A DNA stretch of 64,000 nt, from contig JAFKKG010000021.1 of the NCBI GenBank assembly GCA_017305715.1, positions 62,001-126,000 of the forward strand, written 5' to 3'. Source of the DNA: Hyphomicrobiales bacterium (GTDB lineage Bacteria; Pseudomonadota; Alphaproteobacteria; Rhizobiales; Xanthobacteraceae). The translations under genes and the position numbers were made by a program. Below the pieces are notes generated by a model. That model worked only from the letters and a program-made list of their open reading frames with translations, searched no databases and was not told the DNA's origin. This document shows positions 1-64,000 of this stretch, piece by piece (position 1 is the first letter of the stretch; each line of letters starts with the position of its first letter).

Positions 1-2
1 AC

Positions 3-935
3 TTCGGAGACCGCCAGAAGATACTAAAGCGACTTAAGGATACCGGCGGAATCGTGCTGTCTATCGCCTCAAAGAACGATCCCGCAAATGTCCACTTCCG
101 CGGCGGGCTACTCTCGCTTGAAGACTTCGTATCCCCTCAGATTGGGTGGGGGACGAAGACGGCCTCGATCGCAAAAATAAGAGAAACGCTGAATCTTCAA
201 ACCAAACACATGATATTTATCGACGACCGCGCTGACGAGCGATCCTTCGTTAAGGATTCCATCCCGGACATACTCGTCCTGGACGCCTGCGATCCTGAGA
301 CGTGGACACGTCTGGCGATTTGGTCCGATCTAATCGAAGGCAGCTCTGATCTCGACCGAACGAAACTCTATCAAGAACAGGCACTGCGCGATGCTTCGGT
401 TACTGTGGAGGCTACTGACCAAGACAAAGAGAATTCACTAAGGAAGCTCGGACTGGTCGTAACTATAGATACAGCATCTAAGCGCGACCTTAAGCGCGTT
501 GCAGAATTGATAAATAGGACGAACCAGTGGAACCTCACCGGAGCGCGAACATCATTCGAGCAGATCAAGCGACTAAGCGACTCCGCAGACGCTGATATAG
601 TGGTTGCTGCAGCCGCTGATCGCTTCGGAAACATGGGTACCGTGTGCGTTGCATTGGTACAGGCAACCGATTCGCAGGCCGTAATTTCTACCCTTGTTCT
701 AAGCTGCCGAGTATTCGGATATGGCGTCGAAACTGCCGTGGTTGGTGAGATCGCCAAGAAATGGGCTCGTAGCAATGGACGAAGGTTAGTCGGCAAATAT
801 CGCGCCACCAATCAGAATCACCTCTGCCGTAGCATGTATGCAGACCAGGGCTTTGTAGCCTCCGGAGAGGACTTCGTTTTGGAGGGCGAAATACCCGCTA
901 TCCCACCATGGCTAGAAGTGAAATCCAACCTCTAG
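3..935 (+). CDS. FkbH-like HAD-IIIC / GNAT-like protein, 5' end outside window
   Basis: The frame is open from base 3, so the gene begins upstream of the window; GTG 54 is only an internal codon. The first residues carry the FkbH-type stretch ending LSIASKNDPANV, followed by HMIFIDDRADE, the second acidic motif of the HAD subfamily IIIC fold. The C-terminal half has LINRTNQWNLTGARTS, the hallmark of the acyltransferase-like FkbH tail. Relatives load or modify glyceryl or acyl units on carrier proteins in polyketide, amino-acid and surface-sugar pathways; the substrate here cannot be told. Codon use is visibly AT-richer than in the rest of the window (many ata, cta and aaa codons), which suggests horizontal transfer and that the window opens at the edge of an accessory island. 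Confidence 0.8.
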   Translation, partial: FGDRQKILKRLKDTGGIVLSIASKNDPANVHFRGGLLSLEDFVSPQIGWGTKTASIAKIRETLNLQTKHMIFIDDRADERSFVKDSIPDILVLDACDPETWTRLAIWSDLIEGSSDLDRTKLYQEQALRDASVTVEATDQDKENSLRKLGLVVTIDTASKRDLKRVAELINRTNQWNLTGARTSFEQIKRLSDSADADIVVAAAADRFGNMGTVCVALVQATDSQAVISTLVLSCRVFGYGVETAVVGEIAKKWARSNGRRLVGKYRATNQNHLCRSMYADQGFVASGEDFVLEGEIPAIPPWLEVKSNL

Positions 936-1240
936 CTAGGCCCCCGCTCGTAAATCCTGCCACCGGTGTCTACGACATGAGGCTCTCATATCGATTGTGC
1001 CGTTCCGGTCCAACCGACTACGTAATTTCCGGCTGACCCCCAAGACTGGCACATGGCTCAGCGGCTGGAAGTCGAGACGCCATTCCATGGAAACCTACGC
1101 GCACGGGTCGCATCGTCCGGAGACGCGCGCAAAAGCGCGCTCCTCAGCCGAGAGCGCTTGCTGGGTTGTCGGACCCCCATGGTGAGGAGCACGGCAACGC
1201 CGTACGTCTCGAACGCATGAAGCTTTCGAACCGGAACGTG
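936..1240. other. intergenic region with a Bradyrhizobium-type dispersed motif
   Basis: No convincing gene. A 62-codon open frame at 997-1185 lacks a ribosome site and family features. Bases about 1178-1220 (ccccatggtgaggagc ... cgtctcgaacgcatgaag) look like the dispersed catggtgaggag/cgtctcgaac motif scattered through Bradyrhizobium genomes. The base composition changes here from the AT-richer FkbH-like gene to the GC-rich chromosome. Confidence 0.5.
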
Positions 1241-2320
1241 TCAGCCCGACTTTTGCGCGCGTCGTTTGCGGACCGGCGGCATCTCGTTGTACTCGCGCAG
1301 ATCGGTGGCGCCGGCGAACGCGGCTAACACCTTGTCGGCGGAAACCGCGCGGTTGCGGCCGGTATATTTGGCGGCATAGAGCGCCTGGTCCGCCTGCCCG
1401 AGCAGCCAATCCGAACGCGAATCCTCGTTCGGCACCAGCGTCGCAATGCCGATGCTCAGCGTCACGAAGGGCGGCACGTTTGGCGCGCCGTGCGGCAGTT
1501 TGACCCGCGCCAGCACATCGCGCAGCCGCTCGGCGAGCTTGCGCGCGCTTGTGCAATCGGTTTCGGGCATGATGATGGCGAATTCCTCGCCGCCATAGCG
1601 CGCCGACAGATCGGCCGGGCGAAACGCATTCTTGCCGATCACGTCCGCGACCGTCCGCAGACACTCGTCGCCCTTTTGATGGCCGTGCAGATCATTGTAG
1701 AGCTTGAAATGGTCGACGTCGCAAAGCAGCAGCGAGAGCGGCTTTTTGGTCCGCTGCGCCCGCGCCCATTCCATCGCGAGCGTCTGGTCGAACGAGCGGC
1801 GGTTGGCAAGGCCGGTCAGGCCGTCGCTCGCCGCCAGCGTCTGCAACGCCAGCTCGGCACGCTTCTGGTCGGTCATGTCGCGCAGCGTTTCGACCACCGC
1901 GATCAGCTTGCCGTCCTCGTCGTGGATCGGGCCGGCGTCGATGGCGAGGTATAATTGATTGCCGAGTTTCGGCATCACGCACCAGTTTTCGGCGGAAAAG
2001 CCGACGCCGTCATCGGGGATGGTGTGCTCGGGATAGAGCTGGCCCAATTTGTCGGGCCGTCCCAGCGCGACCAGATCGGCCAGGCAATAGCGCTGCTGCT
2101 GATAAAACGCGCGCCAATGGTGGCTGGTGCCGATGACGTCGGCCGCCGCAACCCCGGTCAGGCGCTCGCAGGCCCGGTTCCAGATCACCACGCGCCGCCT
2201 TGGATTGAGCACGAAGGTCGGAACCACCAAATGTTGCATCAGCCGCACGGCATAGCCCTGCGCGACGTCTGAACTGCCTTTGGCACCGGTCTTCAAGTCC
2301 CAAACCCTCGCATCGATCAC
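1241..2320 (-). CDS. PAS-GGEEF diguanylate cyclase
   Basis: Predicted to make c-di-GMP from two GTP. The N-terminal half is a PAS sensor (WNRACERLTGV ... VVETLRDMTDQKRAE, ending in the usual PAC segment). The C-terminal half is a full GGDEF domain beginning AASDGLTGLANRR, with the active-site loop GGEEF. An RxxD inhibitory site (RPAD) sits exactly five residues before GGEEF, so product inhibition is expected. No transmembrane segment is seen, so it is cytosolic. The frame stays open upstream to 2827, but that stretch overlaps the divergent secreted-protein gene. GTG 2320 is chosen because it lies just before the recognisable N-terminus; no good Shine-Dalgarno is visible, so the start is uncertain. 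Confidence 0.85.
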   Translation of the reverse strand: MIDARVWDLKTGAKGSSDVAQGYAVRLMQHLVVPTFVLNPRRRVVIWNRACERLTGVAAADVIGTSHHWRAFYQQQRYCLADLVALGRPDKLGQLYPEHTIPDDGVGFSAENWCVMPKLGNQLYLAIDAGPIHDEDGKLIAVVETLRDMTDQKRAELALQTLAASDGLTGLANRRSFDQTLAMEWARAQRTKKPLSLLLCDVDHFKLYNDLHGHQKGDECLRTVADVIGKNAFRPADLSARYGGEEFAIIMPETDCTSARKLAERLRDVLARVKLPHGAPNVPPFVTLSIGIATLVPNEDSRSDWLLGQADQALYAAKYTGRNRAVSADKVLAAFAGATDLREYNEMPPVRKRRAQKSG

Positions 2321-2540
2321 CGCAGGAGGCTTGCGGGTATTAAGCCAGCGATGAGTGGAAGGCCGGTTAGGAATCCCAGTTAGTGCCGGGTTAAACGGCC
2401 AAAATTCTCTTGTTGCAGTGCGGGAGGCAGCCATGTTTTTCCCCGGCACGCTCCACCGAAACGACAAAGAGTTCCAGCAAGACAGGCTTCGATCTGATAC
2501 TCCCTCTGCCCGACACCAACCAAATCCTCCTGAACCGGAC

Positions 2541-3224
2541 ATGACGATGCGCTTCTGCTGGCCGTTCCTTGTTGCCGCTCTCGTTGCGGCCGCGCCATCG
2601 CTGGCCGCGGCAGCGGAGCGCGAGGAACCCGACATCGACATGTACGCGCATATCTCGGGCAAGTGCACCCGGCTCAAGATCGCCGGCAGCGATTTCGGCT
2701 GCAAGGCGGTCGCGTATTTCCATGGCCAGCAGGGCCGTGCGCATTTCACGATCGTGCTCGACGATCCCAGGGACCATAGCCACATCGTTTCGTTCTCCGG
2801 CGAAACCGGCCGCCGCGAGCAGGACAACGTCTACGAACTGCAGGTCGACCGGATGCTGCTGAACTCCAAGGACCGGCCGAAGGTCGACGGCCTGCCGGTG
2901 CCGCTGGTCGAATCTTCCACCGGCACATGCCGGCAGATCGGGATCATCGCGACGCGGCAGGTCTCCAGCATCTCCTGCGCGGCGACCGCAAAAGACGGCC
3001 GGACGTACGAGCTGCAATTCGAGTCCGATGGCGAACCGGTGACGCTGCGCCGGATCAGGCAATCCGCGCTCACCGAGGAGAAGGCGAACGCCAAGAAGGC
3101 CGAGCAGCTCGAGTGCCGCCGCAAGGCCCATGTCGCCAAGGTGCTGCCGCGGGACTGGACCGCCTACGTCATCCGCTGCCTCGCCGATGACGAGCAGAAG
3201 CCGTCGACGGCGGAGCAGCAGTGA
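2541..3224 (+). CDS. secreted hypothetical protein
   Basis: 227 residues. ATG 2541 begins a clear Sec signal peptide (MTMRFCWPFLVAALVAAAPS, then an Ala-rich cleavage region near residue 25); upstream in-frame starts would bury the signal. The mature part contains several cysteines (GKCTRLKIAGSDFGCKA, TGTCRQIG, SISCAAT, LECRRKA, VIRCLAD), consistent with disulfide bonds in the periplasm. No enzymatic motif was recognised. It is divergent from the diguanylate cyclase and followed by a CtrA-type box. Confidence 0.75.
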   Translation: MTMRFCWPFLVAALVAAAPSLAAAAEREEPDIDMYAHISGKCTRLKIAGSDFGCKAVAYFHGQQGRAHFTIVLDDPRDHSHIVSFSGETGRREQDNVYELQVDRMLLNSKDRPKVDGLPVPLVESSTGTCRQIGIIATRQVSSISCAATAKDGRTYELQFESDGEPVTLRRIRQSALTEEKANAKKAEQLECRRKAHVAKVLPRDWTAYVIRCLADDEQKPSTAEQQ

Positions 3225-3240
3225 GGCCGGCGGCGCGCCG

Positions 3241-3255
3241 TTAACCCTTCATTAA
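3241..3255. promoter_or_regulatory. CtrA-type binding site TTAA-N7-TTAA
   Basis: TTAACCCTTCATTAA, followed by CC, is a perfect TTAA-N7-TTAA box, the established recognition pattern of the alphaproteobacterial cell-cycle regulator CtrA. It lies 17 bases after the secreted-protein stop and about 120 bases before the ATG of the next small gene, a plausible promoter position. In DNA this GC-rich two TTAA blocks at exact spacing are uncommon, but the call rests on the motif alone. Confidence 0.5.
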
Positions 3256-3375
3256 CCAAGCCGTCCCATCCTCGATATTCCAGGAGAGCATCCGAAGGAT
3301 TGAACCAGGTCGACCATCTGGCTGGCGCGCGCAAGCGCTCCCTCTCCTGCCCACTCATTGGATCGCGGCCACACC

Positions 3376-3678
3376 ATGATCGCTGACAGCAATAGCAACA
3401 TCGCCTGGCACCGGGTTCAGCTCAAGAAGAACCGCGACGCCGTGAAAGCCCTCGAGATCGCCCGCTTCCGCTTTGGCGAGATGACAGGCGCGGCTGGCCA
3501 CGCGCAACAGAAAGCCCTCGCCCAGCTCAAGCACAAGATCGCCGAGTCGCAGCGCTGCATCGCCGCCCATGAACGGCGCACCAAGCGGCCGCTCGCGACC
3601 GATCTGCGCAGCCTCGCCCAGGTGAGCTGGGGCAGCTGGGACGCCTATAGCGGTTCGCGGCAGCCGTCGCGGGCGTAG
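3376..3678 (+). CDS. small hypothetical protein behind a CtrA box
   Basis: 100 residues, rich in charged residues and helical (LKKNRDAVKALEIARFRFG, then QQKALAQLKHKIAES), probably a short coiled coil. There is no signal peptide or membrane segment. ATG 3376 is preferred; TTG 3358 would add six residues. It resembles short uncharacterised Bradyrhizobium proteins and no function is assigned. The CtrA-type box upstream hints at cell-cycle-linked expression. Confidence 0.6.
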   Translation: MIADSNSNIAWHRVQLKKNRDAVKALEIARFRFGEMTGAAGHAQQKALAQLKHKIAESQRCIAAHERRTKRPLATDLRSLAQVSWGSWDAYSGSRQPSRA

Positions 3679-3723
3679 GCGGAAGGCGGACCAGTCCCGT
3701 CGAAGCCCGAAGAGCGTAGGCGG

Positions 3724-3748
3724 ATTGCTTCGCTGCGCTCGCAATGAC
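3724..3748. repeat. short dispersed palindromic motif, copy 1
   Basis: The 25-base word attgcttcgctg-cgctcgcaatgac is built around ATTGC...GCAAT and recurs at 12537-12561 and 49590-49614 with one or two differences. All three copies lie between genes. This is a typical interspersed element of Bradyrhizobium intergenic DNA; no function is known to me. Confidence 0.6.
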
Positions 3749-3783
3749 ATACAATGCGGCACCGTCTCCCAAGGAGAACCGCC

Positions 3784-4548
3784 ATGTGCCGCCTTTGCGA
3801 TAGCAGCAGCGACGCTGCTTCAGGTTCACGTCCTGAAACGTCACGCCGCCGCTTCCTGCACGTCGCCGGCGGAATGGCCGCAAGCCTGGCCCTGACACCG
3901 CTTGCATTTGCGTCGCAGGCCGCTGCCAAGGATGCAAAACCGCAGCCGAAGCCGCAGAACCAGATGTCTCCGGCCGCGGCATTCGATCGATTGATGAAGG
4001 GCAACGCGCGCTATGTCGACGGCGTCTCGCGCCGGCACGATTTCAAGCATGAGCGGGAAGCCCTGGTGGGCGGCCAAAATCCCTATGCCAGCATCTTGAG
4101 CTGCGCGGATTCCCGCATCGCACCCGAATACGCCTTCGACAGCGGCCGGGGCGATCTGTTCGTCTGCCGGGTTGCGGGCAATTTCGCCAATGACGACACG
4201 GTCGCCAGCCTGGAATATGGCGTCGCCGTGCTCAACTCGCCGCTGATCCTGGTGCTCGGGCACGACAGTTGCGGCGCCGTCGATGCGACGATCAAGTCGC
4301 TCAAAGACGACACCACCCTGCCCGGTCACCTTCCATCGCTGGTCAACGCGCTGGCTCCGGCCGTCAAGGCGACCAAGGATAAGCCGGGCGACCCGCTCGC
4401 CAACGCCACGCGCCAGAATGTCATCGACGTCGTCGCGAGATTGAAATCGGCGACGCCCATTCTCAGCGCCGCCGCGGCCGAGGGAAAGATCAAGATCGTC
4501 GGCGGCATCTATCGGCTGGACAGCGGCAAGGTCGAGATGGTCGGCTGA
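3784..4548 (+). CDS. Tat-exported beta-class carbonic anhydrase
   Basis: 254 residues. Interconverts CO2 and bicarbonate with a zinc centre. The beta-class ligands are present: C107 and D109/R111 in SCADSR, then H160 and C163 in GHDSCG. The N-terminus has a twin-arginine signal (SRRRFLHVAGG plus a hydrophobic stretch), so the enzyme is probably exported folded to the periplasm, where it would serve CO2 or pH handling rather than cytosolic anabolism. ATG 3784 follows a good ribosome site (aaggag at about 3770). A strong hairpin follows the stop. The N-terminal MCRLCD before the twin arginines is unusual and might bind metal. Confidence 0.9.
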   Translation: MCRLCDSSSDAASGSRPETSRRRFLHVAGGMAASLALTPLAFASQAAAKDAKPQPKPQNQMSPAAAFDRLMKGNARYVDGVSRRHDFKHEREALVGGQNPYASILSCADSRIAPEYAFDSGRGDLFVCRVAGNFANDDTVASLEYGVAVLNSPLILVLGHDSCGAVDATIKSLKDDTTLPGHLPSLVNALAPAVKATKDKPGDPLANATRQNVIDVVARLKSATPILSAAAAEGKIKIVGGIYRLDSGKVEMVG

Positions 4549-4572
4549 GCGTTGCGGCCGGGCGGCGAGCAT

Positions 4573-4601
4573 AAAGGGCCGCGCCGCCAGCGCGGCCCTT
4601 T
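4573..4601. terminator. bidirectional intrinsic terminator
   Basis: A perfect GC-rich stem (AAAGGGCCGCGC / GCGCGGCCCTTT) with a short loop sits between two convergent genes, the carbonic anhydrase and the small exported protein, and can serve both. Confidence 0.8.
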
Positions 4602-4619
4602 ATATTGAGCGGTCTGATG

Positions 4620-4847
4620 TTACTCCGTGCAGACCTTCGTCGTCTTCATGCCGGTTTCGGCTTCGGTCCTGGTCTTGTACGTGCCGTTATCGACAATGGT
4701 GGTGGTCGTTGAAGTCGGCTTGGTTTCGACCACGGTGCACTTCTTGGTGGTGCTGTCGCGAACGACATAGAATTCCGCTGCCATCGCGGTTTCAGCAACG
4801 GTGGTTGCGGCAAACGCCAAGGCGCCGATCATCAGAAATTTCTTCAA
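4620..4847 (-). CDS. small exported protein
   Basis: 75 residues with a signal peptide (MKKFLMIGALAFAATTVAET, then AMAA before the cleavage point). The mature peptide is Thr-rich, with two cysteines (KKCTVVE and KVCTE) able to form one disulfide. A strong ribosome site (ggaggacg) precedes the ATG. Similar short periplasmic proteins are common in Bradyrhizobium and uncharacterised. Confidence 0.8.
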   Translation of the reverse strand: MKKFLMIGALAFAATTVAETAMAAEFYVVRDSTTKKCTVVETKPTSTTTTIVDNGTYKTRTEAETGMKTTKVCTE

Positions 4848-5071
4848 GGTATCGTCCTCCAGTTTGTTCGTGATGCGACTGGCAATTCATCGACGAACCA
4901 AACGTTCCACTTTTTCCTGATTTTCCTCTCGTTCACTCCGCTTGCGGATAAAGCATTCAAGCGCCGGCGTGGCGACAATCATTCGACCAGCGCAGTCAGA
5001 GGAGGAACCCACTGCGTGTCTTTCCCGTTGGATCGCGATCTGAAGGGCCCTTCATAACAACGGTGGCAGAC

Positions 5072-5476
5072 ATGCCTCTCGGTCGATACTTCGCCTTTAC
5101 CGGCTGCATGCTGCTGGCACTGCTGTTCGTTGCGGACTGGTACATACCTCCTTCAGCCGCAAGGTCGGACCGCGTCGACGTCGATCGAACCTCCATCCGG
5201 CTTCGTTCCTCGCATCGATGGCCCGAGCGGATCGTGATCGACACACGCTTGCCGACCATCGTACCCGCGGCGGCGACCATCACGGACATCCGCACGCCAA
5301 GCCCGCCTGATGTTCGATCTCCAAGAGAGGCTCTCGCGCTGGCGCCGCCGGCGCAGGCACCAGGAGGCGTATTCAAATCCGCTCCGAAGCACCGAACGAG
5401 GACCGACCGGGTCGATGGACCTGTCGTCAGCCACGAGGCGAACGGATTCCGCGACGCGTTCCCGGCGGGCTGGTGA
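5072..5476 (+). CDS. single-pass membrane or exported hypothetical protein
   Basis: 134 residues. It begins with one hydrophobic segment (YFAFTGCMLLALLFVADWYI, residues about 5-24), followed by a long polar, Pro/Arg-rich tail with no recognised domain. ATG 5072 is preferred over GTG 5063. It looks like a signal-anchored periplasmic tail protein; function unknown. Confidence 0.55.
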   Translation: MPLGRYFAFTGCMLLALLFVADWYIPPSAARSDRVDVDRTSIRLRSSHRWPERIVIDTRLPTIVPAAATITDIRTPSPPDVRSPREALALAPPAQAPGGVFKSAPKHRTRTDRVDGPVVSHEANGFRDAFPAGW

Positions 5477-5634
5477 TGCGCTGTCCGCGTTGCCGCGACG
5501 ACACGACACTCGGGAACAAGCGGCAGTCAGCGTACCGCTGCCCTGAATTTACAGGCCTTGGCGCGCGCATGGAACAAACTTCCAAACGGGAAATTATAGG
5601 CGATATCGCGATCGTGCGATGGGAGGAGAATCTC

Positions 5635-5871
5635 ATGAGACGTACTGCTGTGATTGGCCTGGCGCTGCTCGCCTCGCTGGCAATGTCCGCGTCCGCGTCC
5701 GCCCGGATGGCGATCGCGCCGCTTGCCGCGCAAGGCGACGCGGTCATCCAGGTCAAGGGCGGACATGGCCACGGCCATGGACATCACATGGGCCGCGGCG
5801 GCCGTGGCCATCATGACGGATGGGGCCGAGGCCGCGGGCATCATTACGGCTGGCGCCATCACCGCCATTGA
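5635..5871 (+). CDS. His/Gly-rich exported peptide
   Basis: 78 residues. A Sec signal peptide (MRRTAVIGLALLASLAMSAS) is followed by a short linker and a C-terminus made almost only of His, Gly and Arg (GHGHGHGHHMGRGGRGHH onward). A ribosome site (gggaggag) precedes ATG 5635. Such tails commonly bind Ni, Zn or Cu, so a periplasmic metal-buffering role is an inference. The composition recalls the tail of the caspase-like protein at 56341-57951. Confidence 0.7.
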   Translation: MRRTAVIGLALLASLAMSASASARMAIAPLAAQGDAVIQVKGGHGHGHGHHMGRGGRGHHDGWGRGRGHHYGWRHHRH

Positions 5872-5991
5872 CGCAGGTTTCTGCTGGCGCCGCTTTCGTC
5901 GATCCATTGCCCGGACAAAGGCAAGCGCTGGCGATGTGGACGGTCGCGCCAAACGGCGCGGCCAGTTCAACTTTTCAGGATTGGACGCCAG

Positions 5992-6639
5992 TCAACTCAA
6001 ACGCATTTCGACGGCTATCCGTATCAGGTCGGAATGGTTCTTGGCGCCGAGTTTCTGCTTGAGCAGCGAGGTGGTGTTCGCCACCGTCTTGTAGGAAATA
6101 TCCAGCGCATCGGCGACTTCGGCAATCTTGTCGCCGCGGCCCAGCAATCTCAGGATTTCGAGTTCGCGCGCGGTCATCTGCGTGGCCGGGTTGGCCTTGA
6201 TGGACGCCCCCGAAAACGTCACCGCCTCCGCCAGTTGCGGCGAAATGAATTTATCCCCGGCTGCGACCTTGCGGACTGCGTTCACCAGCATCCGTGGATC
6301 GTCGCTCTTGGCGACAAAGCCTTGCGCACCCATCTCGACCGACCGAACCACGAAGGCCGGATCGTTGTTCATGCTGAACATGATGATTTTCGCGTCCGGA
6401 TCCTCCTTGCGGATCCGCCGCATCAACTCAAAACCCGAGACGTCCGGAAGATTGATATCGATGATCGTGACATCCGGCTTCCCGGTCGCGAAAGCCACTT
6501 GACCGGATTTTGCGTCGCCGGCTTCGTCGACTTTTACGGACGCATCGGCGGCGAACAGCGACCGGCATCCCGACACGACCACGGGGTGATCGTCGACGAT
6601 CAAAACCCTGATTGCCGATTTGACTGTATTTTGCACCAT
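5992..6639 (-). CDS. NarL/LuxR-family response regulator
   Basis: 215 residues. The receiver domain has D16/D17 (LIVDDHP), phospho-acceptor D61 (IIDINLPDV) and K in GFVAKSD. The C-terminal LuxR-type helix-turn-helix reads TARELEILRLLGRG ... SYKTVANTTSLLKQKL. ATG 6639 is chosen because the receiver fold begins just after it. The gene is transcribed away from a NarX-type kinase 80 bases off, which is its likely partner. Confidence 0.9.
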   Translation of the reverse strand: MVQNTVKSAIRVLIVDDHPVVVSGCRSLFAADASVKVDEAGDAKSGQVAFATGKPDVTIIDINLPDVSGFELMRRIRKEDPDAKIIMFSMNNDPAFVVRSVEMGAQGFVAKSDDPRMLVNAVRKVAAGDKFISPQLAEAVTFSGASIKANPATQMTARELEILRLLGRGDKIAEVADALDISYKTVANTTSLLKQKLGAKNHSDLIRIAVEMRLS

Positions 6640-6718
6640 CGCGCCTCTATTGGGATAAATAGGCATTTCGCGATCATTGGAAAGAGAAACCTTCACCGCG
6701 GGAGTTAGAATAGTCCGA

Positions 6719-8041
6719 ATGTGGAACAATCTCTCCCTTCGAATGCGGCTGTTTCTTCCGCTCGGCACGATGTTTGCTGCCGCGCTGGTGCTGGGAGCGA
6801 TATCGCTCCAGGTCTTTGCACCCCATCAACTGACGGAAGAAATCGAGCCCGCCTCGCGGTCCGCCAGGGTGGTTGCAGCAGCGCTCAACAGCGCCCTCCT
6901 GACGTCCGCCGATCCACAGCAGACCCTGGATGCGTTTGCGAAGTCGCTCGGAACATCCGAGGCCATCCGCTTCCGGTACAGCGGAACAGCCAAACCGGCG
7001 CATGCGCCGGTAGAAGTCCGCACCCCGCTCGGGCGAGTGCCGTCTTGGTTTGTCGATCTTCTCGGCGTGCCGGAACTCGGCGCTTCGTTTCCCGTGACTG
7101 TCGAGGGGAAACAGGTCGGAAACATCGAATTCTCACCGGACATTTCGGCAGACCTCTATGAGAAGTGGATCGGCTTCCTTGCGCTGGTATCGTCCGGAAT
7201 CGCCCTGATGCTGCTGACCGGCATCATTGCCTATTTCACGGCGGGCCCCGTCCTCGAAGGCCTGCGGAGTTTGAGCGAGGGCCTGACCCGGATGCAGATG
7301 GGCGATTACGAGCATCTCATTGCCGCATCGGGCCCGCCGGAGATCCGCCGGAGTTCGGAGGGAGCCAATGAACTCGCGCGCCAGCTCGGCCGCTTGAGTC
7401 AGGACAATCGAATCCTGTTACGCAAAATCGTGTCGCTGCAGGACGACGAGCGCCGCGACATGGCTCGCGAGCTACACGACGAACTCGGGCCGTTGCTGTT
7501 TGGAATTCGTGCCAACGCCGTCGCACTGCTGGATGGCATGGCGCCGGAGACCAGCACGATCGGGCCTTCGGTTCAGGGCGTGATTGAATCGGTCGAGGCC
7601 CTGCAACAGGCCAATCGCCGTATCCTGGATCGGTTGCGGCCGCTTTATATCCAGGAACTGGGCCTTGAGAAAAGTATCGAGACCCTGTTGCAAAACGCGC
7701 TGTCGCAGGCCCCGGATCTCAAGTTGAAATCCCGCATCGATCCGGGGCTGAGCCAGATCGATGGCCTGCTCACCCAAACCGTTTATCGCGTGATCCAGGA
7801 AGCCGTGACCAACATTCTCCGGCACGCCCGCGCAAGCTCAATGCGGGTCGAAGCGGCCATCGAAGGCCCGCAGGTACTGGTCGAGATTTCCGACGACGGC
7901 GTCGGATTTCAGCCGGGCCAGTCATTTGGCCGCGGATTGACGGGGATGCACGAGCGCGTCCGCGCGCTCAGCGGGACCTTCGAATTCCAGCGCGAGGCCG
8001 GCCGTACCTGTGTCCGCTGCCGTCTGCCCGTCGGGGCGTAA
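6719..8041 (+). CDS. NarX/UhpB-type membrane sensor histidine kinase
   Basis: 440 residues. Transmembrane segment 1 at about 11-33, a periplasmic domain of about 115 residues, transmembrane segment 2 at about 151-173, then a HAMP segment. The HisKA_3 dimerisation domain has the phospho-acceptor H253 (ARELHDELGP). The HATPase end shows N (EAVTNILRHA), DDGVGF and GRGLTGM. ATG 6719 follows gggag. It should phosphorylate the divergent regulator; the periplasmic domain has no recognised ligand motif. Confidence 0.9.
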   Translation: MWNNLSLRMRLFLPLGTMFAAALVLGAISLQVFAPHQLTEEIEPASRSARVVAAALNSALLTSADPQQTLDAFAKSLGTSEAIRFRYSGTAKPAHAPVEVRTPLGRVPSWFVDLLGVPELGASFPVTVEGKQVGNIEFSPDISADLYEKWIGFLALVSSGIALMLLTGIIAYFTAGPVLEGLRSLSEGLTRMQMGDYEHLIAASGPPEIRRSSEGANELARQLGRLSQDNRILLRKIVSLQDDERRDMARELHDELGPLLFGIRANAVALLDGMAPETSTIGPSVQGVIESVEALQQANRRILDRLRPLYIQELGLEKSIETLLQNALSQAPDLKLKSRIDPGLSQIDGLLTQTVYRVIQEAVTNILRHARASSMRVEAAIEGPQVLVEISDDGVGFQPGQSFGRGLTGMHERVRALSGTFEFQREAGRTCVRCRLPVGA

Positions 8042-8060
8042 AACGCAGCGCTCGCCCGCT

Positions 8061-8444
8061 TCAGTTTGCAGCCTGTTTTGGAGGTCCGCACCGCAGCAGG
8101 ACAATCCGGCCGCCAGCGTTGAATTGCAAGGCGGCAGCTACAACGCCGTCGCGCGCGATGTACGAGGTCGTTACCCCATCGCCAGACGGTTGAAGGTCGT
8201 CCAAGTCTGACGCGGCGCAATCCTGAAACCGTTGTTCCCACTAGGACCGCAAGCCCTGCTTCCCGGTGACCGTTGTCATGGCACAACAGCCGCACTCGAT
8301 GACGGAATCGTCAGCGTGCATTCTCAGCATCGTTTCAAGGTCGCCTGAGCGATAGGCATCCAGCCAGTCTGCCGCCGCGGCCATCGGGTCAAAGACATAT
8401 TCCTCACCGACCTGCCAATGTTCAAATCTAGGCCGTGTACCCAT
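8061..8444 (-). pseudogene. NTF2/SnoaL-like gene interrupted by one amber codon
   Basis: The frame reads as a complete 127-residue NTF2-like protein except for TAG at 8241-8243. Before it: DWLDAYRSGDLETML and VIECGCC. After it: WEQRFQDCAASDLDDL, GRIVLLRCGPPKQ, then TGA. Aligned with the intact relative at 10290-10655, the stop falls on the Tyr of a YW pair, a single-base change from TAC or TAT. No frameshift is needed. It is therefore a very young pseudogene, a sequencing error or a readthrough case. The family is a cone-fold with unknown substrate. Confidence 0.8.
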
Positions 8445-8654
8445 AAACCCTACGGCGCCATGTGACTGGTCACGATGTCCGCTTTGCTCCTATCGCGACC
8501 AGGTTCGTGCGAAAGCGCGGTATGTGGCGATGGGTCACTAGGCGACATCAATGACGAGCCGACAATATCTTAGCGTCATGCGGAGCGTGGGAGGCGCAGC
8601 CGACCAACATCGGCTGACGATTTTTGCATGGGGCCCGAAGTTTCTCTGATTGGA

Positions 8655-9485
8655 CTATTCGAGCGGCACGGTAAGTTTTTTAATTGTGGTCCTGGTGTCA
8701 GGACGGAGACCACGCCACCACACAAACGCCTCCGCCGCCTGCTCGACGAGCATACCGACCCCGTCCGCAAGCCGCTTCACGCCGGCGTTCCGCGCCAGCC
8801 GGAGGAATGGCGTAAGGCCCTTTCCGTATAGCAACTCATAGGCAAGGCAGTCGTCGCCAAAGACCTCTGGGCTCATCGGCGGAAGCTCGCCGCGCAGGCT
8901 GGCAGAGGTTGCGTTCACGACCAGATCGAACCGGCCAAGTTTTTTGTCGGCGAGGGCCGAATAGCCGATGGCAGTAATCGGCCCATATTGCTTAAACTGA
9001 CGCCCAAGCTCTTCCGCCTTAGTTACGGTGCGGTTTACTATGACCAGCTCCGCCGGTCGCTGCTCGAGGAACGGCAGCACAACGCCGCGTGCTGCGCCAC
9101 CCGCGCCGAGCAGCGCCACCCGGCGCCCCTTCATCAAGCGGCCGAGATTGCGTGTGATATCGTTGGTAAGGCCGACGCCGTCGAAGTTCTCTCCGGTCAC
9201 CCGATCTACCTCGAACTTCATCGCGTTGACGGCACCAGCGAGCCGGGCGCGCTCGTTAAGATCGGTGCAATACGCGAACGCGTCCCGTTTGAACGGCACG
9301 GTGATGTTAAGACCTAGCCCCCCTGTGCGGCGAAACTTGGCCACCACATCGTTGAAGCCGCCGATAGGAGCCTCAATCGCGACGTAGTCGATATCCTGCC
9401 CCGTTTCTTTGGCGAAGCTGAGATGGATCAGCGGCGATTTGGTGTGGTCGATCGGATTGCCGACCACGGCATATTTGTCGGACAT
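8655..9485 (-). CDS. aroE: shikimate dehydrogenase family protein
   Basis: 276 residues. Reduces 3-dehydroshikimate to shikimate with NADPH, or works in the quinate/shikimate catabolic direction. It shows the N-terminal NPIDHTKSPLIH, the catalytic-Lys segment ITVPFKRDA, the dinucleotide loop LLGAGGAARG, and NATSASLRGE. ATG 9485 follows gagggagc. It sits alone in a decayed island with an IS remnant, so it may be an extra copy (catabolic or accessory) rather than the chorismate-pathway enzyme; sequence alone cannot decide. Confidence 0.85.
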   Translation of the reverse strand: MSDKYAVVGNPIDHTKSPLIHLSFAKETGQDIDYVAIEAPIGGFNDVVAKFRRTGGLGLNITVPFKRDAFAYCTDLNERARLAGAVNAMKFEVDRVTGENFDGVGLTNDITRNLGRLMKGRRVALLGAGGAARGVVLPFLEQRPAELVIVNRTVTKAEELGRQFKQYGPITAIGYSALADKKLGRFDLVVNATSASLRGELPPMSPEVFGDDCLAYELLYGKGLTPFLRLARNAGVKRLADGVGMLVEQAAEAFVWWRGLRPDTRTTIKKLTVPLE

Positions 9486-9721
9486 TAGTTGCTCCCTCAC
9501 GCCTTTATCTCGTCGACGGCAGGCTCGGCGTACAGCACGCCTCCGCTGACCATTGTGTCGCTCTCCGCGCCTGCATACCTCTTCACGTTCTACCGCCGCA
9601 ATGTCCGCCCCGGGTCATTTTCGACGGCTTAAGCGGAGATTGCTGGCTGGCTGGCTGATTTCCGCTTCTAACCCATAAACGCTCAACCCGGGCCTGATTG
9701 GAAGCGTTGCGTCAGGCCAGA

Positions 9722-10275
9722 TCCCTGTGATTCAAGCTTCTAAACTGGGTCCTCGAATCATGCGGTACGAACTCGCCGATTATGAGTGGATTGTTATCAA
9801 GCCCATGCTGCCGAACAAGCCGCGTGGCATTCCGCGGGTTAATGACCGTCGTGTCCTCAATGGCATCTTCTCGGTCTCGCGCTCTGGAGCACCTTGGCGT
9901 GATCTGCCCGAGATGTTTCATCCGTACACCACATGCTACAACCGCTTCGTCCGTTGGCGGCGGGCTGTTGTTTGGGGCCGCATCATAGACGCACTCGCCG
10001 CTGCCCACGATGACGCTGTCCAGATGATCGACACCTCGATTGTCCGCGTGCATCGGCATGGAGCCTGCATCACCAGGAATCGGCGCGCGCCTGGGCCAAC
10101 ATCCCGCCAAAAAGCAGTCGCACCGATCCGATCTGTTTCAGCCCCTATCTCCACCGGGCTCGCAACCAGGTCTTCGCCAGTGTCCGGAGAACTACGGAGA
10201 GCTCGATTCTGGCGCTGCGTTCAACCGCCGTTCATCAAGAATCGCCTAAGCCGTGCGCGCAGCACGTCACGTTAG
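9722..10275 (+). mobile_element. IS5-family (IS427-like) insertion sequence remnant
   Basis: From ATG 9760 the frame encodes the transposase N-terminus (MRYELADYEWIVIKPMLP, then GAPWRDLPE and QMIDTSIVRVHRHGACI). After about 10080 roughly 100 codons are missing. In another frame the C-terminal segment resumes (AWANIPP, then DPICFSPYLHRARNQV) and then decays. So there is an internal deletion with frame loss and no active transposase. The left flank (tgtgattcaagcttctaaactgg) resembles the end of this IS group; no right inverted repeat was found. Confidence 0.8.
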
Positions 10276-10289
10276 TCTATTGGTGGGCA

Positions 10290-10655
10290 ATGCCGATTTC
10301 TCCAGACGATTTTGATCCCCTGGCCACGGTTATCGATTGGTTGGACATGTGCAGAGCGGGCGAAATAAACGCGTTGCTCGCCCTCTACGATGACCGCGCA
10401 ACGATCGACTGCGACTGTGAAAGCGTGAGCCTTGCTGGCCGCTCTGCGATCGCGGCCTATTGGCGGGCGAAGCTGGAGACCAGGGTAATCCCCGCCTTCA
10501 CCCTCGATGACATAACCCTGGATGGCGAGGGTGTGCGGGTCGATTATCGAAGCGATGAAGGGAAGCCGGTATGGATGTGCTTCAGGTTCAATGAAGCCGG
10601 CAAGATCAGGCATACGAGTTGCGGGCCGATCGGCTGCTCGAAATCAGCCGCATGA
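10290..10655 (+). CDS. NTF2/SnoaL-like protein, intact relative
   Basis: 121 residues with the small cone-shaped NTF2-like pattern: helix VIDWLDMCRAGEINALLALY, strand ATIDCDCESVSLAG, then AIAAYWRAKLE, and a C-terminal FRFNEAGKIRHTSCGP. No catalytic assignment is possible. It is clearly related to the amber-interrupted gene at 8061-8444 (same DWLD, Cys pair, YW and RCGP/SCGP positions). The two copies flank aroE and the IS remnant on opposite strands. Confidence 0.7.
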   Translation: MPISPDDFDPLATVIDWLDMCRAGEINALLALYDDRATIDCDCESVSLAGRSAIAAYWRAKLETRVIPAFTLDDITLDGEGVRVDYRSDEGKPVWMCFRFNEAGKIRHTSCGPIGCSKSAA

Positions 10656-10691
10656 AGCGGTTTTCCGAAAAGATCACGCTCAAACAAAGAG

Positions 10692-10734
10692 CTAAAGCGC
10701 GATGACGATTCAAACCAATCTCATCGCGCTTTAG
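10692..10734. repeat. perfect 14-bp inverted repeat, dispersed rhizobial hairpin
   Basis: CTAAAGCGCGATGA and TCATCGCGCTTTAG pair perfectly around a 15-base loop. Together with the preceding ttttccgaaaagatcacgctc it matches a hairpin element scattered between genes in Bradyrhizobium. It lies between two convergent genes and could end transcription, but it has no U-tract. Confidence 0.7.
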
Positions 10735-10783
10735 CATTGCAAACTCCGCACGGCCCGGGGACTCGCACCCTTTCGGGCCCTTC

Positions 10784-11782
10784 TCACGTCGGCTTGATCC
10801 CCGCCGCCTGCATGATCGGCAACAGCCGCTTTTCCTCGTCATCGCGGAATTTGATGATCTCCGCTGACGAGGCCGGCCACGGCGCGGCGCCAAGCTCGGC
10901 GTAGCGCTCCTGCAAGCCGCGATCGGCGAGCGCCTTCATGGTGAGCGCATTGATTTGCGCGACGAGATCGGCCTTCATGTTCGCGGCAGCGATCATGGCG
11001 GTCCACGATATCATCGCGTAGCCCGGCAGCACCTCGGCCATCGCCGGCACATCCGGAAGTTCGGGGATTCGTTTCGGCGAGGTGACGGCGACCGCCTTGA
11101 CCTGGCCGCCGCGCACGCTCGGCAAGGAGCCCGGCAGATTGTCGAATAGCAGATCGACACGGCCGCCAAGCAGATCGGTCAATGCGGGACCCGCTCCTCG
11201 GTAAGGAATGTGGTTGACCTCCACGCCGGCCATGCTGTTCATCATCTCGCCGGACAGATGCAGCGTGGTGCCGAAGCCGGCCGAAGCATAGGTGTATTTT
11301 CTGGGCTCCTTCTTGAAGGCGGCCAGCAATTCCCTGATGTCGGAGGAAAACAGATCCTTCCGCGCCACCAGGATATTGGGCAATTGCCACATGCCGCCGA
11401 TGAAGGTGAAATCGTTGCGCGGATCATAGGGAAGTTTGGCGTAGCTTCCGATCGCCAGCACATTGCTGGCAATGCCGCCGAGGCCGACCGTGTAGCCGTC
11501 CGGCGACGATTTCGCCACCGCCTCCGCGCCCAGCACGCCACCGGCGCCGCCCTTGTTCTCGACCACGAAGGTCTGCCCGGACAGTTCGCTCATCTTCTGG
11601 CACAGTACGCGCGACAGCGTATCGGTGGCGCCGCCGGCCGGAAAGCCATTGACGTATTTCACCTGCCGTGCCGGCCAGGCCTCCTGTGCGAACGCATCGC
11701 GAGACACGAGATGAGGTGCGGCGATCGCGCCGCCGAGCATGGTCAATAATCTGCGGCGGCTCACGGACGTGATCTGCGGCAT
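10784..11782 (-). CDS. TctC-family tripartite tricarboxylate transporter binding protein
   Basis: 332 residues. Periplasmic solute receptor of the Bug/TctC type. It has a twin-arginine-like leader (SRRRLLTMLGGAIAA), cleavage near DAFAQE, then PARQVKYVNGFPAGGATD and VENKGGAGGVLGAEAVAKS, which form the carboxylate-binding loops. ATG 11782 follows gggaggg. No TctA or TctB gene is adjacent, so it is an orphan receptor as is common in this family; the ligand is unknown. Confidence 0.9.
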   Translation of the reverse strand: MPQITSVSRRRLLTMLGGAIAAPHLVSRDAFAQEAWPARQVKYVNGFPAGGATDTLSRVLCQKMSELSGQTFVVENKGGAGGVLGAEAVAKSSPDGYTVGLGGIASNVLAIGSYAKLPYDPRNDFTFIGGMWQLPNILVARKDLFSSDIRELLAAFKKEPRKYTYASAGFGTTLHLSGEMMNSMAGVEVNHIPYRGAGPALTDLLGGRVDLLFDNLPGSLPSVRGGQVKAVAVTSPKRIPELPDVPAMAEVLPGYAMISWTAMIAAANMKADLVAQINALTMKALADRGLQERYAELGAAPWPASSAEIIKFRDDEEKRLLPIMQAAGIKPT

Positions 11783-11917
11783 CGTTTCCCTCCCTTCGCA
11801 GGTGCCTGTTTGATTGGCCGGACAAGGCTTGCTGCGTGAGGGACAGCGTAGTGCGGCGTCTGCGGACAGGAAAGGGCCGAGTAGCGCTTCCACCTGTCAA
11901 AGCGTGCGGCCGATCAG

Positions 11918-12387
11918 CCGACGGGCAAATCACCTTCCGATTTACAGAAGTCGTGTCAAGCCCCAAACCCAAAAATATTTCGCTTTTATGGAAGGCAAAT
12001 CACTGGCACATATTGGCCCATCCCGCCCTGGTCGTAAGGGCGTCGGCCGTCGTCACGGACGTTGGGCGGGGAGCGGTGGACGTGGAGGTTGTCGCCCGAC
12101 GAGCGCGGCCAAAGCGTACGGCAAAAGCGTGTGGTCCTGACGCCGCGTTGCTGGCGTCCATGCTCCTGGGGGCGTTCGACTTCCCAGGGCGCAACGGAGG
12201 CAAAAGAGCCGTTCTCCGGGGAGAGCACGCCATAAACCGTAAAGCCATCGCGCAGGGAATGTCGGATGTTCTCCGCTGCCCTGTATGCTCATGTGCGCAC
12301 TTTCCTGTGCACATTGCACATGAGACCGCGGGTGCAGCGCGCATCCGGCATTCCCTGCGCCCTCGATTTGAAGAGGGCGGAGAATTT
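11918..12387 (+). repeat. ~470-bp dispersed repeat, copy A
   Basis: This stretch is closely similar to the reverse complement of 61078-61544. The first 43 bases (from ccgacgggcaaatcacc) are identical, as are long blocks around ggagagcacg, gcagggaatgtcggatg and agggcggagaatt; a segment near 11965-12030 has diverged. Several frames are open, but the two copies do not keep the same frame, so it is probably non-coding. It lies in an 820-bp gap without genes. Sequences of this kind are widely dispersed in Bradyrhizobium. Confidence 0.8.
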
Positions 12388-12437
12388 CTGGCAAAGCTCG
12401 GGCGCATCGCGCAGCGAGATACGGAAACCTGTTTATT

Positions 12438-12508
12438 CCGTCATCCTGAGGCGCGAGCCTTGCGGTGCACTTGCACCGCTGGACGAGCCTCGCGCCTCAG
12501 GATGACGG
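12438..12508. repeat. long intergenic hairpin, 20-bp perfect arms
   Basis: CCGTCATCCTGAGGCGCGAG at 12438-12457 pairs perfectly with 12489-12508. The loop contains a second small palindrome (gcggtgcacttgcaccgc). It belongs to the tcatcctgaggcgcgag type of dispersed element. A further short dispersed motif copy follows at 12537-12561. Confidence 0.75.
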
Positions 12509-12536
12509 ATTGAAGATATGGTGGGCGGCTTGATGG

Positions 12537-12561
12537 ATTGCTCCGCTGCGCTCGCCATGAC
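12537..12561. repeat. short dispersed palindromic motif, copy 2
   Basis: attgctccgctg-cgctcgccatgac differs from the copy at 3724-3748 at two positions. Confidence 0.55.
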
Positions 12562-12602
12562 GTGGGGGCCTTGGGTAACCCATGACGGGCGACAGAATCC
12601 GT

Positions 12603-13421
12603 TCAACCAGGCGTGGCGCGGCGGATCAGCGCGCAGAGCCCGGTCATGCGGGCGATCGGATGCTCGACGAACAGGCGGCAGGATTTCAGCACGCCCGCAA
12701 GCGTGTCCGGCGGCGCGGCGGGTTTGAGGTGCGACGCCAGAACAGCCCCATGCGCGTGGCCGAGCGTGCGGGTCGCCCGTGTCAGCGCATCGAGCCGGCC
12801 ATCCGCCTGCAGCGGCACCAGCATGGTTCGCACCAGCGCGAGATAGGCAGGCCAGTACGCCAGATGCCGGTACATGCTGGCGATCAGTTGCGGTTCGGTG
12901 TCTTCGCCAAAACCGTTCAGTTCCGCAACCAGTTGCGCGACTTCAGGGTCGAGCGCATCCATCGGCGGCAGTTCGGGAATCTTGACGCCGGATGGCTTTG
13001 GCGCAGCGTCGGCCGCTATTACCGGATCTGCGGCACGCGGTTCGAAATGCGCGAGCAGCGCCGACAGCACGCTAAGCGCCAGTGCGTTGGTGTATTGGTA
13101 GCTGTCCAGCACATTGCGAATGATGGCCTGATCGGATTCATCGATCCCGGCGGCGAGCAACGTGTCGGCGGAAAAGCCGGGCAGATCCGGCAACGCGACC
13201 GTGCGCCGGATCGCTTCGGCATGCAGCGGCGCCGCCCCGAGATAAAGCGGCCGCACCGTGGCCCAGGTCCATGGCAGCGCACCCGGCATGGTCGCAAGAT
13301 TGCGCCAGATCAGATTGACGACGCTGGTGCCGAGCACCTTTCTGATGTCGGCATAGATTTCGGCGATCTCGCCGCGCGCATCGGCCTCGAGGACCGCGGG
13401 AACACTCTCTTGCCCGTGCAT
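12603..13421 (-). CDS. DehI-like (halocarboxylic acid dehalogenase family) protein
   Basis: 272 residues, almost all helical, with the internal duplication typical of the DehI family: RGEIAEIYADIRKVLGTSVV with NLIWRNLATMPGALPWTW in the first half, and DPEVAQLVAELNGFGEDTE with MYRHLAYWPAYLALV in the second. Characterised DehI enzymes hydrolyse 2-haloacids with an activated water; many homologues have no known substrate. There is no signal peptide. It starts 10 bases after the hydratase ends on the same strand, so the two are probably an operon. The family call is from pattern recognition only. Confidence 0.6.
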   Translation of the reverse strand: MHGQESVPAVLEADARGEIAEIYADIRKVLGTSVVNLIWRNLATMPGALPWTWATVRPLYLGAAPLHAEAIRRTVALPDLPGFSADTLLAAGIDESDQAIIRNVLDSYQYTNALALSVLSALLAHFEPRAADPVIAADAAPKPSGVKIPELPPMDALDPEVAQLVAELNGFGEDTEPQLIASMYRHLAYWPAYLALVRTMLVPLQADGRLDALTRATRTLGHAHGAVLASHLKPAAPPDTLAGVLKSCRLFVEHPIARMTGLCALIRRATPG

Positions 13422-13430
13422 GATTCCCGC

Positions 13431-14219
13431 TCAGTCCCGAAAGCTCGCCGCCACCGTGCCGAGCCCGTCGAGTTCCATCACCACGCTGTCGCCGGCGTTG
13501 AGCCACACGGTCTTGACCAGGCTTCCGGTCAGCACGATCTGGCCGGCGTGCAACCCCTTGCCTTCCGCGGCCAGATGATTGGCGAGCCAGGCCAAAGCGT
13601 TATGCGGATGTCCGAGCACATCGGCGCCGGTGCCGCGCCCGGCTTCGGTGCCGTTGATAATGGCGCGCCCGGCCACCTTGAGCAGGTCGGGCGCCTTGGT
13701 GCGCGCCACCGCCTTGCCGAGCACGCAGCCCGCGGCGAAGAAATCGTCCGCCACCAGCGTCGGCGCGCCCATCGCCTCCCATTTGACGTAGCGGTCGTCG
13801 ACGATCTCGATCGCCGGCTGATAGGCCTCGATCGCCTCCATGACCCATTCGGCGGTGAAGGGCGCTTCCGACGGCAACAGGTTGCGCGCGAGCCGGACCG
13901 CGATTTCGCATTCGACGCCGACGCGGACGTAATCGCCGAAACGAAGTTTGGCGCCGGACTCATGAACGCCCTTGGCGAACACGCCGCCGCCGCAGGGATG
14001 CGGGATGTCGAGATATTGCTGCATCACCGCGCTTGTGCAGCCGATCTTGTAGCCGACCAGGGGGCCGACCTGCGGCAACAGCAAATCGTGGACCGCGCGC
14101 TGAATCCTGTAGCCCGCAGCTTCGTCCTGCGGCACGAGTTCGCTCGAAAGCGCAGCGAGCGGACTGCGGCCGCGGCGGGCGCTGGCGATGCTCTTGGCGG
14201 CCGCGAGAATTTTGTCCAT
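13431..14219 (-). CDS. 2-keto-4-pentenoate hydratase / FAH-family protein
   Basis: 262 residues. Resembles MhpD/HpcG-type hydratases and 4-oxalocrotonate decarboxylases of aromatic meta-cleavage pathways. Features: GYKIGCTSAVMQQYLDI, the metal-binding glutamates in VECEIAVRLAR and AIEIVDDRY, and GHPHNALAWLANHLA. It needs Mg or Mn. It is upstream of the DehI-like gene, 9 bases apart, which suggests a shared catabolic role. No ring-cleavage gene is nearby, so the substrate is open. Confidence 0.85.
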   Translation of the reverse strand: MDKILAAAKSIASARRGRSPLAALSSELVPQDEAAGYRIQRAVHDLLLPQVGPLVGYKIGCTSAVMQQYLDIPHPCGGGVFAKGVHESGAKLRFGDYVRVGVECEIAVRLARNLLPSEAPFTAEWVMEAIEAYQPAIEIVDDRYVKWEAMGAPTLVADDFFAAGCVLGKAVARTKAPDLLKVAGRAIINGTEAGRGTGADVLGHPHNALAWLANHLAAEGKGLHAGQIVLTGSLVKTVWLNAGDSVVMELDGLGTVAASFRD

Positions 14220-14288
14220 CGGCGGCAGCTCTCTCGTTACAAGCCGGCAGTGCCGACCGCGCGCCGCGGCCGGATACCGGACGTTACC

Positions 14289-14699
14289 CTACTCGTCCCG
14301 ATAAACCTTTTCGCGCTTCTCGTGACGCTCCTGCGCTTCCACCGACAGCGTCGCGATCGGGCGGGCTTCCAGCCGCTTCAGGGAGATCGGCTCGCCGGTC
14401 TCCTCGCAATAGCCGTAGGTGTTGTCTTCGATACGCTGCAGCGCGGCGTCGATCTTGGAGATCAGCTTGCGCTGGCGGTCGCGGGCGCGCAGTTCGATCG
14501 CCCGGTCGGTTTCGGAAGAGGCCCGGTCAGCCAGGTCGGGGTGATTGACGTTCTCTTCCTGGAGGGTCTGCAGGGTAATCTTCGATTCCCGCAGGATTTC
14601 GTCCTTCCACGCCAGCAGCTTGGCGCGAAAATAATCGCGCTGGCGATCGTTCATGAAAGGCTCTTTTTCGGAGGGTCGATAATTCTTCAACTTTTCCAA
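14289..14699 (-). CDS. dksA: RNA polymerase-binding transcription factor DksA
   Basis: About 136 residues. Binds the RNA polymerase secondary channel and works with ppGpp. Recognised by LKNYRPSEKEPFMNDRQRDY, the coiled coil ending ADRASSETDRAIELRARDR, and YGYCEETGEPISLKRLEARP. Of the four zinc-finger cysteines of E. coli DksA only one remains (C in YCEETGEP), as in other alphaproteobacterial forms, so folding should not need zinc. The conserved N-terminus begins before ATG 14654; TTG 14699 is the nearest in-frame start that includes it, but the exact start is uncertain. Confidence 0.9.
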   Translation of the reverse strand: MEKLKNYRPSEKEPFMNDRQRDYFRAKLLAWKDEILRESKITLQTLQEENVNHPDLADRASSETDRAIELRARDRQRKLISKIDAALQRIEDNTYGYCEETGEPISLKRLEARPIATLSVEAQERHEKREKVYRDE

Positions 14700-14876
14700 G
14701 GTCAGCCTATCGCGTGCAAGGCGGACCGGAAAATCGTCCGTCCGCGCGGGCCTTATATAGCGGCGGGTTGTGACAGACAATATCGCCCATCCTCAAAGCA
14801 AGGCCGCCCCCAGGCCCCTACACAGGACCTTGCACAAGACCCTGCACGGCCAAGGCTATCGGAGGCGGCCCGCCGG

Positions 14877-15488
14877 TCAGTAACCGACCGTAAAACGCTG
14901 CCTTATATGGGCCGGACGCTCGATTTCGTCGGCGAGTGCAACGGCGAAATCCTCGAAGGAAATCCAGCTTTTGCCGTCGGACGCGGTCAAAAGCTGGTCG
15001 GTCCCGAGCCGGAACCTGGCCGTGCGCTCGCCGGCCGTAAACAGGGCCGAGGGCGACAGGAAGGTCCAGTTCAGTTCCTTTTCCTGCCGCAGCAGGTCGA
15101 GAAAGGCACCGCCCTTTTCGGCCTCCGCCTTGTATTGGGCTGGAAAGGCTGGAATCGTGACCAGCCGGACGCCCGGCGCCACCTCGAGGCTGCCCGCCCC
15201 GCCGACCACAAGATAGCGGCCGACCTTCGAATCACGGGCTGCGCCAATCAGCTTGACCGGGTCGCTGTCGAGGAAATGCACCGAGCTGACCGCAGCATCG
15301 TGGCCGGCGAACAGCGCTGCCAGCCCGGGCTGGTCCAGCACATCCCCCGGCCTGGCCGTGACGTTCGGCTGGGCGGCGATCTTCTCAGGCTTTCGGGCAA
15401 TGGCGGTCACGGCGTGGCCGCGGCTGGCGAGTTCGGTGACGATGCGCGAGCCGGCATTGCCGGATGCGCCGACGACGGCGATCTTCAT
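14877..15488 (-). CDS. NmrA-like NAD(P)-binding reductase
   Basis: 203 residues. Atypical short-chain reductase fold with the dinucleotide loop MKIAVVGASGNAGSRIV and no YxxxK catalytic motif, matching the NAD(P)H-binding group near YtfG/NmrA. LVVGGAGSLEV and WTFLSPSALFTAGERT are typical. ATG 15488 follows ggaga. It is divergent from an HxlR-type repressor and shares a palindromic operator with it. HxlR/NmrA pairs often answer to quinones, aldehydes or thiol-reactive compounds; this is inference. Confidence 0.85.
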   Translation of the reverse strand: MKIAVVGASGNAGSRIVTELASRGHAVTAIARKPEKIAAQPNVTARPGDVLDQPGLAALFAGHDAAVSSVHFLDSDPVKLIGAARDSKVGRYLVVGGAGSLEVAPGVRLVTIPAFPAQYKAEAEKGGAFLDLLRQEKELNWTFLSPSALFTAGERTARFRLGTDQLLTASDGKSWISFEDFAVALADEIERPAHIRQRFTVGY

Positions 15489-15512
15489 TGTAGGTCTCCT
15501 TGCGAGGGAATG

Positions 15513-15539
15513 TAGATAGTATCTAGTAGTGACTAGATA
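15513..15539. promoter_or_regulatory. palindromic operator between reductase and HxlR gene
   Basis: TATCTAGT-AGTG-ACTAGATA (15520-15539) is a perfect 8-bp inverted repeat. It overlaps a second palindrome, TAGATA-G-TATCTA (15513-15525). Both lie in the 115-base divergent gap, about 25 bases from the reductase ATG. Position and symmetry fit a dimeric HxlR winged-helix binding site, giving autoregulation and repression of the reductase. Confidence 0.7.
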
Positions 15540-15603
15540 ACGCAAAGAGTGTAGGTGTTAAGAGAGCACTTTGAACTCACCTGATTACGCCGGAGTAACC
15601 GCC

Positions 15604-15987
15604 ATGAAGGCCGCAACGAAACCGAACGCCTACGCCGCCAACTGCCCGACGCGCCAGATTCTCGATCGCGTCGGCGACAAATGGGCGGTGCTGATCCTGC
15701 TGCTGGTGCGCGACGAGCCGATGCGCTTCAACGCGCTGCGCCGCGCCATCGAAGGTATCTCGCAGAAGATGCTGTCGCAGGTGCTCAAGAGCCTGGAGCG
15801 CGACGGCCTGATCAGGCGTCGCGTCATCGCGACCGTTCCGGTGACGGTGGAATATTCGATCACGCCGCTGGGCGCGACGCTGTCGACGGCCGTCGATGCC
15901 CTGCGCGACTGGGCCGAAAGCAATCTGAAGGAAGTGCTGAGCGCGCAGCGCCGCTACGACGCGCAGCGCAATTCGATGGCGGCCTGA
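15604..15987 (+). CDS. HxlR-family transcriptional regulator
   Basis: 127 residues. A complete HxlR winged helix: NCPTRQILDRVGDKWAVLIL, then RFNALRRAIEGISQKMLSQV and LERDGLIRRRV, ending in the dimerisation helix. The N-terminal Cys in NCPTR is the position that senses thiol-reactive ligands in related regulators. ATG 15604 is used; TTG 15571 would add 11 residues. Confidence 0.9.
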   Translation: MKAATKPNAYAANCPTRQILDRVGDKWAVLILLLVRDEPMRFNALRRAIEGISQKMLSQVLKSLERDGLIRRRVIATVPVTVEYSITPLGATLSTAVDALRDWAESNLKEVLSAQRRYDAQRNSMAA

Positions 15988-15996
15988 TCCAAAGAC

Positions 15997-16410
15997 CTAG
16001 AACTGTCCGGCCTTGGCCAGTTCGACTTCGACCCGAAGCTCGATCTCGGACAAGACGGCATCGAGGCCGGGATCGCCGGAGGAGGCTTTCAGATTGGCCG
16101 CGGCATCGCGCAGCCGGTTCATGGTGGCGGTATCGAGATTGCCGGACAGCAGTCCGAGCTTGAGATCGTCGAGCACGTCGAGCGCGCCGCGGCCGCGCGC
16201 CACCGAGCGCTTGCGCCGTTCGGTCGGATCCTCGACGCCCTGCAGCGCCAGCAGCGCATCGATGTTGCCGGCGGCTTTCGGCGGGGCTGCGGAGCGGGTC
16301 TCCTCCGGCGTCGCCGGCGTGTCCGGCAGCGAAAAGCCGGTCGAGCTGGTCCGCCGCGTGTTGCTCGCGGGCGATCCGAGCGTGGGGCCGTTGGGTCCGT
16401 TGATGCGCAT
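15997..16410 (-). CDS. fliX: flagellar assembly trans-acting factor FliX
   Basis: 137 residues. In Caulobacter, FliX couples completion of early flagellar structures to the sigma-54 activator FlbD. The sequence has the disordered Ser/Thr/Pro N-terminus and the conserved helical core (ALLALQGVED ... GALDVLDDLKLGLLSGNL). ATG 16410 (MRINGPNGPT) matches the usual N-terminus. It is divergent from flgI, as in Caulobacter. A near-CtrA box lies 47 bases upstream of its ATG. The stop converges on the HxlR gene 9 bases away. Confidence 0.85.
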   Translation of the reverse strand: MRINGPNGPTLGSPASNTRRTSSTGFSLPDTPATPEETRSAAPPKAAGNIDALLALQGVEDPTERRKRSVARGRGALDVLDDLKLGLLSGNLDTATMNRLRDAAANLKASSGDPGLDAVLSEIELRVEVELAKAGQF

Positions 16411-16456
16411 CGTCGTGATCTCGCCGGTCGATGGCCGGAGCTTCGCCTTGCTATGG

Positions 16457-16471
16457 TTAATGCCGCGTAAA
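16457..16471 (-). promoter_or_regulatory. near-consensus CtrA box upstream of fliX
   Basis: On the minus strand it reads TTTA-cgcggca-TTAA followed by CC, seven of the eight TTAA-N7-TTAA positions, about 47 bases before the fliX start. CtrA control of fliX is established in Caulobacter, which supports the call; one mismatch weakens it. Confidence 0.4.
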
Positions 16472-16587
16472 CGACCCGGCAAAATCTGCCGCCGCACGGC
16501 AGTTTCGCCGCTGCCGCGGCACCGGCCGCAGCCCGCGCCGGCAGGTAAAGCATAGCATTCTCAACACACTAGGCCATCGCTCCGGCG

Positions 16588-16603
16588 TGGCACTGATTTC
16601 GCA
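16588..16603 (+). promoter_or_regulatory. candidate sigma-54 promoter of flgI
   Basis: TGGCAC-TGATT-TCGCA matches the -24/-12 pattern with GG and GC exactly 12 bases apart, one mismatch in the -12 element (TCGC for TTGC). It lies about 68 bases before flgI. Sigma-54 transcription of flagellar operons is known in related alphaproteobacteria with FlbD/FliX. Confidence 0.45.
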
Positions 16604-16670
16604 TAGTTAATGGCGGATGACCGTCATGGGAGTGACGTGTGGTCCGGGAAGACTTCAGGGGAGCATTGGG

Positions 16671-17798
16671 ATGCCCGGCATCCGTAGTACGGCGAGCGTG
16701 TTTTGGACCGGCTGCGCAGCGCTGCTCGCGCTGGCGCTGTCCGCGATGTCGGCAGGCGCGACCTCGCGGATCAAGGATCTCGCCAACATCGAAGGCGTGC
16801 GCCAGAACCAGTTGATCGGCTACGGCCTCGTGGTCGGCCTCAACGGCACCGGCGACACGCTGAACAACATCCCCTTCACCAAGCAATCGCTGCAGGCGAT
16901 GCTGGAACGCATGGGCGTCAATATCCGCGGCGCCACCATCCGCACCGGCAACGTCGCAGCCGTGATGGTCACCGGCAATCTGCCGGCGTTCGGCACCCAG
17001 GGCACGCGGATGGACGTCACCGTGTCGGCGCTGGGCGACGCCAAGAATTTGCAAGGCGGCACCCTGCTCGTCACCCCGCTGCTGGGCGCCGACGGCAACG
17101 TCTATGCGGTGGGCCAGGGCTCGGTCGCGGTCGCCGGCTTCGCGGCCGAAGGTGCTGCCGCCAGCGTCGTCCGCGGCGTGCCGACCGTCGGCCGCATCGC
17201 CAACGGCGCCATCATCGAACGCGAGATCGAGTTCGCGCTCAATCGCCTGCCCAATGTGCGGCTGGCGCTGCGCAATGCCGATTTCACCACCGCCAAGCGC
17301 ATCGCGGCCGCGGTCAATGATTTCCTCGGCGTGAAAACCGCCGAACCGATCGACCCCTCCACGGTGCAGATGTCGATCCCCAGCGAGTTCAAGGGCAATG
17401 TCGTCGCCTTCCTGACCGAAATAGAACAGTTGCAGGTCGAGCCGGATCTCGCCGCCAAGATCGTGATCGACGAACGCTCCGGCGTCATCGTGATGGGCCG
17501 CGACGTCCGCGTCGCCACCGTTGCCGTGGCGCAAGGCAATCTCACCGTCGCGATTTCCGAAAGCCCGCAGGTCAGCCAGCCCAATCCGCTGTCGCGCGGC
17601 AGAACGGTGGTGACGCCGCGCTCGAGCGTCAGCGTCTCCGAAGACGGCAAGAAATTCGCGGTCGTCAAAGACGGCATCTCGTTGCAGCAACTGGTCGACG
17701 GCCTCAACGGCCTCGGCATCGGCCCCCGCGACCTGATCTCGATCCTGCAGGCGATCAAGGCCGCCGGCGCGATCCAGGCCGACATCGAGGTGATGTGA
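16671..17798 (+). CDS. flgI: flagellar P-ring protein FlgI
   Basis: 375 residues. Forms the periplasmic P ring around the rod in the peptidoglycan. A Sec signal peptide (residues about 1-30, ending SAGAT) precedes SRIKDLANIEGVRQNQLIGYG, the diagnostic start of mature FlgI, and the C-terminus DLISILQAIKAAGAIQAD is typical. ATG 16671 lies after a ggggag site. Its stop overlaps the next ATG (tgATGa), so flgI and the FlgJ-like gene are translationally coupled. Confidence 0.95.
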   Translation: MPGIRSTASVFWTGCAALLALALSAMSAGATSRIKDLANIEGVRQNQLIGYGLVVGLNGTGDTLNNIPFTKQSLQAMLERMGVNIRGATIRTGNVAAVMVTGNLPAFGTQGTRMDVTVSALGDAKNLQGGTLLVTPLLGADGNVYAVGQGSVAVAGFAAEGAAASVVRGVPTVGRIANGAIIEREIEFALNRLPNVRLALRNADFTTAKRIAAAVNDFLGVKTAEPIDPSTVQMSIPSEFKGNVVAFLTEIEQLQVEPDLAAKIVIDERSGVIVMGRDVRVATVAVAQGNLTVAISESPQVSQPNPLSRGRTVVTPRSSVSVSEDGKKFAVVKDGISLQQLVDGLNGLGIGPRDLISILQAIKAAGAIQADIEVM

Positions 17799-18136
17799 TG
17801 AACAGCATTGCCAATCCGCACCCCAAATCCACGCTGGTCAACGGCCACAACGATCCGCTGCTGGCCGAGGCGCTGACCAAGGTTTCGCCCGAGGCGCAGC
17901 AGAAGAGCCGCGCCAAGGCGCAGGACTTCGAAGCGATGTTCCTGAATTCGATGTTTTCGCAGATGACGTCCGGCATCAAAGGCGAAGGCCCGTTCGGCGA
18001 TACGACCGGCACCGGCGCCTGGCGCTCGATGCTGACGGACGAATATTCGAAGTCGTTCGCCAAGTCCGGCGGCGTCGGAATTTCCAACGACGTCTTTCGC
18101 ACCTTGATCCTGCAACAAGCCAACCGCGCCGGCTGA
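17798..18136 (+). CDS. FlgJ N-terminal-type rod-binding protein (CheL-like)
   Basis: 112 residues. Only the rod-binding domain of FlgJ is present (KAQDFEAMFLNSMFSQMTSG ... FRTLILQQ). The peptidoglycan-hydrolase half found in enterobacterial FlgJ is absent, as is usual in alphaproteobacteria, where the short protein has been called CheL. A separate muramidase must open the wall for the rod. It overlaps flgI by one base; GTG 17795 is an alternative start. Confidence 0.85.
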   Translation: MNSIANPHPKSTLVNGHNDPLLAEALTKVSPEAQQKSRAKAQDFEAMFLNSMFSQMTSGIKGEGPFGDTTGTGAWRSMLTDEYSKSFAKSGGVGISNDVFRTLILQQANRAG

Positions 18137-18152
18137 TCCGGAGGAACCCGCC

Positions 18153-18641
18153 ATGAATCAGCATCCGCAAGCCAAGCCCGCCGCGACGGCACGGGCGATC
18201 TCCACGCCCGCCGAGGCCCGCAAACTCGCCGAAGAGTTGATGGACGTGATGAGCGGGCTGCTCGGCGTCATCGAGCGCGAGACCGAACTGGTTCGCGCCG
18301 GCAAGGTGCGCGAGGCGATGGCGCTGGAAAGCCAGAAAGGCGAGTTGTCGCGCCGCTACATGATAACGGTCGAACACCTGAAGACCTCGCAAAAATATCT
18401 CGCGCAGGTATCGCCTGAACTGCTGACCACGCTGCGGCGCCATCACGACACCTTCCGCGCCATGCTGCAGGTCAACCTCACGGTGCTGGCGACCGCGCAC
18501 GCGGTATCAGAAGGCATCGTGCGCGGCGTCAACACCGAGATCCAGCGCCGCAACATCCCCAACACCTACACGGCGAGCGGCCAGCGCGCCACGCCCGGGC
18601 CGCGCAACATGACCCCCCTCGCCGTCAGCCGCTCGCTTTGA
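18153..18641 (+). CDS. FlgN/FlbY-like flagellar protein
   Basis: 162 residues, mostly helical (ARKLAEELMDVMSGLLGVIE, RETELVRAGKVREAMALE, QKGELSRRYM). Size, helical pattern and position directly after flgI-cheL fit FlbY of Caulobacter and the FlgN chaperone group that escorts hook-associated proteins. A ribosome site (ggaggaacc) precedes ATG 18153. Function inferred from context. Confidence 0.65.
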   Translation: MNQHPQAKPAATARAISTPAEARKLAEELMDVMSGLLGVIERETELVRAGKVREAMALESQKGELSRRYMITVEHLKTSQKYLAQVSPELLTTLRRHHDTFRAMLQVNLTVLATAHAVSEGIVRGVNTEIQRRNIPNTYTASGQRATPGPRNMTPLAVSRSL

Positions 18642-18783
18642 CTGTCTAAAACTTTCACCAAATTCGCGGCCCCGTATAAGTACGGAATTCAGCGCGTTCC
18701 CTAACACCGCATTGAGAGGTGCCAACCTATATTGCGGTTTGAGAGGGGTTGGGATTTGACTCGAAGGAAGCCTGGAGGCTGCC

Positions 18784-19161
18784 ATGAGTACAGATTTCAA
18801 CGTCAAGCCGGTGGGGGCACCGGTAGCGGCGCCGATCGCACAGCCGATCAGCGAAGCAGCGCATCGTGCCGTCGCGACCGAATTGCCGGCGACCCAGAGC
18901 GTCGTCGCGTCGGATGCGACCGCACGCACCAGCGATTCCACCCCGGTTCAGGTATCGATTTCGGCTGCCTCGGTCTCCAACCAGGTGGTGATCGATCGCG
19001 ACGCCCAATCGGTCGTCTATCAAGTCGTCGACAACAGGACGAGCCAGGTGGTGAAGCAATTCCCCGAGGAAGCCGTGTTGCGCCGCCGCGCCTATTTCCA
19101 CACCCTCGATCTCACCAGGGACGCGCCGCAGCGTCTTCGCGCCACCGACCGCAGGGCCTGA
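18784..19161 (+). CDS. FlaG-like flagellar protein
   Basis: 125 residues. A disordered Ala/Thr/Pro N-terminus precedes a small conserved core (VVYQVVDNRTSQVVKQFPEE), which matches the FlaG pattern of a D-x-x-T/S turn followed by V(I/V)xQxP. FlaG proteins influence filament length or anchoring in polar flagella. ATG 18784 follows ctggaggc. The 140 bases upstream hold no clear promoter. Confidence 0.65.
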   Translation: MSTDFNVKPVGAPVAAPIAQPISEAAHRAVATELPATQSVVASDATARTSDSTPVQVSISAASVSNQVVIDRDAQSVVYQVVDNRTSQVVKQFPEEAVLRRRAYFHTLDLTRDAPQRLRATDRRA

Positions 19162-19210
19162 TCTATAGCAGGCTGGATCATAGTGACTCGATCAGGGAAC
19201 GCGCCGGCGT

Positions 19211-19576
19211 TCAGGTCGAACGCGTTGCGTAGGCTGTGTCCATATACGTCTGCCCGCTTGCGGCGTCGGTAACGACGTTCTTGATCTGGGCTTTGCCGTT
19301 GTTCGTCAGCGTGAACTTGGTGTCGCCGACCCGAAATGAATTATCCTTGATCAGCACTTCCTGGTATTTGCTGGTGGCGCCGCTCTGGTAGTGCACCTTG
19401 GCGCGAAACCCCGTGACGTTCGAGACTGAAATCTTGAACGTCTTGTTGTCAGCGTATTTTCCGGTCCAAGTACCCTCATAATTGGCGGGCTCGACCGCTA
19501 CATAGGGGGTCTTGCTTGGGACTGTCATCCCGACCGATTTGTAGTTGGCCGCGATGATCGCCATCATGTCAGCCAT
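19211..19576 (-). CDS. hypothetical protein beside flaF
   Basis: 121 residues, no signal peptide, beta-rich (YEGTWTGKYADNKTFKISVS, TKFTLTNNGKAQIK). The C-terminal half looks like a small beta-barrel with the pattern G-T-W-x-G-x-Y, but no family is recognised. It lies 29 bases downstream of flaF on the same strand, so it is probably co-transcribed with it; a flagellar role is only contextual. Confidence 0.65.
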   Translation of the reverse strand: MADMMAIIAANYKSVGMTVPSKTPYVAVEPANYEGTWTGKYADNKTFKISVSNVTGFRAKVHYQSGATSKYQEVLIKDNSFRVGDTKFTLTNNGKAQIKNVVTDAASGQTYMDTAYATRST

Positions 19577-19605
19577 GCTACAACTCCTTCATCGTCCGGA
19601 GAACG

Positions 19606-19971
19606 TCAGCCGCGACCGGACAAGCCGGCAGCGAGATTGCAATTGATGTCGATCAGCGACTTCAGCTTGGTCGGATCGGGATTCAGCTGCATATCGACCG
19701 TCTGTTTCATCACAAACACGCCGATATTGGCGATGTTCTGACGGACTTCGATCGGTTGCTGATTCTCTTCGGCTTGCGCCGCACTCATGAAGATCGACCA
19801 GAGCCGACGATTGAACAGCAATGCATTGTGCATAGCTGTGTCGGGACCATTCCAGTTGGACTGCACGTCCTGGAGTTGCCGTGCGGCCTTCAGCAGCGCC
19901 TGCGCTTCGATTTCACGGGGAGATGTCGTCGTTTGCGACATACGAGCGTAGGCCTGGGCAGCATTGGACAT
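19606..19971 (-). CDS. flaF: flagellar biosynthesis regulator FlaF
   Basis: 121 residues. FlaF works with FlbT to couple flagellin export and translation in alphaproteobacteria. Diagnostic features: MSNAAQAYARMSQTTTSPRE, the helix IEAQALLKAARQLQDVQ, LLFNRRLWSIFMSAAQ, and VRQNIANIGVFVMKQT. It is separated from flbT by about 440 bases and runs the opposite way. Confidence 0.9.
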   Translation of the reverse strand: MSNAAQAYARMSQTTTSPREIEAQALLKAARQLQDVQSNWNGPDTAMHNALLFNRRLWSIFMSAAQAEENQQPIEVRQNIANIGVFVMKQTVDMQLNPDPTKLKSLIDINCNLAAGLSGRG

Positions 19972-20114
19972 TCAAGAACCTCGATGGGAACGATTGGCAG
20001 GACCGCGGGACTGCAAAAACTGCCTAACTTTCATACAGGTTGCGCCTTTAAATATGGTTAGCGGCGGTTACCAATTGTGTCGGCGGTCCGGCGAAAATCC
20101 ATATTTTCACCACC

Positions 20115-20339
20115 ATGCCCACCGTGCGTTCCGATGAGATTAAGATCGAGACCAAAATTCTTTGCTTCGGCGTGTTATTCGCCATTGTCGGATTTCGTTT
20201 TCTCGCGGTCGCGTTGAATGTCGGCTTGCACGGATCACCGCCCGATACCGTTGAGCGACAGGTTGCTGCGAACGGTCTTCGCCTAAGCGTCGACACCGGA
20301 GCCAATCGGGGGATCCACGGCACGTTCACGATTGGTTAA
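20115..20339 (+). CDS. doubtful small ORF between flaF and flbT
   Basis: 74 codons with one hydrophobic stretch (ILCFGVLFAIVGFRFLAVAL). No ribosome site is seen, and the minus strand is open over the same stretch. It may be a small membrane protein or chance. Otherwise the 440-base flaF-flbT gap holds no gene. Confidence 0.25.
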   Translation: MPTVRSDEIKIETKILCFGVLFAIVGFRFLAVALNVGLHGSPPDTVERQVAANGLRLSVDTGANRGIHGTFTIG

Positions 20340-20415
20340 CCATCATCGGGAAGGATGCCGAATCCGCTGGCGGGGCATCCAGAACTCGCGCGAAATGCGC
20401 CCATGGAGAACAGGC

Positions 20416-20841
20416 ATGGCCTTGAAAGTCGAGCTCAAGCCGCACGAGCGAATTATCATCGGGGCCTGCGTGGTCACCAATACCGACCAGCGTGCCAGGC
20501 TCCTGATCGACGGCGACAGGATTCCGATCCTGCGTGAGAAGGATATCCTCACCCCCGAAACCGCCGACACGCCCGCCAAGCTGGTCTATCTCGCCGTGCA
20601 GCTGATGTATCTGTCGCCGGACCCGATGGCCCACCACCCGACCTATTTCAGCCTGGTGCGCGACATCCTGACCGCGATGCCGAGCGCATGGCCGTTCATC
20701 GAAGGGATCAACAATTACATCCTCAATGGCGATCTCTATCACGCGCTGAAGGAAGCCAAGAAGCTGATCGGGCACGAAGAGAAGCTGCTCGAAACCGCCC
20801 GGAGCCTGCAAGCATCGGAATCCGACCGCAAGACCGCCTAG
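20416..20841 (+). CDS. flbT: flagellar biosynthesis repressor FlbT
   Basis: 141 residues. FlbT binds the flagellin mRNA leader and lowers its translation until the hook is complete. The conserved N-terminus (MALKVELKPHERIIIGACVV), the core REKDILTPETADTPAKLVYL and the end WPFIEGINNYILNGDLYHAL are all present. ATG 20416 lies after a catggagaacaggc leader. It converges on flgL. Confidence 0.92.
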   Translation: MALKVELKPHERIIIGACVVTNTDQRARLLIDGDRIPILREKDILTPETADTPAKLVYLAVQLMYLSPDPMAHHPTYFSLVRDILTAMPSAWPFIEGINNYILNGDLYHALKEAKKLIGHEEKLLETARSLQASESDRKTA

Positions 20842-20919
20842 AGCCCCGACCACCGAACCGGTGAAATAAGGTCTCCGCAAGGAGGCCTATTCATTTTGCG
20901 GCACGTTCACGGCGCGCGC

Positions 20920-22800
20920 TCATCCGATCGGCAGGAACTTGGTCAGCGTGGTCTGGTAGAGCATCGAAGTGGTCTGATACGACGCCTGCAGATTGGTCTG
21001 CAGCGCCAGGATTTTGGTGGCCACTTCGTCCGGGTTGATGCCCTCGATCGAGTCGAGCATCGTCTGGGCCATTCCCTTGAGCTGGGTCTGGCGATCGGTC
21101 GCGGTCTTGATCGCGCTCTGCGCGCCGGCTATTTCGGCCTGCATGTCCTGGATCGATTGCTGGCCGGGCTGCGGTGCCAGGTTTGCCGAGATGCGCTCCT
21201 GAAGCGCACTGATCTGCGCCTTCGAATTCGGATTGTTGGCATTGGTCGTCACCGCGGCATACACGGCGATATTCTGCAATTGATAGCGTAGCGCCTGCTC
21301 ATTGGCACGCGCGCCATACTGAACCGTGACGGACTGGTCGACACGCGCGACCGCCGTGCCGCGCGCTGGATCGGTGCCGACCTCGCCGGTGTACCAGGAC
21401 ACGGTATTGGACGGTGTGCCGCCGATCAAACTGGTTGCCGTTGCAAAGGGCGGGCCATTGACGCGCAGCGGCGCCGGACTAGCCGATGCCGGGGCGCTGA
21501 AGCCAAGGGCAGCGAATGCCGCCGTGTTTGAACTGCTGATCGAGAGGTTTGCGGCATCGGCGCCATGCAGCGTGATCACGCCGCCGCTGATCGTCGAGGG
21601 CGTCGCCGCCCCCGAGATCGAATCGATCTTCGACAGCAACGCCTGGATATTGTCCGTGACGTTGAGCTGGTTACCGGTTGCACCGGAAGCCACGAAGGTG
21701 ACGGGCGTGCCGTTGACGGTGATGGTGTCCCCGGCTGCAAAGCTGGCGGCCAGCGAATCCGTTCCTGCGGCGCCGGACAACAGGGTGGCGCCGGTGTTGG
21801 GCGCCGGGGGGGCCGCATGGTTGTTCGCGAGGCCGCCCGAGATGGTTGCCGACGGGTTGAAGAAATTGTCCGACGCGGCAATCGCGGATGCCGCGACCAG
21901 CGCGGTATCGCCGAGCGTCTGGATTGAAGTGGTCAGCGCGGCCTGCAGATTCGTGGTCGTCGCGGCGGTATCGGCACCGATCAGGAACGAACCGGCCGGC
22001 GCCGGGTTGGTCGTGGTCGCGGTCAGCGAGATCGTCTCGCTGGTGCCATCCGGCAGACTGAAGTTGAACGCGATCTTGTCGCCGTCGTTCGGATTAACGG
22101 CGCCGAGATCGACCGTGACGACCGGTGGCGCACCGGTCGGCTGGCTGACGGTCGCTCCGGTCAGGGACGACGTCACGGCGCCGAGCTTCAACCCGAATGA
22201 CGAACCGTCTTCCGAAAGGCTGGTGACCGTCGTCGTCGCCGGCGGCGACGAGACGGTGAGATGGCCCATATTGCCGACGCCTTGATCCGCCTGCCGGCGC
22301 TCGTTGATCAATTGCGTCAGCCCGGCCTTGCTACCCGTGCCATTGAGCATAACGTCCGCCGGCACCGTCGCAGCCGTGTCGGTGGTGCGCCCGGAAAACA
22401 GATAGCGGTCCCCCGACTGGCTGTTGAGCAGCGAGACGGCGTTGGAAAACGCGGCCTGCGCCGTGATCTGCCCCGAGGTCTGGCCGTTATTGTTGAGCAC
22501 GATGGTCGATGATCCTGCCGCACTCTTGACCGACGAGCCGATGTTGGTCATGCCCTGCAGCGCGAGGTTGAGCACGCTGATCCTGGTGTTGACGTTGGTC
22601 GCGGTGTCGGCGAACGCATTGATGCTGCTGACCTGCGCGCGCAGGCTGAGCGCAAATCCGCGATTGGCGCCCTGCCCGGCATAGGTCGTCGAGACCTTGC
22701 CACTGGCAAGCTGCGTCGTCAGATCGTTGAGCTGGTTGCGCAGCCCGATGATGGAGCTTCCGATATAGGATGTTCGACCACTAACGCCGTCGATAGACAT
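20920..22800 (-). CDS. flgL: flagellar hook-associated protein 3 FlgL (long form)
   Basis: 626 residues, roughly twice the E. coli length. The flagellin-like ends are present: N-terminal YIGSSIIGLRNQLNDLTTQL with LASGK, and C-terminal ISALQERISANL with ALQTNLQASYQTTSMLYQTT. The middle carries about 260 extra residues, including a module at residues about 340-435 that is nearly the same as one in the hook protein FlgE. FlgL joins the hook to the filament with FlgK. It ends the flgE-flgK-flgL operon, 7 bases after flgK. Confidence 0.9.
   Translation of the reverse strand: MSIDGVSGRTSYIGSSIIGLRNQLNDLTTQLASGKVSTTYAGQGANRGFALSLRAQVSSINAFADTATNVNTRISVLNLALQGMTNIGSSVKSAAGSSTIVLNNNGQTSGQITAQAAFSNAVSLLNSQSGDRYLFSGRTTDTAATVPADVMLNGTGSKAGLTQLINERRQADQGVGNMGHLTVSSPPATTTVTSLSEDGSSFGLKLGAVTSSLTGATVSQPTGAPPVVTVDLGAVNPNDGDKIAFNFSLPDGTSETISLTATTTNPAPAGSFLIGADTAATTTNLQAALTTSIQTLGDTALVAASAIAASDNFFNPSATISGGLANNHAAPPAPNTGATLLSGAAGTDSLAASFAAGDTITVNGTPVTFVASGATGNQLNVTDNIQALLSKIDSISGAATPSTISGGVITLHGADAANLSISSSNTAAFAALGFSAPASASPAPLRVNGPPFATATSLIGGTPSNTVSWYTGEVGTDPARGTAVARVDQSVTVQYGARANEQALRYQLQNIAVYAAVTTNANNPNSKAQISALQERISANLAPQPGQQSIQDMQAEIAGAQSAIKTATDRQTQLKGMAQTMLDSIEGINPDEVATKILALQTNLQASYQTTSMLYQTTLTKFLPIG
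21496..21783 (-). repeat. insert module in FlgL shared with FlgE (DUF1522-like)
   Basis: Residues about 340-435 of FlgL align without large gaps to residues about 240-336 of FlgE: LSGAAGTDSL/LSGAAGTDSI, GDTITVN/GNTITVN, LLSKID/LLGKID, NTAAFAALGF in both. It resembles the DUF1522 insert reported in Bradyrhizobium flagellar proteins. Confidence 0.75.
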
Positions 22801-22807
22801 GAAACCC

Positions 22808-24691
22808 TCACATGGACTGTATCAGCGTGTCGTACATCTGCTTGATGGACGACATTACGCGCGCGTTGGCGGAATAGGCGTTTTGCAGCGCCAGCAGATG
22901 CGCCATCTCGTCGTCGATATTGACACCGGACGTCGCACTCACCTTGTTCTGCAGCGTGTTCAGCACGACATCCTGGCCATCCGCCAGTTGCTTGGCGGCA
23001 TTTGCCGCTTCACCTTGCTGGCTGATGAACTGCCTCGCAAAATTCGTGAGCGTGCCGGTGAACGGGGCGCCGGTGGTGCCGATGCCGGTCTGCGGCGAAT
23101 ATCGATACGACCCCGTCGAAAGTTGCGTGAGGATGAAATCGGAGCGCGACGTATCGGCCGCAGCCGTCAGCGGGTTGGTGGAGTAGATGATCGAGCGCGA
23201 GGGATCGCCGAGCAGCGCCGTATTGATGCTGATGCGGCCGGCCAGGCCGGTCTGTTGCGAGCCATTGGCGGTAATCGCGCCCGTGTAGAGCCCGCCATTG
23301 TCGGTGAACAGCGGCAGTTGCACATTGCCGCTGGTGAGTGACGAAATCGTCGTGGTGACCGACGCCGCGACGACATCTGAGCGGTTCGGCGCGCCGTCAT
23401 CCAGCACCCGCAGCGTCGACCCCGACGGATTCGAGAACTGGAGATTGGCGCTGGTCCCGAGCGCGGCGTTGAGCTGGGAGATGACGGAGCCCATGCCGCC
23501 CGAAAAATCGACGCCGAGCACCTCGTCGTTCGGATCGAGCGTCGCATTGTTGCCCAGCGGCAGCACGCTCGGATCGTCCACACGCACGATCGAGAGGTTA
23601 TGCGTCGCGCCGGTGGTATTGTCCTTGTAGCTGAGGTGAATGATGTTGCCGGATTGCAGCCCCGTCAGGTCGAGATCGAAACCGGCTGCCGGCGCCACGG
23701 ACGGGGGGGCAGCGGTGCCATCCGTCGTCTTGTCCGACAGCGCGCTCGACATCGAGGCCGCGAACTGATCGACCTGCGCCTGCGCCTGCACCAGCGTTTT
23801 GTCGCGCAGTTCGAGATAGGCGGCGATCTTGCCGGATCGGATCGAATTGGTCGACACCATGTCGTAACTTCCGCCATGCGGGAAGTTGATGGTAATGGTG
23901 CCGACGTTGCTTTTCGTCGGATCGGTGTTGTACAGCGTGTTGGGCGTCATCGTGCCCTGCGCATTGAAGCTCAGCTTCGCAGCTTCAGTGCCAACCAGTT
24001 GCACGCCGGAATTGGTGAAGACCGACACCTGGTTGAGATTGTTGGTGACGGTCCTGATGTCCATCAACTGCGACAATTGATCGATATATTGATCGCGCTG
24101 GTCGAGCAGCGCCGCCGTCGATGCGTCGGTCTGGCCGTTGTTCTGCAGCTTGACGTTGATCGCCGCGATCTGCGCCATGGCGTTGTTGGCTGTTGTCACG
24201 GAGTCGTTGATGCCGGCCTCGGCGTTGGCGCGGAGGTTCTGAATGGCTTGCGTCGTCGCGTTGAGCTGCTGCGCCATCGCCTGCGCGGCGCCGACCGCGC
24301 CGATACGCGCCGACTGCGAGTCCGGGCTGGTCGACAGGCCCTGCAGCGCCGTCAGCAGCTTGTTGAAGCTGTCTTCGATGGTGCCGCTGTCACCCGGATT
24401 TCCATAGACGTTCTGCAGGTTGGCGAGATAGGTCGAGCGGATATCGGCATAGGACGCGCCGGAGTTCTCGGTGCGCAACTGGGTCTGCAGATACTGATCG
24501 AGCTGCCGGTTGACGCCATTGATGAGGACGCTCGAGCCGAACTCGCCGGTGGTGCCGGCGACCTGGTTGAGGGTCTTCTTGACGTAACCCGGCGTCTCCG
24601 CGTTGGCGACGTTCGACGACACCAGCGCGAGCGAGGCTTGCGTCGCGCGCAGCCCCGACATCGCGGTAGAGAGAGCTTGACTCAAACCCAT
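22808..24691 (-). CDS. flgK: flagellar hook-associated protein 1 FlgK
   Basis: 627 residues. The first hook-filament junction protein. N-terminal MGLSQALSTAMSGLRATQAS and VSSNVANAETPGYVKK are diagnostic, as is the C-terminal MAHLLALQNAYSANARVMSS. No insert of the FlgE/FlgL kind is seen. It is transcribed after flgE with a 47-base gap. Confidence 0.95.
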   Translation of the reverse strand: MGLSQALSTAMSGLRATQASLALVSSNVANAETPGYVKKTLNQVAGTTGEFGSSVLINGVNRQLDQYLQTQLRTENSGASYADIRSTYLANLQNVYGNPGDSGTIEDSFNKLLTALQGLSTSPDSQSARIGAVGAAQAMAQQLNATTQAIQNLRANAEAGINDSVTTANNAMAQIAAINVKLQNNGQTDASTAALLDQRDQYIDQLSQLMDIRTVTNNLNQVSVFTNSGVQLVGTEAAKLSFNAQGTMTPNTLYNTDPTKSNVGTITINFPHGGSYDMVSTNSIRSGKIAAYLELRDKTLVQAQAQVDQFAASMSSALSDKTTDGTAAPPSVAPAAGFDLDLTGLQSGNIIHLSYKDNTTGATHNLSIVRVDDPSVLPLGNNATLDPNDEVLGVDFSGGMGSVISQLNAALGTSANLQFSNPSGSTLRVLDDGAPNRSDVVAASVTTTISSLTSGNVQLPLFTDNGGLYTGAITANGSQQTGLAGRISINTALLGDPSRSIIYSTNPLTAAADTSRSDFILTQLSTGSYRYSPQTGIGTTGAPFTGTLTNFARQFISQQGEAANAAKQLADGQDVVLNTLQNKVSATSGVNIDDEMAHLLALQNAYSANARVMSSIKQMYDTLIQSM

Positions 24692-24738
24692 GACTAAATG
24701 CCCATCTCAAATCGCATCGCGAACCAGAGGATCGCGGG

Positions 24739-26547
24739 TTATCGCAGTACGTTCAGGAGATCCTGCACCATCGTGTTGGAGGTGGTGATGACCTTGGTGT
24801 TGGCCGAATAGGCCTGCTGGGTGACGATCAGCTTGGTGAATTCGTCGGCGATGTCGGTGTTGGACCCTTCTAGCGACGAACCGACGATGGTTCCGGCCTT
24901 GCCGTACAGGGCGCCGCCGGATTCGTCGGTCACCTCGAAGGCGCCGCCGTTGACGCGCTTGAGGAAGTTGGTGCCGTTGAAGGTCGCGATCGAGATTTCG
25001 GCGAGATCGAGGTTACGGCCGTTGGAATAGTTGCCGACGATGCGGCCGTTGGTGCTGACGCCCACCGACACCAGCTGGCCGGCCGGGAAACCGTCCTGTT
25101 GAATCTGGTTGACCTGGACGTTGCCGTTGGCGTCCGCGAACTGGGTCACGCCGCCGGTGCCGAAATTGATCACGGGACTGCCCAGTGCGACACCGTTGAC
25201 GACGGCGTTGGTCAGCGTGATGGAGGGAACCGCCGGCGACATCTGGCCGGCGGCCGAGAAGGTGAAGTTGATGTTGACGTTCTGCCAGCCCACCTGCGTG
25301 CCGGTCGCGTTCGGGTTGACCTGATAGAACATGTTCCAGGTATCGGTATGACCGGGACCCAGCGCGGAACTGTCGGTCTTGGCCCAGCGGAACTGCAGGT
25401 TTACCGGAGCGCCCGACACGTCGTAGGTCGTCACCGCGCCGCCCGCCACGCTCTGATCGAGGAACGCCGAGTTGTCGTTGCCGATCACCTGCCCGGTGCC
25501 GATCGTACCGCCGCCGCCGCGCGTCGCGGTCGCGGTGCCCGTGAAGCCGAGGGCAGCGAATGCAGCCGTGTTATTGCTCGTGATCGACAGGTCGGCGGCC
25601 GTGCCGGAATGCAGCGTGATCGAGCCGTTGGTGATCGTGGACGCGGTTCCGGTGCCCTGGAGCGCGTCGATCTTGCCCAGCAGGGTCTGGATGGTGTCTC
25701 CGACGTTGATCTGATTGTTGCCGACGGCGCCCGATGCCATGAAGGTGATGGTTTGGTTGTTAACCGTGATGGTGTTGCCGGCAACGAAATCGGCGGAGAT
25801 CGAGTCGGTTCCGGCCGCGCCGCTGAGCGTGGTCGCGAGCGTGTTCGCCACCGACGGAGTTGCCTTGTTGTTCTGCACGGTGCCGCTGACCGAGGAGTCG
25901 GTATACGGCGCCGGAGGCGTTCCGACCGTCAGCGGGTTGTATCCGGGAGAGAAGGATCCCGGCGCGATCAGTTCCGATCCCTTCACCGACGTGTCGTGCT
26001 TGGTCGTCAGCGGATAGGAGGCGAGGTTGGCGCGATAATCGATCTTGGTGGTCTGCTGCGCTGGCAGAAAGTCGTTCTGGAATTTGAGAACCTGCGGCGA
26101 ACTGCCCGAGGGGTTGCCGGTGGTCGGATCGATCGGAACGCCTTCGAGATAATAGCCGGCGCCATTGACGAGATAGCCGCTCTTGTCGAGCTGGAAGTCG
26201 CCGCGACGGGTGTAGCGATCGACGCCGTCGAACACCGGCGTGCCGTCGGTGAAGGTGCCGGGCTTTTGCACGGCGAAGAAGCCGGCGCCGTTGATCGCCA
26301 TGAAGGTCGCGACTGACGCGGTCTGCACGTCGCCTTGCACCGAATTGGTGCTGCGTGATTGCGTGGTCACACCGCCGGCGAGTTGCTGGGTCGACGCGGT
26401 TTGCGGAATGAGGTCGAGGAAGCTGGTGTCGATGCGCTTGAACGCCGTGGTCTGCGAGTTCGCGATGTTACCCGAGACGTTTTCCAGAGCGTACGACTGC
26501 GCGCGGAGGCCGCCGACGGCTGTCGTAAGAGCGCCGAAAATACCCAT
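24739..26547 (-). CDS. flgE: flagellar hook protein FlgE
   Basis: 602 residues, longer than the 400-residue enterobacterial form. N-terminal rod/hook motif (MGIFGALTTAVGGLRAQSYA, NVSGNIANSQTTAFKR) and C-terminal SNTDIADEFTKLIVTQQAYS are canonical. A module at residues about 240-336 is shared with FlgL and should sit on the outer surface of the hook. A perfect sigma-54 promoter lies about 75 bases upstream, so flgE-flgK-flgL is probably a sigma-54-dependent operon. Confidence 0.95.
   Translation of the reverse strand: MGIFGALTTAVGGLRAQSYALENVSGNIANSQTTAFKRIDTSFLDLIPQTASTQQLAGGVTTQSRSTNSVQGDVQTASVATFMAINGAGFFAVQKPGTFTDGTPVFDGVDRYTRRGDFQLDKSGYLVNGAGYYLEGVPIDPTTGNPSGSSPQVLKFQNDFLPAQQTTKIDYRANLASYPLTTKHDTSVKGSELIAPGSFSPGYNPLTVGTPPAPYTDSSVSGTVQNNKATPSVANTLATTLSGAAGTDSISADFVAGNTITVNNQTITFMASGAVGNNQINVGDTIQTLLGKIDALQGTGTASTITNGSITLHSGTAADLSITSNNTAAFAALGFTGTATATRGGGGTIGTGQVIGNDNSAFLDQSVAGGAVTTYDVSGAPVNLQFRWAKTDSSALGPGHTDTWNMFYQVNPNATGTQVGWQNVNINFTFSAAGQMSPAVPSITLTNAVVNGVALGSPVINFGTGGVTQFADANGNVQVNQIQQDGFPAGQLVSVGVSTNGRIVGNYSNGRNLDLAEISIATFNGTNFLKRVNGGAFEVTDESGGALYGKAGTIVGSSLEGSNTDIADEFTKLIVTQQAYSANTKVITTSNTMVQDLLNVLR
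25540..25830 (-). repeat. insert module in FlgE shared with FlgL (DUF1522-like)
   Basis: About 97 residues, closely similar to FlgL residues 340-435. See the FlgL entry for the aligned blocks. Confidence 0.75.
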
Positions 26548-26621
26548 GACATTCTCTCCAAATTCGATCCGGGCGGCTCGCCGGTCTCACATCATTGCAG
26601 GCCGCGTCAGGAGGAGATGTC

Positions 26622-26636
26622 GCAAGCGTCGTGCCA
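26622..26636 (-). promoter_or_regulatory. sigma-54 promoter of flgE-flgK-flgL
   Basis: On the minus strand TGGCACGACGCTTGC is a full match to the -24/-12 consensus (GG and GC 12 bases apart, with TGGCACG and CTTGC). Transcription would start near 26610, giving a leader of about 60 bases before flgE. Confidence 0.8.
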
Positions 26637-26670
26637 AGTATGAAATCGCATATTTTTCAATGCTTTAAAC

Positions 26671-26697
26671 AAAAAGCCCCGGTCCAAAGACCGGGGC
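26671..26697 (-). terminator. intrinsic terminator of msrB
   Basis: GCCCCGGTC / GACCGGGGC with a 4-base loop. On the minus strand it is followed by a run of five T, just past the msrB stop. It insulates msrB from the flagellar promoter. Confidence 0.85.
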
Positions 26698-26747
26698 ACA
26701 TTTGCCGGGCGGGGCAACAATTGCCGGGCCCCTGAGGGTCCGGGGCG

Positions 26748-27248
26748 TCAGGAGGCCGATGAAGATGCCGGCTTGAACACCATCCCAAATCCGTCGATGC
26801 AATAGCGCAATCCGGTCGGCTTCGGCCCGTCGTCGAAGACATGACCGAGATGACCGCCGCAGCGCCGGCAGTGCACTTCGGTGCGCAGCATCCCATAGGT
26901 GCGATCTTCAGTCTTGCCGAGCGCATTGTCGAGCGGCTGGTAGAAACTCGGCCAGCCGGTGCCGCTTTCGAATTTCGTCTCGGAAGAGAACAACGGCAGA
27001 TCGCAGCCGGCGCAGGCAAAGATGCCCTTGCGATGTTCTTTCAGGAGCGGGCTCGAGCCCGGGCGCTCGGTGCCCTGCTTGCGCAGGATTTCATATTGCT
27101 GCGGCGTCAGTTGCGCGCGCCATTCGGCATCGGTCTTTTCGACTTCGAATTTCTCGGCCGCCTGCGCCGGCGTCGTGCGCAGCCAGCGGAAGGCCGCAAG
27201 GCCAAACAGGCCGGCGACAGAGGCGAGCAGGATACGGCGGTCGATCAT
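26748..27248 (-). CDS. msrB: exported peptide methionine-(R)-S-oxide reductase
   Basis: 166 residues. Reduces methionine-R-sulfoxide in proteins. The leader MIDRRILLASVAGLFGLAAF suggests export to the periplasm. The core is complete: zinc cysteines in CAGC and CRRCG, ESGTGWPSF, HLGHVFDDGP, and catalytic Cys in RYCIDG (usually RYCIN). An extracytoplasmic MsrB would repair envelope proteins; its electron donor is not seen nearby. Confidence 0.9.
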   Translation of the reverse strand: MIDRRILLASVAGLFGLAAFRWLRTTPAQAAEKFEVEKTDAEWRAQLTPQQYEILRKQGTERPGSSPLLKEHRKGIFACAGCDLPLFSSETKFESGTGWPSFYQPLDNALGKTEDRTYGMLRTEVHCRRCGGHLGHVFDDGPKPTGLRYCIDGFGMVFKPASSSAS

Positions 27249-27313
27249 CAGGGCTCTCCGTGCGGGGCGGAACAGGTGGGTTCGCCATCAAATACGGCCC
27301 GCGTCGGCGGAAG

Positions 27314-28795
27314 TTACACCGATCCGTCCCGAATTCTCTCACTTTCCTGCGAGGCGGCAAGTGGCGTTTCCTGCATCTCCGCCGGTGCCGGGGGCTGCGG
27401 ACGCGGCTCGCCCGGTGGCGGGCGGCGGCGCGGCGGCAGCCGGGTTCCGGCCTGCCGGTTGGCCTCGGCCACCCGCGCCTCGCGAATCCGTTCCTTGGCG
27501 CGGGCGCCTTCCCGGTAGCGCGCCAGCGCTCCGGCGGCGGCAGCCCTTCCCCGCCCCCACATGCCGATCAGGTGGCCGGCGACCCGGCCGGTGGTGCCGC
27601 CGGCCCAGACCAGTTCGAACGGCGAAAACAGCCGCCAGCGCTCGTCGCCCCACAGGATACTGCGCGCGATCAATTGCCCCGCCATCGCCGAGGTGTTGAG
27701 CCCCTGGCGGCCGAAGCCGCTGGCGACCCACAAGCCTTTCCGCAACTGGCCGATCTGCGGCATGCCATGCACGGTCACTCCGACGGCGCCACCGAAGATT
27801 TCGGATATGGCGACCTTGCCGAGGTTTGGAAAAACGGTGGCGATCCGTTGCTGGATGGCCGGGCCGAAACGGCGCGGCCGCGCATCCCAGGTCGTTTCGG
27901 GGCTCGCCCACATCAGGCGGTCGCCGTCCACGATCCGGAAATGGTCGACCCCGTCGCTGTCGCTGACCGATCCCGAAAAGGTGATGGCGTCGGCGAGGCG
28001 CTCGCCGAGCGGTTCGGTCACGGCGGCATAGCGCCAGACCGGCAGCAGCGTTTCCGACAGCCGCCGGAGCGGCGTGCCGAGATGGATGTTGCCGGCCAGC
28101 ACGATATGGCTTGCACGAAGCCGCGCCGACGGCGTCACGATGCGCTTGCGAATGCCGGACGGATCGATGCTGACCACCGGCGTATCCTCGAAGATGCGCG
28201 CCCCCGCCTTTCTTGCGAGCGCCGCTAGGCCATGGACATATTTGCGGCCATCGATCTGAAACGCCCTGGGATAGTAGATGCCGTGGAAGTAGCGCCCGGT
28301 CCTGATCCGATCGCGCACCCGATCGACCTGCCAGCCTTCGACTTCGGTCTCGAAATCTTCACTCAGCGTCTGCAGCCGGCTGATCAGCGTTTCGCCGGCA
28401 TCGACGTTGGAGACTTCCAGTGCCCCTTCGCTCAGTGCAATGCCGGGCATTGCCTCCTCGTTCGCGACGCTGCGAATGTAGTCCGCGCCCTGCTTCGACA
28501 GTGACCAGAGCTCACGGGCGTCCTCGAGGCCGACGCGCTCGATCAACTCGCCGATCGGCAGGCTGTAGCCCGGCATCACGGTGCCGAGCTGGTTGCCGGA
28601 CGCGTTCCAGCCGACATGGCGGCCTTCGAGCACGGCGACGCTGGCGCCGAGGCGCGCGGCCTCCAGCGCCACCGTCAGGCCGGCAAGCCCTGCCCCGACC
28701 ACGCAGATATCGACATCGAGGTCGAACGACAGGCGGGAGCGAAAGGGCGCACCATCGTCCGGACCGTTGGTCGCACTTGTTAAAGTCTCTGCCAT
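27314..28795 (-). CDS. FAD-dependent oxidoreductase (DadA/PuuB-like)
   Basis: 493 residues. The N-terminal FAD-binding motif DICVVGAGLAGLTVALEAA is followed by EGRHVGWNASGNQLG, matching the group of gamma-glutamylputrescine oxidase and D-amino-acid dehydrogenase-like enzymes. GLWVASGFGRQGLNTSAMAG near residue 375 closes the FAD site. The last about 70 residues are Arg/Pro-rich and probably disordered, an odd addition for the family. Substrate (an amine or D-amino acid) unknown. Confidence 0.85.
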   Translation of the reverse strand: MAETLTSATNGPDDGAPFRSRLSFDLDVDICVVGAGLAGLTVALEAARLGASVAVLEGRHVGWNASGNQLGTVMPGYSLPIGELIERVGLEDARELWSLSKQGADYIRSVANEEAMPGIALSEGALEVSNVDAGETLISRLQTLSEDFETEVEGWQVDRVRDRIRTGRYFHGIYYPRAFQIDGRKYVHGLAALARKAGARIFEDTPVVSIDPSGIRKRIVTPSARLRASHIVLAGNIHLGTPLRRLSETLLPVWRYAAVTEPLGERLADAITFSGSVSDSDGVDHFRIVDGDRLMWASPETTWDARPRRFGPAIQQRIATVFPNLGKVAISEIFGGAVGVTVHGMPQIGQLRKGLWVASGFGRQGLNTSAMAGQLIARSILWGDERWRLFSPFELVWAGGTTGRVAGHLIGMWGRGRAAAAGALARYREGARAKERIREARVAEANRQAGTRLPPRRRPPPGEPRPQPPAPAEMQETPLAASQESERIRDGSV

Positions 28796-28889
28796 GGCGT
28801 TTTCTTAAGGACCGCTGCGGCGCTTGTCACCTTGTCCTAAGCATGTGCTTGTAGATTAATTCAGGCCAAAACGAATCGAGATTGCGCCC

Positions 28890-29444
28890 ATGCGCCGTTT
28901 GCTGCTGCTGCGTCATGCCAAGACCGAACACGACGCGCCCTCGGGGAAGGACCACGACCGCCGCCTCGATGACCGCGGCCGGCGCGACGCTGCCGTCCTC
29001 GGCAGCTGGATCGGCCGGCAATTGCCCGTTCCCGACATGGTTCTGGTCTCGACCGCGGTGCGGGCGCAGCAGACCTGGGAGATCGTGGAGCAAGCGATGC
29101 GGGAGGCGACCAAAGCCGTCACGTCGCCGCCGCAGGTCGAATCCCTCGATGAACTCTACGGCGCCGAGCCGGCGCAGCTTCTGCAGATCATCCGCGCGGC
29201 CGGGGCGGCCGATGTCAGGCACTTGATGGTGATCGGCCACAATCCCGGCATGCACGAGCTGGCACTGGCGCTGACCGGCAGCGGCGATGCCGCCGCGAAA
29301 AAAGCCCTTGAGGACAATCTGCCGACATCGGGACTTGCGATCTTCGATTTTGCGATCGACGACTGGGACGAGGTGGCGTTTCGCCGCGGCACGCTGATGC
29401 GCTTCACCAGCCCGAAACTGCTGAAGCAGTCGCCGGACGATTGA
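28890..29444 (+). CDS. SixA-like histidine phosphatase
   Basis: 184 residues. Histidine-phosphatase (RHG) fold with catalytic LLLRHAKTE and second His in VIGHNPGMHEL. SixA in E. coli removes phosphate from Hpt domains or the PTS protein NPr; the target here is unknown. It is divergent from the FAD enzyme. Confidence 0.88.
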   Translation: MRRLLLLRHAKTEHDAPSGKDHDRRLDDRGRRDAAVLGSWIGRQLPVPDMVLVSTAVRAQQTWEIVEQAMREATKAVTSPPQVESLDELYGAEPAQLLQIIRAAGAADVRHLMVIGHNPGMHELALALTGSGDAAAKKALEDNLPTSGLAIFDFAIDDWDEVAFRRGTLMRFTSPKLLKQSPDD

Positions 29445-29500
29445 GCCGGGCGGACATACCGGCGCGGCCGTGTTAGGCTGGCGGCCGACAGGAGGCGCAG

Positions 29501-29926
29501 ATGTTCAAATCCATCCTGGTGCCGCTCGACCTTGCCGACACTGACCTGGCAAAACCTGCGATCGCGACGGCGGCGACGCTATCACAGACCTGGCATGGCG
29601 CGGTGCGGCTGCTCAACGTCATGCCGATGACGCCGGTCATGCTGGCCGAATACGTGCCGGCCGATTTCGACGCCCAGCAGCGCCAGACCTCGGAAGAAGC
29701 GCTCGCGATCGTGGCGCAGGAATCCGGTATCGACGCCTCGCGCATCTCCGCCGTGGTCCGGCAAGGCGGCATCTATCACGAGATCCTGGAAGAGGCCGCG
29801 GCGATCAAGGCCGATTTGATCGTGATGACGTCGCACCGGCCGGCGATGCGGACCTATTTTCTCGGTTCCAATGCCGGCCACGTCGTGCGCTACGCCAAAT
29901 GCTCGGTGCTGGTGGTGCGGCACTGA
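29501..29926 (+). CDS. universal stress protein UspA family
   Basis: 141 residues. Single Usp domain: MFKSILVPLDLADTDLAKPA at the start, and a nucleotide-binding tail GSNAGHVVRYAKCSVLVVRH preceded by DLIVMTSH. A ribosome site (aggaggcg) precedes the ATG. Probably ATP-binding. A perfect palindrome follows the stop. Confidence 0.9.
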   Translation: MFKSILVPLDLADTDLAKPAIATAATLSQTWHGAVRLLNVMPMTPVMLAEYVPADFDAQQRQTSEEALAIVAQESGIDASRISAVVRQGGIYHEILEEAAAIKADLIVMTSHRPAMRTYFLGSNAGHVVRYAKCSVLVVRH

Positions 29927-29933
29927 CGAAGCG

Positions 29934-29953
29934 GCCCGGTCGATCGACCGGGC
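29934..29953. terminator. 20-bp palindrome after usp
   Basis: GCCCGGTCGATCGACCGGGC is a perfect palindrome just after the usp stop, facing the convergent DUF1127 gene. It lacks a clear U-tract and could serve both directions. Confidence 0.55.
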
Positions 29954-29985
29954 CTGTCATTGTTCAGATCGAGGCATCCGAGCCT

Positions 29986-30222
29986 TCACCGAAGCCGCCC
30001 GAGTTCCTGATCGGCGAGACCCCAGACCGCCTGCTCGATATGGCTGCGCACCAGCCCGATGTCGCGGAGTTCACGATCGTCCAGCCGCCGCAGCGCTTTG
30101 ATCGCCGCGCGGCGGTCGAGATAGGCTGCAAGCCAACGCGCCCCAGCCCCGAACCGGCGGAGCAATCCCCCCGAGCTGACGGACATTGCAGGCTGCGCTG
30201 CGGCTTGGGACATCGTGGTCAT
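29986..30222 (-). CDS. DUF1127 (YjiS-like) small protein
   Basis: 78 residues. The C-terminal DUF1127 core RRAAIKALRRLDDRELRDIG with the following LVRSHIEQAV is complete. Small Arg-rich DUF1127 proteins act in RNA turnover, phosphate and carbon-nitrogen control in other alphaproteobacteria. ATG 30222 follows cggaga. It is divergent from a MocR-type regulator, a known neighbour arrangement in rhizobia. Confidence 0.85.
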   Translation of the reverse strand: MTTMSQAAAQPAMSVSSGGLLRRFGAGARWLAAYLDRRAAIKALRRLDDRELRDIGLVRSHIEQAVWGLADQELGRLR

Positions 30223-30367
30223 TGGTCTTCTCCGGTTGGTCACCGCGGCAATGGGCTGCCGCCGACGCAAACGCCGGGAATCGGCGGCGGCGTCCTCTGG
30301 TCTGATTGTTTGCACTCTCCTCAGTGCATTCTCAGGCTTGATCGGCTCAACATGATCCGGTACAATC

Positions 30368-30400
30368 CTCGGTGCAAGTGAAACATTGCTCTCGGTGCAA
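30368..30400 (+). promoter_or_regulatory. direct-repeat operator of the MocR regulator
   Basis: CTCGGTGCAA occurs at 30368-30377 and again at 30391-30400, 23 bases apart (about two helical turns), ending just before the regulator ATG. A partial copy (ctcagtgcat) lies at about 30318-30327. Direct repeats with this spacing are typical of MocR/PdxR-type sites and suggest autoregulation and control of the DUF1127 gene. Confidence 0.55.
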
Positions 30401-30402
30401 TA

Positions 30403-31746
30403 ATGTCAAAATTTGAATATCTCAGGCTTGCCGATGCTGTCGCCGCCGAGATCGCCAATGGCGGGCTCAAACCCGGCGATCGCCTGCCGCCGCAGCGCAG
30501 TTTCGCCTATGAGCGCAAGATCGCGGTCTCCACCGCGAGCCGCGTCTACACGGAATTGTTACGCCGCGGACTCGTGGTCGGCGAAGTCGGCCGCGGCACG
30601 TTCATCTCCGGACAGGCGCCCCGCGCGATCACCACGCTGACCGAGCCGCGCGGCGCCCGTATCGATCTGGAAGTCAATTATCCGCTGCTGCCGACGCAAT
30701 CGACGCTGATCGCGAAAAGCCTGGAAGGGCTGGAGCGGCCGGAAGCCCTCGAAATCGCGTTGCGGCAGGGCACCAGCGCCGGAACGCAAACCGCCAGAAA
30801 GGTCTCGGCGGATTTCCTCTCCCGAAACGGCTGGTCGGCGCGCGCCGAGCAAATCGTCTTTACCGCCAACGGCCGGCAGTGCATCGCCGCAACCCTTTCC
30901 GCGATCGTGCCGCCGGGCGGGCGCTGCGGTGTCGAAGCCCTGACCTACCCCTTCATCAAGGGCATCGCCGCCCGGCTCGGGGTGACCCTGGTGCCGCTCG
31001 CGATGGACGAACAGGGCGTTCGTCCGGACGCCGTGCAAAAGGCCCACCGCGAAGCGCATCTGTCGGCGCTGTACATCCAGCCGACGGTGCAGAATCCGCT
31101 CGGCATGACGATGCCGGACTCCCGCCGCGCCGACCTCGTACGCGTCGTCGAGAAGCTCGACCTCACCATCATCGAAGACATGGTCTATGGCTTCCTCGAC
31201 GACCAGGCGCCGCTGGCGGCGCTGGCGCCGGATCGCTGCGTCGTGCTCGACAGCCTGTCGAAGAAGGTCGCCCCCGGCCTGGCACTCGGCTTCATCGTGG
31301 CGCCACCGCGTTTGCGCGAGAGCATCATGGCGTCCGTACGTTCCGGCGGCTGGACGGCGTCGGGATATGCCTTCGCGGCCGCGCAACGCATGATGGCCGA
31401 CGGGACCGCCTCCGAACTCGTCAGGCTGAAACGGATCGATGCGCAGCGGCGTCAGCGCGTCGCAGCCGAGCGGCTTGCCGGCTTCGAGATGCAGGCGAAC
31501 CCCAAATCCTATCATCTGTGGCTGACGCTGCCGCACCATTGGCGGTCGCAGACCTTCGTCGCCGCCGCGGCCCGGCGCGACATCGCGCTGACGCCCTCGT
31601 CGACCTTTGCGGTGAGCCCTGGACATGCACCGAACGCGATCAGGCTGGCGCTGGCCGCACCGCCCATCGACCAGCTTGATGCGGCGCTGCGCACGCTGGC
31701 GGGAATGCTGCGCGCGAGCGAAGAGGATTTCGACTCGACCGAGTAG
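30403..31746 (+). CDS. MocR-type GntR/aminotransferase transcriptional regulator
   Basis: 447 residues. N-terminal GntR winged helix (LKPGDRLPPQRSFAYERKIA with VSTASRVYTELLRRGLV), then a full fold-type I aminotransferase-like domain. The PLP lysine lies in SLSKKVAPGLALGF; IQPTVQNPLGMTM and the Asp of IIEDMVYGF are the usual PLP contacts. MocR proteins use PLP or a PLP adduct as the signal. ATG 30403 lies just after the direct repeats. Confidence 0.9.
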   Translation: MSKFEYLRLADAVAAEIANGGLKPGDRLPPQRSFAYERKIAVSTASRVYTELLRRGLVVGEVGRGTFISGQAPRAITTLTEPRGARIDLEVNYPLLPTQSTLIAKSLEGLERPEALEIALRQGTSAGTQTARKVSADFLSRNGWSARAEQIVFTANGRQCIAATLSAIVPPGGRCGVEALTYPFIKGIAARLGVTLVPLAMDEQGVRPDAVQKAHREAHLSALYIQPTVQNPLGMTMPDSRRADLVRVVEKLDLTIIEDMVYGFLDDQAPLAALAPDRCVVLDSLSKKVAPGLALGFIVAPPRLRESIMASVRSGGWTASGYAFAAAQRMMADGTASELVRLKRIDAQRRQRVAAERLAGFEMQANPKSYHLWLTLPHHWRSQTFVAAAARRDIALTPSSTFAVSPGHAPNAIRLALAAPPIDQLDAALRTLAGMLRASEEDFDSTE

Positions 31747-31775
31747 AGCGGCGCGCTTGCGCGCGATTGCCGAAA

Positions 31776-32354
31776 CTACGGCAGCAGCGCTTCCGGCAAA
31801 TGATCGAAGTCGTAGCTGCGCGGCCGGTTACGCCTGATGAAGCCGCCGATCTGCCAGGTGAACAAGGCGACGAATCCGACCAGAAACAACGCGCCGTACC
31901 ATTCTCCGGTCGCGACCGCGCGCAGCAGAAGGCCGGCCATTGCGATGCCGAGCAACGTCACCATCACAAGCGCTGCCGCGTAGGTCATCTGTCCGATGCC
32001 GCCGACCAGCACGGCCTTGCTGCCCGACCCGGCCATGCGCCGGTGCAGTTCGGTGATGAAGGCGCGATAGTCGTGATCCTGCGGTACCATTAGGGTGACG
32101 GTTTGCCAGGTGGTCGAGAGAATCGCGATGCGTCCACCGTCCTTGCCCACGAGGTCGGCGCGGAAACGGCGGGACTGCATCGACGACGGCTTATAGCTGA
32201 GACGGATCGCCGCGATGTCGGCGTAACCCCAGACACCGGACCTGCCCGCGATGCGCCAGGACAACCCGGCATTGGTCAGCTTGAATTCGTGCGCCGATCC
32301 GATCAGCGACGCCTTGTAGACATAGCGGGTCTCGGGCGCGCCCTCGCCCGTCAT
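31776..32354 (-). CDS. membrane protein of unknown function
   Basis: 192 residues from ATG 32354. A soluble N-terminal half (YVYKASLIGSAHEFKLTNAG, a PH-like beta pattern) is followed by two membrane helices (VGGIGQMTYAAALVMVTLLG and GEWYGALFLVGFVALFTWQI) and a basic tail. TTG 32429 would extend it by 25 residues. No family recognised. Confidence 0.7.
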   Translation of the reverse strand: MTGEGAPETRYVYKASLIGSAHEFKLTNAGLSWRIAGRSGVWGYADIAAIRLSYKPSSMQSRRFRADLVGKDGGRIAILSTTWQTVTLMVPQDHDYRAFITELHRRMAGSGSKAVLVGGIGQMTYAAALVMVTLLGIAMAGLLLRAVATGEWYGALFLVGFVALFTWQIGGFIRRNRPRSYDFDHLPEALLP

Positions 32355-32453
32355 CTCCGCCGTGTTTGGTAACGATGTCGGCAATTCAAAAATCCCGGTA
32401 GCCGTCGCGGCTGCTGCTTGCGCGGCCAACCGGCTTTATCTTACAAGCAGGCC

Positions 32454-32888
32454 ATGGCCGAGACGACCTATTTTCCGCGCCGCCTGATTTTGGCGGGCGC
32501 GATGATCTCCGGGGTGCTGCTGGCGCTGGCCGTGCATATGCTGGGGGCGCGCTACGGCCTCGACCTCGGCGGCCTGTGGCGATCGGATGCCCGTGAATTC
32601 ATGCCCGCGGGTGCCGCGATCGCGTGGTGGCTGATTGCGACCGTCGGTTTTTCCAGCGGCTATTTCACCGCCAATCTGATGCACAGCGCGGTGTCCGGGC
32701 AAATCCCGCAACGGATGCGTCATTTCCTGATCGCGGTCGGCGTGCTGATCCTGGCCGGCGCCGGACAGGCGGCCTCCGCCCCGAGCCCGATCCCGACCAT
32801 ATCGGGTGTGCTTGCGGGGCTTGCGGCATTGGGCCTCGGCGCCGCGATGGCGTTTTGCGGCGCGCATTTCGCGCTCCGCAAAACATAG
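32454..32888 (+). CDS. four-helix membrane protein of unknown function
   Basis: 144 residues with hydrophobic segments at about 10-30, 50-72, 85-105 and 115-138. ATG 32454 is divergent from the previous gene. It stops two bases before the end of the convergent MHYT-GGDEF-EAL gene. No motif recognised. Confidence 0.7.
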   Translation: MAETTYFPRRLILAGAMISGVLLALAVHMLGARYGLDLGGLWRSDAREFMPAGAAIAWWLIATVGFSSGYFTANLMHSAVSGQIPQRMRHFLIAVGVLILAGAGQAASAPSPIPTISGVLAGLAALGLGAAMAFCGAHFALRKT

Positions 32889-32890
32889 CT

Positions 32891-35296
32891 TCACGCGACG
32901 ATGCGCGCCCGCGGCCGGGACAGCATCGATTCCACCTCGGCGGCGGGACGCGGCATGGAGAACAGATAACCCTGCGCCTGGGTACATCCCTCGCGGCGCA
33001 GCAGATCGAACTGGGCTTCGGTCTCGACGCCCTCCGCCGTGGTGACGATCCCGAGACTCTTGCCGAGCCCAGTCACGGCGCGGACGATGGCCATCGAATC
33101 GTCGCGCGTGGCCAGATCGGTCACGAACGAACGGTCGATCTTGATCTTGTCGAACGGAAAACTGCGCAGGTAGCTGAGCGACGAATAGCCGGTTCCGAAA
33201 TCGTCGAGCGAGATTCCGACGCCAAAGCCGCGCAGCTCATGCAGGACCGCCAACGTCGTCTCGCTGTTCTGCAGCAGTACCGATTCGGTAATCTCCAGCT
33301 CGAGGCGACGCGCCGGAAGGCCGGAATCCTGCAATGCCGCCTTCACGGATGACACGAGGTTCGGATTCTTGAATTGTACCGGCGAAAGATTGACGGCGAC
33401 GGTGACGTCCTCCGACCATCTCGCGGCATCCAGACAGGCCTGCCGAAGCACCCAATCGCCGAGCGGAATGATCAGGCCGGTTTCCTCCGCGAGCGGGATG
33501 AAACTCGCCGGCGCGATCATGCCGCGCAGCGAATGGTTCCAGCGCACCAGCGCTTCGAACGCGACGACGCGGTCGGTGGCGACGTCACGGATCGGCTGAT
33601 AATAGACTTCGAATTCATGCCGGTTCAGCGCCGCGCGCAGATCCAGTTCGAGCACGCGACGGGCCTGGGCGCGGGCATCCATCCCGGCCTCGAAGAAGCG
33701 ATAGGTGCCGCGGCCGTCCGCCTTGGCGCGATACAGCGCAAGATCGGCCTTCTTGAGCAGTTCGTCGGGATTCTTGCCGTCTTCGCCCGCCAGCGAGATG
33801 CCGATGCTGACGCCAACCACGAGGTGATGGCCACCGATATCGTAGGGTTCGCCGATCTTCTCGACGATATGGCTGGCCAGCGCGGCGACCGCCGAGGGAT
33901 CGCAGTCGCTGCAGAACTGCACGATCGCGAATTCGTCACCGCCGAGCCTTGCCACCGTATCATCTTCCGTGACGCATTCGCCGAGCCGTCGGGCCACTTC
34001 CCTGAGCAGGGCGTCGCCAATGGGATGGCCGAGCGAGTCGTTGATTTCCTTGAAATGATCGAGATCGAGGCAGAACACCGCGAGCTGATCGCTGCGCTTG
34101 ACCAGGCGCAGCGCCTTCTCCAGTTGCTCGCGGAACAGCGTCCGGTTCGGCAGATTGGTCAGCGCGTCATGGCGCGCCATATGCGTGATCTGCTCCTGGG
34201 CTTCTTGCCATTCCGTGATGTCCTCGAACGTCGAGACCCAGCCGCCGCCCTTTTTCGGTTCATCCACCACGCGGATCGAACGACCATTGCGCGTGACAAC
34301 CCTGCTCAGGCTCTGGCCGGCTTTCGCCGCCGCCACCACCATGTTGAAGAACTCTTCGGGATCGCCGTCCCATTTGCCCGCCGACTTCTGATCCTGCAGA
34401 ACGTCGATCAGCAGGCGGCCCTGCAACGCCACGCCGGTGCGATCCATCATCTCGCTGTAACGCTCGTTGAACAGCAGGATGCGGCCGTCCGCATCGAACA
34501 TGCAAAGCCCCTGCGACATGTTTCCGATCGCCGAGTCGAGCAAGAGCTTCTGCTGATGCAGCTCGGTGCTTGAACGGCGATCGAGCATCGCCGCCAGGAA
34601 TGATATGCCGAGAATGGCGAAGGCTGCGACCGCGGTCAAAAAGGAAAGTGCGGCCGGCGAGATCAGCAACCCGTCGGTGCCGAGGGTGGGATCCGGAATC
34701 AGGGTCACGGCTCCCATCGCGGTGAAATGGTGCGAAACGATCGCGATCGTCAGCAGGCCCGTTGCCGCCAGGGTATGATTGCGGTCATCCCGACGCGCGG
34801 CAACGACCAGGGCGATCGCCGCGAATACGCTGCCGAGCACGACGGAAGCCAGCACGATGCCGGGCGACCATAGAACATGCGCCGGAAGTTCCAGCGCCAT
34901 CATGCCGGTATAGTGCATCGCTGCGACGCCGGCGCCGACGACCGCGCCGCCCAGCGCAATCGTCGAGCGGCGGTCATTGAGCAAGGCAATGCTGAGGCCG
35001 ATCGCCGCGATCGCCACGGCAAAGACCAGCGATATCAGCGTAACCGGAATATTGTACCCGGCCCCCGACCCGGGATCATAGGCCAGCATCGCCACGAAGT
35101 GCGTGGCCCAGATTCCGCAACCGCCGACCACGGCATCGAGGCCGCCCCAGATCGCGCGGGTGCGTCCCTGCGAAGCCCTGGCGCGATGAAACAGGCTGAT
35201 CGCCACGGCGCTGGCGAGCCAGCAAATGATGCCGGCGAGAACGACCAGCCGCAAATCATGCTCGGTGACGAGGCAATTCAGAACTTTATACATCAC
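32891..35296 (-). CDS. MHYT-PAS-GGDEF-EAL signalling protein
   Basis: 801 residues. Seven membrane helices in the N-terminal 245 residues carry the MHYT sensor motifs (THFVAM, MHYTGM, HHFTAM), thought to bind copper and sense O2, CO or NO. A PAS domain follows (LDSAIGNMSQGLCMFDADG ... VSTFEDITEWQEAQ), then GGDEF with an intact GGDEF loop but no RxxD inhibitory site, and EAL with EALVRW, the metal-binding DDFGTGYSSL and AEGVET. Both c-di-GMP domains look active, so it may switch between synthesis and breakdown. Confidence 0.93.
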   Translation of the reverse strand: MMYKVLNCLVTEHDLRLVVLAGIICWLASAVAISLFHRARASQGRTRAIWGGLDAVVGGCGIWATHFVAMLAYDPGSGAGYNIPVTLISLVFAVAIAAIGLSIALLNDRRSTIALGGAVVGAGVAAMHYTGMMALELPAHVLWSPGIVLASVVLGSVFAAIALVVAARRDDRNHTLAATGLLTIAIVSHHFTAMGAVTLIPDPTLGTDGLLISPAALSFLTAVAAFAILGISFLAAMLDRRSSTELHQQKLLLDSAIGNMSQGLCMFDADGRILLFNERYSEMMDRTGVALQGRLLIDVLQDQKSAGKWDGDPEEFFNMVVAAAKAGQSLSRVVTRNGRSIRVVDEPKKGGGWVSTFEDITEWQEAQEQITHMARHDALTNLPNRTLFREQLEKALRLVKRSDQLAVFCLDLDHFKEINDSLGHPIGDALLREVARRLGECVTEDDTVARLGGDEFAIVQFCSDCDPSAVAALASHIVEKIGEPYDIGGHHLVVGVSIGISLAGEDGKNPDELLKKADLALYRAKADGRGTYRFFEAGMDARAQARRVLELDLRAALNRHEFEVYYQPIRDVATDRVVAFEALVRWNHSLRGMIAPASFIPLAEETGLIIPLGDWVLRQACLDAARWSEDVTVAVNLSPVQFKNPNLVSSVKAALQDSGLPARRLELEITESVLLQNSETTLAVLHELRGFGVGISLDDFGTGYSSLSYLRSFPFDKIKIDRSFVTDLATRDDSMAIVRAVTGLGKSLGIVTTAEGVETEAQFDLLRREGCTQAQGYLFSMPRPAAEVESMLSRPRARIVA

Positions 35297-35440
35297 GGAC
35301 CCCTGTTATCGGCCTGTGATGGCGGCGCCATAGGTGCATTTGCGTTAACGCCGCGGTTGGGCCTGCGGCAATGGTGAACAAATGCTTGGAGTCCTCACCT
35401 GTCGGTTGTGCGCACCTGCAAGCTCGCGAAAAATCCGGTG

Positions 35441-35967
35441 TCAACGCTGTTTCGGGCAGGCAGCGGCCGCGCCGGTTTTCAATTCCGCATGCGCGCCGCA
35501 CCAGATCGCAGCCGCGGCCGCGATTAACACGCTCGCCGAAATCAGCAGTGACGCATGCGGTCCCGCCATGAAGCTTCCGGACTGCGCGACCAGCGCGCCA
35601 GACCAAGCGACGCCGAGCACGCGGCCGCGCGCCTTGTGATCGGCACAGGCATGGCTGAGCAGCGCCAGCGAGTTCGGCACCAGGATGGCCGCGGCCAATC
35701 CCTGCACGCATCGGGTCAGGATCAGGATCGCGGCATTGGCAGCCATCGCGCAGGCGGCCGATGCCGCCGTGAAGAGAGCAAAGCCCGCCATGAAGATACG
35801 CTTGGCGCCGATGCGGTCGCCGAGCCACCGAGCGAGGTGCCAATGGCATTGATCGCCGTGTTGGCAATGGTGACGTCAAGCTGCACGACGCCATAGCCAA
35901 GGCTCATCGCCGCAAGCGTGAGCCATGTCGCGCGTTTCGATGGAACGGGCGTTTCCGGTCTATGACT
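35441..35967 (-). pseudogene. MFS drug-efflux (DHA2-type) pseudogene with two deletions
   Basis: The first 14-TMS-type segment reads LTLAAMSLGYGVVQLDVTIA and INAIGTSLGG, then jumps at about 35824 and shifts frame to LGDRIGAKRIFMAGFALFTA, losing about 35-40 residues. Homology runs to SHACADHKARGR, then jumps near 35605 to what looks like the last helix (ISASVLIAAAAAIWCGAHAE). What remains is under half of a normal transporter, so it cannot work. Confidence 0.8.
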
Positions 35968-36304
35968 GTCGTCATCGCGCCGAAGCACCGTGGAGAAATT
36001 CCCCGAGCGCGGCGTTTTGCCCCATTTATGTCCGGAAATCAGCTGGCGGCCGGCGCGTTGACCTTCGGAACGGCGGCGAAAACACCCCCGGGAACATCCC
36101 CGGGTGCGACTCACAATCCTTAACGCGGCACCATATGTAAGCCGTATGACAGAGCCGGCGAAGGAAGGCCAACGCCATGCTTGTCAAGGGCTGCACAACG
36201 GTCCGGTTTTGGCTTATGGGTCTTCACGCACGGTGCGTCTGACCGTCGCCAGCCACTCACGTGACTGGTTCTTGTTACGTTTTGCCGCCCCGCCGGGAGG
36301 ATGA
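35968..36304. other. gene-free gap before the UPF0104 gene
   Basis: No supported gene. It includes the degraded 5' flank of the MFS pseudogene and, at the right end, a clear ribosome site (gggaggatga) for the gene at 36305. Confidence 0.5.
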
Positions 36305-37354
36305 ATGCATCGGCTACTGACCACGCTCGGGCGTGGTTTCAAGGAGAAGATCGGCTGGAAACGGCTTGGGATCGTTGCGAGTCTCCTCATCATCATTCTT
36401 GCGGTCACCCATCTGGTTCGCACCCTGAAGGGGGTCGACACCGCGATCATCCTGACCGCACTGACCGAGATCGCGCCGCATCGCATCGCGCTGGCCGCCC
36501 TGTGCGTGGTCGGCGCGTTCTGCACGCTGACTTTCTATGATTTCTTTGCATTGCGAACCATTGGCAAGAATCACGTCCCCTATCGCATCGCCGCATTGTC
36601 GAGCTTCACCAGCTACACGATCGGCCACAATATCGGCGCCACGGTCTTTACCGGCGGCGCGATCCGCTTCCGGATCTATTCGGATTACGGCCTGACCGCG
36701 ATCGACGTCGCCAAGATCTGCTTCCTTTCGGGATTGACCTTCTGGCTCGGCAATTTGTTCGTGCTCGGGATCGGCATGGCCTGGCACCCCTGGGCCGCCT
36801 CCGCGATGGACCTGCTGCCGCCGGCCATGAACCGGCTGATCGCCATCGGCTGCCTCGCCGGCATCGCGGCCTACTTCCTCTGGCTGGTCACCGGGGAAAG
36901 CCGCCGCGAACTCGGCCAGAACGGCTGGAAGGTGGTGCTGCCCTCGGCGCGGCTGACGCTGCTCCAGGTCATGATCGGCGTGGTCGATCTCGGGTTCTGC
37001 GCGCTGGCGATGTATCTGTTGATGCCGATCGAGCCGCACATCGATTTCGTGTCGCTGGCGGTGGTCTTCATCCTGGCGACGCTGCTGGGTTTCGCCAGCC
37101 ATGCGCCGGGCAGCATCGGCGTGTTCGACGCCGCGATGCTGGTGGCGTTGCCGCAGTTCGGCAAGGAGCAATTGCTGGCCACCCTGGTGGTGTTCCGGAT
37201 CCTGTATTTCCTGATCCCGTTCGGGATTTCGATTTCGATCATGGGAACGCGCGAACTCTGGCTCAGCGTCGTGCAGCCCTGGCAGGAGCGGCGCCGACTT
37301 GCAGAGGCCTGCACCGCTTCGGCCCGGGTACGGCAGCGCGTGGAGAACCGCTAG
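36305..37354 (+). CDS. UPF0104 / lysylphosphatidylglycerol synthase transmembrane-type protein
   Basis: 349 residues, eight or so membrane helices. Matches the flippase-like N-terminal domain of MprF and the AglD/UPF0104 family: FYDFFALRTIGKNHVPYRIA, the conserved TSYTIGHNIGATVFTGGAIR and GFASHAPGSIGVFDAAML. Proteins of this group move or modify lipids, or serve as membrane partners; without the synthase domain it does not make lysyl-PG. ATG 36305 follows gggagg. Confidence 0.85.
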   Translation: MHRLLTTLGRGFKEKIGWKRLGIVASLLIIILAVTHLVRTLKGVDTAIILTALTEIAPHRIALAALCVVGAFCTLTFYDFFALRTIGKNHVPYRIAALSSFTSYTIGHNIGATVFTGGAIRFRIYSDYGLTAIDVAKICFLSGLTFWLGNLFVLGIGMAWHPWAASAMDLLPPAMNRLIAIGCLAGIAAYFLWLVTGESRRELGQNGWKVVLPSARLTLLQVMIGVVDLGFCALAMYLLMPIEPHIDFVSLAVVFILATLLGFASHAPGSIGVFDAAMLVALPQFGKEQLLATLVVFRILYFLIPFGISISIMGTRELWLSVVQPWQERRRLAEACTASARVRQRVENR

Positions 37355-37483
37355 TCGCGGGGCCGGTCCGGCTCTGGAGAACGCCATGCCCGGTAACACC
37401 GACGTTATCGCGGCTGTAGCGTCTTTTTGGCCAAGGCTGCCACATTCTCTTATTTCTGCCTTACCGCTAACGTCAAACGCGCC

Positions 37484-39472
37484 ATGGCCGCAATTCTCCC
37501 ACGTTTGATGATGACTACCGTCGCGCTGCTTGCCAGCGTGCTGGCGGTGCACTCTCCGCTGCCGGCGCAAGCGCAGCCCGCGCCCGGCGGCGCCTTGCAG
37601 CCCGGCGGGGCTTTGCAGCCTGGCGGGGCTTTGCAGATTTCCTGGGAGGTGCGTAACCGCTTCCGGCTGTTCCGCGAGGAACGGGATTTCCTGCTGCACG
37701 CCGAGAGTGGCCGCGGCCGCAGCGTTCTGGCCGCGGAGCAGGCGCTCGGCATGCAAAGCGACGGCCGCGGCTGGGCACGCAACACCGTGAACCGGCTTTG
37801 CATCGATCTTGGCGGGCGCGTCAGCGAGCCCTGCACCCGCGACAACGTCAAGGAAAGCTATCTCACACCGGTCGATCATCCCGTCGTCATCCGCCTCGCC
37901 GGACCGGTGCCGGTCGGTGCCACCTGCGCCTGGTCGCTCGACGACGGCGAAGGCCCGGCAACGTCGACCATCGATTGCGCCGAGCCGATCAACTACCGCG
38001 CCCGCTATGGCCGCACCACGGCGGTGACGGTCGACGTCTCCTCGTCGGACGGCAGCCAGCGCGTCTCCACCGAGATCGCAGTGCGCGACATCTTCATCGC
38101 CGGCCTCGGCGACAGCATCGCTTCCGGCGAAGGCAATCCGGACCGCCCCGTCGCGCTGGCCGATGAGGGCTTTTGCTTCCGTTCCTTCCTGGGGATGGCA
38201 TACACCCAATATTACCGGCCAAGCCGCGCCGGCTACAAAGGGGGCCGGGCCTGCGAGGCGCCGGACCTGCTCTCGGTGTGGCAGCGGCAGAGCGCGCTCT
38301 GGTTCAATGCGGCCTGCCACCGCTCGCTATACAGCTACCAGACCCGGACCGCCCTGGCGCTGGCCGTGCAATATCCGCATATCGCGGTGACGTATCTGCC
38401 GCTGGCCTGCACCGGCGCCACCATCGCCGACGGCCTGTTCGGCTCGCAACGCGCCCGCGACTGCCCGCCGTCGAAAGCGGGCAACTGCCAGGGCACGGTC
38501 AACGCCCAGCTCGCTGAACTGCGCGAAGCGGTTGCGGCGGCCAAACGCCGGCAGCCCGACCGCAAGCTCGACCTCGTGCTGCTGTCGGTCGGCGCCAACG
38601 ACATCTATTTTTCGGGCCTCGTTGCCGACGTGATCGTGGACACTGCGACCGAACGCGCCTTGTTCCGGCGCAGCGGCGTGCTGGCGTCGGTCGACGATGC
38701 ACGCGGGGCGCTGATGCGCGACCTGCCGCAGGGATTCGCCAAATTGCGCGAGGCGTTGAAGCCGCTGGTCGGCGACATGTCCCGCGTCGTCTATACCTCC
38801 TATGCCAACCCGACGCTGGCGAACAACGGCATGCCCTGCCCCGGCGGCCGGGCGGGCTTCGACATTCATCCCTCCTTCAACGCCGATCCGCAGCGGCTCG
38901 CCACGGTCTCGAACTTTGTCGAGGCTGAATTCCTGCCGCAGCTAAAAGCGCTCGCGCTGTGCCAATCCGGCATCCTGTGCCGCAATCCCGCCGCCGACCG
39001 CATGACCTTCGTCGATGCGCATCAAGCCCCCTTTGCGAGCCATGGTTTTTGCGCGCGGGCGGAGAGCGATCCTGAATTCGACCGCCAATGTTTCGCGGCC
39101 AACGGCGAAAGCTTCAATCCCGATATCGTCACCGCTGCCAGCCAGCCGATGATGTGCGGCCGCAGTGCGGGCGAGTATCGCGCCTATTCGCCGCGCGCGC
39201 GCTGGATCCGCGATGCCAATGACAGCTACTTTGCGGCGATGACCTATCCGCAGGGCCTGCCGTCGTCGCAACAGCCGAACGACATCCATGACGCGACGTG
39301 GGGGGTCCTGTCGGCGGTGTATGGCGGCGCCGTGCATCCCACCGCCGAGGGCCACGCCGCGATGGCGGATGCGGCCGTGCCGGCGGCCGCCGCCGTGCTG
39401 CAACTCGATGCCGCAATACCCGAGGTGATTTCGCAACCGGTATCGCCGATCCCGGCATTGCCCGCGCGATAG
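37484..39472 (+). CDS. secreted SGNH/GDSL hydrolase-like protein
   Basis: About 662 residues with a signal peptide (cleavage near PLPAQAQ). Block I GDSIASGEGNP at about residue 210, block III VGANDIYFSG, and block V with the catalytic His (GGAVHPTAEGH) fit a GDSL esterase. Several Cys pairs suggest a periplasmic or external protein. The N-terminal PGGALQ is repeated three times (18-bp units). The start could also be ATG 37508. Substrate unknown; likely an ester in the envelope or outside. Confidence 0.8.
   Translation: MAAILPRLMMTTVALLASVLAVHSPLPAQAQPAPGGALQPGGALQPGGALQISWEVRNRFRLFREERDFLLHAESGRGRSVLAAEQALGMQSDGRGWARNTVNRLCIDLGGRVSEPCTRDNVKESYLTPVDHPVVIRLAGPVPVGATCAWSLDDGEGPATSTIDCAEPINYRARYGRTTAVTVDVSSSDGSQRVSTEIAVRDIFIAGLGDSIASGEGNPDRPVALADEGFCFRSFLGMAYTQYYRPSRAGYKGGRACEAPDLLSVWQRQSALWFNAACHRSLYSYQTRTALALAVQYPHIAVTYLPLACTGATIADGLFGSQRARDCPPSKAGNCQGTVNAQLAELREAVAAAKRRQPDRKLDLVLLSVGANDIYFSGLVADVIVDTATERALFRRSGVLASVDDARGALMRDLPQGFAKLREALKPLVGDMSRVVYTSYANPTLANNGMPCPGGRAGFDIHPSFNADPQRLATVSNFVEAEFLPQLKALALCQSGILCRNPAADRMTFVDAHQAPFASHGFCARAESDPEFDRQCFAANGESFNPDIVTAASQPMMCGRSAGEYRAYSPRARWIRDANDSYFAAMTYPQGLPSSQQPNDIHDATWGVLSAVYGGAVHPTAEGHAAMADAAVPAAAAVLQLDAAIPEVISQPVSPIPALPAR
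37583..37636 (+). repeat. three 18-bp in-frame tandem repeats
   Basis: Units cccggcggcgccttgcag, cccggcggggctttgcag and cctggcggggctttgcag encode PGGALQ three times just after the signal peptide; length variation by slippage is likely. Confidence 0.8.
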
Positions 39473-39496
39473 TCCGCTTCCGGAATATCTTTTTCG

Positions 39497-39591
39497 TCAT
39501 GGCCGGGCTTGTCGGCCATGCACGTCCTTCTTGCCAACGGATACAAAGACGCCGACGCCCGGCACAAGGCCGGGCATGACGAGCGTCGGCA
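39497..39591. repeat. imperfect dispersed palindrome (cgtcatggccgggc type)
   Basis: cgtcatggccgggcttgt near 39498 pairs imperfectly with gcacaaggccgggcatgacg near 39572. This is a common intergenic mosaic element of Bradyrhizobium, here between the convergent SGNH and DUF2147-like genes. Confidence 0.6.
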
Positions 39592-39628
39592 TGATGCGCT
39601 AATTCATTGGCTTGTTTTAAGTCAGACT

Positions 39629-40255
39629 CTAGCGCGCCGCGGCCGGGCTTCCATGCGCCGGAGCCGGAGCCGGCACATTTGCCTTCTTCACGGCAACAGG
39701 TGCCTTTGCAGCACCGGCGGGCGGCTTCATCGCCGCCGCCTGCGCCGGCAGATATTTCGCGACGATGGCCGGATCGAGCGAAGCCATCGCGGTGTCCGGC
39801 AAGCGGGTCCAGACCTCATCCTTGCCGAACAGGGCGATGCCCATATAGCCGCGCATCGTCAGCGTCTGGCCGTCGGCGCTCACCGTCATCTTGGCCTTAT
39901 AGATCTTGCCGTCGCGCGGATCGAGCACGTTGCCGTTCTCGTATTTCAATCCGTCGCGCTTCATGTCGCGGATGAAGGACAGCCCGAGCCACGGCTGATC
40001 CTTTCGATCGTCGGTGCATTTCGTGCAGACCGGATTGGGGGCGTCGCCGGGCTCTGGAAAAAGCTTGGCAAACGCGCCTTCAAAGATGCCGTCGTGATCG
40101 ACCACCAGAAACCATCCGACCGGCTTGCCCTTCTCGACCTTTTGCCACAGGCCCGCGGCCGACGGCTCGGCCGGCTGCGCCGCAAGTTCGCAGGCGAACG
40201 CGAGCCCCATTACGATCGGCAATATCAGTCGGAGTCCGAAAAGTGCATTTCGCAT
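39629..40255 (-). CDS. DUF2147-like exported protein
   Basis: 208 residues. Signal peptide ([20 protein letters not shown], Ala-rich cleavage), then the DUF2147 beta-barrel pattern: [79 protein letters not shown]. The C-terminus is Ala/Pro-rich. ATG 40255 is placed 8 bases after agg. Lipocalin-like; function unknown. Confidence 0.8.
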
Positions 40256-40390
40256 CGTCATCACCTGACAAAATCCACAAATTAATGACCGCAGACTAAG
40301 GCCATTTCGCGGACGGTTCCAGTGCCTGGACCGACGATCGTGAAACCGCCGCGAGGCAGCAGCGGTGTTTTGGTCATATTTGGGCTGAAA

Positions 40391-42054
<1,664 letters not shown>

Positions 42055-42107
42055 CGCCTTTTCCGTCCGATGGCTTCGCCGGCGGTCGCGGTTCGCGCGC
42101 CGATGAT

Positions 42108-42448
42108 GATGTCTGCGACGAGCCGGCGCTGGTTCGCGCGTTTGTCGCGCTCGGCGGCACGTCACGAATCCCGATGCTGTGGATCGACGCGGAGAACGAC
42201 AGGTTCTTTCGCCCCGATCTGACGCACCAGATGCACGCGGCCTTCACGGCTGCGGGCGGACGCGCCCAATTGATCGACGCCCCGGCGTTCGGCGACGACG
42301 GCCGGCGCTTTCAGCCACCGCACCGGGGCAGCGCTCGGCTGCGACGGCCCGGGATGCGGCGCTTGCCGGATGTGCAAAATTCGTCACCGACTGCGCGGTC
42401 TATGCGGTCGACGGTGAACTTGTCGGAAAGGAAACCGGGTCGCGCTGA
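42108..42448 (+). pseudogene. alpha/beta hydrolase fragment, frameshifted
   Basis: From about 42111 the frame reads DEPALVRAFVALGGTSRIPM, then LWIDAENDRFFRPDLTHQMH and GGRAQLIDAPAFGDDG, the acid-bearing C-terminal part of a dienelactone-hydrolase-like fold. Near 42315 the frame shifts and continues as ATARDAALAGCAKFVTDCAV and YAVDGELVGKE to a stop at 42448. The nucleophile half is missing. It overlaps no intact gene. Confidence 0.65.
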
Positions 42449-42474
42449 ACGATCGGGCGAACCGGACCCGGTTT

Positions 42475-42795
42475 CTAGGCCTGCCGTTCCGGCGTCGAAA
42501 CGACCAGGCCGTCGAGTTCGTCGGAAACCTTGATCTGGCACGACAGCCGCGAATTCGGCCGTACGTCGAAGCCGAAATCCAGCATGTCCTCTTCCATCGG
42601 GGTCGGGGCGCCGACCTTCTCGCGCCAGGCTTCGTCGACATAGACGTGGCAGGTCGCGCAGGCGCAGGCCCCGCCGCATTCGGCTTCGATGCCCGGAACA
42701 GCGTTGCGGATCGCGGCTTCCATCACGGTCGCGCCGTTTTCGACTTCAATGGTTCGTTTTTCGCCGGAATGGTCGACAAAGTGAATTTTGGCCAT
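42475..42795 (-). CDS. [2Fe-2S] adrenodoxin-type ferredoxin
   Basis: 106 residues. Cluster ligands C40, C46 and C49 (C-x5-C-x2-C in [11 protein letters not shown]) and C86 (LSCQIKV). [20 protein letters not shown] is typical of the FdxB/adrenodoxin group. ATG 42795. Electron carrier for cytochromes P450, Fe-S assembly or ring hydroxylases. Confidence 0.93.
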
Positions 42796-42931
42796 GATCG
42801 CTCGTGCTGCCGGAATACGAAGGTAAGGGGTCCCCGGCAGTCCCTATAACGGGTCGATCCGCGCAGCGCCAGCGGTCGGGAGGAAAACCTGAGGGGCTAA
42901 TTTGGCGGCGGTGTCGGATCGCAGGCCCGCT

Positions 42932-43309
42932 TCAGGAGCGGCGCAGGACCGCCTCGATCGCCGACCGCGCCAGCGCGACGGCATCGCCCAGTTCGACAAG
43001 CTGGCTGGATGGATCGGCCCCCTCAGCCAGGGCCGCTTCCAGCCGGGCGGAGGCTTCCGCGACACCGAAGGCACCGATCGCCCGGGCCGAGCCTTTCAGC
43101 GTATGGACGAGCGCGCCGGCATCGGCCGGCAGTCTGGCAAGGGCGGTCATCAGCCCGGCCGACTGGGCCGCGAACATCGCCAGCACCTCTTGTTCGAGGC
43201 CGGCATCGTCGAGCGTCATGCGTTTCAGATGGTCGAGGTCGATCGGACCGTCATCGGGAGCGAGCGGCGGCGATGGCATCCATTCTACCCGTTCGAGATG
43301 AAGCGGCAT
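42932..43309 (-). CDS. histidine phosphotransfer (Hpt) domain protein
   Basis: 125 residues. A single Hpt domain with the phospho-histidine motif LVHTLKGSARAIGAFGV and a four-helix pattern. A stand-alone Hpt relays phosphate between a hybrid kinase and a regulator. In Caulobacter the Hpt ChpT feeds CtrA, but this is not clearly ChpT (shorter; no ATPase-like half). It sits opposite a CtrA-boxed gene. Confidence 0.85.
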   Translation of the reverse strand: MPLHLERVEWMPSPPLAPDDGPIDLDHLKRMTLDDAGLEQEVLAMFAAQSAGLMTALARLPADAGALVHTLKGSARAIGAFGVAEASARLEAALAEGADPSSQLVELGDAVALARSAIEAVLRRS

Positions 43310-43508
43310 GGCCTGACCCAAATCTGGCTGCCGGACCGGTCCAGACCGGGCCGTTTGGCCCACCCAATCACGAAACTGGTTAACGAAACGTTTGTGGGAA
43401 TTGCCGTGACTTCGCCTAGTTTTTGCCGAAGAGTTGCCGCAATCGACCGCCTCCCGCTGGAATTCCGAATACCCGTAAGGCCTTAAGCCACAAAGCTGTT
43501 AACGATGA

Positions 43509-43523
43509 TTAAGAATGTCTTAA
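43509..43523 (+). promoter_or_regulatory. CtrA-type box upstream of the giant repeat protein
   Basis: TTAAGAATGTCTTAA is a perfect TTAA-N7-TTAA box, itself palindromic, 173 bases before ATG 43696. The 386-base gap between it and the divergent Hpt gene has no ORF and also holds near-matches (ttaacgaaacgtttg at about 43380; gttaacgatgattaag overlapping the box). Confidence 0.55.
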
Positions 43524-43695
43524 TCGCGACCATTTCATTCGCATCACTCAACCAATAGGATGTTTGCGGATGTAGCGGACAAGCCGCCGACGGGGCGCGG
43601 TTGTGGTCCGTGCGGGGCAAAGGATTCCGGTTGGGGCTTGCGGGGACGTTTGCAAGATCCGCCCGGTGCGTAAAAGTAGAGGGCTCAGACTGAAC

Positions 43696-46600
43696 ATGGC
43701 GAACAATCCCAAGAAGGTCAAAGATCCCACCGAAGTCGCGCTTTCCGCCATTCAGGAGGCGCTCAACATCAGTGATACCGCCGTCGATCCGAACCGGAAT
43801 TCGATCGGCAATGACCTTTCGCCGCCGCCCATTTCGTCCGCGCCTCCGGCCTATTCCGAAACCCCGTTCGATACACGTTCCGGCGTGGACCGCCCGGTGT
43901 TCGATCCGATCGAAGAGCCGCGCTCGCCGCGTCGCGCCGCCAATGACGATCGCGAAACCATCGGTCAAATTCTGCAGGCGATCCAGAAGGGCCGCCCTGC
44001 CCGCGGCGTCTACACGCTCGCCAGCGTTTTCGCCACCGTCTGGGTTGTCGGCTGCATCCTCCTGACCATCAGCTTCCTGCCCTCGCTGCAGGCGGCGATG
44101 GGACAGAGCGGCGGCGTGCTGGTACTGGGCGGCCTTGCCGCGCTGTTCTTTGCACCGGTGCTGCTGTTCTATTTCCTCGCAAGCCTGGTCTGGCGCGGCC
44201 AGGAAATGCGCATGATCGCGCAATCGATGGCGCAGGTCGCGATCCGCTTTTCCGAGCCTGAGGGGGCAGCCTCCGACTCGATGGTGACGGTCGGTCAGGC
44301 GATCCGCCGCGAAGTAGCCGCGATGGGCGACGGCGTCGAACGCGCGATCGCGCGCGCCGGCGAACTGGAAACGCTGGTGGCCAACGAAGTCGCGGCCCTC
44401 GAGCGCGCCTATTCGGACAATGAAGTGCGTATCCGCGCGCTGCTGCAGGACATCGCCCATCAGCGCGACAATCTGGTCGGCCAGGCCGAGCAGGTCCGCA
44501 GCGCCATTTCCGGCGTGCAGATCGACCTGCGCCACGATATCGCGCTGATTTCGGACGCGATCGCCTCGCGCGTCGACGAGGTCGCGAAAAGCATCACCGG
44601 CGCGCTGGAAGAACGCGGCGCCCACATCACCACCGCCCTCAGTCACGCCGGCGACAACATGATTCTCGCGCTCGGCGAGCGCGGCGGCGACCTGCTCGAC
44701 CGCCTCGAGGAGGCCAGCGCCGAGACCACGCGCGCCGTGCTCGACGCCTCCGAGCGGCTGACCACCAGCCTCAACTTCAAGACCGGCCACGTCCATGACG
44801 AGTTCGTCGATCTGGCCGATCGCGTCCACGAGATGCTGAACGAGCGCATCGACCGCATCACCGGCGAGTTCGAACAGCGTTCGTCGACCATCGTCGACGG
44901 CATTTCCGACCGCACCGAACAGGTCCACGACTCCCTGAAGAATTCGTCCGACTCGCTGCTGCTCGAGCTCGAACTGCGCAGCGGCGACCTCGTCAGCAAG
45001 ATCGACGACGCCGGCAACCGCCTGGCGACCCGCATCATGACGTCCGGCGACAAGGCCAGCGACGCCCTCGACGTCACCGTCAACACGCTGGTGGCCAAGG
45101 TGATCAGCCAGACCGAGACCGCGCATGACAGCCTCTCGCTGCAGATGAGCGCGTTCGACGAACTGGTGAAGAACCAGGGCAGCGAACTGGTCGAGAAATT
45201 CGCCCGCGACTCGGGCACGCTCGGCGCCCTGATCACCCGTCACATCTCCGAATTCGACCGCACCGTCAAAACCTTCGGCGGCGACATCGTCGAGCGCATG
45301 GGCCAGCGGACCCAGGAGATCCACGACAGCCTGAAGAACTATGTCGATACCTTCGACACCCGCCTGGTCTCGAACAGCGGCGAGATCACCGCCTCGCTCG
45401 ATCAGCGCCTGCTGCAGTTCGAGAATACGCTGAGCCATCGCGTCAACCACCTCGACAACTCGCTCGACACCAAACTCAAGTCGTTCGACGAGACGGTCGA
45501 CGGCCGCCTGAAGGCGCTGGAGCAGACTTTCGACACCCGCGCCAGGTCCGTGACCGAGACCATCGACAACCGCCTCGGCCTGCTCGGGACCTCACTGACC
45601 GACGGCGCGGCGCAGGCGATCCACTCGATCGACTCACGCCTCAGCGAGCTCACCTCGTCGCTGACCGGAGGCACCGCGCAGGCGATCCAGTCGATCGACT
45701 CGCGCCTTACCAACCTGACCGCCTCGCTGACGCATAACGCAACGCAAGCGGTTGAAGCCGTCGACCAGCGCCTCACCAACCTGACGACCTCGCTGACGGT
45801 GGGCGCGGCCCAAGCGCTCGAAGCGGTCGACCAGCGCCTGTCCAATCTGACGACGTCGCTGACGACAGGCGCGGCGCAGGCCGTCGAAGCCATCGACCAG
45901 CGCCTCACCAACGTAACCACGTCGTTGACGGTGGGCGCTGCCCAGGCGGTCGACGCGGTGGACCAGCGCATTACGGCTGTGACCCAGACGATCGATGGCC
46001 GCAGCGCGCATATGACCGACACCATCACGGCGCGTTTCCTGGATATTCAACAGGGTATCGAAACCCGGGTCGGCGCGATCGCCGGCGACATCGACATGCG
46101 CGTGGCGCAGTTCGAGGATCTGCTCGGCTCGCGCGTCGAGGCCGTGGCCGGCCGTATCGAAAGCAGCGGCCGCCAGGCCAGCGACGATCTCATGGCGCGC
46201 GCGGAGCTGCTGTCCTCGGGCATCCGCTCCCATGTCGAGGACGCCGAGCGCTCGCTCACGAACCTCGTGGTCAACACCTCCGAAACCATCCAGACCGGTG
46301 CGCGCACCGCGCAGCAGGCCCTGCTCGCGGTTTCGACCGACGTCGGCACCCAGTTGCGGCTGACCTCGGCCGAGGTTGAGACCTCCCTCACCTCCGTCGG
46401 CACCGGTGCCGCCAACTCGATCCTCGCCAGCGCCCGCGAGGCCCAGACCACGCTGGTGTCGACCTCCTCCGACGCCGTCTCGCAGATCAAACTGCTGGCC
46501 GCCGATGTCGAGCGCACGCTCACGGCTGCCGGCAGCGCCACCGCAACGTCGGTTCTCTCCGGCGCCCGCGAAGCCCAGTCCACGCTGGTGACGGCGTCTG

Positions 46601-49473
46601 CGGATGCGGCCAATCAGGTCAAGTCGCTTGCCGCCGACGTCGAACGCGCGCTGTCGATCGCCGGTACGTCAACCGTCGAAACCGTCACGGCCGGCGCCCG
46701 CGAAGCCCAGGGCACACTGGCCGCCGCCTCGACCGAGGCCACCAACCAGGTCAGGTCGCTGGTCGACGACGTGCAGCGCTCGCTGTCGATCGCCGGAACG
46801 GCCACCGCCGAGGCCATCACCGCCAGCGCCCGCGAAGCCCAGAGCACGCTGATCAACGCATCCACGGATGCGTCGAACCAGGTCAAGTCGCTGGCCGCCG
46901 ACATGCAGCGCTCGCTGTCGATTGCCGGCACCGCTACCGCCGAATCGATCACCGCAGGCGCCCGCGACGCCCAGAACACGCTGATCAACGCGTCCGCGGA
47001 TGCGGCAAGCCAGGTCAAGTCGCTGGCCGCCGACGTCGAGCGTTCGCTCTCGCTTGCCGGCACCTCCACCGCCGAAACCATCACGTCGGGTGCACGCGAA
47101 GCCCAGACCACCCTCGTCACGGCATCCACCGATGCGGCGAACAAAATCTCGGCACTGGCGGCCGACATGCAGCGTTCGCTCTCGATGGCAGGCAATGCCA
47201 CCGCCGAGTCGATCACGCTGGGTGCCCGTGGCGCGCAGAGCGCGCTCACGACCGCCTCGACGGAAGCGGCCGACCACGTCAAGTCGCTGGCCATCGATAT
47301 CGAACGCACGCTGAGTGCGGTCGGCGCCGGTACCGCCGCTGCGATCCTCGGCACCGCGCGCGAAGCGCAGAGCTCGTTCGCCGCGACCTCGGCTGACGCC
47401 GCGAGCCAGATCAAGGCGATCGCCTCCGACATCGAGCGCGCGCTCGCCGCCGTCACCGCCACCACCACCGACAACATCCAGACCTCGGCGCAGAACGCGC
47501 AGAGCGCGCTGATTGCCGCCTCGAACGAAGTCACCTCCAAGGTCAAGTCGACCTCGGCCGACATCGAACGTTCGGTGCTGGCCGCCAGCAGGAATTTCGG
47601 CTCGACGATGACCGGCAAGACCGACGAAATCGTCACCTACGTTCAGCAGCAGGCCGACCGTCTGGCGCAGATCGTCGACAGCCGGCGCGGTTCGCTGGTC
47701 GAGGCACTCAGCGCCAAGACCACCCAGCTCACGACCGAGCTCGACCGCGTCACTGCCGACAGCCTGAAGTCGATCGAGACCAGGGGCCAGGCGTTCCAGC
47801 AATCGATGGCGACCCAGGGCTCGGAAGTCGCGCGCAATATCACCGCCGCGGGCGACATGGCGACCGGCGCGGTTGCCAAGTCGCTGAAGGACCTCGAGCA
47901 GGCGTCGCGTTCGGCGATCGACCAGTCGCGTCAGGTTTCGATCGCGGCCGTCACCGAGATGCAGGAGACCAGCAAGATCCTGCGCACCGACACGGTTGCC
48001 CTGTTCGAGCGGCTGCGTGAAGGCAACATCCTGCTGCAGGAAGTCCTGACCGGCGCCCACGACAACCTCAACTCGCTGGAACGCGCGCTGGTGACCCGCG
48101 TGGCCGACTTCGTGTCCGCCATGAACGACGTCACCTCGCGCAACGGCGTTGCCACCCAGACCCTGGAAGACCAGCTCACCACCTTTAACACCAAGACCTC
48201 GAAGGCGCTGGCGGACCTCGGTTCGCTGTCGACCGAATTCGAAACCCATGGCAAGGCGCTGATCGATGCCGCGGCGGTCGTCGAACAGGCCAACCGCACG
48301 ACCACGACGTCGGTGGCCGAACGCAAGGCACAACTTGAATCGCTGGTGACCACCATCGATCTGCGCACCACCGACCTCGATCAGCGGCTGTCGCGCTTCA
48401 CCGGCCTGTTGGATGAATCGCTCGCCGCCGCCGAGGAACGCGCCCGCGATATCGCTCGCGTGGTGGCGGAAACCGCAGGTGCGGGCTCGGCTGCGATCAG
48501 CCGCCAGTTCGAAGCGGTTCGTGCTGCGGCCGAAAACGAACGGCACCAGACCATCGACGCGATGAACGAACTGTACCAGCAGAGCAACGCCGAAACCGAA
48601 GCGATGTTCAAGCAGTCGACCGAGAAGTTCGGTGCCATGGTGGTGGCCATGAAGCAGATGGCCTCCGAGATGCACCACGAGCTCGAAGCCACCCGCAACG
48701 AACTGCGCCGCGGCGTGCTGGAAATGCCGCAGGAGGCCGCCGACAACACCGCGCAGATGCGCAAGGTGATCGTCGACCAGATCGAGGCGCTGGCCGAACT
48801 CAACCGGATCGTCGCCCATCATGGCCGCGGCCTCGACGTCATGACGACGAACCGCGCCAGCGTGCAACGCCAGGAAGAGCCGGTGATGGCAACCGCCGGC
48901 GGCCGCAATGACGTGCGCATGCGCGACACCGGCTCGGCGTCGAACCTGCCGCCGCCCGATCTCGGCATGCCGGCGCCGCGCCGCACCGAAGCCCCGCCGG
49001 TCAGTCCGGCGAGCCAGGGCCAGGACGGCGGACGCGATGGTTGGCTGTCCGACCTGCTCAGCCGCACCGACGCAGGCGGTCCGACTGATCGCGAGATTCC
49101 TGCTCCCCGTCCGCGCGCTCCGCAACAGGCCCCGGCCAATCCGCTGGAATCGCTGTCGCTCGACATCGGCCGGCTGATGGACCGCAACCTCGCGGCCGAG
49201 ATGTGGGATCGCTATCAACGCGGCGAGAGCAAGGCCTTCACCAAGCGGCTCTATACGCCGGCCGGCCAGAAGGCGTTCGATGAGGTCGCCCGCAAGTATC
49301 GCGCCGACCGCGGCTTCAAGCAGACGGTCGACCGCTACATCGCCGAGTTCGAACGCCTGCTCGACGAGGTGGCGCGCGAAGATCGCGGCCCGCAGGCGCT
49401 GCGCGGCCACCTGACCTCGGAGACCGGCCTCGTCTACACCTTGCTCGCGCACGCGGCGGGACGGCTGGGGTAA
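43696..49473 (+). CDS. giant membrane-anchored repeat protein, probable GPR/RgsE-type growth pole factor
   Basis: 1,925 residues. Disordered N-terminus (1-100), two membrane helices (about 106-129 and 141-165), then about 1,500 residues of amphipathic helix. Residues about 623-776 are seven 22-residue repeats (pattern VDQRLTNLTTSLTVGAAQAL); residues 857-1296 are ten 44-residue repeats (pattern AGTATAESITAGARDAQ onward). Both are multiples of 11, like apolipoprotein A1. A Pro-rich linker leads to a conserved C-terminal helical domain (DIGRLMDRNLAAEMWDRYQR ... AFTKRLYTPAGQKAF). Size, topology and repeats match the Growth Pole Ring protein of Agrobacterium (about 2,100 residues) and RgsE of Sinorhizobium, needed for polar growth. 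Identity by architecture only. Confidence 0.75.
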   Translation: MANNPKKVKDPTEVALSAIQEALNISDTAVDPNRNSIGNDLSPPPISSAPPAYSETPFDTRSGVDRPVFDPIEEPRSPRRAANDDRETIGQILQAIQKGRPARGVYTLASVFATVWVVGCILLTISFLPSLQAAMGQSGGVLVLGGLAALFFAPVLLFYFLASLVWRGQEMRMIAQSMAQVAIRFSEPEGAASDSMVTVGQAIRREVAAMGDGVERAIARAGELETLVANEVAALERAYSDNEVRIRALLQDIAHQRDNLVGQAEQVRSAISGVQIDLRHDIALISDAIASRVDEVAKSITGALEERGAHITTALSHAGDNMILALGERGGDLLDRLEEASAETTRAVLDASERLTTSLNFKTGHVHDEFVDLADRVHEMLNERIDRITGEFEQRSSTIVDGISDRTEQVHDSLKNSSDSLLLELELRSGDLVSKIDDAGNRLATRIMTSGDKASDALDVTVNTLVAKVISQTETAHDSLSLQMSAFDELVKNQGSELVEKFARDSGTLGALITRHISEFDRTVKTFGGDIVERMGQRTQEIHDSLKNYVDTFDTRLVSNSGEITASLDQRLLQFENTLSHRVNHLDNSLDTKLKSFDETVDGRLKALEQTFDTRARSVTETIDNRLGLLGTSLTDGAAQAIHSIDSRLSELTSSLTGGTAQAIQSIDSRLTNLTASLTHNATQAVEAVDQRLTNLTTSLTVGAAQALEAVDQRLSNLTTSLTTGAAQAVEAIDQRLTNVTTSLTVGAAQAVDAVDQRITAVTQTIDGRSAHMTDTITARFLDIQQGIETRVGAIAGDIDMRVAQFEDLLGSRVEAVAGRIESSGRQASDDLMARAELLSSGIRSHVEDAERSLTNLVVNTSETIQTGARTAQQALLAVSTDVGTQLRLTSAEVETSLTSVGTGAANSILASAREAQTTLVSTSSDAVSQIKLLAADVERTLTAAGSATATSVLSGAREAQSTLVTASADAANQVKSLAADVERALSIAGTSTVETVTAGAREAQGTLAAASTEATNQVRSLVDDVQRSLSIAGTATAEAITASAREAQSTLINASTDASNQVKSLAADMQRSLSIAGTATAESITAGARDAQNTLINASADAASQVKSLAADVERSLSLAGTSTAETITSGAREAQTTLVTASTDAANKISALAADMQRSLSMAGNATAESITLGARGAQSALTTASTEAADHVKSLAIDIERTLSAVGAGTAAAILGTAREAQSSFAATSADAASQIKAIASDIERALAAVTATTTDNIQTSAQNAQSALIAASNEVTSKVKSTSADIERSVLAASRNFGSTMTGKTDEIVTYVQQQADRLAQIVDSRRGSLVEALSAKTTQLTTELDRVTADSLKSIETRGQAFQQSMATQGSEVARNITAAGDMATGAVAKSLKDLEQASRSAIDQSRQVSIAAVTEMQETSKILRTDTVALFERLREGNILLQEVLTGAHDNLNSLERALVTRVADFVSAMNDVTSRNGVATQTLEDQLTTFNTKTSKALADLGSLSTEFETHGKALIDAAAVVEQANRTTTTSVAERKAQLESLVTTIDLRTTDLDQRLSRFTGLLDESLAAAEERARDIARVVAETAGAGSAAISRQFEAVRAAAENERHQTIDAMNELYQQSNAETEAMFKQSTEKFGAMVVAMKQMASEMHHELEATRNELRRGVLEMPQEAADNTAQMRKVIVDQIEALAELNRIVAHHGRGLDVMTTNRASVQRQEEPVMATAGGRNDVRMRDTGSASNLPPPDLGMPAPRRTEAPPVSPASQGQDGGRDGWLSDLLSRTDAGGPTDREIPAPRPRAPQQAPANPLESLSLDIGRLMDRNLAAEMWDRYQRGESKAFTKRLYTPAGQKAFDEVARKYRADRGFKQTVDRYIAEFERLLDEVAREDRGPQALRGHLTSETGLVYTLLAHAAGRLG
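45562..46023 (+). repeat. seven in-frame 66-bp repeats (22 residues)
   Basis: Units begin at 45562, 45628, 45694, 45760, 45826, 45892 and 45958, each starting I/V-D-x-R-L and ending QAx-x-A/S; the last is degenerate. Middle units are close enough at DNA level to recombine. Confidence 0.85.
46264..47583 (+). repeat. ten in-frame 132-bp repeats (44 residues)
   Basis: Units start at 46264, 46396 and every 132 bases to 47452. Core pattern AREAQSTL ... QVKSLAADVERSLS. Units 4-7 are the most alike; the outer ones have diverged. No indel breaks the 44-residue register across all ten. Confidence 0.85.
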
Positions 49474-49496
49474 GGTTCGGGTTCAAACGCCAGAAT

Positions 49497-49530
49497 AAAA
49501 AACGGAGGCTTCGCGGCCTCCGTTTTGTTT
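49497..49530 (+). terminator. intrinsic terminator after the giant gene
   Basis: AAAACGGAGGC / GCCTCCGTTTT with a six-base loop and a T-rich tail, 24 bases after the stop. Confidence 0.85.
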
Positions 49531-49589
49531 TGCGTCCTTGCGCGGAGCACGCCGACGACGCAATCCATTCTTGCGACGCGGCAAGATAA

Positions 49590-49614
49590 ATTGCTTCGCT
49601 TCGCTCGCAATGAC
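49590..49614. repeat. short dispersed palindromic motif, copy 3
   Basis: attgcttcgctt-cgctcgcaatgac, one base different from the copy at 3724-3748. Confidence 0.6.
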
Positions 49615-49668
49615 CGCTCTCGCGGCGATTTCTCGCCGCTACTCGACATGCACTATTCGCTGTAATTC

Positions 49669-50565
49669 CTACTGCCGCTTCTGTCCGCTCGCCGCCGCAG
49701 GCGGCCTGGCCGGCCTGGCTGGTGGCGGTGCCGCCGCGGGCTCGGCCGGCGCGGCGTTGTTGCTGCCACCAAAAATCACCCGGCTCGGATTGCGGTCGAA
49801 ATTATTCACGGCGCGGCTGATGTCGGCGAGCGTGCGCCGGCCGTCGGAAATCAGCAGGTTCGTGCGCTTGTCGAGACCGTCAGCCAGTTCGCGGATCGAC
49901 TTCACCATCGTGTTCAATTCGCCGCCGGCGGTGCCGCCCGCGATGGTGTTGAGGCCGAGCATGAGATTGTCGGCCTTGCCCATCACGCCGTCGACCTTGA
50001 GCATCACGTTGTCGATCTTCTCGGAATTGCGCGCCAGCGCTCCGGTGAAGGTCTCGAGGTTTCGCAGCGAGTTCTTTACGGATTCCTGGTTGTCGGCGAC
50101 GATCCGGTTGACGTTTTGCAGCGTGGCGCGGATCGACTCGGTAACGTCCTGCAGTGCTGCCGGATCGGCGGTCAGCACGGGAACGCCGTCCTCGTCGAGC
50201 GGCACCGGGGGCGCTGCCTCATCGCCGCCCTTGAGCGAGATCGCCGCCACGCCGGTCAGCCCCTGGAACTCGAGACCGACCAGGGTGTCTTTGCGGACCG
50301 GGGCGTTGTTCTCGATCATCGCCAATGCGACGACGCGACGCGGGTTGTCCAGCTTCACGCGGACCACCTCGCCTACCCGGATACCGTTAAAGTTGACACT
50401 GCCGCCATTTCGCAGGCCGGTCGCCGGCCCCTCGAAAATCACCCGCAGCGGGCTGCGCGCCTTGGTCGCGTGCAGGCTCTGGAACCAGAGCACGAAACCG
50501 AACGCCGCGGCGATCACCGCCAGCGTAAAGGCCCCGATCAGGACGTAATTCGCCCGCGTTTCCAT
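49669..50565 (-). CDS. mlaD: MlaD/MCE-family lipid transport protein
   Basis: 298 residues. One N-terminal membrane anchor (NYVLIGAFTLAVIAAAFGFV), an MCE domain (RVIFEGPATGLRNGGSVNFN, GIRVGEVVRV, GLTGVAAISLKGG), a helical region and a Pro/Ala-rich C-terminus. It forms the periplasmic ring of the Mla ABC transporter that moves phospholipids between membranes. ATG 50565 follows aggag. Last gene of mlaE-mlaF-mlaD; no mlaC follows. Confidence 0.92.
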   Translation of the reverse strand: METRANYVLIGAFTLAVIAAAFGFVLWFQSLHATKARSPLRVIFEGPATGLRNGGSVNFNGIRVGEVVRVKLDNPRRVVALAMIENNAPVRKDTLVGLEFQGLTGVAAISLKGGDEAAPPVPLDEDGVPVLTADPAALQDVTESIRATLQNVNRIVADNQESVKNSLRNLETFTGALARNSEKIDNVMLKVDGVMGKADNLMLGLNTIAGGTAGGELNTMVKSIRELADGLDKRTNLLISDGRRTLADISRAVNNFDRNPSRVIFGGSNNAAPAEPAAAPPPARPARPPAAASGQKRQ

Positions 50566-50574
50566 CAATTACTC

Positions 50575-51345
50575 CTACACCACGACGGAGCGGGCGCGCT
50601 TGCCATTGAAATACTGATTCAGCCAGGGATGCTTCGATGCCTTCATGTCGGCAATCGATCCTGCTGCAATGATCTTACCGTTCCCTAAAACGGCGATGCG
50701 GTCGCAAGCCGTATAAAGGCTGTCGAGGTCGTGGGTTACCATGAAAACGGTCAGCCCCAAAGTACGCTGCAGGGTGCGGACGAGCTCGTCGAAATCGCCG
50801 GCGCCGATCGGATCGAGACCGGATGTCGGCTCGTCCAGGAACACCAGTTCGGGATCGAGCGCGAGCGCGCGCGCCAGCGCGACGCGCTTGATCATGCCTC
50901 CGGACAGTTCCGAGGGAAACCTGTCGGCGACCTCGGGCTTCAGGCCGACCATGCCGAGCTTGGCGACCATGACCTCGTCGAGCAGGCGTTGCGAGAGGTT
51001 GAGATATTCACGCACCGGAAACTGGATATTCTGCCGCACGGTGAGCGAGGAGAACAGCGCGCCCTGCTGAAACAGCACGCCCCAGCGCCGCTCGACGCCG
51101 CGCCGCTCGGCCGTAGAGGCCCTGTCGAGATCGACGCCGAACACTTCGATGCTGCCGGCGACCTTGGGCACGAGCCCGATGATGGTGCGCGTCAGCACCG
51201 ATTTTCCCGCGCCCGACGGGCCGACAAATCCCAAAATCTCGCCGCGCTTCACGTCGAGATTGAGCCCGTCGAGAATCCGTGTCTTGCCGAACTGCACGGT
51301 GATGTCGCGGACCCGGATGATGGCGTCGGAGATCTCGCCCGCCAT
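50575..51345 (-). CDS. mlaF: MlaF ABC transporter ATPase
   Basis: 256 residues. Walker A GPSGAGKS, Q-loop LFQQGALFSS, signature LSGGMIKRV, Walker B ELVFLDEPTSGLDP and H-loop VTHD are all intact. ATG 51345 lies two bases after the mlaE stop; GTG 51351 would overlap it. Energises the MlaE permease. Confidence 0.95.
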   Translation of the reverse strand: MAGEISDAIIRVRDITVQFGKTRILDGLNLDVKRGEILGFVGPSGAGKSVLTRTIIGLVPKVAGSIEVFGVDLDRASTAERRGVERRWGVLFQQGALFSSLTVRQNIQFPVREYLNLSQRLLDEVMVAKLGMVGLKPEVADRFPSELSGGMIKRVALARALALDPELVFLDEPTSGLDPIGAGDFDELVRTLQRTLGLTVFMVTHDLDSLYTACDRIAVLGNGKIIAAGSIADMKASKHPWLNQYFNGKRARSVVV

Positions 51346-51347
51346 GG

Positions 51348-52490
51348 TCACATTCCGATCGATGCGAAGAAGATGGCGAACACGCCATCCATCACGATGA
51401 CGAAGAAAATTCCCTTCACCACCGACGACGTGGTGTGCTGTCCGAGCGATTCAGCGCTGCCCTGCACCGCAAGCCCCTCGACGCAGGCCACGATACCGAT
51501 CACTGCGGCCATCACCGGCGCCTTGATGATGCCGACGATGAAATGATCGATCGATATCGCATCGCGCAAGCGCAGCAGGAAAGCTTCGGGATCGACGCCG
51601 CCATAGAGATACGCCACCAGGCCGCCGCCATAGAGCGCGGCCATCGCACCCAGGAACGCCAGGATCGGCAGCGCCAGCACCAGTGCCAGCATGCGCGGCA
51701 GGATCAAGACCTCGATCGGATCGAAGCCCATGGTGCGCAGCGCATCGATTTCCTCGCGCATTTTCATCGAGCCGAGTTCGGCGGTGTAGGCCGAACCCGA
51801 ACGGCCCGCCACCATGATCGCCACCAGCAACACGCCGATTTCGCGCAGCACCAGCACGCCGAGCATGTCGACCACGAAAATATCGGCGCCGAATTTGCGG
51901 AAGTGGAAGATGCCCTGTTGCGAAATGATGCAGCCGATCAGGAACGTGATCAGCACCACGATCGGCACCGCGCGCCAGCACACCTGCTCCATATGATGGA
52001 TGGTCGAGGTCAGACGGAAACCGCGGGGGCGAATCAGGACATGGCCGGCCGCCGCCAGCACCGCGCCGAGCATCTCGATCAATCCGACCAGGGTGCCACC
52101 GACGCCGGCCACGCTGCGGCCGATCTGCTCCAGCATGCCCGTGATCGTCACCGAACGGGTCTCGACCACAGGCTCGGCCTTGATCCGGCGCACCTCGTCG
52201 ACGAGGCTTGAATAATTGGCCGACAGGCCGGCGATCTTGGCCTCGATCCCGCCATCGGCGAGGCTGCGGCGCAGACGCTCGATCAGCCAGGCGCCGAACG
52301 TATCGAGTTTTGAGACCTGCGAGACGTCGATGAAGATATTCGGGCGGCTGCCGCGGAGTTTTTCGGCGTCGGCCACCATCTTCTCGAGTGCCGGGGCAAA
52401 GCGGGCCGTCCACGAACCCGCCGCGCACAGCGCGAGCCCATTGCCTTGCGCAATCCGCTCCAGCGTCGGATCGCCGCTCACGATGCCCAC
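51348..52490 (-). CDS. mlaE: MlaE-type permease with N-terminal STAS domain
   Basis: 380 residues. Residues 1-110 form a STAS-like domain (FIDVSQVSKLDTFGAWLIER), a role played in E. coli by the separate MlaB subunit. The rest is the permease, with MVAGRSGSAYTAELGSMKM and MREEIDALRTMGFDP as in MlaE/YrbE. The fusion explains the absence of mlaB. Confidence 0.93.
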   Translation of the reverse strand: MGIVSGDPTLERIAQGNGLALCAAGSWTARFAPALEKMVADAEKLRGSRPNIFIDVSQVSKLDTFGAWLIERLRRSLADGGIEAKIAGLSANYSSLVDEVRRIKAEPVVETRSVTITGMLEQIGRSVAGVGGTLVGLIEMLGAVLAAAGHVLIRPRGFRLTSTIHHMEQVCWRAVPIVVLITFLIGCIISQQGIFHFRKFGADIFVVDMLGVLVLREIGVLLVAIMVAGRSGSAYTAELGSMKMREEIDALRTMGFDPIEVLILPRMLALVLALPILAFLGAMAALYGGGLVAYLYGGVDPEAFLLRLRDAISIDHFIVGIIKAPVMAAVIGIVACVEGLAVQGSAESLGQHTTSSVVKGIFFVIVMDGVFAIFFASIGM

Positions 52491-52623
52491 CCCCCGGTTG
52501 GCCCGCTAGTCATGCAAAAGGTATGGTCCGGCACGCCGCATTGCCTTGTAGAATCTGTCCCTAACCAGCCATAGTTGGTAGCGGCGGGCAAGCTTGCGGT
52601 TCAGAAAATTGCCAGATTTTAAA

Positions 52624-53631
52624 ATGACTTCCGGCCGATCCCAGGAATTTGCCCGGCAGCTTGTCGCCCGCATCGAAAGCTGGCCGATTGCCGGCTCGTT
52701 CGCGATCAGCCGGGGCGCCAAGACCGAAGCGGTCACCGTGGTGGCCGAAATCAGCCAGGGCGGCCATACCGGGCGCGGCGAGTGCGTTCCCTATTCCCGC
52801 TACAGCGAGACCCCGGAGGGGACCCTGGCTGCGCTCCGGGCGATGCAGGAACCGCTGTCCAACGGACTGGACCGAATGGCCCTGCAGGCCGCGATGCCCG
52901 CCGGCGCCGCCCGCAACGCGCTGGATTGCGCGCTATTGGACCTCGAGGCCAAGACCCGCAAGCAGCGGGTGTGGACCCTGCTCGGCCGGCCGGCGCCACG
53001 GCCCTGCACGACGGCCTTCACGATTTCGCTGGGAACGCCGAAGGCGATGGCCGCGGCGACCGCCAAGGCCGCGCACCGGCCGCTGCTCAAGGTCAAACTC
53101 GGCGGCGACGGCGACCGCAAGCGGCTCGCCGCCGTCCGCAAGGCGGCCCCCGAATCCGAGCTGATCGTGGATGCCAACGAGGCGTGGACTCCGGACAATC
53201 TCGAACGGAACCTGAACGACTGCGCCGAGCTTGGCGTGACGCTGGTCGAGCAACCGCTTCCGGCCACCCAGGACCATGCGCTGGCGCGCATCAAGCGGCC
53301 GATCGCGGTGTGTGCCGACGAAAGCGCGCATGACCGGGCCTCGCTCAAAAGCCTTCGCGAGCGCTATGACGCCGTCAACATCAAGCTCGACAAGAGCGGC
53401 GGGCTGACGGAAGCATTGGCGATGGCGGATGCCGCGCACGCGCTCGGCTTCGAGATCATGATCGGCTGCATGGTCGCGACGTCGCTCGCGATAGCGCCCG
53501 CGATGCTGCTCGTCCCACAGGCTCGCTACGTCGATCTCGACGGGCCCTTGCTGCTCGCGCACGACCGCGATGGTGGCCTCCGCTACGAGGAAAGCCTGGT
53601 CTATCCGCCGGAAGCCGCGCTCTGGGGCTGA
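52624..53631 (+). CDS. dipeptide epimerase, enolase superfamily (YcjG-like)
   Basis: 335 residues. Active-site set of L-Ala-D/L-Glu epimerases: KVK (LLKVKLGG), metal ligands in VDANEAW, VEQPLP and CADES, catalytic Lys in NIKLDKSGG, and GCMVATSLAIAPA. In E. coli it recycles murein peptides. ATG 52624 is used; TTG/ATG 52594 would add ten residues. It converges on the MFS gene. Confidence 0.88.
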   Translation: MTSGRSQEFARQLVARIESWPIAGSFAISRGAKTEAVTVVAEISQGGHTGRGECVPYSRYSETPEGTLAALRAMQEPLSNGLDRMALQAAMPAGAARNALDCALLDLEAKTRKQRVWTLLGRPAPRPCTTAFTISLGTPKAMAAATAKAAHRPLLKVKLGGDGDRKRLAAVRKAAPESELIVDANEAWTPDNLERNLNDCAELGVTLVEQPLPATQDHALARIKRPIAVCADESAHDRASLKSLRERYDAVNIKLDKSGGLTEALAMADAAHALGFEIMIGCMVATSLAIAPAMLLVPQARYVDLDGPLLLAHDRDGGLRYEESLVYPPEAALWG

Positions 53632-53652
53632 CGCGATAGAGTGACGCGTTTT

Positions 53653-54855
53653 CTAGCGCGAACCGGCGCCCGCTTCGTTTGAAAACGCCATGAGCCGATG
53701 CCGTGCCAGCCACATGACGATCGCTGCAATGAGCGCCATTGCCGCCATCACGTAATAGACGCGCTGCCCATAGCCGGCATAGACCAGCCCCGACACCACC
53801 GACGCCGTGGCGCTGACGATGCCGCCGCAGGCAGCAAGATAGCCCTGCCCGCGCGCCATCACATGGCCGGGCACGTGACGCACCAGCAGTCCCATGACGC
53901 CGACCTGGGTCAATCCGTAGCTCAGCCCATGCGCAAGCTGAACGACCGACAGCACCGCGACCGAAGGCTCCTGCGCGGTGATCAGCCAGCGTGCCACGGC
54001 GCTGAGCCCGCCGATCACCACCAGCAGTGCCGGCGCCAGCGTGAAGCGCGGTGACAGCGCGAACACCACGATTTCGGCGAGCACGCCCAGCACCCACAAT
54101 CCGGCGATGGTCAGCCCATCGAGACCCGACGCCTGCCAGGTGATGGACGCAAAGGCATAATAGGCGGCGTGGCTGCCCTGGATCAGGGCGGATGCGACGA
54201 TGATGGCGAGGAAACCGGGATCGCGCAGCAGGCCACTGCCGCCGAGCACGGCGCTCGCCGAGGGTTTTGGCCGCTCCAGCGGCTGTAGCCCGAGGCTGGA
54301 CAGCGCGCCAAGGGCCGCCACCGCCGCGATGACCCAGATCAGGTGACGGGCCGCGATGACATCGACCAGGAGGCCGCAGACCAGCGCGCCCACCACGAAC
54401 GCCGCCGACCCCCACAGCCTCAGCGGTCCATAGTTCAGGCCATAGCGCGCCACACCGCCGAGCGCGTAGGCGTCCGTCAGCGGCACCATCGGGGTCCACA
54501 GGCAGCAAGTCGCGGCATAAGCGAGCAGCACCGCGAGCGGCAGAACTTGCGTGCCGATCACCGCAAAGCCGAGCGCGGTGGCAATCGAAGTGACGATCAG
54601 GAACGCGCGCAGCGAATAAACTCGCCCCGCGGCCCCGGTCACGAACGGCAACACGGTGAAGCGGGCCACCGCGGGAACCGCCGAAATGATGCCGATCCAG
54701 GAGGCGTCGATGCCGACCGATTTCAGCCACAGCGTGAAAAACGGCAAATGGGTGCCCACCGTGCCGAAGGTCGCGCCGTAAAACAGCGCCAACCGTGTTG
54801 CGAATCGCTTCGATGCGCCTTGAGATGCGATGGGGATTTGTGATTCGCTTGGCAT
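53653..54855 (-). CDS. MFS transporter (HcaT/LacY-like)
   Basis: 400 residues, twelve predicted helices. LALFYGATFGTVGTHLPFFT, GPLRLWGSAAFVVGAL and GQGYLAACGG fit the 3-phenylpropionate permease-like MFS group. ATG 54855 follows a short leader divergent from the next gene. Next to a dipeptide epimerase, so it might import a muropeptide or dipeptide; this is a guess. Confidence 0.85.
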   Translation of the reverse strand: MPSESQIPIASQGASKRFATRLALFYGATFGTVGTHLPFFTLWLKSVGIDASWIGIISAVPAVARFTVLPFVTGAAGRVYSLRAFLIVTSIATALGFAVIGTQVLPLAVLLAYAATCCLWTPMVPLTDAYALGGVARYGLNYGPLRLWGSAAFVVGALVCGLLVDVIAARHLIWVIAAVAALGALSSLGLQPLERPKPSASAVLGGSGLLRDPGFLAIIVASALIQGSHAAYYAFASITWQASGLDGLTIAGLWVLGVLAEIVVFALSPRFTLAPALLVVIGGLSAVARWLITAQEPSVAVLSVVQLAHGLSYGLTQVGVMGLLVRHVPGHVMARGQGYLAACGGIVSATASVVSGLVYAGYGQRVYYVMAAMALIAAIVMWLARHRLMAFSNEAGAGSR

Positions 54856-54931
54856 CAATTCAATTGCGATTCGCCCGGTATCGTGTTGTTCGTTAACGTA
54901 ACGCGCGGTGATTTGCGCGAAGAGTTTTTGC

Positions 54932-56221
54932 ATGGCCGACGAAGCATTCGCCCTTTCGCCGATCTCAGCACGCGCCACGCTGCCGGGCGAGGAGGATTAT
55001 GCCGCGATCAGCGCAGCCTTCATGGAGACTTCGCGGGGCCGCTGGTTTCTCGGCGAATACGCCAAACGCAACCGCAACGCCGACACCAGCATGGTGCTCG
55101 ACGCGGTGGCGCGGATCGAGCAGAGCCTCGCTGCGCAGAAGGAAGAGAGCCTTGCCATCCAGCGCGAGGTTGCCGATGCGCAGCGCGAGGCCGCGAACGC
55201 ACAGCGGGCGGCGGCGGAGGCGGTCGCGGACAACAGCCTCGCCGAGGCCAAGCTGCTCGAAGCCCTGATTGCGATCAGAGGTGCGCTCGAGGCGGCACAG
55301 ACCTCGGCGATGGGGGCGATCGACGGCCTTGCGCTGAACGAGAAGCTGGCGCCGGTGCGCAAGGGCGCGCGGGTGATCCGCGAGATCGCCTGGCGCTTGC
55401 GCGAAATCGGCAATGACGGGCGAATCTGCGACCTCATCGACTCGCAGGTCGAGGTCATCGAGCGGGGCGCCGAGCAAATTACCTCCGACGAGGCCAAGGC
55501 GGCGCTGGAGGCCGCGTTCGCTTCGCTTGCCGGGCGGATCGCGGAATTCAGCGAGGAAGAGACGCCTGCCGCGGTCGCCGAGGCGCCGGTCGCCGAGACG
55601 GTGACTGCTGAGGCGCATGTCGCCGCATCTGTCCCGATGGTGCAGGACGAGGCCCCCGCCGCCGAGGCATTCGAGGCAGTTCCTGCGCAGGAGGAAGTCG
55701 CTCAGGCTCCCATCAGCGCCGTGTCGACGGTGGCAGCGGCCGCGGAAGCTGGGGTCGCGCAAGCCGCCGCCGCGCCGGAGCAGATGGACACGGCCGTCAT
55801 CGAAACCGCCGAGACGGTTGAATTCAACGCCGAGGCCGCCGACGCCCATGACGAGGCCGTCCTCGACATGATCGCGATGGAAATGGGCGCGCCGGATCCC
55901 CTCGAGGACGATGAGATCGCAGCGCCAGTGGTCGCGGAAGCGCATTTCGCCGAACCGGCGGTTGAAGACGTCGGCATCGCGGCGCCGGTGGTTGAGGAAG
56001 CTCCGTTTGTGGAGCCGCCGGCGGCCAGGCCCGAAATCGTCGCCGAATTGCCCGAACCGCTGGCCGCGCCGCCTCGGCCGGTCGCCGCAGCCGCGCCGGA
56101 AGTCTCGCTCGGCTCGTCGATCATCGCGAGCGGCCTCGTGCGCAAACCCGTCGCGGCCAATGATCCGCTGGCTCCGATCCGGCGCATGAGCCAGGCCGAG
56201 AAGATCGCGTTCTTCTCGTAG
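54932..56221 (+). CDS. Ala/Glu-rich hypothetical protein with conserved N-terminal domain
   Basis: 429 residues. The first about 200 residues are helical and look conserved (AAFMETSRGRWFLGEYAKRN, LDAVARIEQSL, VIREIAWRLREIGNDGRICD). The rest is low-complexity Ala/Pro/Glu/Val repeats (VVAEAHFAEPA, VVEEAPFVEPP), then a short conserved end (LAPIRRMSQAEKIAFFS). It resembles a cytosolic scaffold or CheZ-like helical protein, but no family is recognised. ATG 54932 is chosen at MADEAFALSP. Confidence 0.65.
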   Translation: MADEAFALSPISARATLPGEEDYAAISAAFMETSRGRWFLGEYAKRNRNADTSMVLDAVARIEQSLAAQKEESLAIQREVADAQREAANAQRAAAEAVADNSLAEAKLLEALIAIRGALEAAQTSAMGAIDGLALNEKLAPVRKGARVIREIAWRLREIGNDGRICDLIDSQVEVIERGAEQITSDEAKAALEAAFASLAGRIAEFSEEETPAAVAEAPVAETVTAEAHVAASVPMVQDEAPAAEAFEAVPAQEEVAQAPISAVSTVAAAAEAGVAQAAAAPEQMDTAVIETAETVEFNAEAADAHDEAVLDMIAMEMGAPDPLEDDEIAAPVVAEAHFAEPAVEDVGIAAPVVEEAPFVEPPAARPEIVAELPEPLAAPPRPVAAAAPEVSLGSSIIASGLVRKPVAANDPLAPIRRMSQAEKIAFFS

Positions 56222-56340
56222 CGCTGGCCGGCCTATCCGGCTTCCAGAGCCGGAACGTGACGAAGATCACGTACAGCGTCGTCCTCCCAACCTAAGCCTG
56301 TCCGCCAGATGTCTCGTGTCGAGATTGGATGGAGGACGCC

Positions 56341-57951
56341 ATGCCCCTTTTCAATTCCATACTGCGTTGCGCCGGTCTGCTCGGCCTGCTCAGCCTTGCG
56401 CATACCGGCGCCGCACTCGCGGCAACGCCGAACGCCGCCATCGCCGACAGCGTGCGCGCGCTGCCGCCGGAGCAGCGGATTGCGCTGGTGATCGGCAACG
56501 CGAAATATCAGGTCGCGCCGCAACTTGCCAATCCAAGCAACGACGCGCGCTCGGTGGCGCAACTGCTCAACAATGCGGGCTTTGAAGTCACCACCGCGAC
56601 CGATCTGACGCGCAGCGACATGGTGAAGGTGGTGGAGGACTTCACCTCCAAGATTGCCGATCGCGGACCCAATGCGGTGGCCATGATCTATTATGCCGGG
56701 CACGGCGTGCAGCTCGAAGGCGAGAATTACCTGCTGCCGGTCGACGCGCGCATTTCCAAACTGGCCGATCTCGACGGCAATTCGGTGCGGCTGGTCGACC
56801 TGATGGGGACGCTGGAAACCATCCCCAGCCGGGCGCGCATCGTCGTGCTCGACGCCTGCCGCAACAATCCCTTCCCGGGCGTCGACGATTCCGGCCGCGG
56901 ACTTGCGATCGTCGACCCGCCAAGCAACTCGATCGTCGGATATTCCACCGCGCCGGGCATGACCGCGCAGGATGGCGAGGACAACCACAGCCCCTATACA
57001 TCGGCGTTCCTGAAAGTTGCCCGCGAACCCAATCTGCCCATCGAGCAGTTGTTCAAGCGCGTCCGTCTCGAAGTGAATCATGCGACCGGCGGCAAGCAGA
57101 CGCCATGGGAAAATTCTTCGCTGACCCGCGACTTTTACTTCTTCGGCGAAACCGCGGTGGCATCGACGCTTGCGCCCGATCGCAGCCCGATCGTTCAGAT
57201 GGCTTCGGACCTGCCATCGCGGTCGGTGCGGCAGGCCTATGACTACGTGCTGGCGGAAGGCTCGCCCGAATACTACCAGGAATTCATCGAGCTGTATCCG
57301 GAACATCCGCTGGCGGAGCGCGTCCGCGGGCTGCTCGGCAACTACCGCCAGTCCTGGGCATGGCACCGCGCCGTGCTGACGAATACGGAAGACGGCTACA
57401 GGTCGTTCCGCGAACGCTTCCCCGACAGCCAGTATAATCGCGCTGCGCTAAGGCTGCAGAAGCACCCGAGAGCCCCGCTGATGCAATTCAACCGCCTGAG
57501 CCGGCCGCGCATGAACGCGATGGCGATGTCGAACGGCAATCACGCGCCGGCAAGCAGCCACGCGGGCCGAATGACGCCGTCGTCATCCCGGATGAACGCG
57601 TACGCCCATTCCAATCGCAATATGCAGGGCCGCGGCCGGTTCCAGAACCGCGCCGGGCAACACAGGATGAACGGCGGCAGCAGGTATCACTATTCCAGAA
57701 GCCACTATTCCAGGAACAGCCATTCCGGCAGCCGCTACTCCCATCACTCGCGCAGCTCGTACGGCGGACGTTCCTTTGGCCACTCGCGCCATTCGTACGG
57801 GGGCCGTCACTATGGCGGCCGATCGTTCGGCCACTCCCGCGCCCACTATGGTGGCGGCCGCTCGTTCCACGGTGGCCGGTCGTTCGGTGGCGGTCGCTCA
57901 TTTGGCGGTGGCCGCGGGTTCGGCGGCCGTGGGTTCGGCCGCAGGCGCTGA
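56341..57951 (+). CDS. exported caspase-like (C14) protein with Gly/Ser/His/Arg tail
   Basis: 536 residues. Signal peptide about 1-28. Caspase-like fold: RIALVIGNAKYQVAPQLANP, catalytic His121 (YYAGHGVQLEGE) and Cys173 (VVLDACRNNPF). A helical repeat-like middle (AYDYVLAEGSPEYYQEFIEL) leads to a 150-residue tail of Arg, Ser, Gly, His and Tyr (GGRSFGHSRHSYGGRHYGGR and similar), low-complexity. A metacaspase/orthocaspase of unknown target; the tail suggests binding to polyanions, peptidoglycan or metal. ATG 56341 follows ggagg. Confidence 0.85.
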   Translation: MPLFNSILRCAGLLGLLSLAHTGAALAATPNAAIADSVRALPPEQRIALVIGNAKYQVAPQLANPSNDARSVAQLLNNAGFEVTTATDLTRSDMVKVVEDFTSKIADRGPNAVAMIYYAGHGVQLEGENYLLPVDARISKLADLDGNSVRLVDLMGTLETIPSRARIVVLDACRNNPFPGVDDSGRGLAIVDPPSNSIVGYSTAPGMTAQDGEDNHSPYTSAFLKVAREPNLPIEQLFKRVRLEVNHATGGKQTPWENSSLTRDFYFFGETAVASTLAPDRSPIVQMASDLPSRSVRQAYDYVLAEGSPEYYQEFIELYPEHPLAERVRGLLGNYRQSWAWHRAVLTNTEDGYRSFRERFPDSQYNRAALRLQKHPRAPLMQFNRLSRPRMNAMAMSNGNHAPASSHAGRMTPSSSRMNAYAHSNRNMQGRGRFQNRAGQHRMNGGSRYHYSRSHYSRNSHSGSRYSHHSRSSYGGRSFGHSRHSYGGRHYGGRSFGHSRAHYGGGRSFHGGRSFGGGRSFGGGRGFGGRGFGRRR

Positions 57952-57953
57952 TG

Positions 57954-58943
57954 TCAGGCGACGAGCTTGGCGAACAGGTCGGCGTCGACATTGCCGCCGG
58001 ACAGAACGATGACGACGTTCTTGCCGCGCGTGTCGATCCGGCCGGCCAGCAGGGCGGCAAGACCCACGGCACCGCCGGGTTCGACCACCAGCTTCAATTC
58101 GCGATAGGCATAGGCCACCGCCGCGCCGACTTCGTCATCGGTCGCCGTGACGCCTTGCGCCAACAGCTTGCTGTTGATCGAGAACGTCATCTCGCCGGGA
58201 ATCGCGGCCATCAGCGCGTCGCAGATGGTGCGGCCATGGGCGTGATGGGCTTCGCGGTGTCCGGCGCGCAGCGACAGGCCATGATCGTCGTAGCCGTCGG
58301 GTTCGGCGACGATCACGCTGGCTGACGGAAAGCGCGACTTGATGGCGGTAGCGACGCCCGCGATCAGCCCGCCGCCGGAAGCCGGCGCCACCACGATATC
58401 GGGTGCAAGGCCAAGGGCCGCCATGTCCTCGGCGATCTCGCGGCCTGCGGTGCCCTGCCCTGCGATCACGAAGGGATCGTCATAGGGGCGCACCAAGGTC
58501 GCGCCGCGCTTGCTGGCGATTTCTCTGGAGATCGCTTCGCGGTCTTCCTTGTCGCGATCATAGAGCACGACTTCGGCGCCGTAGCCTGCCGTGCGCTCGC
58601 GCTTGGTCAGCGGCGAGTCCTTCGGCATCACGATGGTCGCCTGCATGTTGAGGATCTGCGCCGCCGCGGCCACGCCCTGCGCATGGTTGCCGGACGAGAA
58701 CGCGACCACGCCGCCGCTGCGCTCGGCTTGCGGGATCGAGGACAGCTTGTTGAAGGCGCCGCGGAACTTGAACGAGCCGGTTCGCTGCAGCATTTCCGGC
58801 TTGAGGAAGACCTTGGTCCCGACGCGTTCGTTGAGAACGGGGAACGACAACAGCGGGGTCCGCACGGCGAAAGGCGCAACCACCAGCGCCGCCGCATCGA
58901 TATCGGCAGCACCGACCGCTGCCATGGAGGCTTGATCCGTCAT
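57954..58943 (-). CDS. threonine ammonia-lyase (PLP, serine/threonine dehydratase family)
   Basis: 329 residues. PLP lysine in RTGSFKFRGAFNKL; phosphate-binding loop SGGGLIAG; FSSGNHAQGVA. Deaminates threonine to 2-oxobutanoate or serine to pyruvate; no ACT regulatory domain, so this is the short (catabolic or racemase-related) type. ATG 58943. Converges on the caspase gene, 2 bases apart. Confidence 0.9.
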   Translation of the reverse strand: MTDQASMAAVGAADIDAAALVVAPFAVRTPLLSFPVLNERVGTKVFLKPEMLQRTGSFKFRGAFNKLSSIPQAERSGGVVAFSSGNHAQGVAAAAQILNMQATIVMPKDSPLTKRERTAGYGAEVVLYDRDKEDREAISREIASKRGATLVRPYDDPFVIAGQGTAGREIAEDMAALGLAPDIVVAPASGGGLIAGVATAIKSRFPSASVIVAEPDGYDDHGLSLRAGHREAHHAHGRTICDALMAAIPGEMTFSINSKLLAQGVTATDDEVGAAVAYAYRELKLVVEPGGAVGLAALLAGRIDTRGKNVVIVLSGGNVDADLFAKLVA

Positions 58944-58996
58944 GTCAGCTTTGTAACGCGCCCGCCGACGGGCGGGCAAGACGCAATCCGGTGATA

Positions 58997-60085
58997 TCAG
59001 GCCGCAAAATGCGGGTCTTCCGCCACAAATTTGATCGGTTCGTCCTCGGAACCCGGCGCCTGGATGTCGGAGGCCTCAGGGCCGTTGTCGCGAACATGAA
59101 GGGCATGCTCGACAAAGACGCGGGTCGAGGCCTGCCAGGTATGGGCAGCCGCGAATGCCACGCAGGCTTGCGGCGCGATCTGCAGCGCGTCCATGCAGGC
59201 GGCCTGCAAATCCTCGCTGAGGACCCCGACCGGCGCGCTACCTATCACGTCGCGGGGGCCGGTGACCGGAAAAGCGGCAACCGGCAGCCCGCTCGCCAGC
59301 GCCTCGAGCAGCACCAGGCCGAACGTGTCGGTCCTGCTCGGAAACACGAAGACGTCGGACGCCGCGTAGATCTCCGCCAGTTCCTCGCCATGCCGGGCGC
59401 CGAGGAACACCGCGTCCGGATATTTCCGTTCCAGCGCCGCGCGGGCCGGACCGTCGCCGACCACAAGCTTGGTGCCGGGCAGATCCAGATCGAGGAACGC
59501 TTCGAGATTCTTCTCGACCGCGACACGGCCGACGCTGAGGAACACCGGCTGCGGCAGGCAAAGGTCGGTGCTGCGCGGATGAAACAGCGAGGTGTCGACG
59601 CCACGCGACCACAGCACGACATTGCGAAATCCACGTGCGCGCAATTCCGCGGCGAGCGCCGGGGTCGCCGCCATCACCGCCTGGCTCGGCCGATGGAACC
59701 AGCGCAGCACCCGCCACACCCATTCTTCCGGGATCGGCGAACGCGCCGAGACATATTCGGGAAAGCGGGTGTGAAAGCTGGTCGTGAACGGCAGTTTATG
59801 TTGACGGCAATAGCGCCGTACCAACAGCCCGATCGGGCCCTCGGTCGCGATATGAATGCCGTCCGGCTTGGCCGCTTCGATCAAGGCGGCGATCTTTGCC
59901 GGGTAAGGCAGCGCCAGCCGCAGATCGGGATAGCTCGGCATCGCAAAGGTATGAAACGATTGCGGCGTCAGGAAGCTGACATCGACGCCGAAACTCTTTG
60001 CAGCTTCCGCCATCATGGTCAGCGTCCGCACCACCCCGTTCACTTGCGGGTGCCACGCGTCGGTCGCGACCAGGATGCGCGTCAT
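58997..60085 (-). CDS. GT4-family glycosyltransferase (PimB/MgtA-like)
   Basis: 362 residues. N-terminal Rossmann start TRILVATDAWHPQVNGVVRT, the acceptor loop SFHTRFPEYVSAR, and donor-site VGDGPARAALE, ASDVFVFPSRTDTFGLVLLE. Close in pattern to GDP-mannose- or UDP-glucose-dependent transferases that decorate diacylglycerol. ATG 60085 overlaps the previous stop (ATGA), so it is translationally coupled to the LpxH-like gene. Confidence 0.88.
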   Translation of the reverse strand: MTRILVATDAWHPQVNGVVRTLTMMAEAAKSFGVDVSFLTPQSFHTFAMPSYPDLRLALPYPAKIAALIEAAKPDGIHIATEGPIGLLVRRYCRQHKLPFTTSFHTRFPEYVSARSPIPEEWVWRVLRWFHRPSQAVMAATPALAAELRARGFRNVVLWSRGVDTSLFHPRSTDLCLPQPVFLSVGRVAVEKNLEAFLDLDLPGTKLVVGDGPARAALERKYPDAVFLGARHGEELAEIYAASDVFVFPSRTDTFGLVLLEALASGLPVAAFPVTGPRDVIGSAPVGVLSEDLQAACMDALQIAPQACVAFAAAHTWQASTRVFVEHALHVRDNGPEASDIQAPGSEDEPIKFVAEDPHFAA

Positions 60086-60894
60086 GCAGCGCGCGCGGTG
60101 ACGCGGGGAACCGGCGCCATGCGGCGCTGCGGATCGGCCCAGGTGATGATTTCGAACCGGCCATCCTCGTGTTCGACGAGGGCGGTGCAGCTTTCCACCC
60201 AGTCGCCGCAATTCATGTAGCGGATGCCGTGCTCGTCGCGGATGGTGGCGTAGTGGATATGGCCGCAGATCACGCCATCGGCGCCGTGACGCCGCGCCTC
60301 GCCGGCCAGCGTCTTTTCGAACGCGCCGATATAGTTCACGGCGTTCTTGACCTTCAGCTTGGCCCATTGCGACAGCGACCAATAGGGCACGCCGAACATG
60401 CGCCGGAAGAAGTTGACCAGGCGGTTCATCTGAATGGCGAAATCATAGGCCTTGTCGCCGAGATGGGCGAGCCAGCGCGCGTTCTGCACCACGAGATCGA
60501 AGATGTCGCCGTGGATGATGAGATAGCGCTTGCCGTCGACGCCCTCGTGGATGGTGTTCTCCACCACGTCGATGCCGCCGAAATGGGTGCCGTAATAATT
60601 GCGCAGGAACTCGTCGTGATTGCCCGGCACATAGACGACCTTGGCGCCCTTGCGCACCTTGCGCAGCATCTTCTGCACGAAATCGTTATGCGATTGCGGC
60701 CAGTACCAGTTGGATTTCAGCGCCCAGCCATCGACGATATCGCCGACGAGATAGATGGTGTCGGCGTCGTGGGTTTTGAGGAAGTCCAGCAACCGGTCGG
60801 CTTGCGAACCGCGGGCTCCGAGATGGACGTCGGAGATGAATAAAGTGCGAAAGCGCCGCTCCGGGCTTTCTTCACTCGAGGAGTCACTTCCCAT
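60082..60894 (-). CDS. UDP-2,3-diacylglucosamine diphosphatase-like metallophosphoesterase
   Basis: 270 residues. Calcineurin-type motifs: SDVHLG, GDIVDGW, GNHDE and GHIHYA. Matches the LpxH-related group. LpxH makes lipid X in lipid A synthesis, but this subgroup, coupled to a GT4 transferase, may act on another lipid-linked nucleotide. Confidence 0.85.
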   Translation of the reverse strand: MGSDSSSEESPERRFRTLFISDVHLGARGSQADRLLDFLKTHDADTIYLVGDIVDGWALKSNWYWPQSHNDFVQKMLRKVRKGAKVVYVPGNHDEFLRNYYGTHFGGIDVVENTIHEGVDGKRYLIIHGDIFDLVVQNARWLAHLGDKAYDFAIQMNRLVNFFRRMFGVPYWSLSQWAKLKVKNAVNYIGAFEKTLAGEARRHGADGVICGHIHYATIRDEHGIRYMNCGDWVESCTALVEHEDGRFEIITWADPQRRMAPVPRVTARAA

Positions 60895-61077
60895 ACCTGT
60901 GCCTTACCAGATTCCTGTGACAGGGCGATGACATCGGTCGCGGCTGTTGGCCCCACGCGAATCAATGACGCGCCCTTGCAAAACCGGATAGCAGCGCGAT
61001 GCGACAGGGAAGCGACATGTCGCCACGGAGTCATACCTTCTCATTCTCGCCGCGCTTCGCGCCCGAGCTGTGAAAGA

Positions 61078-61544
61078 ATTCTCCGCCCTCTTCAAATAGG
61101 GCGCAGGGAATGCCGGATGCGCGCTGCACCCGCGGTCTCATGTGCAATGTGCACAAAAGAGTGCGCACATGAGCATACAGGGCAGCGGAGAACATCCGAC
61201 ATTCCCTGCGCGATGGTTTTACGGCTTATAACGTGCTCTCCCCGGAGAACGGCTCTTTTGCCTCCGTTGCGCCCTGGGAAGTCGAACGCCTCCCAGGAGC
61301 ATGGACGCCAGCAACGCGGCGTCAGGACCACACGTCTTTGCCGTACGCTTTGGCCGCGCGCGTCAGGCGACAACCTCCACGTCCACCGCTCCCCGCCCAA
61401 CGTCCGTGACGACGGCCGACGCCCTTCTGACCAGGACGGGATGGGCATGAATATAGCCTTGAGCTCACTTCCTGAAACGAGAAATATTTTTCATTTCGGG
61501 TCTTGACACGACTTCTGTAAATCGGAAGGTGATTTGCCCGTCGG
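61078..61544 (-). repeat. ~470-bp dispersed repeat, copy B
   Basis: Reverse-complement copy of 11918-12387. The last 43 bases are identical to the first 43 of copy A. It fills most of the 683-base gap between the LpxH-like gene and nrdB; no gene is supported in that gap. Confidence 0.8.
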
Positions 61545-61577
61545 GCACGCCGACGGCATCGGCCCAGCCGGCAAGCC

Positions 61578-62708
61578 CTATTCCCAATTCAACGCCCCGC
61601 CGTTCTGGTATTCGATCACGCGGGTCTCGAAGAAATTCTTCTCCTTCTTCAAATCCATCGCTTCCGACATCCACGGGAACGGATTCTCGGCTTCATCGAA
61701 CACGCGTGCCAGTCCGAGCTGGGCGCAACGGCGGTTCGCGATGAAGTGCATGTATTGTTCGCACAGTGCGGCATTGAGGCCGAGGAAGCCGCGCGGCATG
61801 GTGTCCCGCCCGTAAGCGGCTTCCAGTTCGGCAGCGTTCCGAACCATATCGCGGATCTCGTCCTGGAACGCCCTGGTCCAAAGATGCGGGTTCTCGATCT
61901 TGATCTGGTTGATGACGTCGATGCCGAAATTCAGGTGAATGGATTCGTCGCGCAGGATGTACTGGTACTGCTCGGCGATCCCCACCATCTTGTTGCGGCG
62001 GCCGAGCGAGAGGATTTGCGCGAATCCCGTATAGAACCACATGCCCTCGAAGATCACGTAGAAGGCGACGAGGTCGCGCAGGAATGCCTGGTCGGCTTCC
62101 GGCGTACCGGTCTTGAAATCAGGATCGTCGAGATGCTGGGTGTGCTTGATCGCCCATGCCGCCTTGTCGGTGATCGACGGCACCTCACGGTACATGTTGA
62201 ACAGCTCGCCTTCATCGAGGCCGAGGCTCTCGACGATGTACTGGAAGGTGTGGGTATGAACCGCCTCCTCGAAGGATTGCCGCAGCAGATATTGCCGGCA
62301 TTCCGGATTGGTCAGATGACGGTAGATCGCCAGCACGATGTTGTTGGCGACGAGGCTTTCGGACGCGGCGAAGAAGCCGAGGTTGCGCTTGATGGCGCGG
62401 CGCTCGTCCTCGGTCAGGCCGTCGCGCGATTTCCATAGCGCGATATCCGCCTGCATCGAGACTTCGGTCGGCATCCAGTGATTGTTGCAGCCGGCGAGGT
62501 ATTTCTCCCACGCCCATTTGTATTTCAGCGGCAGCAATTGATTGACGTCGGCGCGGCAGTTGATCATCCGCTTGTCGTCGACCGACACCCGGCCGCCGCG
62601 GCGGTCGATGGTGCCGGGCCCGGTTTTGCCGGTTTCGGCAAGAGATGGCGCTACAAGGGGCGGCGGGACGTGGTGGGCGGGCGCCGAAGGTTCGGACCAG
62701 TCAAGCAT
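61578..62708 (-). CDS. nrdB: class Ic ribonucleotide reductase small subunit
   Basis: 376 residues. Metal ligands E117 (AASESLV), E148 and H151 ([10 protein letters not shown]), E221 (FEGMWF), E255 and H258 (DESIH). The residue at the E. coli Y122 position is F155, and the first ligand is Glu where E. coli has Asp84. Spacing (31 between the first two Glu, then +3 and +7) equals that of Chlamydia R2c (E89, E120, H123, F127), which uses a Mn(IV)/Fe(III) cofactor instead of a tyrosyl radical. It follows nrdA by 25 bases. Confidence 0.9.
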
Positions 62709-62733
62709 TGTTGTTCTCCCTGGTTGTCGCTGC

Positions 62734-64000
62734 TTACTGGCAGGCTTCGCATTCAGGATTGTCGATCGAGCACGCCATCGCCCCGGTCAGATCGGGCGCG
62801 GTAACGGCGGATGTGACGTTGATCGCCGAATGACCGGACATCATCGTGACGGACGCGACGCTATTGAGCTTGCCGTCGGTGCCCTTGAGTGTCGATTTCT
62901 CGACATGCGTGGCGCTGCGCGAGCGCAGGTAATACGTCGTCTTCAGCCCGCGGCTCCACGCCAGGCGATAGAGCGCGTCCAGCTTCTTGCCGGAGGGATT
63001 GGCGATGTAGAGATTGAGCGATTGCGCCTGATCGATCCACTTCTGCCGCCGCGCCGCCGCTTCGATCAACCAGGCGCTGTCGATCTCGAACGCCGTGGCG
63101 TAGAGTGCCTTGAGATCGTCCGGAATGCGGTCGATCGAACCGACGCTGCCGTCGAAATATTTGAGGTCATTGACCATGACCTCATCCCACAGCCCGCGCG
63201 CCTTGAGGTCGCGCACCAGGAACTCGTTCACGACCGTGAAATCCCCGGACATGTTGGATTTGACATAGAGATTCTGGTAAGCGGGCTCGATCGACTGCGC
63301 GACACCGCAGATGTTGGAGATCGTCGCCGTCGGCGCGATCGCCATCACGTTGGAGTTGCGCATACCGGTCGACGTCACGCGGGCCCGGAGCGCTCCCCAG
63401 TCGAGCGTGGTGTGGCGGTCCATCGCAACGCCGCCACGCGCCTGCGCCAGCAATTCGATCGAATCGATCGGCAGGATGCCCTGGCTCCACAGCGAACCGT
63501 CGAACGACGGGTAGCGGCCGCGCTCGGCGGCGAGATCGACGGAGGCCGAAATCGCATAATAGGAAATCGCCTCCATGCTGGTGTCGGCGAACGTCACGGC
63601 AGCATCGGACGCAACGGCGATCCGCAGCGCTTGCAGCGCATCCTGAAAACCCATCAATCCGAGGCCGACCGGGCGATGCCGCAGGTTCGAGCGTCGTGCT
63701 TCCGGGATGGTGTAGAAATTGATGTCGATGACGTTGTCGAGCATGCGCATCGCTGTGGTCACGCTCTTCTTCAGCCTGATCTCGTTCAGGCGGCCGTCCT
63801 GGATGTGATTGAGCAGATTGATCGAACCGAGATTGCACACAGCGGTCTCGTCGTCGGAGGTATTGAGCGTGATCTCCGTGCACAGATTAGAGGAATGGAT
63901 GACGCCGGCATGGCGCTGCGGCGAGCGCAGATTGCAGGGGTCCTTGAACGTGATCCAGGGATGCCCGGTTTCGAACAGCATGGTCAGCATCCTGCGCCAG
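62734..64000 (-). CDS. nrdA: ribonucleotide reductase large subunit, 5' part beyond window
   Basis: The C-terminal 421 or so residues are present and the frame stays open to the window end. Active-site Cys and Glu in [30 protein letters not shown] and [14 protein letters not shown] are class I signatures. The C-terminal redox pair is CEACQ. It pairs with the R2c-type NrdB. The N-terminal ATP cone, if any, lies outside the window. Confidence 0.95.

Follow-up and report, generated by a model that had tools for sequence, protein, structure and literature searches.

The RgsE/GPR family and the window gene

RgsE (SMc00190) of Sinorhizobium meliloti is a published growth and shape factor. According to the portions of PMC7327166 that were available, RgsE is 42% identical to GPR of Agrobacterium, and its homologues are found in all Rhizobiales families, with distant ones in Emcibacterales and Rhodospirillales. 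In publications, GPR (Atu1348) is given a pair of membrane segments at its N-terminus, about 1,700 helical residues and the PF01442 family, and its C-terminus is required for function. The accessible sections of PMC8262873 present GPR as a continuous helix with apolipoprotein similarity, and report that complementation was blocked when 221 or 332 C-terminal residues were removed.

We analysed a stretch of 64,000 nucleotides from a Hyphomicrobiales bacterium (assembly GCA_017305715.1, contig JAFKKG010000021.1, forward-strand positions 62,001 to 126,000), hereafter the window, which carries a large gene of this type. The features considered below are as follows, in window positions.

42475..42795, minus strand: 2Fe-2S ferredoxin, Fer2 (PF00111)
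42932..43363, minus strand: Hpt-domain phosphotransfer protein, divergent neighbour (PF01627, 30.5 bits, cut-off 24.6)
43696..49473, plus strand: GPR/RgsE-type scaffold gene, 1,925 aa (open frame, matched once in its genome, both ends homologous to RgsE)
44005..44199, plus strand: two membrane segments, residues 104-136 and 137-168 (hydropathy)
44368..47997, plus strand: hendecad rod with near-constant 11/3 phase, about residues 225-1434 (phase per 66-residue window)
45571..46032, plus strand: seven 22-residue repeats, residues 626-779 (autocorrelation, register)
46252..47571, plus strand: ten 44-residue repeats, residues 853-1292 (autocorrelation, register)
48949..49143, plus strand: proline-rich linker, residues 1752-1816 (proline positions)
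49141..49470, plus strand: conserved C-terminal domain, residues 1816-1925, predicted all-helical (conservation, model)
49669..50568, minus strand: MlaD-like protein, convergent neighbour (PF02470)
50575..51351, minus strand: ABC transporter ATPase between mlaD and mlaE, in the MlaF position (PF00005)
51348..52490, minus strand: MlaE-like permease (PF02405)

The scaffold gene reads from ATG at 43696 to TAA at 49473 (1,925 codons), and AGAGGG precedes the ATG; an in-frame GTG at 43603, if used as the start, would lengthen the product to 1,956 aa. Its codon-position G+C (0.66/0.49/0.86) was typical of a coding frame. No opposite-strand frame covered the whole gene, the longest being of 927 aa (46669-49452) and 655 aa (43483-45450), and one mirror frame on the opposite strand contained three stops when translated.

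The first-pass annotation had called the product a counterpart of GPR and RgsE, and its non-repeat ends were indeed homologous to S. meliloti RgsE, with 40% identity at the N-terminal end (E 2e-31) and 44% identity at the C-terminal end (E 3e-44). The identification is also backed by the upstream gene order, since Fer2 and then Hpt, both directed away from the scaffold gene, are common to the window and S. meliloti Ak57. Note that the reference was LZK74_25975 of strain Ak57 (record CP090106.1, locus L126), which is annotated as 'kinesin' and whose length, 2,089 residues, equals that of RgsE in the part of PMC7327166 available. The two proteins share the membrane pair, a hendecad-rich coil, the C-terminal domain, and Fer2 and a divergent Hpt upstream; they differ in length (2,089 and 1,925 aa) and in the peak of their coil periodicity (98.5 and 98.25 deg for RgsE and the window protein, respectively). 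GPR, which was compared through RgsE and papers alone, is 2,115 aa long. As judged by sequence, the window gene is supported as the local orthologue of RgsE, and it adds a member to a family that, in the accessible text of PMC7327166, is already known across Rhizobiales. In the same genome, two frames matched the MreB profile PF06723 above its cut-off, one of 667 residues with 61 bits and one of 429 residues with 27.6 bits; by their size, we take both for other actin-fold proteins.

The internal layout that had been read from the translation likewise held up. Hydropathy gave the two N-terminal membrane helices, and autocorrelation recovered both repeat arrays: lag-22 self-similarity over residues 621-800 had a z of 19.0, and lag-44 self-similarity over residues 881-1380 a z of 29.7, each against shuffles of the same segment. 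When the arrays were written in register, the last of the seven 22-mers and the outermost of the ten 44-mers were seen to be diverged; at a 40% identity threshold, the main arrays amounted to 7.4 and 9.8 copies. At the DNA level, 7 of the 10 window 44-mers resembled a copy in L033, a near relative, more closely than any paralogue, and the same was true of 4 of the 10 in comparison with each of L032, L035 and L036. Evidence for concerted evolution of the 44-mers is mixed, with partial homogenisation. Within 46252-47571, some middle 44-mers were nearer in DNA to their own neighbours than to the copies in three congeners, and the outer ones were not.

Hendecad periodicity and the nature of the rod

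Bulky aliphatic residues of the window protein peaked at 98.25 deg per residue, i.e., 3.66 residues per turn, which is close to 11/3. The power at this angle was 98.8, whereas none of 300 shuffles exceeded 10.3 and the heptad angle had a power of 0.3. When examined in 66-residue windows, the phase stayed between 111 and 161 deg from residue 225 to residue 1434, and then broke. Over residues 196-1300, one hendecad position was 97% ILVMF, another was 55% ILVMF and 30% Ala, and a third was 73% Ala/Gly/Ser/Thr; the protein has both the 11/3 periodicity and the 4-3-4 spaced core by which a hendecad coiled coil is recognised. The term hendecad was absent from the papers listed by a literature search, the GPR and RgsE papers among them, and a strict 11/3 hendecad with near-constant phase over about 1,200 residues appears new, as it was not seen in that literature.

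We consider it probable that the gene encodes a polar-growth scaffold, orthologous to GPR and RgsE, which consists of a membrane hairpin, a hendecad coiled-coil rod and a docking C-terminal domain and has a link to Hpt. The two-helix hairpin would anchor the scaffold in the inner membrane, and it would be followed by about 1,200-1,500 helical residues bearing the narrow hydrophobic 11/3 stripe that is seen in the sequence. The stripe most likely gives right-handed hendecad coiled coils, in which several copies may pair into a rod some 180-230 nm long, if each residue adds 0.15 nm. The proline-rich linker would carry the C-terminal domain, which most likely docks growth machinery; since this domain is without a solved relative, docking is drawn from published work in other species, in which S. 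meliloti RgsE contacts RgsA, RgsS and TolQ. Finally, the Hpt protein may connect the scaffold to a phosphorelay.

A different possibility, which we regard as unlikely, is that the rod helix lies on the membrane in the manner of an apolipoprotein and organises lipid at the pole. A lipid role was proposed for Agrobacterium GPR in the available part of PMC8262873, and MlaD-like lipid-transport genes were found downstream in 75 of 135 relatives. In addition, PF01442 was the only Pfam family above its cut-off on the window protein (8 stretches, 194 bits; cut-off 90), and phmmer matched apolipoprotein A-IV with E 2.3e-6. However, both matches probably arise because of the 11-residue repeats, as any repeat of that length may match PF01442. 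Lipid-binding apolipoproteins have prolines between their 22-mers and a broad apolar face. Neither property was found in the rod: residues 196-1735 contained two prolines, a net charge of -69 and 2.3% Lys, and the apolar stripe was narrow. The coil charge was negative in 127 of the 128 coils measured and zero in the remaining one. Thus, apolipoproteins A-I and A-IV are like the window protein in their 11- and 22-residue repeats and in PF01442, whereas the window protein has almost no proline, a narrow stripe, a negative charge and a membrane anchor. The earlier comparison with apolipoprotein A1 therefore stands for repeat length and is probably misleading for mechanism. Composition favours a coiled-coil rod as the predicted architecture, and a lipid-lying helix ranks second. 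As the main mechanism, an apolipoprotein-like lipid coat was rejected on the composition of the rod.

A single-sequence model of six 44-mers (264 residues) was of too low a quality for use (mean pLDDT 51.3), and its helix broke about every 44 residues; such breaks in a poor model would be compatible with hairpins or with a rod that has joints.

The position of the peak differed between the window's order and others. In the same-order set (n = 40), peaks lay at 98.25-99.75 deg in all 37 loci measured and at or below 99 deg in 35 of them; L034, L046 and L048 were excluded from this measurement, as they have no membrane segment to serve as an anchor. Among the 20 other-order loci, 19 were measured (L140 was excluded), with peaks at 99.5-101.25 deg and none at or below 99 deg. 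Within the best 80 of 364 confirmed loci, 21 of the 22 named Parvibaculum-type loci were measured and all peaked at 100.25-101.25 deg, while 47 of the 58 further named loci (three of which are duplicates of other loci) were measured and gave 33 at or below 99 deg, 8 at 100 deg or more, and 6 with values in between. Coil length alone does not explain the angle, since L143 has a 1,318-residue coil at 101 deg and L134 a 1,679-residue coil at 99.5 deg.

These angles were then mapped onto a C-terminal-domain tree (78 rows kept of 83 picked, 20 from the 80 named loci; 118 columns), which was weakly resolved and gave long-branch warnings. The label 'peak below 99.9' required 5 changes, compared with 24.8 in shuffles, and none of 500 shuffles was as low. 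Forty-one of the 46 labelled rows formed one group (89/65 support), in which every row is hendecad and both RgsE and the window protein are included; L062, L173 and L224 were unresolved beside it, and L134 (99.5) and L170 (99.0), whose angles are near the boundary, fell outside it among unlabelled rows. This grouping and the small number of changes make it likely that the low-angle peak arose once.

The C-terminal domain, distribution of the family and other readings

The C-terminal domain had been noted as conserved, which agrees with our survey: the C-terminal 176 residues had a match in 190 of the 199 sampled genomes of the order. A 110-residue relative of the domain was matched in 197 of 199 genomes of a Rhizobiaceae-like family, which includes genomes of 1-1.5 Mb and whose member L047 groups with RgsE (100/92 support). 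Across the class, a 15-sequence profile found the domain in 140 of 385 genomes, and a 32-sequence profile in 155 of 387 genomes sampled at a completeness of at least 90%. Sphingomonas parapaucimobilis (774 aa) and Parvibaculum are among the named members from beyond the window's order; note that the latter belongs to Hyphomicrobiales according to NCBI and is counted here as another order following the genome collection. In a contig scan, the best 80 of 364 confirmed loci were of the Parvibaculum type, from other Alphaproteobacteria and from Rhizobiales. Relatives on plasmid records were from Sinorhizobium, Shinella and one Sphingomonas only. A class search with PF01442 gave matches in 6 of 58 genomes at E 1e-5, the window genome included, and none above the cut-off; since this search scored stretches apart, by which the window gene itself fell below the cut-off, it is no fair negative.

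In 63 loci chosen for the C-terminal domain, the predicted proteins had 716-2,887 residues. By our own hydropathy threshold, at least two membrane segments were present in 52 loci, one in 7, and none in 3, i.e., L034 (broken), L046 (at a contig end) and L048; L140 is a fused frame. The scaffold frame was short or broken in L034, L176 and L204, which may be assembly error. In family f120, four sampled genomes of 0.9 Mb had two C-terminal-domain matches each, and in family f74 a weak match (G641:C3:412762-413130) lay in a 330-residue frame, which may be a shortened version that lacks the long rod.

AlphaFold2, run on 68 aligned sequences (of 79), predicted seven helices for the domain, with a mean pLDDT of 74.3 and a pTM of 0.66. 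Profile searches gave no convincing solved relative (best E 0.092), and Foldseek with the model gave 89 matches at E up to 10, of which the best had 0.5 and none reached 0.001. The deletions of 221 and 332 residues in GPR mentioned above would cover the counterpart of this domain. The present comparison gives testable handles on how polar growers mark and build one tip, among them the conserved C-terminal domain, for which no solved relative was found, and the rod periodicity that differs between the window's order and others.

These data can be arranged into a broader picture, which we offer as tentative and somewhat doubtful. GPR/RgsE may be the Rhizobiales branch of a wider alphaproteobacterial polar-scaffold family, possibly including TipN and tied to a dedicated Hpt protein. 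In the lineage of the polar growers, the coil, which peaks near 100.5 deg in other members, would have been remade through repeat expansion as a right-handed hendecad rod of more than 1,000 residues in one register, a change accompanying the shift to tip growth.

A narrower proposal is that the window protein is itself a TipN-type landmark for polarity and chromosome segregation instead of a growth scaffold. TipN of Caulobacter, compared by description only, is shorter than the window protein (882 aa); according to publications, it is a membrane protein that marks the new pole and has a large coiled coil in the cytoplasm. Among the other-order loci that were read, many relatives had this layout at a length of 716-1,201 aa, and the parts of the papers available to us mention GPR-TipN similarity (PMC8546619) and call TipN analogous (PMC13170164). 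However, publications on the orthologue RgsE describe a factor of growth and shape, and we find this proposal improbable. No locus named Caulobacter was present among the best 80 of 364 confirmed loci.

The first-pass annotation had further suggested that the number of repeats determines ring size at the pole, for which we see very little likelihood. Rod length does vary widely, coils spanning 511-2,454 residues across 37 same-order loci, with several-fold differences in the order. On the other hand, a ring diameter was given in the literature seen for Agrobacterium only (200 nm), and lengths differ little within the genus (1,822-1,970 aa in four unbroken orthologues, the fifth, L034, being broken). 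Least credible of all is that the matches are coincidental ones to a generic long coil such as a ZorA-like tail, since the ends and the upstream genes are those of RgsE and the weak ZorA match (E 0.0045) scored 16 bits against a cut-off of 500; a relation to ZorA was ruled out on this score and on the RgsE-like non-repeat ends.

Genes beside the scaffold gene

For the scaffold gene understood as the RgsE orthologue, we examined the flanking genes of its relatives. An Hpt profile was built in four rounds on the same loci, seeded with the window and S. meliloti Hpt sequences at E 1e-4. An Hpt-like frame lay within 2.5 kb upstream in 101 of the 121 loci with at least 1.5 kb of upstream sequence. 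When three duplicate loci were dropped, Hpt was divergent in 96 of 118 relatives, on the same strand in 2 (L040, and L143 with a 781-residue frame) and absent in 20; note that these counts include named loci from the best 80 of 364 confirmed. By set, divergent Hpt was found in 30 of 38 same-order loci, 8 of 20 other-order loci, 56 of 58 named loci and 2 of 2 plasmid-record loci. The loci counted as lacking it are L037, L039, L048, L054, L057 and L070 in the same order, eleven from other orders (L132-L140, L145 and L146), L204, and the broken frames L034 and L176, in which Hpt lies further upstream.

Pfam agreed on Hpt for 39 of 42 sequences submitted (of 102). The phosphoacceptor histidine was present in 99 of the 102 copies, the window's among them; the exceptions were L141, L142 and the Sphingomonas record, which these two loci resemble. 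In the 7.45 Mb of the window genome, only five matches to PF01627 were found, so that the closeness of Hpt is not expected by chance, with the proviso that related loci are not independent. Among loci with at least 2.5 kb of flank, an upstream Fer2-like frame was present in 30 of 31 from the same order and in 48 of 84 over all sets.

We found no literature link of Hpt to the growth pole ring, TipN or RgsE, and the available part of PMC9022086 makes none; a divergent Hpt beside the scaffold gene over several orders appears new, as it was not seen in the literature searched. This arrangement suggests that a phosphorelay may act on or through the scaffold, or that Hpt may share the scaffold's regulation. 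An Hpt gene kept beside the scaffold gene over several orders is a further testable handle on tip growth and could link the scaffold to cell-cycle signalling.

On the other side, no paper joining MlaD or MlaE with GPR or RgsE was among the matches listed, and MlaD-like genes downstream of the scaffold gene also appear new, not having been seen in the literature searched. Of 135 loci, 75 had a MlaD-like frame in the 4.5 kb downstream (24 of 40 in the same order), and 68 had a MlaE-like frame there. S. meliloti Ak57 had no MlaD- or MlaE-like frames downstream of rgsE; IS110 and cytochrome bc1 genes are found there, where the window has mla. The Ak57 record CP090106.1 (3.72 Mb) is labelled pSymB yet carries rgsE and the cytochrome bc1 genes, and the label looks wrong.
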